A DNA stretch of 30,271 bases, taken from positions 1-30,271 of the IMG/VR virus record IMGVR_UViG_3300045999_005817; one strand, given 5' to 3'. The notes under the pieces are model-generated. The model did no database searches. It had not been told where the DNA came from and worked only from the letters and a program-made list of their open reading frames with translations. The stretch comes from a virus. Positions 1 through 30,271 of this stretch are shown here, one piece after another. The first letter of the stretch is position 1, and the number at the start of each line of letters is the position of its first letter. Position numbers and translations under genes: made by a program.

Positions 1-1
1 C

Positions 2-838
2 GTTGGCTACATGCGTAAGGACAAGAAAGGCAACCCCACGCTATACAAAGTAGACGCAGACCCCAACGTGCGTCTTTACAACATGGAAGCGCCCCTTACG
101 CCCGATATTGTTGACGTTGTAAAAAAGGCGATGGAACCCGATTTCCCAAACGAAAACACTGAAACTGGCGCGCCTTTCAAAAATCTGCGCGAGGTCTTTG
201 ACGAATATCGTGCCGAAAGCAAAAACAACGGACTTAGCCGAGATGAAGTGCAAGGAACGTTTGACAGTATTCGCTACTCTCTTGAAAGAATGGGCTATCG
301 CGGCTATGAACATCTCGGAGGTGCTCGCACAGGCGCTCCCGCACACAACGTCCGCATCTACTGGTTCCCTGAAGAAGACGTTAGCATATCTCGCGTTGAC
401 CCAGCGGAATATCAAATTGCTCAAAAGCCCGCCCCAGAACAGGCGTCCAACATCCCGACAGAGCGTTCATTATTGCAAGCAGAAAAAGTTAGAGCGCTGC
501 ACGAACAAACAGCATTTACAGGTTTAAAATCTGGCGATGATGTTTTGAAAAAAATTGTAAATGACAATACGGAAATTATAAATTCTGTAGAGCAGTTTGG
601 CGCCAAAAAATTAAGTTTGGAAACGCCAGAGCCAGAACCAGAATATGAAAGTTTTGACGATATTTACAGGCAAGCCCAGCAATTTAAAACAGACCATGAT
701 AATATTATGCGAATGATTGAAGCTGGAGAAATTGATACAATAAGTGCAGCGGCATATAAGGCAGAACTTGCTGGACTTGACCCAGATTCTTTAGACAATG
801 GATTCTTAGAACTTCAAAATTGTTTGTTAGGTATATAA
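2..838 (+). CDS. Polyvalent-type virion protein with ADP-ribosyltransferase-like motif (5' partial)
   Basis: The reading frame is open to the left edge (codons V-G-Y precede the first ATG at 11), so the gene probably starts outside the window and at least 278 residues are seen. Counting from that ATG, residues 95-126 contain GYRGYEHLGG followed by NVRIYWFPEEDVSI. This matches the C-terminal strand pattern (GYDG...GG...V.F.P..I) of ART-type domains found in phage polyvalent and virion-associated proteins. The remainder is charged and helical with no clear domain. The stop overlaps the next start by one base (TAATG at 836-840), so the two are one transcription unit. By position just before the internal virion protein and tail fibre it may be ejected into the host and act on host proteins, but that is inference. 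Base composition becomes AT-rich after about position 500, hinting at a junction within the gene. Confidence 0.6.
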   Translation, partial: VGYMRKDKKGNPTLYKVDADPNVRLYNMEAPLTPDIVDVVKKAMEPDFPNENTETGAPFKNLREVFDEYRAESKNNGLSRDEVQGTFDSIRYSLERMGYRGYEHLGGARTGAPAHNVRIYWFPEEDVSISRVDPAEYQIAQKPAPEQASNIPTERSLLQAEKVRALHEQTAFTGLKSGDDVLKKIVNDNTEIINSVEQFGAKKLSLETPEPEPEYESFDDIYRQAQQFKTDHDNIMRMIEAGEIDTISAAAYKAELAGLDPDSLDNGFLELQNCLLGI

Positions 839-3243
839 TGGCAGATTGTTACAAAAGATTTCTTAAAGGTGCAAAAGGTGCTGGAGGGGAAGATGCTGCA
901 AAAAAAATGGAAGATACCATTCGCAAAAATGCGGAAGAGCGAGCTGCCAATGGTGAGAATTACATTGACGCATTAAATGCAGAAATTAAAGCGCACAAAG
1001 ATGAATTAACCAAAAGGCAATACACACTGACGCAAAACTTCTTAAAGTATCAAATGCTTACCTCCGATGTAAAAGCACGCATTGCAGGTGGAATGTCAAT
1101 TAGAGATGCGTTGTTTTCAAGCATAGAAACATCCAGCGGCACAACCGTTCAAGGTGGCATGGCCTCACTTGAAGTAAATATTAACGCATTAGATGCGCGT
1201 TATTTTGGAAAATTAACTGGCGGACTTGCAAGCAAAAACAATAAACTTATTAAAATGTTTCAATCATCAGAATTGGATGAGCCAATTCAGCGAGCATTGT
1301 GGGATTTATCAAGCGGAAAAAAACCAAATGAAATTGAAAATTCAGACATTAGACAGATTGCTACTGCAATTTATGGTGTTCAAGAAGAATTAAGGTTGCG
1401 TGCCAACAAATCGGGTGCAAACATATCAAGCGTTCCTGGTGGTGTATTAGCTCAAAATCACAGTTTAGACAAAATGGCTACAGCGGGAAAAGATTCTTGG
1501 GTTAATGATGTGTTGCCTTTGCTTAATTCAAAAACTTCTTTTAATGGAAAATTTAAGAATGATTCTGCTGGATTAAAAAAGGCATTAGAGTCTGCCTATG
1601 ATGCCATGGTTACTGGCGTTCGCTATCAATCGCGGCTGCAATATACAGATGAAAAATTCTTTGATTTTTTTGGCAGTCAAAACCTTGCCCGCAGGTTATC
1701 GCAAAAACGTGAATTGCATTTTAAGAATTATGATAGTTGGAAAAAATGGCATGAAAATTATGGTGAAGGTTTTTTAGGCGAGCAAACAATTAAAGATATT
1801 CAGGGCATGACACAAAATATTGCCATGCTTGAAAAATTTGGAACCAACCCTGATGTGGCTTGGAAAAACGCGGTACAAAATATACTGGAAGCTAACCGTG
1901 ATAAGCTATCTGCTGAAGCGCAAAAAGCGGGAAAATCCAATAAGGAATATTTAGATTCTATAAAAAACAAAACTCAAGAAATAATGGATTTTGCATCTGG
2001 CAAAAATCAGATTGCTGTTAATCCAACAATAGCACAATTTGCTGGAACAACACGTTCAATTGTTGCAATGGCTTCTCTTGGGAAAATGCTGCTTTCTGTA
2101 ATTTCAGATATACCGCTTAAAGCATCTGAATATAAATACCAAGGCAGAACATTTCTTGGGGGCATTGCCAAAAGCTTTACTGATATTATTGGGCAAACTG
2201 GTGTTTCTTATGAGGAAGCCACCAAAACCGCATCATTGCTAGGCGTGTACATGGATGCCTTTACAGGTGGAACCAATAGATTTTGGGATGACAAATTAAC
2301 CAAAACAAGCCGAGTGTTTTTTGATATAATTGGCAACACATGGTGGACGGGCAGGCACAAATTAGCAATGACCATGACGCTATCACACGATTTGGCACTG
2401 AAAAAAAACATAAGTTTTAATGACTTGGATGACGAAACTTTACGTTCGTTTACGACTTACGGAATTACAGAAAATGATTGGAATAAATTAAGGCAGGCCG
2501 CATCAAAAATTGAAGGAAACAATAAAGAATTTATTGTAACGGATTTGATTAAAGATGACGCTGTTGCTGAAAAATATATTGGTTGGATTGTTAGCCGACA
2601 AAGTTTTGGGGTTGTAGAAGGTGGGTTTAAGCAACAACGACAATTAAGTCTTGGAACAAAACGCGGAACCGCATCTGGCGAATTAATAAGAATGCTTACT
2701 CAATTTAAAAGTTTTAGCTATTCTATGCTTACAAAAGTTTATGGCCGCGAAATATATGGAAAGCAGAAGATAGAACCTATGACCATAACACAATTGTTTT
2801 TGGCAACCGTTGCTTTTGGTTATTTAGCCGAAGCATCGTCAGATTTGTTAAATGGAAAAACACCAAAACAGCCTGATAAATTAGAAACGTGGCACAAAGC
2901 CGTTGCGCGCGGTGGCGGATTAGGATTGATTGGCGATTTTGTTTTGCCAGAATACGGCGGAACAAAAAAAATAATTGGCGCGGCTGCTGGTCCAGTATTA
3001 ACTAAAGCGGGTGATATAGCTGAAATGGGTGTTGGTTTAGTCACAAGGGGCAAGCTGCCTTCTTCTAAAAAAGCGTTTGATGTAGCTCTATCTACAATTC
3101 CTTTTAACAATGTTATTTGGACTCGACCTGTTTTAGACCAATTGCTTGTAAACGATATTCGCAAGCTTTTAGATCCAGCGGGTTATGCGCGGCAACAGCG
3201 CGAACAAATGAAAATGTACGGGCAGAGAAACATTGACTTTTAG
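838..3243 (+). CDS. Putative large internal virion protein, 801 aa
   Basis: The ATG at 838 is preferred over the in-frame TTG at 820 because it overlaps the previous stop as TAATG. The protein starts MADCYKRFLKGA and is strongly helical and charged over the first 400 residues, with hydrophobic stretches around residues 405-430 and 640-670. Residues about 608-640 contain GELIRMLTQFKSF, which resembles the conserved QFKSF-type block of LPD38-like domains in phage polyvalent proteins. Size and position (last large gene before the tail fibre) match the internal core or ejection proteins of T7-like podoviruses. No transglycosylase signature is obvious. It is clearly more AT-rich than the tail-fibre-assembly and lysis genes downstream. 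Function is inferred from context; the coding assignment is certain. Confidence 0.7.
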   Translation: MADCYKRFLKGAKGAGGEDAAKKMEDTIRKNAEERAANGENYIDALNAEIKAHKDELTKRQYTLTQNFLKYQMLTSDVKARIAGGMSIRDALFSSIETSSGTTVQGGMASLEVNINALDARYFGKLTGGLASKNNKLIKMFQSSELDEPIQRALWDLSSGKKPNEIENSDIRQIATAIYGVQEELRLRANKSGANISSVPGGVLAQNHSLDKMATAGKDSWVNDVLPLLNSKTSFNGKFKNDSAGLKKALESAYDAMVTGVRYQSRLQYTDEKFFDFFGSQNLARRLSQKRELHFKNYDSWKKWHENYGEGFLGEQTIKDIQGMTQNIAMLEKFGTNPDVAWKNAVQNILEANRDKLSAEAQKAGKSNKEYLDSIKNKTQEIMDFASGKNQIAVNPTIAQFAGTTRSIVAMASLGKMLLSVISDIPLKASEYKYQGRTFLGGIAKSFTDIIGQTGVSYEEATKTASLLGVYMDAFTGGTNRFWDDKLTKTSRVFFDIIGNTWWTGRHKLAMTMTLSHDLALKKNISFNDLDDETLRSFTTYGITENDWNKLRQAASKIEGNNKEFIVTDLIKDDAVAEKYIGWIVSRQSFGVVEGGFKQQRQLSLGTKRGTASGELIRMLTQFKSFSYSMLTKVYGREIYGKQKIEPMTITQLFLATVAFGYLAEASSDLLNGKTPKQPDKLETWHKAVARGGGLGLIGDFVLPEYGGTKKIIGAAAGPVLTKAGDIAEMGVGLVTRGKLPSSKKAFDVALSTIPFNNVIWTRPVLDQLLVNDIRKLLDPAGYARQQREQMKMYGQRNIDF

Positions 3244-3281
3244 CGACTTTTCTAACGGCTTAATTTAAGGTATAAGTAATC

Positions 3282-4886
3282 ATGACTATTGCATTGCAAC
3301 CAATTAAATTTAGATACCAAGGCAACGGGGCTACTGCCATCTTTTCGTTTGCAAATAAAATTTATGACGAAACAGATTTAATTGTAGAAATTTTAGACAG
3401 GACTACATCTGCGTTAATTGAAACGCTTACATATGTAACGCACTATAGTGTAAGTATTGCTGCCAACGGTTATGCGACTGTTACGATTACTAATCCTGCC
3501 AAAATACCAAGCAATACTCAAGATGTTTTGTTGCGAGCTTTATTTCCATTTACACAAACGGCTGAATTTAATTCAGGAACAGTATTGCCCGCTGAAACTA
3601 TTGAGAACATGGGCGACAAACTTACATCTATTGTTCAGCAACTTGATGAAAGCGTTGGCCGTTCCTTAAAGTATAATGCTCAAAGCCCTGTAACCAATCC
3701 AACTATTGCTAATCCCGTTGCTGATGCAACCCTGGCATTTGACGGAACAACTGGTGCATTAAAAGCTGGGGCAACATTGGGTGATATTTCCAATGCGGCG
3801 GCCAATGCAACGTCGGCTGCTGCTTCTGCTGCCACGGCATCGGCTGCGTCTGTTGCGGCACAAGCGGCCAATGGTGGTATTGGTCGGGTAGTCCGCTTGG
3901 CAACCAGCGGCAACGTCACCTTGTCGGGACTGCAAACGATTGATGGTGTTGTCGGCGCGGAGGGCGATAGGATTCTGGTGCGTGCAAATACCACATCTTC
4001 ACAAAACGGCCTATACAACATGTCCAGCGGTGCGTGGACAAGGGTGACAGATGCGAATACTTGGTCGTCTTTTGTAGGGATGATTATCACGGTCGCTGAA
4101 GGGACGGCACGCAAAAACCATGTCTATATCAGCCTGGCGACACAAGGCGGCACACTTGGCGCAACGGCAATCACTTTCGACACTGTTCCTATTAATTTAC
4201 ATGTCACCACTGCAAAGATTGCGGATGGTGCAGTTACATCGGTTAAAATTGCGGATGCAAACGTCACCACTGCAAAGATTTTGGATGGGAACGTAACTAA
4301 CGCAAAACTGGCTACCCAACCTAATGTTTACAACGGAGGAACAGCTGGTGGCACAGCCAATGCTATAACCCTAACAGTTCCTGGACTTGCGGCGTCGTGG
4401 GGGGCTGGAACTACCATTGTGTTCAAGCCGTCAGCAACAAATACAGGTGCGGCAACCGTAAACATTAACGGTGTTGGTGCGGGAAACATTGTAAGGCCTA
4501 GTTTCGCTTCAAGTACAACAGGTTGTGTTTCTGGAGAAATTATAAATGGCGTGATGTGCGTATTGGTTTATGACGGAATAAATTATGTAATCCAAAACCC
4601 AAATATAACCAACCCAGCTGGCGCTTATCTAGCTATTAACGGACTTATTATCCAATGGGGTTCTGGGTCAGTTCCTGCAAACACAACTTCAACTTTTAAT
4701 TTTCCAATTACTTTTCCAAATGGAATTTTGACTTGCGTGGTTGGTCTTGGGATTACAACAAATACCTCAACAAACGGCAATGACTCAACGGGCGGAGGCA
4801 GTATAAGCACATCGCAGTACCAAGTAAGGAATGGCATTGGGTCTGGAGGAAACAGACCTTTTCAAATGATTGCAATAGGATATTAA
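3282..4886 (+). CDS. Tail fibre protein, T7 gp17-like N-terminus
   Basis: Residues 1-130 (ATIFSFANKIYDETDLIV, later NMGDKLTSIVQQLDESVGRS) match the phage T7 tail-fibre N-terminal domain that anchors the fibre to the tail. Residues 165-200 are an Ala/Ser-rich, probably trimeric coiled stretch. Residues 200-305 are a GDRILVRANT..NGLYNMSSGAW type fibre-shaft module. Residues 306-345 repeat VTTAKI.DG. units. The C-terminal 80 residues (GLIIQWGSG, then FNFPITFPNGILTCVV) resemble gp53-like fibre tips, the likely receptor-binding end. DNA from about 3780 to 4200 is visibly GC-richer than the AT-rich flanks, as expected for a mosaic host-range gene. The tail-fibre assembly gene follows after one base. 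Confidence 0.88.
   Translation: MTIALQPIKFRYQGNGATAIFSFANKIYDETDLIVEILDRTTSALIETLTYVTHYSVSIAANGYATVTITNPAKIPSNTQDVLLRALFPFTQTAEFNSGTVLPAETIENMGDKLTSIVQQLDESVGRSLKYNAQSPVTNPTIANPVADATLAFDGTTGALKAGATLGDISNAAANATSAAASAATASAASVAAQAANGGIGRVVRLATSGNVTLSGLQTIDGVVGAEGDRILVRANTTSSQNGLYNMSSGAWTRVTDANTWSSFVGMIITVAEGTARKNHVYISLATQGGTLGATAITFDTVPINLHVTTAKIADGAVTSVKIADANVTTAKILDGNVTNAKLATQPNVYNGGTAGGTANAITLTVPGLAASWGAGTTIVFKPSATNTGAATVNINGVGAGNIVRPSFASSTTGCVSGEIINGVMCVLVYDGINYVIQNPNITNPAGAYLAINGLIIQWGSGSVPANTTSTFNFPITFPNGILTCVVGLGITTNTSTNGNDSTGGGSISTSQYQVRNGIGSGGNRPFQMIAIGY
4203..4280 (+). repeat. Direct repeats in the tail fibre shaft
   Basis: The 18-mer gtcaccactgcaaagatt occurs at 4203-4220 and 4263-4280, exactly 60 bp apart, with a weaker related unit between. 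It encodes the VTTAKI.DG repeats common in fibre shafts and could support length change by slippage or recombination. Confidence 0.75.
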
Positions 4887-4887
4887 A

Positions 4888-5715
4888 ATGGCAAAATTTT
4901 ATGCTTTCAGCACATCTGGTTTTTACGATGATGGCCTAAACGCTGTCGTGCCTGGTGATGCGGTTGAAATAACGCAAGAGCTTTATACAGAGCTTCTAAA
5001 TGGCCAAGGCGATGGCACAAAAGTTATTGTCGAAGGCGCGGATGGGCTGCCAGAATTGCAAGATATTCCACAGTTAGAAACCTACACTTACCCCGCCAAA
5101 ACAATCACCCTGCCGTTTTTGAGCGGGTGGAGCAAAACATTGCCAGAACGTGTGTTTACCAAAACCACGTTGGAACAGGCGCGCATTGATAAGCTGGCAG
5201 CGGTAGAGGCAGACAGGGACGCGCTATTGCAATACAGCGACCTAGTGGCAAAAGAGGGCGCAAGCAAGGTTGCGGACAGTCAAAAAATCCTACAGCCAAA
5301 CTTGCAATGGACGCACCAGCTTAGAAGCCCATTTTTAGAAAATGCAGAGGCAGACCTGGCTGCACTAAACACTATTGATGACGTGCTGGCTTATGAAGCG
5401 GATTTTGACCCCAAGCCTTTGCAGGCATCCTATGTTGTTTTGACCATGCGGCAATTTGCCTTGGCGGCGGTTAATTCTGAATTGATGGACTACACCACGG
5501 CGGCGGACTTTTTGGAAAGCAAAGTCATCCCTGCTGGTATTGAGGCAGTGCTATCAACACTCCCCACGGCGGACGCTAACAATGCCCGCCTGACGCTAAA
5601 GGCCATGACACTTATCCCCCGCGACGATGCGATGGTATCGGCTTTGTTTGGTGCAGCATTTGGCATGACCAGCCAACAGCTTGATGATTTTTTTCTGGCA
5701 GCCTTTGAGGTTTAA
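4888..5715 (+). CDS. Tail fibre assembly chaperone-like protein
   Basis: The first 60 residues (FYAFSTSGFYDDGLNAVVPGD, then AVEITQELYTELLNGQGDG) are the typical start of caudoviral tail fibre assembly proteins. Residues about 95-125 (LEQARIDKLAAVEADRDALL) are the helical segment usual in the second half of such proteins. At 275 aa it is longer than the usual 130-200 aa; the extra C-terminal 150 residues are helical and unassigned, with AALNTIDDVLAYEADF and FLESKVIPAGIEAVL blocks. The ATG has an AGGATAT Shine-Dalgarno and follows the fibre stop by one base. The role is presumably folding or attaching the adjacent fibre. Confidence 0.8.
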   Translation: MAKFYAFSTSGFYDDGLNAVVPGDAVEITQELYTELLNGQGDGTKVIVEGADGLPELQDIPQLETYTYPAKTITLPFLSGWSKTLPERVFTKTTLEQARIDKLAAVEADRDALLQYSDLVAKEGASKVADSQKILQPNLQWTHQLRSPFLENAEADLAALNTIDDVLAYEADFDPKPLQASYVVLTMRQFALAAVNSELMDYTTAADFLESKVIPAGIEAVLSTLPTADANNARLTLKAMTLIPRDDAMVSALFGAAFGMTSQQLDDFFLAAFEV

Positions 5716-5717
5716 GC

Positions 5718-6128
5718 ATGGCAAGCCCCATCGACACCATTGTTAAATTCCTGAAGGCGCAAGATGACCAGGGCAACGATTGGTACGGTTGGGCATCTAA
5801 TCAGCTATCCCATGCTTTCCTGGGGGTGTTCTTCTCTGGTTTGGCTTTGGTGCTGGGCGCGTCATGGTACTATGCGATTGCATTGCTTGTCGTGTTGGGG
5901 CTGGGCAAGAAACTGGCGGACTGGTCAAAGCAAATCCTTACCTGGAAAATTGTGCGCGACACGATTCAAGACTTGCTGTTCTTTATCAATGGCGGCGTTT
6001 TCAGCTTAAGCATTTTATACGGCAGCATTGCGGTGTTTGTTTGTGCTACGGCCTCAGTATCAACTTTGCTTATATCTGGCATTGTTGCGCGAATCGTTCA
6101 ATCCAAACGGGATAAGGCCAATGACTAA
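5718..6128 (+). CDS. Multi-pass membrane protein in lysis region
   Basis: This 136-aa protein has hydrophobic segments at about residues 33-52 (FLGVFFSGLALVLGASW), 53-63, 85-105 and 106-128, so three to four membrane passes, with a basic C-terminal tail (RIVQSKRDKAND). The start at 5718 has a GAGG Shine-Dalgarno inside the end of the previous gene. It lies between the tail fibre genes and the holin/endolysin and could be an accessory holin, antiholin or superinfection protein; no named family is recognised. Its stop overlaps the next start by 8 nt (ATGACTAA). Confidence 0.65.
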   Translation: MASPIDTIVKFLKAQDDQGNDWYGWASNQLSHAFLGVFFSGLALVLGASWYYAIALLVVLGLGKKLADWSKQILTWKIVRDTIQDLLFFINGGVFSLSILYGSIAVFVCATASVSTLLISGIVARIVQSKRDKAND

Positions 6129-6516
6129 AGATATTGCAACTCAAGTCGCGGTGGTAGTAACGCGGTTGCAGGCTGTTGAGGATACGCTTAACGAAGGCAT
6201 TAAAAACGTCACAAAATTTGCTCAAAAAACTATAGAAGAAAAAACTGAAGCGGCTTTGCTTGGCCAAAAAATGGTGCTTGGCTTGGAAAAAGTTGTAGAA
6301 TCTGTCGATGCAATAAAAACTGATTTTGACGCACATAAAGTTGAGCAGCAAAAGCGGCTAAGGTTAGTCGAGCAAAAAATACATGTAGCTTTGGTATGGC
6401 TGGCGTTCTTGACTATTCTTACAGTCGCTGTACTATTGTCGATAGCATCTGGTGCAGATGCAGCCAAAACCGCTGGTGAGTTTACTGGCGGAATGGTAAA
6501 ATCACTTAAACCATAG
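6121..6516 (+). CDS. Coiled-coil protein with C-terminal membrane anchor
   Basis: This 131-aa protein starts MTKDIATQVAVVV. Residues 10-90 are a charged heptad-like helix (LEKVVESVDAIKTDFD, KVEQQKRLRLVEQK) and residues 90-112 form one transmembrane segment (VALVWLAFLTILTVAVLL). The chosen start at 6121 makes the 8-nt overlap ATGACTAA with the previous gene; a longer reading from 6028 would lie inside that gene. Topology resembles membrane-tethered coiled-coil proteins of lysis cassettes, but no catalytic motif or lipobox is seen, so a spanin role is only a possibility. Confidence 0.6.
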   Translation: MTKDIATQVAVVVTRLQAVEDTLNEGIKNVTKFAQKTIEEKTEAALLGQKMVLGLEKVVESVDAIKTDFDAHKVEQQKRLRLVEQKIHVALVWLAFLTILTVAVLLSIASGADAAKTAGEFTGGMVKSLKP

Positions 6517-6524
6517 GGGGCACT

Positions 6525-6620
6525 ATGTCACGGATGACTGGCGGCACTAAGAAACCAACGAAGCCTGTAAAAGTCACTATGAACGGTGGCATGAAAAAAC
6601 CAGGAACGAAAAAAAGCTAA
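6525..6620 (+). CDS. 31-aa Lys/Gly-rich microprotein
   Basis: A short frame reads MSRMTGGTKKPTKPVKVTMN and ends GGMKKPGTKKS. It has a strong Shine-Dalgarno (AGGGGG) 4 nt before the ATG and fits between the flanking genes, ending 3 nt before the next ATG, which itself lacks a clear ribosome site and may be coupled to it. It is highly basic (about a third Lys/Arg) with Gly-Gly and Lys-Lys-Pro repeats. Function unknown; binding to nucleic acid or the inner membrane surface is conceivable. Confidence 0.55.
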   Translation: MSRMTGGTKKPTKPVKVTMNGGMKKPGTKKS

Positions 6621-6623
6621 TCC

Positions 6624-7238
6624 ATGTGGATGGCCATTGCCATAACTGGCATTCTTGCACCGAGCCTTATTGGATTGCTGCAACAGGGTGATTATGAAGC
6701 CCTGAATTATTTTGGCATTCTAACGGCCTTGGGCATGTTGGGATATGGCATTGCCAGCAACCCATCATTTCCTATTTGGAAACGTATTCCCGCTGCAATG
6801 ATTGTTATCATGTCCTGCTTATGGGTTACTGATACGGCATCAGGGTTTTTGTTTGATGTACAAATCAATTATCCGTGGTGGGGTATCATAGAATTTATCC
6901 TTTTATTTGTGATGTTTCTTAATTCTTTCATACAGGGGCTTACAGACAAAACAGGGTGCTTTGTATACGTTCGTAAGCCGCTAACCTTCCAAGACCTTGT
7001 GGCGACCATTTTTGGAGGTTGCCTTGTGACCACCGCCGTTGAACATAACGGGAAGTTCTACGGATTCCGCAAAGGGCGGCTGATTGAGCTGGTTGACTTT
7101 GACAAAACCAAGTATGACCGCCGCAACATTTCGGTGAAGCTGGCCGAGCGTGTTGTTGCCAATGTTGGCAAGCCGTGGCGGCCTTGGCGTAATTGTGTTG
7201 TGATTCATGGGGGAGTGAAAAATGTCCGTGCTAAGTGA
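6624..7238 (+). CDS. Four-pass membrane protein with basic cytosolic domain
   Basis: This 204-aa protein has hydrophobic helices at about residues 1-17, 30-46, 53-75 and 83-104, then a soluble tail (residues 105-204) rich in Arg/Lys and Trp (KYDRRNISVKLAERV, GKPWRPWRNCVVIHGG). I do not recognise the family. The gene overlaps the following holin start by 17 nt, so they are co-expressed. The membrane part suggests a lysis or superinfection-exclusion accessory; the conserved-looking tail could be a separate functional unit. Confidence 0.55.
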   Translation: MWMAIAITGILAPSLIGLLQQGDYEALNYFGILTALGMLGYGIASNPSFPIWKRIPAAMIVIMSCLWVTDTASGFLFDVQINYPWWGIIEFILLFVMFLNSFIQGLTDKTGCFVYVRKPLTFQDLVATIFGGCLVTTAVEHNGKFYGFRKGRLIELVDFDKTKYDRRNISVKLAERVVANVGKPWRPWRNCVVIHGGVKNVRAK

Positions 7239-7740
7239 TGTTTTGCAAGGTGTTTCTACCACGCTGGCTACTGCTTTAGGTGGGCCATTAGCGGGCGCAG
7301 CGGTAAGCATGTTGGGGAAGTCTATCCTGGGTGATGAGAACGCTAGTGAAGATAGCCTTGTAGCTGCAATTACAAATGGTTCGCCAGATGTTTTGGCCAG
7401 GATTAAAGATACTGAAGCCAATTTCAAAATTGAAATGGCCAAAATTGATTATCAAACTGCCAAGCTGGATTACGACGATAAAGCCAGCGCCCGCACGCGC
7501 GAGGTGGCAATTCAACAAGCTGGACGCACCAGCTGGGAAATGATTTCAATCGCCATTTTCACAATGGCGTCACTTCCCGCCTGTTTGTATTTGTTGTTTG
7601 TGGTTGATATGCCGCAAAGCGCACAAAATGCTATCATGATTTTGATTGGTACTATAAGCTCGATGGTAAGCACTGTTGTCGCTTACTATTTCGGTTCCAG
7701 CATTGGTAGCAAGCAAAAGACTGACCTGATGGTAAAATGA
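7222..7740 (+). CDS. Holin, 3TM gene-transfer-agent-release type
   Basis: The N-terminus (LGGPLAGAAVSMLGKSIL) followed by EDSLVAAITNGSPDVLARIK, a helical KDTEANFKIEMAK segment and SARTREVAI is the signature of the 'holin of 3TMs, for gene-transfer release' family. Two clear membrane helices lie at residues 108-130 (SIAIFTMASLPACLYLLFV) and 137-158. The protein is expected to form inner-membrane lesions that release the endolysin. The start has a strong GGGGGAG Shine-Dalgarno. Two small steps downstream is the endolysin, which lacks its own export signal, consistent with a canonical holin-dependent system. Confidence 0.82.
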   Translation: MSVLSDVLQGVSTTLATALGGPLAGAAVSMLGKSILGDENASEDSLVAAITNGSPDVLARIKDTEANFKIEMAKIDYQTAKLDYDDKASARTREVAIQQAGRTSWEMISIAIFTMASLPACLYLLFVVDMPQSAQNAIMILIGTISSMVSTVVAYYFGSSIGSKQKTDLMVK

Positions 7741-7780
7741 CATCGGGGTATTAACTAACGGGAATCAATAGGAGAAAGCC

Positions 7781-7969
7781 ATGCAAGCAAACGTAGCGCA
7801 TCAACTGCAAGAAGGGTTAGTTGTTGAGTGCCAACATCATAGTCAATTTGTAGGATATATCAGCATCCCAGGAACAAATGAATGTCGTTTGGTAGGGGTA
7901 AAATGCTCCGATTGTGGTGTCAACTTGGAGCACCCGATGGTGAAGGAATATCCCAATGCCAATCCCTAG
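7781..7969 (+). CDS. Small protein with CxxC motif
   Basis: This 62-aa frame has an AGGAG Shine-Dalgarno 7 nt before the ATG. It contains VKCSDCGVNLEHP near residues 40-53, a CxxC knuckle, plus a Cys and two His near residues 17-20 (VECQHHSQF), so a small zinc-binding fold is possible. It overlaps the endolysin start by 14 nt. Function unknown. Confidence 0.6.
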   Translation: MQANVAHQLQEGLVVECQHHSQFVGYISIPGTNECRLVGVKCSDCGVNLEHPMVKEYPNANP

Positions 7970-8450
7970 CCCCATTATCGACTTTATCCTGCGGCATGAG
8001 GGTGGGTATGTGAATTCAGAATTTGACCCTGGTGGCGAAACAAACTTTGGCATCAGCAAGCGTAGCTATCCCAACCTGGATATTAAGAACCTGACCAAAA
8101 AACAGGCGGCAGAAATTCATGAACGCGACTTTTACAACAAGGTGCGCGGCGATGACCTGCCCGTATGGCTTGCCCTAATGGTTACTGACTTTGCGGTGAA
8201 CGCTGGGATTAAGCCAGCGGTTGTTATTTTGCAGCGATTAGTTGGCGAAACCGATGACGGGATTGTGGGAAAGAAAACCATTGCTGCCTGCAAAACCAAA
8301 CCAGCGCGTACCTTGTGCCAATCCTATACTACAAGCCGACTTGCCCATTATGATGGATTGATAGTTAGAAAACCTCTTATGGCCAAGTTTATAAAAGGCT
8401 GGCATCGCCGCACGCGAGAATGTGAAATTCTGGCCAAAAGCTTGATTTAG
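7956..8450 (+). CDS. Endolysin, glycosyl hydrolase family 108
   Basis: The protein starts with PIIDFILRHEGGYVNSEFD and continues PGGETNFGISKRSYP. The EGGY...DPGG.T..GI block is the GH108 (N-acetylmuramidase) signature, with Glu15 of HEGGY the expected catalytic acid. Residues 65-85 (LPVWLALMVTDFAVNAG) and 92-103 (LVGETDDGIVGKKT) fit the peptidoglycan-binding C-terminal lobe usual in this family. At 164 aa it has normal length, no signal peptide and no SAR helix, so it should need the upstream holin. Translation starts from an AAGGAA site inside the preceding small gene. Confidence 0.9.
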   Translation: MPIPSPIIDFILRHEGGYVNSEFDPGGETNFGISKRSYPNLDIKNLTKKQAAEIHERDFYNKVRGDDLPVWLALMVTDFAVNAGIKPAVVILQRLVGETDDGIVGKKTIAACKTKPARTLCQSYTTSRLAHYDGLIVRKPLMAKFIKGWHRRTRECEILAKSLI

Positions 8451-8459
8451 ATTGTGGAT

Positions 8460-8476
8460 ATTTCCATTTTGGAAAT
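8460..8476. repeat. Inverted repeat after the endolysin
   Basis: ATTTCC-attttGGAAAT is a 6-bp dyad 10 nt downstream of the endolysin stop and just before the first small-RNA promoter. It has no T-tract, so it is more likely an operator or 3'-end stabiliser than a terminator. Confidence 0.4.
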
Positions 8477-8485
8477 GACCACCCG

Positions 8486-8514
8486 TTGCAGAGTAAGCTT
8501 TCTTGATGTATATT
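8486..8514 (+). promoter_or_regulatory. Promoter 1 of the tandem small-RNA region
   Basis: TTGCAG (8486-8491), a 17-nt spacer and TATATT (8509-8514). The 19 bases from ttcttgatg through TATATT and cccc are repeated exactly at promoter 2 (8685-8713), which also has TTGCA at the same distance, so the pair looks like a duplicated promoter. Confidence 0.55.
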
Positions 8515-8520
8515 CCCCTT

Positions 8521-8688
8521 AGAGGCTCTGCTCACGTCATCCTCGTTTAAGACTCTACCAAGAGCGCTTGGCCGTTGGTTTTTGTTCGCCCGATGTTAGC
8601 TGTGCGGCAATTTACTGGCGGCAAAGTGGGTGGTAGCCCTGACTGAGGACTCTAACAACTGCTCACGGGGCTATCACCACCTTCTTGC
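8521..8688 (+). ncRNA. Putative small RNA 1 (about 165 nt)
   Basis: No protein frame with a ribosome site covers this stretch. Starting from promoter 1, the transcript would fold AGAG-g-CTCT (8521-8529), CCAAG-agcg-CTTGG (8558-8571) and a final long hairpin in which GGTGGT (8629-8634) plus AGCCC (8635-8639) pair with GGGCT (8668-8672) plus ACCACC (8676-8681), leaving a 3-nt bulge. The tail TTCTTGC is only weakly U-rich, so termination here is uncertain and read-through into the next unit is possible. The word ctgctcacg occurs twice (8528 and 8659 regions). No known RNA family is recognised. Confidence 0.4.
8629..8687 (+). terminator. Long bulged hairpin ending small RNA 1
   Basis: An 11-bp stem (GGTGGTAGCCC against GGGCT.ACCACC) with inner TGAG/CTCA pairing, followed by TTCTT. 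The U-tract is weak. It ends inside the -35 box of promoter 2. Confidence 0.4.
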
Positions 8689-8713
8689 ATCATAGATTTT
8701 CTTGATGTATATT
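8685..8713 (+). promoter_or_regulatory. Promoter 2 of the tandem small-RNA region
   Basis: TTGCAT (8685-8690), 17-nt spacer, TATATT (8708-8713). The core ttcttgatgtatattcccc is identical to promoter 1, 199 bp upstream. An exact duplicate of a -10 region with conserved spacing supports real promoters. Confidence 0.55.
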
Positions 8714-8719
8714 CCCCCT

Positions 8720-8791
8720 GGACGCTTGGGATTTTCTTCCTCCTGTTCAATCTAGGTAGGACTGTTCCTGGATAGATTCCCAAGTTTTGTT
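8720..8791 (+). ncRNA. Putative small RNA 2 (about 70 nt) with CU-rich loop
   Basis: From promoter 2 the RNA would be closed by CTTGGGA (8725-8731) pairing with TCCCAAG (8778-8784), followed by TTTTGTT as an intrinsic terminator. The large loop begins with a pyrimidine run containing TTTCTTCCTCC. These 11 bases are exactly complementary to GGAGGAAGAAA, the ribosome-binding site directly before the ATG of the minus-strand gene starting at 9654. Anti-Shine-Dalgarno loops are typical of repressing sRNAs and antitoxin RNAs. Whether the RNA exists is inference. Confidence 0.45.
8725..8791 (+). terminator. Intrinsic terminator of small RNA 2
   Basis: Perfect 7-bp outer stem CTTGGGA/TCCCAAG with a 46-nt loop that can fold further, then TTTTGTT. 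The large loop makes it atypical. Confidence 0.4.
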
Positions 8792-8794
8792 ATA

Positions 8795-8836
8795 GGTGGC
8801 GCTGGAACATTGCCGCTGCGATGGAACAGCGCCACC
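8795..8836. repeat. 10-bp perfect inverted repeat
   Basis: GGTGGCGCTG (8795-8804) and CAGCGCCACC (8827-8836) form a strong GC-rich hairpin with a 22-nt loop, followed by TTCCACATTATTCTT. It may be a second terminator or processing signal for small RNA 2, or an insulator before the promoter of small RNA 3. Confidence 0.5.
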
Positions 8837-8853
8837 TTCCACATTATTCTTAA

Positions 8854-8882
8854 TTGACATCATTATAAGATTTAGATAATCT
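8854..8882 (+). promoter_or_regulatory. Sigma70-like promoter of small RNA 3
   Basis: A perfect TTGACA (8854-8859), 17-nt spacer and TAATCT (8877-8882). No protein gene with a ribosome site follows on this strand before the terminator at 8960. Confidence 0.65.
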
Positions 8883-8888
8883 TTAGAA

Positions 8889-9005
8889 GAACGGGTAAAA
8901 TCCTGACGCTCAACAACTTCTCCGTGTTGAATGTTCTTTACTGTTCTCCCTTGGTGCGTGTAGCCCCGCGATAGGAAACTGTTGCGGGGTTACATGTTTT
9001 TAATC
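8889..9005 (+). ncRNA. Putative small RNA 3 (about 115 nt) with anti-RBS loop
   Basis: The stretch is bounded by a near-consensus promoter and a strong intrinsic terminator. The first hairpin is TCAACA (8910-8915)/TGTTGA (8925-8930) with the loop ACTTCTCCG. The loop part TTCTCCG is complementary to CGGAGAA, found in the ribosome-binding sites of the minus-strand genes starting at 20719, 21358 and 21569. A second single-stranded part (GTTCTCCCTTGGT, 8942-8954) nearly complements the ribosome site of the gene starting at 13222. No peptide frame with a Shine-Dalgarno was found. A trans-acting regulator of minus-strand genes is proposed; this is inference. Confidence 0.5.
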
Positions 9006-9011
9006 TTTTTT
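8960..9011 (+). terminator. Strong intrinsic terminator closing the plus-strand late/sRNA region
   Basis: GTAGCCCCGC (8960-8969) pairs with GCGGGGTTAC (8984-8993), then ATGTTTTTAATC and a further run of T. The stop codon of the converging minus-strand gene lies in the stem. There is no T-tract on the minus side, so it mainly works on the plus strand. Confidence 0.8.
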
Positions 9012-9193
9012 TTAATCTTTATCAAAAACAATTCCCAACGCGCCTCTGGTATTGTGGCCATGCTGTTGCCGCTTTTGGCCTCGTATGTCTGCCACGCCCG
9101 CACTGTAATGCCAACAATTTTAGCGGCCTGTTTCTGGGTTAAGCCAGCACGCAACCTTACTTCCTTAATCATTAGCGGGGATGGGATGGTCAT
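8990..9193 (-). CDS. XRE-family small transcriptional regulator
   Basis: A 67-aa protein with a helix-turn-helix at residues 8-42 (IKEVRLRAGLTQKQAAKIVG, then ITVRAWQTYE). The phage-typical tail ARWELFLIKI follows the recognition helix. It is last in an eleven-gene minus-strand operon, overlapping the preceding gene by ATGA, with an AAGGAGAG ribosome site. It probably binds DNA as a dimer and may control this operon or a converging promoter; the operator is unknown. The C-terminus is very Lys-rich. Confidence 0.82.
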   Translation of the reverse strand: MTIPSPLMIKEVRLRAGLTQKQAAKIVGITVRAWQTYEAKSGNSMATIPEARWELFLIKIKKKIKNM

Positions 9194-9654
9194 TCTTTCT
9201 CTCCTTGATTCTCTAGGTATACGCCTCGCAAAAATGCGTACAATTCATACTTTGTGCTGATTGGCCAGCACATCTGCCCATCTCCTGGCACTGCTATTAT
9301 CAGCCTTCCCGTTGGCTCAATCCCAACGATGCAAACGTGGCGGCCATCTTTTGTCCACACCATGACCACATCACCATCGGGCTCTGGCACAAGCTCTGGT
9401 TTTTCAACATCATTTGGCAGATTTTCAACAAAACTTTTCGCCCGCCAGAAACTTTCTGCATTGACGGGATTGGCTCCATGCCCATCCCAATCTGGGTACT
9501 GGTCAAAAAGATTTTGTAAACACTGTACGCACACCGACCCATCAGTATTGGATGTATAGTTCCCATGCGAGCATGGGTTGCGGTCTGGGTGATAATCAAA
9601 CCACACATCTCTTACCAGGCTCCCCCAAACATCACTGAAATCTGGCTTAGTCAT
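9190..9654 (-). CDS. Conserved protein with DWDGHGA motif and CxxC knuckles
   Basis: The start at 9654 (MTKPDFSDVWG) is chosen because GGAGGA lies 5-6 nt upstream and the stop of the previous gene is overlapped by 8 nt (ATGACTAA). The protein is 154 aa. The N-terminus has a Cys/His cluster (NPCSHGNY...VCVQCLQNLFDQ), followed by DWDGHGANPVNAESFWRAK and PELVPEPDGDVVMVW. This is a pattern shared by a widespread family of uncharacterised bacterial and phage proteins with D-W-D-G-.-G-A. Its ribosome site is the predicted target of small RNA 2. Confidence 0.65.
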   Translation of the reverse strand: MTKPDFSDVWGSLVRDVWFDYHPDRNPCSHGNYTSNTDGSVCVQCLQNLFDQYPDWDGHGANPVNAESFWRAKSFVENLPNDVEKPELVPEPDGDVVMVWTKDGRHVCIVGIEPTGRLIIAVPGDGQMCWPISTKYELYAFLRGVYLENQGEKE

Positions 9655-9976
9655 TTCTTCCTCCGTAAGAAACATCATAAATAACATAAGTTGCGATTAT
9701 CCTGTCGCCGTCCTCATCTTGTTCCCACAATTCTGTTTGTATTTTGCCGATAGCTTTTTCACCAAGTGGTTGGGGTGTCATGCTATACAAAAGGTTTTCA
9801 AAGTATTCCCAATTAAAAGAAAGACACAGTTTTCTTGCGATGCCCCTAAATGGAGTTACAAAGTTTTTTTCTCCTATTCCGCGTGCAAATCCCCCGAACT
9901 CCGTAAGTCCCAGGTGCTGCCTTATCTGCCCGCAAGTGCTGTAGCAGGTCGCGCTGACTCTGTATGTTTTAGTCAT
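9647..9976 (-). CDS. Hypothetical protein, 109 aa
   Basis: Starts at the second of two adjacent ATGs (9976), which gives the 8-nt overlap ATGACTAA seen throughout this operon; the ATG at 9979 is equally readable from the GAGG site. The sequence MTKTYRVSATCYSTCGQIRQ, followed by a GIARKLCLSFNWEYFENLL block and an acidic WEQDEDGDRI turn, suggests a small alpha/beta protein. No family recognised. Confidence 0.55.
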   Translation of the reverse strand: MTKTYRVSATCYSTCGQIRQHLGLTEFGGFARGIGEKNFVTPFRGIARKLCLSFNWEYFENLLYSMTPQPLGEKAIGKIQTELWEQDEDGDRIIATYVIYDVSYGGRND

Positions 9977-10286
9977 CATTCTTTTCCTCTGTTGTTGGTG
10001 GGTAGCACCAGTGGGTTGGCATTTTTTTGTTTTTAATATCCTCTGGCCATCCTAAAAAATGACCCTCCTCACCTGGGCATTGCGGCCAAGGTATATATCT
10101 GTGCTTCCATCCTTTTTTTGTAACCCAACGGCCACGACTATCCTGGACTTTTCCATTCTGGTCTTTTGCATCTGGATGTTCATCCCAAATCGACACCAAT
10201 GCCATCCCCCATTTTTTGTTCCAAATTAGGATTTTGCTTCCATCCTTTGGCGCGGTGTCGATGGTTTGCCAGTTTGTGTTAATCAT
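9969..10286 (-). CDS. DUF551-like protein
   Basis: A 105-aa protein starting MINTNWQTIDTAPKDGSKIL and ending MPTHWCYPPTTEE. The W-.-.-I-.-.-A-P-.-D-G-.-.-I-L opening and the terminal THW..PP are the hallmarks of DUF551-type proteins common in phage accessory operons, with no known function. The start is fixed by an 8-nt overlap (ATGATTAA) and a GAAGGA ribosome site. Confidence 0.78.
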   Translation of the reverse strand: MINTNWQTIDTAPKDGSKILIWNKKWGMALVSIWDEHPDAKDQNGKVQDSRGRWVTKKGWKHRYIPWPQCPGEEGHFLGWPEDIKNKKMPTHWCYPPTTEEKNDD

Positions 10287-10458
10287 CTTTCTTTTCCTTC
10301 TTTTGAACTCCAAATCGTAAACGCGGGAATTTGTCACCCGCCACAAGGTCTAGCAACCAGAATGACGCTTGCACAACACAAGCAAATGGGAATGCAATAA
10401 TTGCAATCACAAGCCACACAAACAGTCTGATACGGTCTGTAATTTTTGACCTAGCCAT
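10279..10458 (-). CDS. Small single-pass membrane protein
   Basis: A 59-aa protein (MARSKITDRIRLFVWLVIAI...) with one long hydrophobic stretch at residues 12-38 and a basic tail (FGVQKKEKKDD). The start at 10458 has a perfect GGAGGA ribosome site and an 8-nt overlap (ATGGCTAG). Function unknown. Confidence 0.6.
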   Translation of the reverse strand: MARSKITDRIRLFVWLVIAIIAFPFACVVQASFWLLDLVAGDKFPRLRFGVQKKEKKDD

Positions 10459-10675
10459 CGTTGTCCTCCTTATTGATAACCAATGTTTTTGTGCATGGCA
10501 GGCTTCGCCACAGCAGCCATCCAACAAACGATGCAAAAGCACCCTGCCCAAACCCGTAAAAAAATGCTGCTACAAATAAAATGTCGTTTATCTCAAGTAT
10601 CGCAAAGCATAATGCAATCGTTGCCACAATACGCCAATATATACTACGCATGGGGATTTCATATTTTACAACCAT
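10451..10675 (-). CDS. Small membrane protein, 74 aa
   Basis: Starting at the ATG at 10675 (MVVKYEIPMRSIYWRIVATI) it overlaps the 58-aa gene upstream by 10 nt; a second in-frame ATG at 10684 sits too close to the AAGGAG site. Two hydrophobic helices (about residues 13-30 and 32-55) make it a hairpin membrane protein. It has no recognised family. Together with the next gene it forms a pair of small membrane proteins inside a recombination operon. Confidence 0.55.
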   Translation of the reverse strand: MVVKYEIPMRSIYWRIVATIALCFAILEINDILFVAAFFYGFGQGAFASFVGWLLWRSLPCTKTLVINKEDNDG

Positions 10676-10842
10676 GCTCTCCATTCTCCTTCCTCTTGTT
10701 TTCTTAGTATTTCCACAAATGAATCTATCAGCATTTGCCTCAATGCTATTGCGCCAACAGACAATTCATCTTTCGTGGCAACGTACTGTTCCCACAGAAA
10801 ATTGACCTCGCACCAAATTTCTTGCAACTGTTCTTCAGTCAT
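10666..10842 (-). CDS. Hypothetical acidic protein, 58 aa
   Basis: The frame reads MTEEQLQEIWCEVNFLWEQY, continues with a helical ALRQMLIDSFVEILRKQ stretch and ends EWRAWL. The start overlaps the previous stop by 8 nt (ATGACTGA), exactly as at its neighbours, and it fills an otherwise empty 160-nt gap in the operon. It is predicted to be all helical; function unknown. Confidence 0.6.
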   Translation of the reverse strand: MTEEQLQEIWCEVNFLWEQYVATKDELSVGAIALRQMLIDSFVEILRKQEEGEWRAWL

Positions 10843-11116
10843 CAATCAGTCCTTTCAGTGCTTCCAGGTGGGGGTGCATAAATTCGACGATTGCCTCATC
10901 GAGGTTTAATAGCTGGCCGTCTGATGTTTTATCAGGGCAATTACCACTGGTTACTAAATCCCACGCCTGGACGGCGGCTTTGATAACATCTATTGCCCAC
11001 GCCTCACGTTGCCTATCAAGATTCCTATAAACCTGTATTAGTTTTCGCGTTGCTTCTTCTTCTGTTTCATAAGCTTCTGTTCCACAAAAGCGGCACTTTC
11101 CTTTCTTATCAGTCAT
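10835..11116 (-). CDS. Hypothetical protein with N-terminal CxxC
   Basis: A 93-aa protein beginning MTDKKGKCRFCGTEAYETEE, with a single CxxC pair followed by a helical region rich in Trp and Ala (REAWAIDVIKAAVQAWDLV). A second metal-ligand pair is not evident. Its start overlaps the stop of the probable annealing protein by one base (TGATG). Function unknown. Confidence 0.6.
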   Translation of the reverse strand: MTDKKGKCRFCGTEAYETEEEATRKLIQVYRNLDRQREAWAIDVIKAAVQAWDLVTSGNCPDKTSDGQLLNLDEAIVEFMHPHLEALKGLIDD

Positions 11117-12021
11117 CAGTCATTCTCCCCGTTTTCCAGTGATTCACTGGTTGGTGTTTCAAGTGTTTCAGGTGTTTCAGAAAGTGTTTCATTAAATGTT
11201 TCAGCCGATAGTTTTTGACCCTTTGCAAGAGCGGCCTTCAGGCCTTCATTGCCTTTGGCTGCAACGTCCTTTTTAACCTCACTAGGGAACACTTCCTCAA
11301 CGGTGGTGTCGCCATCTTTAATTGACAATGTAACCGCCCGCAAAGCAGTTAAATGCTCCAGCGTCAAATCTTCTAGCCCCTTAAGCTCAAACTTTTTAAG
11401 AATCATGTCAGCCGTAACGCCAAACTTTTGCATCGTTTCAATGCACAATGCCCTGCGGCTGGCAAGGGTTTTCGAATCACCCATTGTTACCTTCCTGGCC
11501 TCCTCAAACACGGGATGCCAATACGCTTGCGGCACAACCTTCAATGTAGCGTTTCGGATAGCCTTAGAGATTGCAGCGTTAATCGCCACCACAATCATAT
11601 CGTCGTTGTAAGTTTTGCCATATTTATCGGCAATCCGTTGCGTCACCACCACGCTGATAGCCGTGTTGGTTTCTAAGTCATGGCACATCCCCTGCACCTC
11701 GACAAACTTATTTGTTTGACTGATAACCCTGGCTGCCACTTTAGCATTGCCCCATGCGTTCAAGATAATCTCTGCGAAACGACTTGATGCGCCTTCAATA
11801 ATCTTACCACCGCGCGGCAAGCCGTAAATGCAGGATGATGCAACACCTTCGTTTAAGGTTGCCATTTGCAAGGCCGAATCCATAAAGCGTTTAATGCTTC
11901 GTGGGTATCTTTTAGCCGTTGCAATTTGGCTGTCAATTTCTGAACGCGCCACCAGCTCCATCGGTGTTGCCTCAATAGTTGCTGGTGCTGCCACCACTTC
12001 TAATTGTGAGTTGTTTGTCAT
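11116..12021 (-). CDS. Probable single-strand annealing / recombination protein
   Basis: This 301-aa protein lies directly downstream of a YqaJ exonuclease, the usual place of the annealing partner. The core, residues 25-180 (AKRYPRSIKRFMDSALQMAT, later LPRGGKIIEGASSRFAEIIL and VVTQRIADKYGK), belongs to a conserved phage family I know only as uncharacterised, and it lacks obvious RecT or ERF motifs. The last 40 residues are an acidic Glu/Thr/Ser repeat region, like the tails that contact single-strand binding proteins, and are encoded by tandem GTTTCA units near 11160-11210. The assignment is from context; coding is certain. Confidence 0.6.
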   Translation of the reverse strand: MTNNSQLEVVAAPATIEATPMELVARSEIDSQIATAKRYPRSIKRFMDSALQMATLNEGVASSCIYGLPRGGKIIEGASSRFAEIILNAWGNAKVAARVISQTNKFVEVQGMCHDLETNTAISVVVTQRIADKYGKTYNDDMIVVAINAAISKAIRNATLKVVPQAYWHPVFEEARKVTMGDSKTLASRRALCIETMQKFGVTADMILKKFELKGLEDLTLEHLTALRAVTLSIKDGDTTVEEVFPSEVKKDVAAKGNEGLKAALAKGQKLSAETFNETLSETPETLETPTSESLENGEND

Positions 12022-12037
12022 TTGGTTTTCCTTTCGG

Positions 12038-12952
12038 TTACTTGATTAAAAATCTGCGGGTGGGTTCACCCTGGGTTGTCACTTGTTCGGCAATGTCGGG
12101 GAATTTCTTACGCAATAGCGCACTGTTGACGCGCTTTGCACCAGCTTGCCCCTTCCATGTTGCCAAAACCTTTCCTTCAGCATCCACCAAAGCCTCGTTG
12201 TCTTTAATGAATCCCTGAACTTGCACAGCCAACAATTCCTCCTGGCTGTTCAATTCTTTTTGCTGCGTGCGAATTGCCTTCAGCTGTTGCATGGCCGCCA
12301 GTGTAGCATCGTCCGCCACAATAGTCGTTCCCATCTGGCTAAACTTGTAAAGATTGGCTGCATCCTCATAGGTCACTGGTGCTGGCGGCACGCGATTCTC
12401 AACATGCTGCCAAAATACCGCCTCACCGTCGATAATCTGTTGTTGCGCCTCTTTATCAGCTTCCACCGCATAAAGGATAGGGCGTGCCCCTCCAATGCTT
12501 ACATAAACGTGCGCCAGGTCAATGCCAGCAACCGCCATGCCATGTTGTACCTGCGCCAGGTATGCCATCGGTATGCCATCACTGCCAACAGTATCCCAAT
12601 CACGCGACCAGCGGGCAGTCTTAAGCTCCAAAAGAATCCTAACGCCATCTTTCTCAACAATGCCGTCGGGGTTGTACCGCATAAACTGGTGCTTAGGGTG
12701 AACCATCGCCTCTTTCGGTTGCAACACTTCAATCTGCATCTCGGTTGCGTATTGCTGCAAAAGCACAGGCTCCATTGCGTTGCCCTGCATTTGCTCCCAA
12801 GTTGCAGCTTGCACCATATCTTCGGTAATTGTCTGAATTTTCTGTTCGTACAATTCCAGGGGCGTTGTCCAGTGCGATAAACCAAGGGCGGCGGCGGCAT
12901 CGCTGCCGCCTACACCTTTCTGCCTGTCAATATGCCATTGTAAGTTTTTCAT
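12038..12952 (-). CDS. YqaJ-family viral exonuclease/recombinase
   Basis: This 304-aa protein shows the lambda-exonuclease-type nuclease core: GVGGSDAAAALGLS (13-26), GNAMEP (57-62, Glu61), NPDGIV (94-99, Asp96) and LLELKT (107-112, Glu109 and Lys111), then QVQHGMAV (134-141). These are the expected metal-binding and catalytic residues of PD-(D/E)XK exonucleases. It should chew 5' ends of double-stranded DNA to leave single strands for the annealing protein encoded next, in replication, repair or genome mosaicism. The C-terminal 100 residues are helical. It is second in the operon after a small acidic protein. Confidence 0.9.
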   Translation of the reverse strand: MKNLQWHIDRQKGVGGSDAAAALGLSHWTTPLELYEQKIQTITEDMVQAATWEQMQGNAMEPVLLQQYATEMQIEVLQPKEAMVHPKHQFMRYNPDGIVEKDGVRILLELKTARWSRDWDTVGSDGIPMAYLAQVQHGMAVAGIDLAHVYVSIGGARPILYAVEADKEAQQQIIDGEAVFWQHVENRVPPAPVTYEDAANLYKFSQMGTTIVADDATLAAMQQLKAIRTQQKELNSQEELLAVQVQGFIKDNEALVDAEGKVLATWKGQAGAKRVNSALLRKKFPDIAEQVTTQGEPTRRFLIK

Positions 12953-12955
12953 GAT

Positions 12956-13222
12956 TTATACCCTGCATTCCCAAGGCACAGCACAATCGCGGTCAAAATC
13001 AAAATCTTGATACTCCGCACAGCCTTTTACCGTTTCAATAATTTCATCTTCTCCGTTTATCTTGATGAGCGTTATGCACTGATACGCTTCAAAAATACCC
13101 TCATCTAAGCAGCGCGTGGCCAAATCTGCATCCGCCATGTCTTCTGCCTCTTGTAAGGTTTTGGCCTCAATCTCTATAATTTCGCTATTGTCGTCGTCGT
13201 AGTAAAAATTCCAGTATTCCAT
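12956..13222 (-). CDS. Hypothetical acidic protein, operon leader gene
   Basis: An 88-aa, strongly acidic protein (MEYWNFYYDDDNSEIIEIEA, then KTLQEAEDMADADLA). It is first in the 13222-8990 operon, with an AAGGAGAAC ribosome site about 44 nt downstream of the promoter box. The composition (many Asp/Glu and aromatic residues) is reminiscent of DNA-mimic or nuclease-regulating proteins, but there is no direct support for that. Three bases separate it from the exonuclease gene. Confidence 0.6.
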   Translation of the reverse strand: MEYWNFYYDDDNSEIIEIEAKTLQEAEDMADADLATRCLDEGIFEAYQCITLIKINGEDEIIETVKGCAEYQDFDFDRDCAVPWECRV

Positions 13223-13265
13223 AACAGTTCTCCTTGGTAGGTGGTATCCTTGGTGGATATGTCTT

Positions 13266-13294
13266 ATCTAACACGAAAAAATTGCGTGTGTCAA
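13266..13294 (-). promoter_or_regulatory. Promoter of the recombination operon with embedded operator
   Basis: On the minus strand, TTGACA (13294-13289), 17-nt spacer and TTAGAT (13271-13266). The spacer is filled by a near-palindrome, ACACG...CGTGT at 13271-13289, whose reverse complement sits at the same place in the promoter at 20761-20789. A repressor bound there would block the polymerase at both promoters. Confidence 0.72.
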
Positions 13295-13314
13295 CGGTTT
13301 TTTTTCTAAAAATC

Positions 13315-13539
13315 TTATTTTTTTAGCCATTCTTCTAGGACACAAGCCATTAACTTTTGTTCTGCGGCTTCGTATGCTTCTTCACATTTGACTTTTGCTT
13401 CCCGAATTATCCAAATGTTATCAATCGAAGCCGCCATCTTAGCATCAGCAATCCGCTCTGCCTCAATCCGCTCTGCCTCGTCGTTTTTTCGCTTGTGCGC
13501 CGCCCTCTTTTTGGGGTTAAGAATTAAAAAGTCAAACAT
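13315..13539 (-). CDS. Hypothetical charged helical protein, 74 aa
   Basis: MFDFLILNPKKRAAHKRKND is followed by an Ala/Glu-rich helix (AERIEAERIADAKMA, KCEEAYEAAEQKL). It is a probable coiled coil with a hydrophobic N-terminus. The start has an AGGAGAAACC ribosome site. It is last in the 14932-13315 operon. No family recognised. Confidence 0.55.
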   Translation of the reverse strand: MFDFLILNPKKRAAHKRKNDEAERIEAERIADAKMAASIDNIWIIREAKVKCEEAYEAAEQKLMACVLEEWLKK

Positions 13540-13548
13540 TGGTTTCTC

Positions 13549-13728
13549 CTAAAAATCTTGTGGTGGGTAGTAGTTTTCATTCTCGGCTGGATAGTCCAGG
13601 ATGCGCCAGCTTTCTTGCGCCCGCTTGACCTTGCTATCGGGAATGGCAGCGATGCCACCGATAAACAGCACACCCAGGATAAGGCCAGGCAATAGGCGCA
13701 ATAAAAATTGCTTGATAAAATTAACCAT
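13549..13728 (-). CDS. Small secreted or membrane-anchored protein, 59 aa
   Basis: MVNFIKQFLLRLLPGLILGV begins a basic then hydrophobic N-terminus (residues 1-30) like a signal anchor; the rest (KRAQESWRILDYP, ending NYYPPQDF) would lie outside the inner membrane. The start is fixed by the 8-nt overlap ATGGTTAA. No lipobox is seen. Function unknown. Confidence 0.55.
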   Translation of the reverse strand: MVNFIKQFLLRLLPGLILGVLFIGGIAAIPDSKVKRAQESWRILDYPAENENYYPPQDF

Positions 13729-14014
13729 TTTTAATCCATCCTTCGAGAAAACTGTAAAATTCAAGCATACTCCACACAAGCGCGTAAAAATACAAAAGCA
13801 CCAAGGGAACGCCAACAAAAATAACACGGCCTATAGACCAATCTTCCTTTCTTGGAAATTCATTGTTCCATGCTTCAGTGGCATACATTGGCGAAACAAA
13901 AGTATCTGTTCGCAATGAGCAAGCCATACACTGCACTATCCAACTATCCTTACCGTCCCTAAGCAAAGCTTTTGCTACGCCATCACAGCGCGGGCATGGT
14001 TTAAGCTGTTTCAT
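13721..14014 (-). CDS. Lar-like zinc ribbon fused to a membrane segment
   Basis: Residues 1-52 (LKPCPRCDGVAK, later WIVQCMACSLRT, then EAWNNEFPR) have the CPxC...CxxC...A...WN pattern of Lar-type restriction-alleviation proteins. Those are small phage/prophage zinc ribbons linked to protection from type I restriction. Unusually, a transmembrane stretch follows (about residues 65-83, VIFVGVPLVLLYFYALVW), so the ribbon is probably held at the inner membrane. It neighbours a 36-aa membrane peptide and a pentapeptide-repeat protein. Lar homology is by motif only. Confidence 0.68.
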   Translation of the reverse strand: MKQLKPCPRCDGVAKALLRDGKDSWIVQCMACSLRTDTFVSPMYATEAWNNEFPRKEDWSIGRVIFVGVPLVLLYFYALVWSMLEFYSFLEGWIKNG

Positions 14015-14017
14015 CGG

Positions 14018-14128
14018 CTAATCCTCAAAATAATTTGTAAACATTGCTAAAAAAAGGGCAGCAACAAACATAACCAAAACAACTACGAGAATAACTGCAA
14101 ATATCCTTACCATGTAATACTCAAGCAT
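14018..14128 (-). CDS. 36-aa single-pass membrane peptide
   Basis: MLEYYMVRIFAVILVVVLVM begins an almost wholly hydrophobic peptide ending MFTNYFED. It has a strong GGAGGAGGG ribosome site and the 8-nt overlap ATGCTTGA with the pentapeptide gene, and ends 4 nt before the next start. The conserved overlap pattern supports real translation. Function unknown; small phage membrane peptides can modulate host or lysis proteins. Confidence 0.6.
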   Translation of the reverse strand: MLEYYMVRIFAVILVVVLVMFVAALFLAMFTNYFED

Positions 14129-14489
14129 CTGTTCCCTCCTCCTTTAGCACAAACACCCTGTTTCCTATTTTAATTTTAGCCCCCAGCAGGTCAGCCCCAT
14201 CCAGGTCAGCATCGCGCAAGTCAGCCCCCCGCAAATCAGTCCACCGCAAATCAGAATCCCGCAGGGAAACAGAGCGCAAATTAGCATTTCGCAGGTCAGC
14301 CCCATATAAATTAACGCCTTGAAAATTGACACCACCTAAGTCAGCATATTGCAGGTCAACTCCTGTCAGGTCAGCATATTGCAAGTTTACACCCGCCTTA
14401 AGAGCTAGGTGAACAGCTTGGCCAACAGTGTGATTCGTACTGGCACTGGTGAAAATCACTTCGCCGTATACGTTTATAATTTCAGTCAT
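14121..14489 (-). CDS. Pentapeptide-repeat protein
   Basis: This 122-aa protein has about 13 consecutive A(D/N)Lxx-type repeats from residue 36 to 103 (ADLTG, VDLQY, ADLGG, VNFQG ... ADLDG, ADLLG), which form a right-handed quadrilateral beta helix. Repeats alternate with N-terminal (MTEIINVYGEVIF) and C-terminal (KIGNRVFVLKEE) caps. Some pentapeptide proteins (MfpA, Qnr) mimic DNA and bind gyrase; most phage ones are unknown. Its place beside a Lar-like protein suggests an accessory or counter-defence role. Start by 8-nt overlap ATGACTGA. Confidence 0.85.
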   Translation of the reverse strand: MTEIINVYGEVIFTSASTNHTVGQAVHLALKAGVNLQYADLTGVDLQYADLGGVNFQGVNLYGADLRNANLRSVSLRDSDLRWTDLRGADLRDADLDGADLLGAKIKIGNRVFVLKEEGTDA

Positions 14490-14703
14490 CGGTTTTTTCT
14501 TTCTCCAAAAGCAGTTGTTTTTTCAGCCGTGGGAATTGCTCCAAAGTTTTTCTGGCAATTTTGAATGCCAGTTGTAGCGCAAGAGCCTCGCTGCCAGACA
14601 ACGGGGAATCGTCAACTATGTTACACTGCAATTCCTTAGCAAGCTGTGGGCAACGCAGAATGCGAAAAGCCTCAATTTCATGTGGTTTAATGTTAAATGT
14701 CAT
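14482..14703 (-). CDS. Hypothetical helical protein, 73 aa
   Basis: Starts MTFNIKPHEIEAFRILRCPQ at 14703, with an AAGGAGAAAACCG ribosome site and an 11-nt overlap with the previous stop. Helical, with a Lys-rich C-terminus (RLKKQLLLEKEKTDD). The same ending KEKTDD occurs in the preceding gene because the two share the overlap-proximal ribosome-site sequence. Confidence 0.58.
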   Translation of the reverse strand: MTFNIKPHEIEAFRILRCPQLAKELQCNIVDDSPLSGSEALALQLAFKIARKTLEQFPRLKKQLLLEKEKTDD

Positions 14704-14932
14704 CGGTTTTCTCCTTATCCTTAGACTTTGGCGGTGATAACAGTTGGCTAAGCTCTGATTGCCTCCTGTTAATAATTTCCATGTATTTGTTATAAAAACT
14801 TGGGTCATTAGCTTGTAAATTTTGCCTAAATTGAAACTCCTCCGCCCAATTTCTATAAATGTTTGGCGTGCCAGCAATACATTTTTCCATCATAGCAACC
14901 CACGCTATAATGTTGACGCTTTCGTTAGTCAT
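14693..14932 (-). CDS. Hypothetical protein, first gene of the upper minus operon
   Basis: A 79-aa protein (MTNESVNIIAWVAMMEKCIA, then YRNWAEEFQFRQNLQANDP) with a charged tail. The GGGAGAAAACCG ribosome site is well placed. It opens the 14932-13315 operon, 32 nt from the promoter -10 box. No family recognised. Confidence 0.58.
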   Translation of the reverse strand: MTNESVNIIAWVAMMEKCIAGTPNIYRNWAEEFQFRQNLQANDPSFYNKYMEIINRRQSELSQLLSPPKSKDKEKTDDI

Positions 14933-14962
14933 CGGTTTTCTCCCTGGTTGGTTGACTGTTTG

Positions 14963-14991
14963 AGGATGACACCCTTGCCAGCCCGTGTCAA
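14963..14991 (-). promoter_or_regulatory. Promoter of the upper minus operon with dyad operator
   Basis: Minus strand: TTGACA (14991-14986), 17-nt spacer, CATCCT (14968-14963). The -10 is poor, which suggests activation or tight control. TGACAC (14967-14972) and GTGTCA (14985-14990) form a 6-bp dyad with a 12-nt centre over the core promoter. This operator differs from the ACACG...CGTGT type. Confidence 0.5.
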
Positions 14992-15014
14992 TAAAAAAAT
15001 GTATAAAAAAACTA

Positions 15015-15046
15015 TTGACGCGGCATGGATAGTATGGCTAGATAAT
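15015..15046 (+). promoter_or_regulatory. Plus-strand promoter for the replication operon
   Basis: TTGACG (15015-15020) with TAGATA at 18-nt spacing (15039-15044), or GATAAT at 20-nt spacing (15041-15046). It is divergent to the minus promoter 24 bp away and lies 29 nt upstream of the first plus-strand gene, so it is the likely early control region. Confidence 0.5.
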
Positions 15047-15074
15047 ATGGTGTTTTACCGCAAAGGAGTTAAAA

Positions 15075-15239
15075 ATGGTTACAGAACATGCAGACGGCAA
15101 ATGTGTAAACATTCGCCTAACCTTAGAGCAAAAGGCGTTTTTGCAAAAATACGCCAGGCAAGAGGGGCGCACTATGACAACGCAAATCCAGTATATGATT
15201 AAGAAGGCAATGGCGGAGGCAGAAAAAAATGAACATTGA
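15075..15239 (+). CDS. Ribbon-helix-helix (Arc/CopG-like) DNA-binding protein
   Basis: This 54-aa protein has an AAAGGAG ribosome site. VNIRLTLEQKAFLQKYARQ supplies the beta strand (VNIRLT) and first helix, and TTQIQYMIKKAMAEAEK the second helix, with the usual R-T-M-T-T turn between. It is the first gene after the divergent promoter region and therefore a candidate regulator of one or both directions, including the dyads at 14967-14990. It overlaps the next gene by 11 nt. Confidence 0.7.
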   Translation: MVTEHADGKCVNIRLTLEQKAFLQKYARQEGRTMTTQIQYMIKKAMAEAEKNEH

Positions 15240-15648
15240 TGGTTATCTAAAAAAACATGGCATTAGCTTTTACGAGGCGGCCAATCAGCTAAACCTGCGG
15301 GCAGAGGCGTTGCGTGCTTACAGTTCCAAAGCGCGGTATGCCAACCCTGAAATTCAGGAAATAATAATCGAATGGTCAAACGGTGAAATCTTGAAAGAAA
15401 GTTTTAAGGAAGCCTATCGCTACACAGGGCATGTTGTCAGCGAGCCAAAAGGTGAAACGCCCAAAAATAACGACCTAGTGTCGTTTATGCTTAACACGTT
15501 CGGCAGCAGGGTCAGGCGTGTTGGTGGTAGTTATGCGCTAGATGGCAAGCCAATTCAGACAAAGGAATTGTATCAGGCGTTGCAGGATATGCTTAAAAAG
15601 GATGGCAGCGACATGGTGATTCAATACCCTGGGGTGGTACGGCGATGA
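15229..15648 (+). CDS. Putative HTH regulator with conserved C-terminal block
   Basis: A 139-aa protein. Residues 1-55 (MNIDGYLKKHGISFYEAANQ, NLRAEALRAYSSKAR, IIIEWSNGEIL) follow the layout of Cro/YdaS-type helix-turn-helix proteins, including the terminal 'SNGEI' seen in that fold. Residues 85-139 (NNDLVSFMLNTFGSRVRRVG) form a second unit ending QYPGVVRR, not recognised. The stop and the next start share ATGA. Probably a DNA-binding early protein; not certain. Confidence 0.5.
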   Translation: MNIDGYLKKHGISFYEAANQLNLRAEALRAYSSKARYANPEIQEIIIEWSNGEILKESFKEAYRYTGHVVSEPKGETPKNNDLVSFMLNTFGSRVRRVGGSYALDGKPIQTKELYQALQDMLKKDGSDMVIQYPGVVRR

Positions 15649-15884
15649 AAAGTGCAAATGATAATAAAAAAGTTATTTGCTTTGAAGTTGCTTGCGCTGA
15701 AGCATCACAAGTACCAGAATTTGTTAAACAATACAACAGGCTTACCAATTCAAATTTTAATATAAAATGCGTAAATGATATTGAAAATCAGATGGATGAA
15801 CTAAAAAAGTTTGCAGAATTTTATTATAAATATGTTTGGTCACTATTGCCTGATGATTGTTTTGTTAAGGAGGAAGGCGAATGA
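15645..15884 (+). CDS. Hypothetical protein, 79 aa
   Basis: MKSANDNKKVICFEVACAEA, then NRLTNSNFNIKCVNDIENQM and an aromatic helix (FAEFYYKYVWSLL). It is joined to both neighbours by 4-nt ATGA overlaps. It is AT-richer than the surrounding genes, hinting at a later insertion. No family recognised. Confidence 0.58.
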   Translation: MKSANDNKKVICFEVACAEASQVPEFVKQYNRLTNSNFNIKCVNDIENQMDELKKFAEFYYKYVWSLLPDDCFVKEEGE

Positions 15885-16171
15885 CACCGCAAGAATGGTG
15901 GCGACTGGTCAAAGACGCTGGGTTCGATGCAACCACAACCAAGGTTCTTTATGCGCTTAGCCTTAAGCATATAGGCGAGGATGGTATTATCAAAAGGCCG
16001 CCGCCAACATTCAAACAACTCGCAAAAGAAACGGGATTGAGTGCTAACGATGTGCGAGAGGCGATACGCAACGCCTTGCGCCTGGGCTGGCTGATAAAGG
16101 CTGGTTTTACGCCAAGCAGCGATTGGTTAAATGTTTTATGCGCGGCAAGCGTGGGGGATAAAAATGGATAG
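15881..16171 (+). CDS. Winged-helix / HTH protein
   Basis: In this 96-aa protein residues 18-80 (TKVLYALSLKHIGEDGIIKR, FKQLAKETGLSANDVREAIR, LGWLIKAGF) read as a winged helix: helix, beta hairpin, recognition helix and wing. Such domains occur in replication initiators (O-like, DnaD-like) and small regulators. It overlaps the next gene by 8 nt (ATGGATAG). Its position ahead of RusA and replication genes supports a role in DNA metabolism. Confidence 0.6.
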   Translation: MTPQEWWRLVKDAGFDATTTKVLYALSLKHIGEDGIIKRPPPTFKQLAKETGLSANDVREAIRNALRLGWLIKAGFTPSSDWLNVLCAASVGDKNG

Positions 16172-16430
16172 AGACCTTGAACAGTTTAATCATTTTAGAG
16201 AAGGAGCCTTTGATGAATCTAAAATTGAAAATAACATAGCAAAATGCTGTTTATGCAGAAAAAATGCTCAAGTGTGGATGCACTGGAACGGCCAATTAAA
16301 TAGGTATTTTTATACTTTTTGCAACGACCACAAACATACGCTTTGGGAAGCATTAAATTTCCTGCAAAGAGAAACTGTAACTGTTTTACCAATTCCAGAA
16401 TCAATCAGGGGGGAAGAAGAAAATGGATAA
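16164..16430 (+). CDS. Small zinc-finger-like protein, 88 aa
   Basis: Starts MDRDLEQFNHFREGAFDESK at 16164 by the 8-nt overlap rule with a GGGGGAT ribosome site. A CCLC pair near residue 28 and CNDH near residue 53 (C-x2-C ... C-x2-H) around an aromatic core (WMHWNGQLNRYFYTF) suggest one zinc site. It overlaps RusA by 8 nt (ATGGATAA). Function unknown. Confidence 0.6.
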   Translation: MDRDLEQFNHFREGAFDESKIENNIAKCCLCRKNAQVWMHWNGQLNRYFYTFCNDHKHTLWEALNFLQRETVTVLPIPESIRGEEENG

Positions 16431-16899
16431 ACCTTTTTCAGTCAGTTTCATTGTGCCTGGCCACCCGTTTGGGAAGCAAACCAGCAAGTCAACTAAGAAC
16501 AGTCGCAGGCATTACACGCCACAAGAAACCGTGCGCTATGAAAACCTGGTGATGATGCAGGCAATGCAAGCGATGCAGGATAGGCCGCCAGTGGACATAG
16601 ACGTGGGGCTAATGTTCGTGGCCGTGTTCCCTATACCTAAAAGTTTTACCAAGGCGCAAAGGGCAGCAGCCCTGGCCGACGAAATACGCCCAACCAAAAA
16701 GCCAGACTTGTCGAACATCCAAAAGGCCTTAGAGGATGGTATGAATGCTGTTGTCTTTAAGGACGATAGCCAGATAACAGAATCTGGGGGCAGCAAGAAA
16801 ATCTATGGCGAAGTGCCATGCGTGAAGGTGTGTGTGTACGACCGCAAAGCGTTTGATATTTCGATTGTCGTCAAGGGCGCAAAGTTAGAATCTCTTTAG
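16423..16899 (+). CDS. rusA: RusA-family Holliday junction resolvase
   Basis: This 158-aa protein carries the RusA pattern: an N-terminal strand (VSFIVPGHPFGKQ), KPDLSNIQKALEDGMNAVVF (93-112) and KDDSQI (113-118). The spaced Asp residues (95, 105, 114, 115) match the catalytic cluster. It cuts four-way junctions from replication or recombination and fits with the YqaJ/annealing pair on the other strand. Longer than E. coli RusA (120 aa) by an N-terminal loop (STKNSRRHYTPQ) and a short C-terminal tail, both common in phage members. Confidence 0.9.
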   Translation: MDKPFSVSFIVPGHPFGKQTSKSTKNSRRHYTPQETVRYENLVMMQAMQAMQDRPPVDIDVGLMFVAVFPIPKSFTKAQRAAALADEIRPTKKPDLSNIQKALEDGMNAVVFKDDSQITESGGSKKIYGEVPCVKVCVYDRKAFDISIVVKGAKLESL

Positions 16900-16916
16900 A
16901 ATAAAAGCAAACAATT

Positions 16917-17150
16917 ATGGGGATTCATCAAAACAAGGTAAAACGAATCTTGCTGTTAGAGGCCATCCGCTATCAGCGCAACAAATGCCATTTGTGCGGG
17001 CAGCCTATGAATGCACCAAAACATTTGGATGACCCGATGCGGGCAACAGCCGACCATGTTATTCCCAAAAGTTTTGGTGGAAAGTTAATAGGAAACATTA
17101 AGGCCGCCCATGCGAAATGCAATGTTGAGCGCGGCAACAAAATTATTTAA
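16917..17150 (+). CDS. HNH endonuclease
   Basis: This 77-aa protein has KCHLCGQPM (Cys24, Cys27), ATADHVIPKSFGG (Asp46, His47), NIKAAHAKCNVERGNK (Asn60, His65, Cys68, Asn69), i.e. the HNH beta-beta-alpha metal site with its zinc knuckle. Small stand-alone HNH proteins in phages can assist packaging or act as homing nucleases. It lies far from the terminase, between the resolvase and the first leader RNA, with only a weak ribosome site. Confidence 0.88.
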   Translation: MGIHQNKVKRILLLEAIRYQRNKCHLCGQPMNAPKHLDDPMRATADHVIPKSFGGKLIGNIKAAHAKCNVERGNKII

Positions 17151-17155
17151 CATAC

Positions 17156-17183
17156 TTGACTTACCCTGCAAAATGCGTATGGT
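17156..17183 (+). promoter_or_regulatory. Promoter feeding leader RNA 1
   Basis: TTGACT (17156-17161), 16-nt spacer, TATGGT (17178-17183). It starts just after the HNH stop, and the predicted start point falls at the first base of the leader hairpin (17190). Confidence 0.5.
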
Positions 17184-17189
17184 GAATGT

Positions 17190-17269
17190 ACTGTTTGCAG
17201 GACAGTGCTAAGACCCTTTAGGGATGGTGTGTGCCTGCAATTCGCACATCATCTCTAAGGGGTTTTTTT
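17190..17269 (+). promoter_or_regulatory. Structured leader RNA 1 (attenuator-like, copy 1)
   Basis: P1: ACTGT (17190-17194)/ACAGT (17202-17206). P2: ACCCTTTAGGGATG (17213-17226) pairs with CATCTCTAAGGGGT (17250-17263), extended by GTGTGC/GCACAT (17229-17234/17244-17249). P2 is followed by seven T (17263-17269) and at once by the ATG of the next gene (17270). It therefore has the shape of an intrinsic terminator, but its 3' arm contains AAGGGG, the only Shine-Dalgarno for that gene. A homologous copy lies at 17497-17575. Likely a cis-acting switch of transcription or translation. Confidence 0.65.
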
Positions 17270-17461
17270 ATGGCCGTACTACACAACCTTTCCCAAGAAT
17301 ACTTTGCCGCCTTGCGGGAAGATGCCGATAGGGTAAACGACATGGGCGGATATTCATTTGCCGCCTACCATAAACAGCTTGATTTAATAGACACGCTGGA
17401 AGATTTTTTCCTCAAACAAAAATCTGAAAAAAATAAAATTACTCGGGCATATACTTTTTAG
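17270..17461 (+). CDS. Small protein controlled by leader RNA 1, 63 aa
   Basis: Starts MAVLHNLSQEYFAALREDAD at 17270, directly after the leader's poly-T; an earlier in-frame start at 17231 would lie in the hairpin loop. The protein is helical (HKQLDLIDTLEDFFLKQKS) with a Lys-rich end. No family recognised. Its 5' end (ATGGCC) is the same as that of the gene after leader 2, so both genes sit in an equivalent regulatory setting. Confidence 0.6.
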   Translation: MAVLHNLSQEYFAALREDADRVNDMGGYSFAAYHKQLDLIDTLEDFFLKQKSEKNKITRAYTF

Positions 17462-17496
17462 TTGCCACAGATAAAACAATGTTGTAGGTTGCAACA

Positions 17497-17575
17497 ACTG
17501 TTATTGCGCGGCAGTGAAACCCTATTTGTGAAGGTGTGTGGCGCAATCGCACACTTTCACTAATGGGGTTTTTTT
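17497..17575 (+). promoter_or_regulatory. Structured leader RNA 2 (attenuator-like, copy 2)
   Basis: P1: ACTG (17497-17500)/CAGT (17512-17515). P2: 17519-17538 pairs with 17550-17569 over 20 positions with a single T-T mismatch, followed by seven T (17569-17575) and the ATG at 17576. Primary sequence shared with copy 1 includes ACTGTT, CAGTG, ACCC, GGTGTGTG, a GCAAT..CGCACA apical part and GGGGTTTTTTTATGGCC. The GGGG Shine-Dalgarno of the replication gene is buried in the stem. No separate promoter is clear; upstream there is a further small hairpin GTTGT/ACAAC (17481-17496 region). Confidence 0.65.
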
Positions 17576-18385
17576 ATGGCCAGAATTAGAACAATTAAGC
17601 CAGAGTTCCCGCACTCTGAAAGCATGGGGAAAATAAGCCGTGATGCACGGTTAGCTTTTATCCTTATGTGGACTATCGCAGATGATTCTGGGAGGCTTCG
17701 CGGAAATTCGCGAATGCTCGCGAGCCTTCTTTTTCCATACGACGAGGACGCTGGAAAAAAGATTGATATATGGATAGCCGAATTGCATGAGCAAGGTTGC
17801 GTTATCCGATACAAGGCCGAAAATTCAGAATACATCCAAATTAAAAAATGGACGGAACATCAAAGGATTGACAAGCCTTCACCAAGCAAAATTCCAGCAT
17901 TCGAGGAGGATTCGCAGATTATTCGCGAGGATTCGCCGAACGTTCCTGTTAGGAAAGGAAGGGAAAGGAAAGGAAAGGAAGGGAATGGAACAGGAAAAGA
18001 AAAGGATGGGAATATATCTAACGATATAAACCCCCTTACCCCCTTACCTGATTGGATGCCATTGGATGCGTGGGATGGTTTTTGCAAGATGCGGGGCAAA
18101 ACATTTACGCCTCACGCTAAGCAGCTGGCCATCAAAACGCTGGACGGCTTTCGCAACGCAGGATTCAACCCAAGAGAAGTTTTAGAACAATCCATCATGA
18201 ACGGCTGGAAAGGCCTGTTCGAACCAAAACCGAAAGGAAACCGAAATGAAAACGCTAGAACAAATTATGGCAGATATTCCCCTCCACCAGGAAAATCACA
18301 GCAGGCAGCAGATGCAATCAACAGGGCACTCGACGAACTTGACGATGAGTCCAACACCATCAACGCCCTATATCGACACCTCTAA
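17576..18385 (+). CDS. Phage replication protein (initiator/helicase-loader type)
   Basis: This 269-aa protein opens MARIRTIKPEFPHSESMGKI, continues SRDARLAFILMWTIADDSGR and reaches WTEHQRIDKPSPSKIP, a signature shared by many phage replication proteins with an N-terminal winged helix (residues 1-105). A low-complexity basic linker (RKGRERKGKEGNGTGKEKDG, about residues 125-145) leads to a C-terminal helical domain (WDGFCKMRGKTFTPHAKQLA, GWKGLFEPKPKG), like DnaD/helicase-loader C-termini. The DNA of the linker is a purine-only run of GGAAA units. Expression should depend on leader RNA 2. Its 3' 140 nt overlap the next gene. Confidence 0.75.
   Translation: MARIRTIKPEFPHSESMGKISRDARLAFILMWTIADDSGRLRGNSRMLASLLFPYDEDAGKKIDIWIAELHEQGCVIRYKAENSEYIQIKKWTEHQRIDKPSPSKIPAFEEDSQIIREDSPNVPVRKGRERKGKEGNGTGKEKDGNISNDINPLTPLPDWMPLDAWDGFCKMRGKTFTPHAKQLAIKTLDGFRNAGFNPREVLEQSIMNGWKGLFEPKPKGNRNENARTNYGRYSPPPGKSQQAADAINRALDELDDESNTINALYRHL
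17950..18012 (+). repeat. GGAAA-type purine tract inside the replication gene
   Basis: About 60 nt of almost pure purine made of aggaa/gggaa units encodes the Lys/Gly/Glu linker of the replication protein. Slippage here would change the linker length or shift the frame. Confidence 0.6.
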
Positions 18386-18827
18386 GCAAAACCGCCGTGA
18401 CCTTGGACAGTTTGTCAGCCAGTGCTTCGATGCGCTTAACACCTACGGCAAAACCCCCGACCAGCTTGCCAATGCCACCAAGATGTTTGTAAACATCCTA
18501 AAGGATTATCCAATGGATGCGGTTATCAAAGCCTTTGGCAGCTGGATGCGCCGTAGCAGTATCATGCCTACCCCCGCTGATATTGTGAACATCATCGACC
18601 CACCAGCCCCTAAGCCAGATTGGGCGGCATACGTCAGCATACGCCAGCGCATGAAAGACCCCTACACGTTTGTGATGGACGACGAAAAAGCCTATGTTCG
18701 TTATTGTGAACGCTACAGCGTGGATAAGCTAAATAGCTATGACCAGCGTCAGGAAGCGCAGGAACAGTTAGCGGAGGCTCAATCTAGACTTTTGACAGGT
18801 GGTGACGACTATGACCACAGCATCTGA
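18246..18827 (+). CDS. Putative replication accessory protein, 193 aa
   Basis: The ATG at 18246 has an AAAGGAAACC ribosome site but lies 140 nt inside the upstream gene; an in-frame ATG at 18345 (MSPTPSTPYIDTSKQ) is the alternative and overlaps by only 41 nt. The core (LKDYPMDAVIKAFGSWMRRS, then IMPTPADIVNIIDPPAPKPD and WAAYVSIRQRMKD) is a conserved phage block often next to helicase-loader-like genes. It is helical with no ATPase motifs. A role in replisome assembly is inferred from position. Confidence 0.62.
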   Translation: MKTLEQIMADIPLHQENHSRQQMQSTGHSTNLTMSPTPSTPYIDTSKQNRRDLGQFVSQCFDALNTYGKTPDQLANATKMFVNILKDYPMDAVIKAFGSWMRRSSIMPTPADIVNIIDPPAPKPDWAAYVSIRQRMKDPYTFVMDDEKAYVRYCERYSVDKLNSYDQRQEAQEQLAEAQSRLLTGGDDYDHSI

Positions 18828-19215
18828 AGCCGTGCAGCAGTTTGCAGACAAAATCAAGCAGGCCAGCACCGTGGCAGACGAAATCCACAGCCGCGGCATT
18901 GAGGCCGACTTGCTATCAGCAGCCAGCCAATGGTTCCAGTACGCTACCGCCGAATCCAAAACAAAGGACTACATCAACCCGCAGTACCTGGAATTCGACC
19001 GTTTCCTAGGTTGGATGCGCGATGCAGTCAAGGCCAAGTGCATCGCTTACCGCCGCGAACAGCCCGCCTGGGTGGATAGCGACAGCACCCTACGATACTA
19101 CACCCGTGATCCCCGTCATGACCGCTACATTGCAGAGAACATCAACAAGGTTATCAAGCCAGCCCCTACACCGCACAAAACGGGGCAAGACGCATACCTT
19201 GATGATTTTTCCTAG
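18811..19215 (+). CDS. Hypothetical protein ending the replication operon, 134 aa
   Basis: Starts MTTASEAVQQFADKIKQAST at 18811 after an AGGTGGTG site; an in-frame GTG at 18799 is possible. The core (FDRFLGWMRDAVKAKCIAYR, RYYTRDPRHDRYIAENINKV) is helical and basic with an acidic end (YLDDFS), a layout seen in DNA-associated phage proteins. The family is not recognised. It overlaps the preceding gene by 17 nt. Confidence 0.6.
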   Translation: MTTASEAVQQFADKIKQASTVADEIHSRGIEADLLSAASQWFQYATAESKTKDYINPQYLEFDRFLGWMRDAVKAKCIAYRREQPAWVDSDSTLRYYTRDPRHDRYIAENINKVIKPAPTPHKTGQDAYLDDFS

Positions 19216-19280
19216 GCGATGTACCAAACGCGGGGCAAAGTGATTGTAGCCCCCCTTAAAATGCGAAATGGTAAATAGGT

Positions 19281-19397
19281 AGGGGGTGGCCTCCAGCACA
19301 AGGGGGTGGCCTCCAGCACAAAAAATCACATTTACTGTTGTATTTCAAGTTATTATGTGATGGTCATGCCCAGCACAAGGGGGTCACCCCCAGCACA
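19281..19397 (+). repeat. Iteron-like 20-bp repeats, candidate origin
   Basis: agggggtggcctccagcaca is repeated perfectly in tandem (19281-19300, 19301-19320). A third copy with 17/20 identity lies at 19378-19397, also preceded by cagcaca. Between copies 2 and 3 lies an AT-rich stretch bounded by ATCACAT (19325-19331) and ATGTGAT (19355-19361). Iterons plus an AT-rich dyad right after the replication genes are what a theta-type phage or plasmid origin looks like. Confidence 0.6.
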
Positions 19398-19416
19398 TAC
19401 CGAGGAATCCTCGGTA
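19398..19416. repeat. Perfect 19-bp palindrome
   Basis: TACCGAGGA-a-TCCTCGGTA, one base after the third iteron. It is a good dimer-binding site and fits as part of the origin or as an operator. Confidence 0.7.
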
Positions 19417-19451
19417 ACTGCCGCCGAATCGACCACCAGGATCGTCACAAC

Positions 19452-19478
19452 AAAAAAGGGGGAGCCGAAGCCCCCCCC
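19452..19478 (-). terminator. Intrinsic terminator of the right minus-strand operon
   Basis: On the minus strand an 8-bp G/C stem closed by a TTCG tetraloop is followed by six T (19457-19452). The 5' arm comes from a run of ten C on the plus strand (19471-19480). It lies about 90 nt past the last minus-strand stop (19565); nothing coding is seen between. Confidence 0.82.
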
Positions 19479-19564
19479 CCTGCTAGTTCATGGATGGAAC
19501 ACAATTATCAAAACCACCACAACCAGCCGCTGGTGTTTTATGCCACCGCCAGCTGGGCAATGGG

Positions 19565-19717
19565 TTAATCGTTAGCCATCAGAGCCCCATAGGCGGCGTT
19601 CAGGTGTTGAATGGCAACAATCTCGTTATCGGTAAGACTGCTGTCCAAGTCTAAAGGATCGAGCTTGTATCGGATGATGTTGGCAATCGCATCGGCAAGG
19701 TTGAAGTTATTGCTCAT
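19565..19717 (-). CDS. Hypothetical protein, 50 aa
   Basis: Starts MSNNFNLADAIANIIRYKLD at 19717 with an AAAGGAAC ribosome site and an 11-nt overlap with the coiled-coil gene; the longer reading from 19813 would be out of register with this. Ends with TDNEIVAIQHLNAAYGALMA. Last gene of the operon. Function unknown. Confidence 0.55.
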   Translation of the reverse strand: MSNNFNLADAIANIIRYKLDPLDLDSSLTDNEIVAIQHLNAAYGALMAND

Positions 19718-19988
19718 CGGCTTGTTCCTTTTCCAATTTTTCAAGTTTTTGCTCAAGCTCAATAACCGTATCATCAAGGTTATCGCGCTCAACAGACAAT
19801 TCCAAATTTTCATATTGCAAGGCCTCGATTTTTTCTTTCAAAGCCTCCAATTCTTGCACTAAATGGCGCAAGGTATGCACCAGGTCTAAAGCTTCAAAAT
19901 TACCGATTTTTGCATCAATCCACCGCGCAAGCTCATGAAAATCCATGTCATACAGGTCATTGCTGGTAAGGTGTGTTAAAACGGCCAT
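19707..19988 (-). CDS. Coiled-coil protein, 93 aa
   Basis: Residues 38-93 are continuous heptads (LRHLVQELEALKEKIEALQY, VIELEQKLEKLEKEQ); the N-terminal 35 residues (LTSNDLYDMDFHELARWIDA) form a small helical head. It probably dimerises. No family recognised. It follows the 60-aa gene by 9 nt. Confidence 0.6.
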   Translation of the reverse strand: MAVLTHLTSNDLYDMDFHELARWIDAKIGNFEALDLVHTLRHLVQELEALKEKIEALQYENLELSVERDNLDDTVIELEQKLEKLEKEQADEQ

Positions 19989-19997
19989 AACATCCCC

Positions 19998-20180
19998 CTA
20001 TTGGCTTGGTGTGGTCAAGCGATTTACGTTGGCCATCGCGGCCAGCGTATCAGCGGCTTGGCCACAGTCAAAGCCGTTAGCGATGTGTTGCCGCAACATG
20101 GCCTGCAGTTCTGCTAGGTTATCCACGATCCTTGCTTTGGCCTCAGGCCAGCTTTGCTTGTGGGCGAAATGATTGGTCAT
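19998..20180 (-). CDS. Hypothetical helical protein, 60 aa
   Basis: MTNHFAHKQSWPEAKARIVD, then LAELQAMLRQHIANGFDCGQ: two helices, no known domain. An AAGGATAAAC ribosome site precedes the ATG. It lies between two other small unknowns with short gaps. Confidence 0.55.
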   Translation of the reverse strand: MTNHFAHKQSWPEAKARIVDNLAELQAMLRQHIANGFDCGQAADTLAAMANVNRLTTPSQ

Positions 20181-20192
20181 GGTTGTTTATCC

Positions 20193-20429
20193 TTATTGAT
20201 TGGTGTTCATGGGGTCATAACCCAACGCCTTGATCCGCTCGCTGGCCGGCCAAGTATCCGCCAATTCTGGCAGGTGCTGTTTGCTTTTGCGGTGGGCGTA
20301 ATTGTAAAGCCTGATAGCATCCTTTGGGCTTTTTAAGCCATCGGATAGTGCAACATTTTGCACGTTGTACCAAAAAATAATTGGTTTAACATTATCATAA
20401 CTTATTTTTAATAACTGAAGCGCGTTCAT
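20193..20429 (-). CDS. Hypothetical protein, 78 aa
   Basis: MNALQLLKISYDNVKPIIFW, then SPKDAIRLYNYAHRKSKQHL and KALGYDPMN. An AAGGGAAAA ribosome site is present. The leader upstream (20430-20479) carries CACCAACAC and CTAACACC words shared with the leader of the gene starting at 21358. Unknown function. Confidence 0.55.
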   Translation of the reverse strand: MNALQLLKISYDNVKPIIFWYNVQNVALSDGLKSPKDAIRLYNYAHRKSKQHLPELADTWPASERIKALGYDPMNTNQ

Positions 20430-20479
20430 AGTGTTTTTCCCTTGTGTTGGTGTTAGGCGGCCTACCTGGCCAGTGGTTG

Positions 20480-20719
20480 TTAGCGTGCTATGGCGATTGC
20501 TCGCGTGATACTGTCAACAAACACCCCCGCGCTGTAATCCCTCATAGAGTCGTCCTCGTCATCAATTCTGCGGGCTTTGATACCAATAGCCTTGTCGTCT
20601 TGTTTCCAAAACTGTATCACCTCCCTGCCTTTAACGGCAGTTACCCTGTTATTTGTGACAGATTCTGTAACCTCAAAGCCTGCGCGTTGCAGCTTGGATA
20701 TAGCGTTAGATACTTTCAT
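20480..20719 (-). CDS. Hypothetical protein behind the operator-controlled promoter, 79 aa
   Basis: MKVSNAISKLQRAGFEVTES is followed by VTAVKGREVIQFWKQDDKAI and a helical end, suggesting a small alpha/beta fold. It is the first gene after the promoter at 20761-20789, with a CGGAGAAC ribosome site that is nearly identical in the gene at 21569 and complementary to the loop of small RNA 3. Confidence 0.58.
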   Translation of the reverse strand: MKVSNAISKLQRAGFEVTESVTNNRVTAVKGREVIQFWKQDDKAIGIKARRIDDEDDSMRDYSAGVFVDSITRAIAIAR

Positions 20720-20760
20720 AGTGTTCTCCGATTGTTGCCAGCCTTGGTGCTGATGTTTTT

Positions 20761-20789
20761 ATTAAACACGCAATTTTTTCGTGTGTCAA
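20761..20789 (-). promoter_or_regulatory. Promoter with embedded 19-bp operator
   Basis: Minus strand: TTGACA (20789-20784), 17-nt spacer, TTTAAT (20766-20761). ACACG-caattttttCGTGT at 20766-20784 fills the spacer and is the exact reverse complement of the element at 13271-13289 in the recombination-operon promoter. Confidence 0.72.
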
Positions 20790-20818
20790 CACAAAAATTG
20801 CAATCTTGGCCGGGGTTG

Positions 20819-21358
20819 TTATGCTGCCAGATTGTATTTTCTGCGTTTTACACATGCAAAAAATTCATTAAATGTTTTTGTCTGAAAAAAAGCTGAGGGC
20901 AAAATTAAATCATCAAATGAATCGCGCCCGTTGCTAAATTCGATAAGCGCGCGTCTGGAAAAATTACGCTTAACAGCGGCAATTTTAGCTGATGCCGAAA
21001 GTGTTTTGCCAAATATAGAAATAAGAAAATTTTCAACCGCCGTATCTTCATCGTGTACTTTCTTGTTATCAGCTGCATTTTTTAATATGTACTCAGAGTT
21101 TTTTTGATGAAATAGTTTTATTTTATCCCAGTCTTCAGGGCTTTGGATTTTGTAAAACGATGGCTTATTGTGTTCATCTGTTCCATAAAAAAATTCACCA
21201 GTACTTCCTCTGCAAAAAACAAAAATTGTTATTTCTCTTACGCCAAGTTTATCCTTTGTGTATTCTAAATAGGTTATATGTTCATTGGCGTATTCCAAAT
21301 TAAATGTTTTTGCATGGTTTACAGCATCCTGAGATGGGTGTTTTTCTAATTGCGTCAT
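20819..21358 (-). CDS. Unknown protein, 179 aa
   Basis: No family is recognised. It starts MTQLEKHPSQDAVNHAKTFN, has a beta-rich middle (VREITIFVFCRGSTGEFFYG) and a helical C-terminal half (NFLISIFGKTLSASAKIAAV, RRALIEFSNGRDSFDDLIL). It is AT-richer than its neighbours and much larger than the other genes of this block, and it ends 30 nt upstream of the next promoter, so it forms its own small operon with the 61-aa gene. It may be an acquired accessory (host-takeover or defence-related) gene. Confidence 0.58.
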   Translation of the reverse strand: MTQLEKHPSQDAVNHAKTFNLEYANEHITYLEYTKDKLGVREITIFVFCRGSTGEFFYGTDEHNKPSFYKIQSPEDWDKIKLFHQKNSEYILKNAADNKKVHDEDTAVENFLISIFGKTLSASAKIAAVKRNFSRRALIEFSNGRDSFDDLILPSAFFQTKTFNEFFACVKRRKYNLAA

Positions 21359-21383
21359 AACTAATTCTCCGATTGTTGTGGTG

Positions 21384-21569
21384 TTAGGCCAGACCTAGCC
21401 GCTTATCGGCGGCCAGCTGTTTAATTTCCAAACGAAAATCCGCCTTAGCCTCTTTTTCTGTAGTAAGAACGTATTCTTTGATCAAAAAATACTCAGTAGA
21501 AGAAAGCACCATTCTATTGTGGCGCCGCTCAATAATTAAATCTTTTAGAGTTTTTACAGAAACTAACAT
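21384..21569 (-). CDS. Hypothetical protein, 61 aa
   Basis: MLVSVKTLKDLIIERRHNRM, then SSTEYFLIKEYVLTTEKEAK: charged helices, no known domain. It has a CGGAGAACAC ribosome site and is the first gene after the divergent region at 21612-21684. Confidence 0.55.
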   Translation of the reverse strand: MLVSVKTLKDLIIERRHNRMVLSSTEYFLIKEYVLTTEKEAKADFRLEIKQLAADKRLGLA

Positions 21570-21610
21570 GGTGTGTTCTCCGTTGTTGCCAGCGTTGTTG
21601 CTGATATATT

Positions 21611-21639
21611 CAGAGTATATGATTCCTGCAGTTTGTCAA
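21611..21639 (-). promoter_or_regulatory. Minus-strand promoter, right operon
   Basis: TTGACA on the minus strand (21639-21634) with TACTCT at 16-nt spacing (21617-21612). The upstream sequence (TTTTTGTG just before the -35) and the downstream leader match those of the 20761-20789 promoter, but the spacer lacks the ACACG operator and instead holds a CTGCAG. Confidence 0.5.
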
Positions 21640-21656
21640 CACAAAAATGCAGATTC

Positions 21657-21684
21657 TTGAAAAAAAAAATAATTAGGGTAAAAT
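21657..21684 (+). promoter_or_regulatory. Plus-strand promoter for the packaging/structural operon
   Basis: TTGAAA (21657-21662), 16-nt spacer (mostly A/T), TAAAAT (21679-21684). It is divergent to the minus promoter 18 bp away and directly upstream of the small terminase gene. Confidence 0.65.
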
Positions 21685-21715
21685 AGGCTGTTGCAACATG
21701 ATTGAGGAATTTGCC

Positions 21716-22153
21716 GTGACTGAAAAAAGACCCGTCGGAAGGCCAACAAAGTATAAAGAGGAGTTTTGCGAGAGGGTCATAGAACTTGGCAAGCAAGGTT
21801 ACAGCAAGGCAATGATTGCCGCGACGTTAGATATTGCGCGAGAAACTTTGGACGAATGGATTGATTCTAAACCAGAATTTTCTGACGCAATGAAAATAGC
21901 TATCACTCAAAGTCAATTCTGGTGGGAAAAAACAGCGCAAGAGAACTTAAAGAATAATCAATTTAATTCACCGCTTTGGTCTAAGTCTATGCCTGCGCGA
22001 TTTCCTAAAGATTATTCTGATAGAAGCAAAGTTGAACTTACAGGAGCCAATGGTCGCGCTATTGAACACAACGTGACGCTTGCAAGTATTCTTGAACAAT
22101 TAGATGGGAACACAAAAGGATTGCCAGAAAATAAAGAAAAACAGGAAGATTGA
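21716..22153 (+). CDS. terS: Terminase small subunit
   Basis: The GTG at 21716 (TEKRPVGRPTKYKEEFCERV) has a GAGGAA site 7 nt upstream; the in-frame ATG at 21698 has no comparable site. Residues 5-55 (from start 21716) hold the GRPTKY opening and a helix-turn-helix (GYSKAMIAATLDIARETLDE), and then SQFWWEKTAQENLKNN, as in small terminases that recognise the packaging site. The acidic/Lys C-terminus ends EKQED. One gene separates it from the large subunit. Confidence 0.8.
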   Translation: MTEKRPVGRPTKYKEEFCERVIELGKQGYSKAMIAATLDIARETLDEWIDSKPEFSDAMKIAITQSQFWWEKTAQENLKNNQFNSPLWSKSMPARFPKDYSDRSKVELTGANGRAIEHNVTLASILEQLDGNTKGLPENKEKQED

Positions 22154-22213
22154 CGTTTTACTGTAGATTGAGTATTAACTAATTGTTAACCATTAAACGA
22201 ATAGGGGTGGAAA

Positions 22214-22693
22214 ATGGGCAAAAAAGTAGTTTGTGAAGGCGAATGGGTAAGGATGATTGGCAAAGTGTCAAGCATCGATTGGTTTGAAGATGAGGTCTTT
22301 ATCTTGGATGACAGCGTAGAGGATCAGCAGGTTGCGCTTTCTATTATTCAAAACACCAAGATTGCCGATAGATTGCGGCGTAGTGATAAATATGAAGGAT
22401 TTAAGCGCGTAAGAACGTGCAGCATAGCCAAGTTTGTAACCGTTGCTGAGGAATCAGAAGAGGCCGAAGAGGAAAAGCTATTGGTTGAGGCCATTAACTT
22501 AGATTGTGTGCCTGAGACGCTAGGCAATTACACCGGCAAAATCCGCCAACGCAAGATTAAAGAATCCATAGACGGCAGGAAAAAGGCTATTGCCAAGAAT
22601 AAAAGCGATGTGGGTATCGGCAAGTTTGTGGATATTGACGGCCAGCGCGTGTTTATGCCAATAAATCCAGGCGAAATACAAAATCAGCCGTAG
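22214..22693 (+). CDS. Hypothetical protein between terminase subunits, 159 aa
   Basis: MGKKVVCEGEWVRMIGKVSS opens a beta-rich N-terminal half, then an acidic hinge (ESEEAEEEKLL) and a basic segment (IRQRKIKESIDGRKKAIAKN). A good GGGGTGG ribosome site is present. No family recognised. Its place suggests a packaging or DNA-associated role. Confidence 0.58.
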   Translation: MGKKVVCEGEWVRMIGKVSSIDWFEDEVFILDDSVEDQQVALSIIQNTKIADRLRRSDKYEGFKRVRTCSIAKFVTVAEESEEAEEEKLLVEAINLDCVPETLGNYTGKIRQRKIKESIDGRKKAIAKNKSDVGIGKFVDIDGQRVFMPINPGEIQNQP

Positions 22694-22702
22694 CAATCGG
22701 CA

Positions 22703-24250
22703 ATGGACAATAACCTAGCCTATAAGCAATTGACGGCCAAGCTATCTGATAGATACTGGCGGCTTAACAATTTGTATTATATCCGCGATGCAGACGGCAA
22801 TAAAGTTTTGTTTAAGTTTAATTGGATGCAAGAAGAGCTGTATAGGAATCTTTGGCATTTTAATGTTATCCTAAAGGCCAGGCAGCTTGGGTGCACTACG
22901 TTTACTTTGCTTTATTTCTTGGATTCTTGCTTGTTCAACAGTAACCATGCGGCGGGCATTATCGCGCACACACAGTACGATGCGGAGAATCTATTTAAGA
23001 ACAAGGTAAAGTTTGCTTACGATAACTTGCCAGAATGGCTTAAAAAAGAAAGGCCGACTAAGTCAGCATCAGCAAGCACGCTTACGTTTAGCAATGATAG
23101 CTACATCACCGTGGGGTTGTCGTTGCGTTCTGGTACGTTTCAAAAGGTATTAGTGTCGGAGTACGGGAAAATATCCGCGCGGGATCCTATGAAGGCCGTG
23201 GAGATTAAAACAGGGGCATTAAACACTGTACCTGTTGAGGGGCAGATTATCATTGAATCAACCGCGGAGGGTAAGACGGGCGAATTTTATAACATGGTGG
23301 AACGTGCCAGAGAGTTAGAATTGCTCGGGCGGCCGCTTACAAGAAAGCAACCGCGCTTTCATTTTTTCCCTTGGTTTAAGAATGACAACTATCAACTATC
23401 GCCACAAGAAACAGAGCGAACAGCAATCCCCACGGAGTTGCGGGAATATTTGGATGGCTTAGGCGTAAGTAAAGAACAGGCGGCTTGGTATGCAGAGACT
23501 TTGCGTATTCAGGCGGACAAGATGAAGCAGGAACACCCTAGCACACCAGATGAAGCATTTGAGGCGCAATTACATGGGGCGTATTACTTGGGAGAAATGC
23601 GCGCCTTGCGTAAGAATAAACAGATAGGCGGCTTTAAGTATGACCCAAGCCATAGTGTCTATACGGCGTGGGACTTAGGGCTAAATGACCAGATGGTTAT
23701 TTGGTTTTTTCAGATGATAAACGGCGTGCCAAGGTTTATTGATTATCACGAAAGCATGGATGAAGGCTGGAATTATTACGCGCAGTTATTGCAGGGCAAG
23801 GGCTACACGTATCAGCGGCATTTTTTCCCGCATGACGGCAACAAACGGGTTAGGGGTGGCGAGGTAATAACAGATAGGGAACAGGCGTTGAATGTTGGCA
23901 TCAGGCCGATTGATGTTATTCCAAGAACCACCAGCGTGATGATTGATATTAGGAATTACTGCAAGCCCGCCTTGCTGCAAAGCATGTTTGATGAGGAGAA
24001 TTGCAGCCTTGGGATTGATAGGTTGGATAGTTATCGCAAGAAATGGAACAGGGCAACGGCGCAATATGAGGATTCACCCCATCATGATGAAGCTAGCCAT
24101 GGCGCAGACGCATTTAGGACGTTCGCAGTGGCATTTAAGACGGGCAAGCTAGGTGATAGGTACGCCGAAGTTAAAAGTGTTCCATCGGGCACGACAACGA
24201 TTCAGAGGGTAAACAGTATATCGCGGGGGTTGCGTGCTAGAAATTTATAA
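22703..24250 (+). CDS. terL: Terminase large subunit
   Basis: This 515-aa protein has the ATPase and nuclease parts of a packaging motor. KARQLGCTT (58-66) is a deviant Walker A lacking GK, VLVSEYGKI (149-157) the Walker B with Glu153, and IIIESTAEGKTGEF (182-195) the coupling motif. In the RNase-H-like nuclease AWDLGLND (322-329), FPHDG (375-379) and HGADAFR (466-472) supply the acidic metal ligands. The R/K-A-R-Q-.-G form of Walker A is known in some large terminases. It packages DNA through the portal encoded four genes on. Confidence 0.93.
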   Translation: MDNNLAYKQLTAKLSDRYWRLNNLYYIRDADGNKVLFKFNWMQEELYRNLWHFNVILKARQLGCTTFTLLYFLDSCLFNSNHAAGIIAHTQYDAENLFKNKVKFAYDNLPEWLKKERPTKSASASTLTFSNDSYITVGLSLRSGTFQKVLVSEYGKISARDPMKAVEIKTGALNTVPVEGQIIIESTAEGKTGEFYNMVERARELELLGRPLTRKQPRFHFFPWFKNDNYQLSPQETERTAIPTELREYLDGLGVSKEQAAWYAETLRIQADKMKQEHPSTPDEAFEAQLHGAYYLGEMRALRKNKQIGGFKYDPSHSVYTAWDLGLNDQMVIWFFQMINGVPRFIDYHESMDEGWNYYAQLLQGKGYTYQRHFFPHDGNKRVRGGEVITDREQALNVGIRPIDVIPRTTSVMIDIRNYCKPALLQSMFDEENCSLGIDRLDSYRKKWNRATAQYEDSPHHDEASHGADAFRTFAVAFKTGKLGDRYAEVKSVPSGTTTIQRVNSISRGLRARNL

Positions 24251-24704
24251 ACCGACAGAGCAAGACGTTTCTGATGTATTTGTTTTGCTACAAAGATACG
24301 CCACAGAGAGTTTGCAGGGGAACATGTGCAAGCCTGATGATGAGCAGATAGTAAAATCCTTAACGGAAATCTTTAATTCAACAAACTTTATGCGGTTGAT
24401 TGCGCGGCGTGATGGTAAAGTTGTGGGAATTGCCTTTGGTTTTATTGGCCATACGTGGTGGAAAAGGCCGTGTGGTAGTATTGATATGTTTTATGTTGAC
24501 CCTGAAGAGCGTGGTAGTGGACTATCAAGACTATTGGTAGAGCGGTGTATAGAGCAGTTCAAAGAGTTTGAAGTTGGTTTTATTTGGGCGGGTTCAGAAT
24601 CTGGAATGGGCAGGAAAAACGAAACACTTTTCAATAATTTATTTTTGAGGTATGGTTTTACTGAAGTTGGTGGCGGCGCACTTGTATCTTTTGTTGGAAA
24701 ATAA
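24234..24704 (+). CDS. GNAT-family N-acetyltransferase
   Basis: GTG start with a GGGGG ribosome site, 17 nt inside terL. Residues 55-100 follow the GNAT fold: LIARRDGKVVGIAFGFIG, then IDMFYVDPEERGSGLSRLL (motif A, acetyl-CoA pyrophosphate loop) and the C-terminal strand FLRYGFTEVGG. At 156 aa it is complete. Its substrate is unknown. GNAT genes beside terminase recur in podoviruses; acetylation of a virion or host protein is a possible role. Confidence 0.85.
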   Translation: MLEIYKPTEQDVSDVFVLLQRYATESLQGNMCKPDDEQIVKSLTEIFNSTNFMRLIARRDGKVVGIAFGFIGHTWWKRPCGSIDMFYVDPEERGSGLSRLLVERCIEQFKEFEVGFIWAGSESGMGRKNETLFNNLFLRYGFTEVGGGALVSFVGK

Positions 24705-24705
24705 A

Positions 24706-24951
24706 ATGGGATCGTTTGGCGGAAAAGCAAAAGCACCTAGCCCTTCTGAAATTATGGCAAACAAAACTTCCGAAGAAATCAATCAAGAAAAGCAAGCGGC
24801 GGCTGAAATGGCGGCAACTGAAATGGCACAAACAGCATCCAGAGCAAATATGTTGAAACCAGCAAATTATGCGCCAGCACAGAATCAAAGAAAGTTTGCA
24901 GCTACAGAATTAGAAGAGCGCACAAGTAAAAAATTTTTAATGGGAATATAG
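24706..24951 (+). CDS. Small structural-region protein, paralogue A
   Basis: An 81-aa protein, MGSFGGKAKAPSPSEIMANK ... ERTSKKFLMGI. It is Ala/Gln-rich and probably helical. Start and end match the next protein (MG.FGG, PSP.E, KKFL.GI), so the two are tandem paralogues. They sit between terminase and portal, where T7-like phages carry small virion proteins. The start follows the previous stop by one base. Confidence 0.7.
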   Translation: MGSFGGKAKAPSPSEIMANKTSEEINQEKQAAAEMAATEMAQTASRANMLKPANYAPAQNQRKFAATELEERTSKKFLMGI

Positions 24952-24961
24952 GAGTACAATT

Positions 24962-25186
24962 ATGGGAATTTTTGGCGGGTCACCTAAGACACCTAGCCCT
25001 GAAGAATTAAAGGCGCAAGCTGATGCAGCAGCGCGTAAAGCCCGCGATGAAATGGCTACAGATAAAGCGGGCACAGAGGCAGCTATGGCAAAACAAATTC
25101 AAGAACGAGAAACTACAGCTAGGCAATTTGCTTCAACTGTTATTGAAGATGAAGATTCTAAAAAGAAATTTCTAAAGGGTATTTAA
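24962..25186 (+). CDS. Small structural-region protein, paralogue B
   Basis: A 74-aa protein, MGIFGGSPKTPSPEELKAQA ... DSKKKFLKGI, homologous to the preceding one at both ends but with a divergent charged middle (AARKARDEMATDKAGTEAAM). The ribosome site is AGGAG. The portal GTG follows immediately after its stop. Confidence 0.7.
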   Translation: MGIFGGSPKTPSPEELKAQADAAARKARDEMATDKAGTEAAMAKQIQERETTARQFASTVIEDEDSKKKFLKGI

Positions 25187-26887
25187 GTGAACAACTATCA
25201 AATGGACAAACAAGAGTTTGATAGGATTAAGGCCGCACGGTCAAACTGGAATCTGTTGTATCAGATTTGCGGTGAATATGTTCACATGATGAAGCAAAAC
25301 TTTACTGGAGTTAAATCCGATGGTGAGTTTTTGGTAAACAAAGTTTTTGATAGTACTGCAGTTTTTGCGGCATCTAGTGCGGCATCTATTTTGGTTGGCA
25401 TGGTGTGGCCAGGCAGTGCATCACAAACCTTTGAATTGGTTCCCCCCGATGACTTAGAAGTCACCACGGAGCTGGCAAAGTTTTATGAAAAGTTCAACAA
25501 GCGTTCACATGCAGCGTTTGATGACCCAAGCGCGGGGTTGGCATTGGCGTTGGATGAATACATGCTTGACCAGATGGTGTTTGGAACCAGTGGCATTGGT
25601 GTTGAGGCTGGTCAAAAAAGCAAGCTGCAATTTACGCCCTACGGTGTGCAAGAGATGTACGTTGTATCGGGTGCAGGCGGGCGCGTTGGCAAGTTGTATT
25701 TGTTTTTTGAGTGGACGGTAGAGCGTGTCGTTAAAGAATACGGCTATAACAATGTATCCGATGGGATTAGAAACCTTTACGATGCTAAGAAATTTGCCGA
25801 CAAGGTGCAGATTTTGCACATTATTTGTGAGCGAAAAGAATTTACTGCAGAAAAAGGCAAGTATGCAATGCCATGGCAGGGCGTGCATTTAGAATACAAA
25901 ACAAACTTTTTGTTAAAAGACGATGGCTATCAAGAGTTCCCCATCAACGTGGCGCGATTTAGGCGGTTGAATTACGAAGATTACGGGCGTTCCCCTGCAA
26001 TGGCGGCGTTGCCTGATATTATTGAGGCCAATGCTATGCGTGAGGCTATTATTATTGCCACAGAGAAGCAATTAGACCCCGCGCAAGGTGTGTTTCATGA
26101 TGGTATTGTTGGCGGTGGAACGATAGACAAGTCTGCTGGTGCTATAAATGTATTTAATGCTGCCGCATCAATGGGAAGTTCTAATCCTATTTTTGATGTT
26201 GCACCTGTTGGTGATATGAAGCCCGCATTAACGCGGTTGGAAAAGTTAGAGCAAAACATTGCACAGCATTTTTACATTGACCGCCTGTTAGACTTAAACA
26301 ACGAAACGCAAATGACGTTTGGTGAGGCGCAAATACGAGAACAGCGGGTAAATTCCAGCATGTTAGGCATGTTGGGCAGACAAAACGCGGAAGTTGTGAC
26401 TCCGACTATTGAGCGTGGCGTAGCTATGTTATGGCGCATGGGTGAGTTTGGGGTAGTGCGTGGAAGTGAAGAAGAGGTTGAAGCGCAAATAACTGGAAGA
26501 GAAGTTGAATACGTCCCCGATGTAATTGCAGAGCGCTTGGAAAAAGGATTGGATATTTACAAAGTAATCTTTAAGTCTAAGGCTGGCAATGCGGCAAGGG
26601 CGCAAGAATATATTTCTATTGTTGACACAACAAACTTTACTTTACAGGCCATGCAAGTTGACCCAAGTCTTAAACACAAGTTAGATTTACACAAAAGCAT
26701 TGATTTAATGGGTGAGATACGTGGCTTGCCTGTTGGAATATTGCGCAAAAAAGATGAAGTAGAAGCAAGGATGAAAAAAGAACAGGAAGAAATGCAAATG
26801 ATGCAGATGTTGCAAGCTGGTGAACAAGTCGCTAGTATTGCTGAAAAAAGTGCAAACGCTGAACAAACAATGAACAGGAGGCAGTAA
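25187..26887 (+). CDS. Portal protein (T7-like head-tail connector)
   Basis: A 566-aa protein from a GTG start with an AAAGGG site. The N-terminal region (RSNWNLLYQICGEYVHMMKQ, VNKVFDSTAVFAASSAASIL, VGMVWPGSASQTFEL) and the region around DRLLDLNNETQMTFGEAQIR (365-385) are the conserved blocks of podoviral head-tail connectors. The Met/Gln/Glu-rich C-terminus (KKEQEEMQMMQMLQAGEQVA) resembles the barrel or crown end. It forms the dodecameric DNA channel at a capsid vertex. Confidence 0.9.
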   Translation: MNNYQMDKQEFDRIKAARSNWNLLYQICGEYVHMMKQNFTGVKSDGEFLVNKVFDSTAVFAASSAASILVGMVWPGSASQTFELVPPDDLEVTTELAKFYEKFNKRSHAAFDDPSAGLALALDEYMLDQMVFGTSGIGVEAGQKSKLQFTPYGVQEMYVVSGAGGRVGKLYLFFEWTVERVVKEYGYNNVSDGIRNLYDAKKFADKVQILHIICERKEFTAEKGKYAMPWQGVHLEYKTNFLLKDDGYQEFPINVARFRRLNYEDYGRSPAMAALPDIIEANAMREAIIIATEKQLDPAQGVFHDGIVGGGTIDKSAGAINVFNAAASMGSSNPIFDVAPVGDMKPALTRLEKLEQNIAQHFYIDRLLDLNNETQMTFGEAQIREQRVNSSMLGMLGRQNAEVVTPTIERGVAMLWRMGEFGVVRGSEEEVEAQITGREVEYVPDVIAERLEKGLDIYKVIFKSKAGNAARAQEYISIVDTTNFTLQAMQVDPSLKHKLDLHKSIDLMGEIRGLPVGILRKKDEVEARMKKEQEEMQMMQMLQAGEQVASIAEKSANAEQTMNRRQ

Positions 26888-28338
26888 TGTCAAGTTTTAA
26901 TAAAGCACCAAAGAATTTTACCAATCACTTTTCTAAAGTTATTGCGTCTGGTGTTGATTCGGAAAATTTTCAAATTATTTCTCTTGGTTCTGGCCAAACT
27001 GTATCTCAAGGTTCTGGCAACCTTGTTTTAACGTCTGGTACAACTGCAAACAGTGAAACAATTATAAGGTCTAATATAGCTTGGACAAAAGATTTTATCG
27101 CGCGCGTCGCAATAATTTTATCGCAACGAATTGTTGAGAATAATTTTATTTATGAATTTGTTGATGTAATTGGAGATGACCTTGATTTTACTATAAATTC
27201 AGCAACAAGCGTAACGGTTACCCTTCCTGAAAACCATTATTTTACATCGCAAAATGTTGGGCAATCGATTTTTATTGGAGCAATTCGTCCTCAACCGTTG
27301 GCAATTCCTGGGCGTTATGTAATAGCATCTGTTGTTGACAGGGCTATGACTTTAACTGTTTCTGGTTGGCCATCATCTGGAACTGGAAAATGCAGTTTAT
27401 TTGGCTGGAATTTTATTCGTACATTGTATGACGGCACAAGTGCAACAAGTAAAAAAATTGATGCTGGAAGGGATGGTTGGGCAAGTGGCGATACTACGGT
27501 TACTGGTCTTACAACTGCATCTCCTGGAAATGTTTCCCTTCTTACTAATGTCGATGGAAATATTGCTTGGGGAACACAAGCAATAACAACATCGGCAAAT
27601 ATTCAAGCTTTTGTGGCTGGAACTAGAATTAATCATGTGCCAAGAGATACCGTTAATTTGTTTTTGCAAATTCGCATGCTTAATGGTTCAACCGCTCCAG
27701 CAAGCACAACAACTCAAACTATTGGTTTTGCGTCTATTGAAAATTTTGATTCGCATCCAGTAAATATTTCTGGTGTTCGTTATCAATCGTTTAATGCAGC
27801 TTTACCAGTAACTTTTGGCGGTGTTGGGCAACAAGTTGTTGGAACTGCGGCGATTGATGCTGCCGCATCAGGAAACCCTGTTCAAATTGGCACTGTTGTT
27901 AGAAACGCATTGCCGACAACATACGCCACTGGTGATGCGGCTGCGCCAATTGCAACATTGGCTGGTGTGCTGGTTAGTGCGCCATACACAATTCCTGAAG
28001 CGTCATGGCAATATGCTGCGGCTGCAAGTGGTATATTAAACACAACAACGGCAGTGACTATCAAAACAGCTGCGGCGGCTGGCGTTAGAAATTACATTAC
28101 TAGCATTGATGTAATGCACCAAACATTGGGAACTGCAACTGAATTGGCTATTCGTGATGGAGCTGGTGGAACTGTAATTTGGCGTTCATTCTTGCCCGCT
28201 GGTGCAACTGGAAGATTTAGTGTTCCGTTTCCTGTTCCTTTGCGTGGGACTGCCGCTACGTTGTTAGAAGTAGTGACATTAACTGCAACTGGAACTGGCG
28301 CGGTTTATGTTAATGCTCAAGGATATGCTGCGGTATAA
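26887..28338 (+). CDS. Virion structural protein, 483 aa (decoration/fibre type)
   Basis: Starts at TAATG on the portal stop. The sequence is beta-rich, Thr/Ser/Ala/Gly-rich and AT-rich in DNA, without catalytic motifs. The C-terminal 100 residues (NYITSIDVMHQTLGTATELA, IRDGAGGTVIWRSFLPAG, VYVNAQGYAAV) match a domain common at the C-terminus of phage head-associated and decoration proteins. The position between portal and scaffold suggests a head protein. Exact role uncertain. Confidence 0.65.
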   Translation: MSSFNKAPKNFTNHFSKVIASGVDSENFQIISLGSGQTVSQGSGNLVLTSGTTANSETIIRSNIAWTKDFIARVAIILSQRIVENNFIYEFVDVIGDDLDFTINSATSVTVTLPENHYFTSQNVGQSIFIGAIRPQPLAIPGRYVIASVVDRAMTLTVSGWPSSGTGKCSLFGWNFIRTLYDGTSATSKKIDAGRDGWASGDTTVTGLTTASPGNVSLLTNVDGNIAWGTQAITTSANIQAFVAGTRINHVPRDTVNLFLQIRMLNGSTAPASTTTQTIGFASIENFDSHPVNISGVRYQSFNAALPVTFGGVGQQVVGTAAIDAAASGNPVQIGTVVRNALPTTYATGDAAAPIATLAGVLVSAPYTIPEASWQYAAAASGILNTTTAVTIKTAAAAGVRNYITSIDVMHQTLGTATELAIRDGAGGTVIWRSFLPAGATGRFSVPFPVPLRGTAATLLEVVTLTATGTGAVYVNAQGYAAV

Positions 28339-28360
28339 TTTAATCTGATGGTGGCTATTT

Positions 28361-28708
28361 ATGATTAATTTTTCCAACGAAGATTTTGTTCGGGCTTTAA
28401 ATGTTGTTGCGGCAACGGAAGAAGGGCGCATTGTTTTTGCAATGATTAAAGAACATTGCAATTGGGATAAGGTTTATTTATCAAGCGACAATCCTACAGT
28501 GTCGCATTACTATGCTACTATGAGGGGTGTTTATGGGGCAATCCGTGAGCATATCAACAAAGAGCATTTAAAAAACATAGAGTTTAATTATCAACGTAAG
28601 GTGGAGCAAACAAATGACGGAACAAACAGTATCAACAGCAACAGAGCAAAGCCCCTCAGTGACGATGAGCGGATTTACCGAGGGGTCGGTAAGCCAAGAA
28701 AGTTCTAG
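28361..28708 (+). CDS. Bbp19-like structural protein
   Basis: In this 115-aa protein residues 5-60 (FVRALNVVAATEEGRIVFAM, then a variable stretch and YYATMRGVYGAIREHI) follow the pattern of Bbp19-type phage proteins (F...V....EGR..L......... R .....). The C-terminal 40 residues are polar. The gene overlaps the scaffold gene by 95 nt in another frame, so its 3' part is coding twice. Confidence 0.58.
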   Translation: MINFSNEDFVRALNVVAATEEGRIVFAMIKEHCNWDKVYLSSDNPTVSHYYATMRGVYGAIREHINKEHLKNIEFNYQRKVEQTNDGTNSINSNRAKPLSDDERIYRGVGKPRKF

Positions 28709-29465
28709 TGCGGATTTTGCCGTACCAGAAGCATATGCTGGAAAAGGCTGGACTGCTGGCATTAAATCGGTTGATGACTTATGGAAAATGACCGACAACG
28801 CGCAAAGTCTTGTTGGCAAGCGCACTGTCCCATCTCAAGACGCATCAGATGAAGATTGGAGCAATTTCTTTCGCCAAATTGGCGCGCCTGAAACGCCCAA
28901 CTATGAATTGCCTCCTGTAGATGGAGTGCCAGAAAATTTTGATGTTGAGCCGTATGCTAAAAAAGCTAATGAACTTTTTCATAAAGCGGGGCTAACTACT
29001 AAACAAGCAAATGCACTATGGCAAGCCTATGTTAAATCTGAAATAGATTCTTCATCGGAGTTAATGGCGCAATCTGATGTGCAGTTTCAAGAGCTAACAA
29101 CCAAGCACTTTGGTGATAAATTCAGTCAAATACAAGGCGTTGCCCAAGATGCTATCAAGGCTTTTGTGCCTGTAGAATTGCGCGAATCTTTAAAGACTGC
29201 AAGCCCAGAAGTTTTAACGGCTATGATTGCTTTGGCATCAAATGCAAAAGGTGAAATTGACCGAGTAAAACAAGAATACGGTGCAGAAGGAAAGTTACCA
29301 AGCGGCGGTGTTGTTGAATCTCGCAATGCAGAAAGCATAGCAAAAGAAATTTCTCAACTTAAATTTAGTAGTGCTGGGAGGGATTACAGCAATCCTGAAT
29401 ACAAAGCAACGTGGGAAAAAATTAACGGACTTCAGCAGCAACTATCACGTCTTTCTAAATCGTAA
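28614..29465 (+). CDS. Capsid scaffold protein
   Basis: A 283-aa acidic protein with no aromatic core: a Ser/Thr/Glu-rich N-terminus, KSVDDLWKMTDNAQSLVGKR and IGAPETPNYELPP (podoviral scaffold motifs), then a long helical C-terminal half ending ATWEKINGLQQQLSRLSKS, the likely capsid-binding helix. It sits directly before the capsid gene as in T7-like phages. GGTGGAG ribosome site. Confidence 0.85.
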   Translation: MTEQTVSTATEQSPSVTMSGFTEGSVSQESSSADFAVPEAYAGKGWTAGIKSVDDLWKMTDNAQSLVGKRTVPSQDASDEDWSNFFRQIGAPETPNYELPPVDGVPENFDVEPYAKKANELFHKAGLTTKQANALWQAYVKSEIDSSSELMAQSDVQFQELTTKHFGDKFSQIQGVAQDAIKAFVPVELRESLKTASPEVLTAMIALASNAKGEIDRVKQEYGAEGKLPSGGVVESRNAESIAKEISQLKFSSAGRDYSNPEYKATWEKINGLQQQLSRLSKS

Positions 29466-29475
29466 TTTTATTGCG

Positions 29476-29504
29476 TTGACATGGTATATTGATTGTTATA
29501 TATT
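29476..29504 (+). promoter_or_regulatory. Strong promoter before the capsid gene
   Basis: TTGACA (29476-29481), 17-nt spacer, TATATT (29499-29504), nearly consensus. It sits in the scaffold-capsid gap and gives the capsid gene its own transcript. Confidence 0.75.
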
Positions 29505-29510
29505 GCTTTT

Positions 29511-29630
29511 GAGGGGTAGCGGAATCCGTCCTTCTGACAAGCCTAATGGCCAGAGTCGTCCGCCTTATGGTGGGTAGCGAATCGAATACAAAACTTGTTT
29601 TCGTTTCAAAATCCACAAAAGGAGTTGGAT
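29511..29630 (+). promoter_or_regulatory. Structured 5' leader of the capsid mRNA
   Basis: About 120 nt without a coding frame. Three small hairpins: CGG-aat-CCG (29520-29528 region), TCTG...GCC-taat-GGC-CAGA, and CCGCC-ttat-GGTGG. The word GGGTAGCG occurs on each side of them (29514 and 29571 regions), so the hairpins are bracketed by a direct repeat. GGAG (29621-29624) is the ribosome site. It may stabilise the abundant capsid mRNA or time its translation; no known family recognised. Confidence 0.5.
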
Positions 29631-30271
29631 GTGTCACAACCTTTAATTGAACCCTCACAAATTATTCAGTTTAGTTCTGATGTTCACACTGTTGCCCAGC
29701 AACAAGACCGTCGGTTCAAGCAATATGTTCCTGTCATGCAAATGACTGGCGACAGGTTTGCTTATGACGGTTTAGGCCGTGTTGAAGCCCGAGAAGTTTC
29801 TGGTACTGTTGTGCCTGTAAGCTTTGATTCTATCACGCACACTCGTCGTCTTATTCGTCGCAAACGATTTGTTGTTACGTTGCCAATTGACGCTTCGAAC
29901 GTAGCAGGTGCTTTGTTTGACCCTCAATCAAACTATGCAGCAGAAATTGCCAAAGCAATGAACCGTGCTTATGACCGTGTTGTTGTTGATGCTGCTTTTG
30001 CTGATGTGCAAACTGGTCGTGATTTTGAAAACACTGTCACTGCAACCAACGATGGTGTAAAAACCGTTACGGCTACAGGCGGCATGGTTTATGAACGCAT
30101 CCTTGAAATTCAACAAAACTTCTTTGATTCAGACGTTGGTGTTGATGTTAATGAGCGTGTTTTTATGACCATTACTGGTAAAGAGCAAAACCAGTTGATG
30201 CAAGAAATTGAGGTTATCAATAGCGATTATTCTCAAAATTATGTTGTTGACCGTGGGCAACTTACTTCATT
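29631..30271 (+). CDS. Major capsid protein (3' partial)
   Basis: GTG start 6 nt after GGAG; an overlapping out-of-frame ATG at 29629 closes after five codons. The 213 residues seen begin SQPLIEPSQIIQFSSDVHTV and include FKQYVPVMQMTGDRFAYDGL, VVPVSFDSITHTRRLIRRKR and IAKAMNRAYDRVVVDAAFAD, the pattern of podoviral HK97-fold capsid proteins. The order portal, scaffold, own strong promoter and leader supports this. Codon use is skewed to T-ending codons, as in a highly expressed gene. The frame runs off the right edge. Confidence 0.85.
   Translation, partial: MSQPLIEPSQIIQFSSDVHTVAQQQDRRFKQYVPVMQMTGDRFAYDGLGRVEAREVSGTVVPVSFDSITHTRRLIRRKRFVVTLPIDASNVAGALFDPQSNYAAEIAKAMNRAYDRVVVDAAFADVQTGRDFENTVTATNDGVKTVTATGGMVYERILEIQQNFFDSDVGVDVNERVFMTITGKEQNQLMQEIEVINSDYSQNYVVDRGQLTS

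Follow-up and report, generated by a model that had tools for sequence, protein, structure and literature searches.

We describe a leader RNA element consisting of a short hairpin (P1) and a long terminator-like hairpin (P2) with mutually complementary loops, which stands twice in the window (the whole stretch of DNA analysed, a virus record of 30,271 nucleotides) and recurs in front of replication genes and other genes on phage contigs of unrelated sequence. The two hairpin loops covary, as expected of a kissing-loop RNA judged by its sequence, and a physical contact between them, in cis or in trans, is predicted. The element represents a real, covarying RNA class that is apparently undescribed. 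Control by attenuation is likely given the predicted fold, and we consider it probable that the element works as a self-contained attenuator cassette governed by P1-P2 kissing, with a preferred logic in which the contact in cis switches the gene on and the terminated leader switches it off in trans.

The 30-kb record encodes podovirus-like head, packaging and tail genes, and carries copy A of the element (17190-17269) before a 63-aa ORF and copy B (17497-17575) before the replication initiation gene (Table 1). Both copies share the order P1, P2, seven T and ATG, align with 82% identity over 63 bases (E 2.3e-9) as the sole match of each other in the record, and are predicted to fold stably (z = -7.2 for A and -6.3 for B, with no shuffled sequence equally stable). 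Their P2 stems compensate each other's changes, e.g., GGGATGG/TCATCTC in A and GTGAAGG/CTTTCAC in B, and the linker between P1 and P2 measures 1-4 nt. These results confirm the paired leaders reported in the first-pass annotation, including their location, their homology, the T7 run leading directly into ATGGCC, the GGGG within the 3' arm of P2 and the interpretation of stem differences as covariation. The hairpin dimensions given there have to be corrected, as P1, described as ACTG/CAGT, is present but comprises 5-6 bp (ACTGT/ACAGT in A; ACTGTT/GGCAGT in B), and P2 has 24-25 bp rather than 14-20 bp. PHROG profile alignments beginning at residue 1 or 2 support the rep start codon at 17576. Elsewhere in the window, positions 19268-19400 and 19454-19481 cover repeated AGGGGGTGGCCTCCAGCACA-like units and a strong minus-strand terminator facing them, and a GNAT-type acetyltransferase gene (24234-24701) lies between the terminase and portal genes; a terminase query against genome contigs retrieved no relative.

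Table 1 Features of the two leader copies and their genes in the window.
Feature	Position	Strand	Basis
Copy A promoter TTGACT-N16-TATGGT with A17190 as predicted +1	17156..17183	+	hexamers kept in homologues
P1 hairpin of copy A, ACTGT-(TTGCAGG)-ACAGT, kissing loop 17195-17201	17190..17206	+	folding
Terminator hairpin P2 (24 bp) of copy A with CCTGCAA as its kissing sequence (17234-17240) and SD-like GGGG in 3' arm	17210..17266	+	
T7 run of copy A, directly followed by ATG of 63-aa ORF	17263..17269	+	
63-aa ORF behind copy A, without known family	17270..17461	+	
Weak promoter-like sequence of copy B, TTGCCA-N17-TAGGTT, distance to P1 as in copy A	17462..17490	+	
P1 hairpin of copy B, ACTGTT-(ATTGCGC)-GGCAGT, kissing loop 17503-17509	17497..17515	+	
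Terminator hairpin P2 (25 bp, one mismatch) of copy B with GCGCAAT as its kissing sequence (17541-17547) and SD-like GGGG in 3' arm	17516..17572	+	
T7 run of copy B, directly followed by ATG of rep	17569..17575	+	
Replication initiation protein, 269 aa, PHROG 2149/1408	17576..18385	+	profile match

The loop complementarity was absent from the earlier description of the element. In both copies the seven nucleotides of the P1 loop correspond exactly to the reverse complement of the P2 apical loop sequence (UUGCAGG/CCUGCAA in A and AUUGCGC/GCGCAAU in B), a match reached by local shuffles in 1.4% (A) and 0.9% (B) of cases. The relatives L003 and L025 carry the loop pairs ATTGCGG/CCGCAAT and GTGCAGG/CCTGCAT (the latter with one G-U), respectively, so that over the four types five of the seven loop positions are altered on both sides, and L003 and L022, whose flanks are nearly equal, nevertheless differ by a paired change across the two loops. 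The conserved loop bases pointed out in the first-pass annotation are not positions of a ligand- or protein-binding type, being the two halves of a covarying helix whose letters differ among phages. Predicted pairing of the loops of A and B amounts to about -9 kcal/mol for cognate and -3.9 and -3.7 for crossed combinations, and in L058 and L062 to -7 to -12 for cognate and 0 to -2.4 for crossed ones; with so few cases, the poor cross-pairing among copies of one genome may be due to chance.

A pattern search requiring neither a T run nor an ATG returned the same window family and three unrelated sequences, and the ATG junction of this family is therefore not a product of the search design. Further matches of the first pattern (L012, L014, L016/17, L018/19, L023, L026 and L029) turned out to be plain terminators or chance. 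The gene behind the element in window relatives is a MARIRT-type rep, another rep (L022) or the 63-aa ORF, and in Bacteroidetes phages the element is also found before a ParB-like gene (L058, L063, L066) and an HNH-type gene (L062), these gene names being our reading of the sequences. Since the downstream genes vary independently of it, the element can be regarded as a movable regulatory cassette. Searches by blastn gave only chance-level matches for copy A against named phages and no match for copy B against plasmids. Moreover, the element occurred in none of 77 window-type rep loci, and the searched loci of this set yielded no hit to the window-family model; the rep type does not carry the element. 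In two relatives, the ORF starting from the ATG after the element is either only MGKNNV* (L004:2248-2270) or about 60 aa long (L005:596-775), and both overlap at their ends with the beginning of the rep gene that follows (ATGTTTAG), for which reason the product of this ORF may matter less than its translation.

The sigma-70-like sequence TTGACT-N16-TATGGT ends 6 nt 5' of the first P1 base in copy A, L003, L004, L020, L022 and L025, with the hexamers kept in L004 while the spacer letters differ. It is predicted to set the transcription start at the first P1 base of copy A and its relatives, and more weakly so in copy B, where the corresponding sequence was not reported by the consensus scan. 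The same scan, which cannot exclude a promoter, picked up nothing promoter-like on the minus strand close to the element, including just downstream, that would point to a separate antisense RNA. Between promoter and gene lies an intrinsic terminator, as judged by its GC-rich predicted hairpin and U run. No ATG is conserved between the leaders of A and B and the predicted transcript starts with P1, and leader-peptide attenuation, which needs a conserved short ORF ahead of the terminator, was consequently rejected.

The first pattern scan also matched sequence-unrelated contigs with equal architecture (L011/L015/L031, L013 and, provisionally, L028), having the loop pairs CGTCTCAC/GTGAGACG in L011/L015/L031 and TGCGGG/CCCGCA in L013. 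In L011 and L015 the elements precede a replication gene and a helicase-like gene, and just 5' of P1 there is a TAnnTTTG box, which we take to be the Bacteroidetes promoter motif. Named phages fetched solely via this rep protein carry the element as well (Flavobacterium phages 11b, tooticki, lillamy and elemoA, Olleya phage Harreka_1 and Cellulophaga phage phi13:2). Furthermore, the design stands before replication operons of Bacteroidetes phages. Rep alignment A1, with no selection on RNA, gave 77 usable loci of viruses, and 46 of them showed P1/P2 loop complementarity over 7 nt or more in front of rep, compared to 2 of 77 on the reverse strand and 0 of 77 after shuffling. Among strong terminators, 40 of the 56 located at most 60 nt before rep qualified versus 9 of 178 at other positions of these loci, and several of the nine are further true copies; in the window-type rep set the count was 3 of 193. 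The TAnnTTTG box was present upstream of P1 in 31 of 37 distinct Bacteroidetes elements, mostly 2-12 nt away, and P1-P2 linkers were 12-21 nt long. In 36 of the 37 the distance from the T run to the next ATG was 0-20 nt, with direct adjacency in 11; the terminator abutting the start codon, correctly observed for the window copies, is common but not essential.

Type I elements have a conserved UGAA/GGAU internal loop in P2 (a tandem G-A), and in their P1 loop the kissing part is followed by a conserved ATA. In L090, L101, L079, L058 (663-750) and L046, P2 contains an AGUA/GAAA-like internal loop resembling the sarcin-ricin motif. Rep relatives in bacterial genome assemblies (L214-L241) had the element in 4 of 28 cases, at a looser threshold, versus the 46 of 77 viral contigs, possibly a sign that its main carriers are virulent phages. 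On the minus strand of Klebsiella phage Kp4865-4 (L051), antisense to the rep gene region, 12 nt of a hairpin loop are complementary to a terminator-like loop close by, whose T run occupies 4006-4010 in reverse-complement coordinates. Stenotrophomonas phage SOVA965 (L052) resembled a further copy at first and was excluded, as its long-range pairing of about 20 bp (about 3430-3533), which ends in T5 and is followed by a small ORF and then rep, is not bounded by loops; it is possibly another kind of leader.

Across 16 type I sequences, all helices taken together were 96.9% paired, with 24 of 28 pairs changed on both sides, and the kissing helix was 98.4% paired with 7 of 8 pairs so changed; its covariation reached 0.637 compared to 0.182 in shuffled controls and at most about 0.10 when slid. 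The type II counterpart gave 95.6% and 5 of 7. Type I and II elements had been picked by loop complementarity, which biases the kissing-helix counts, and a covariance model ignoring the loop pairs was built for this reason. It found six distinct elements beyond its training set (L057, L059/60, L063/66, L095, L073 and L080/75), all of which have complementary loops of 6-8 nt. The prediction of the first-pass annotation that further homologues with compensatory changes exist is strongly borne out by pattern, protein-led and covariance-model searches. Kissing pairs changed at about the rate of stem pairs; faster change in loops than in stems was looked for and not seen, and there is no sign of the immunity-type or diversifying selection that a role in trans exclusion might cause.

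In the mechanism we propose, the promoter would start the RNA at P1, and the polymerase would meet the intrinsic terminator formed by P2 and T7 about 80 nt further on, at the start codon of a replication gene or another early gene or shortly ahead of it. The P1 loop (7-8 nt) would pair with the P2 apical loop into a kissing helix, and the making or blocking of this kiss would set how often P2 closes and, with it, how much terminated leader is made relative to read-through mRNA. In copies of the window type the P2 base would also mask the Shine-Dalgarno sequence, such that the same choice would affect translation. According to the preferred logic, a cis kiss in the nascent RNA would hold back closure of the P2 base (ON), and accumulating terminated leader, which carries both loops, would compete for them in trans (OFF). 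Attenuation has the support of the anatomy, namely the promoter, the 80-nt leader, the terminator at the start codon and, in window-type copies, the Shine-Dalgarno sequence within P2. Termination itself, the direction of the switch and the feedback in trans are what we infer from this architecture, and the gene would be silent unless P2 is prevented from forming. The proposal that a leader with a terminator at the ATG is a switch remains the best class of explanation, with complementary loops taking the place of the suggested ligand- or protein-type positions.

Geometry, crudely approximated by a straight coaxial model, suggests that window copies keep 13-15 of 24 P2 levels while kissing in cis, and because their linkers are only 1-4 nt long the kiss would open the P2 base, comprising the terminator clamp and the Shine-Dalgarno sequence. 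For the Bacteroidetes types with their longer linkers, the same crude model leaves nearly all of P2 compatible with the kiss. Cis kissing and full P2 would hence be exclusive in the window copies but not in the Bacteroidetes types, which speaks against taking one shared mechanism for granted; a shared principle could be a kinetic cis effect before P2 closure, or trans pairing between a finished and a nascent leader. We prefer cis ON and trans OFF, yet the data do not separate it from control in cis only, where the kiss within the nascent RNA would act as a timer or set point of termination, hindering or helping P2 with no RNA in trans. Such a device is a serious possibility, though not the one we expect. 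The evolution of kissing pairs at the stem-pair rate is what structural constraint predicts, and the Bacteroidetes linkers could span a P1-kiss-P2 stack, whereas the short window linkers would leave either the kiss broken or P2 open, and a pure set point has no obvious need for 7-8 bp of perfect pairing. Extending cis ON and trans OFF to widespread self-antisense phage attenuators, in which the leader reports its own concentration and hence the phage genome number via trans loops, is speculative and rather doubtful.

The P1-kiss-P2 fold might instead be recognised by a protein or ligand (Rep, a phage antiterminator or a host factor) deciding on termination, with the kiss as scaffolding. The conserved internal loop and ATA of type I and the AGUA/GAAA-like internal loop in some other types would suit such a site, but the window-family P2 has no such internal loop, the downstream genes differ and the types have little sequence in common, which makes this reading unlikely. 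Even less probable is that the terminated RNA of about 80 nt is itself the product, i.e. a small RNA for other targets or a building block of loop-joined oligomers, with the gene expressed by leakage or from another promoter. Own promoter and terminator, two complementary loops able to pair between molecules and the existence of phage RNAs oligomerising by kissing loops (PMC12286853) are in line with this, while the steady spacing of 0-20 nt to the start codon and the Shine-Dalgarno sequence within the window-type P2 argue for control of the downstream gene. That the loops are merely an inverted repeat in DNA, e.g., a repressor operator, with an incidental RNA fold, is highly improbable: complementary loops are inverted repeats by definition, but these lie exactly in the loops of hairpins with covarying stems, in register with promoter and T run, and their letters have no consensus between phages.

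The onset of replication is a central step of infection, and its control is little known outside a few model phages. A compact RNA cassette recurring before replication genes across promoter types, with loop pairs that differ between phages and remain complementary, would constitute a new RNA class and could yield independent RNA regulators for engineering. If the leader is self-antisense, it would control copy number with no need of an additional antisense gene and might also exclude related phages in a loop-type-specific manner. The cultured Flavobacterium, Cellulophaga and Olleya phages allow immediate testing. In addition, searches blind to loop-loop pairing can overlook the defining feature of such elements.

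In agreement with the earlier statement that no described family of this form is known, no Rfam 15 family scored above its gathering threshold in the window and 19 element-bearing loci, where only a tRNA was found, and no description of the element was found in the openly readable journal literature. Covarying kissing loops, shown to act between molecules, are also known from the phage and prophage RNAs ROOL and GOLLD (PMC12286853), which however comprise hundreds of nucleotides, form nanocages and are neither leaders nor terminators. The C4 RNA of phages P1 and P7 resembles the element in that it is a small RNA encoded by a phage, that its complementary stretches are probably situated in loops and that it acts on an mRNA of the phage close to the ribosome binding site (PMC12197685); in contrast to a leader hairpin pairing with its own terminator loop, C4 targets the ant mRNA, and its Rfam covariance model (RF01695) gave no match to the element. 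In the I-complex plasmids (IncK, IncB/O, ColIb-P9), RNAI and SLI likewise control a replication gene by kissing, with specificity set by the loop letters (PMC10724649), but the antisense RNA is transcribed separately and control is translational via a pseudoknot, not through a terminator at the start codon. The nearest functional parallel is the pT181 repC attenuator of Staphylococcus aureus plasmids, the leader of a replication gene in which hairpin-loop kissing is part of control and the terminator hairpin holds the rep ribosome binding site (PMC5435934), comparable to the SD-like GGGG in the P2 3' arm of the window copies. No upstream segment was found to pair with the terminator's 5' arm, and by eye the flanking bases do not extend the complementarity, so that membership in the pT181 type was rejected. 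In pT181 the antisense RNA is a separate molecule and an antiterminator base-pairs with the terminator 5' arm; here both loop partners reside in one RNA and their pairing is confined to the loops.
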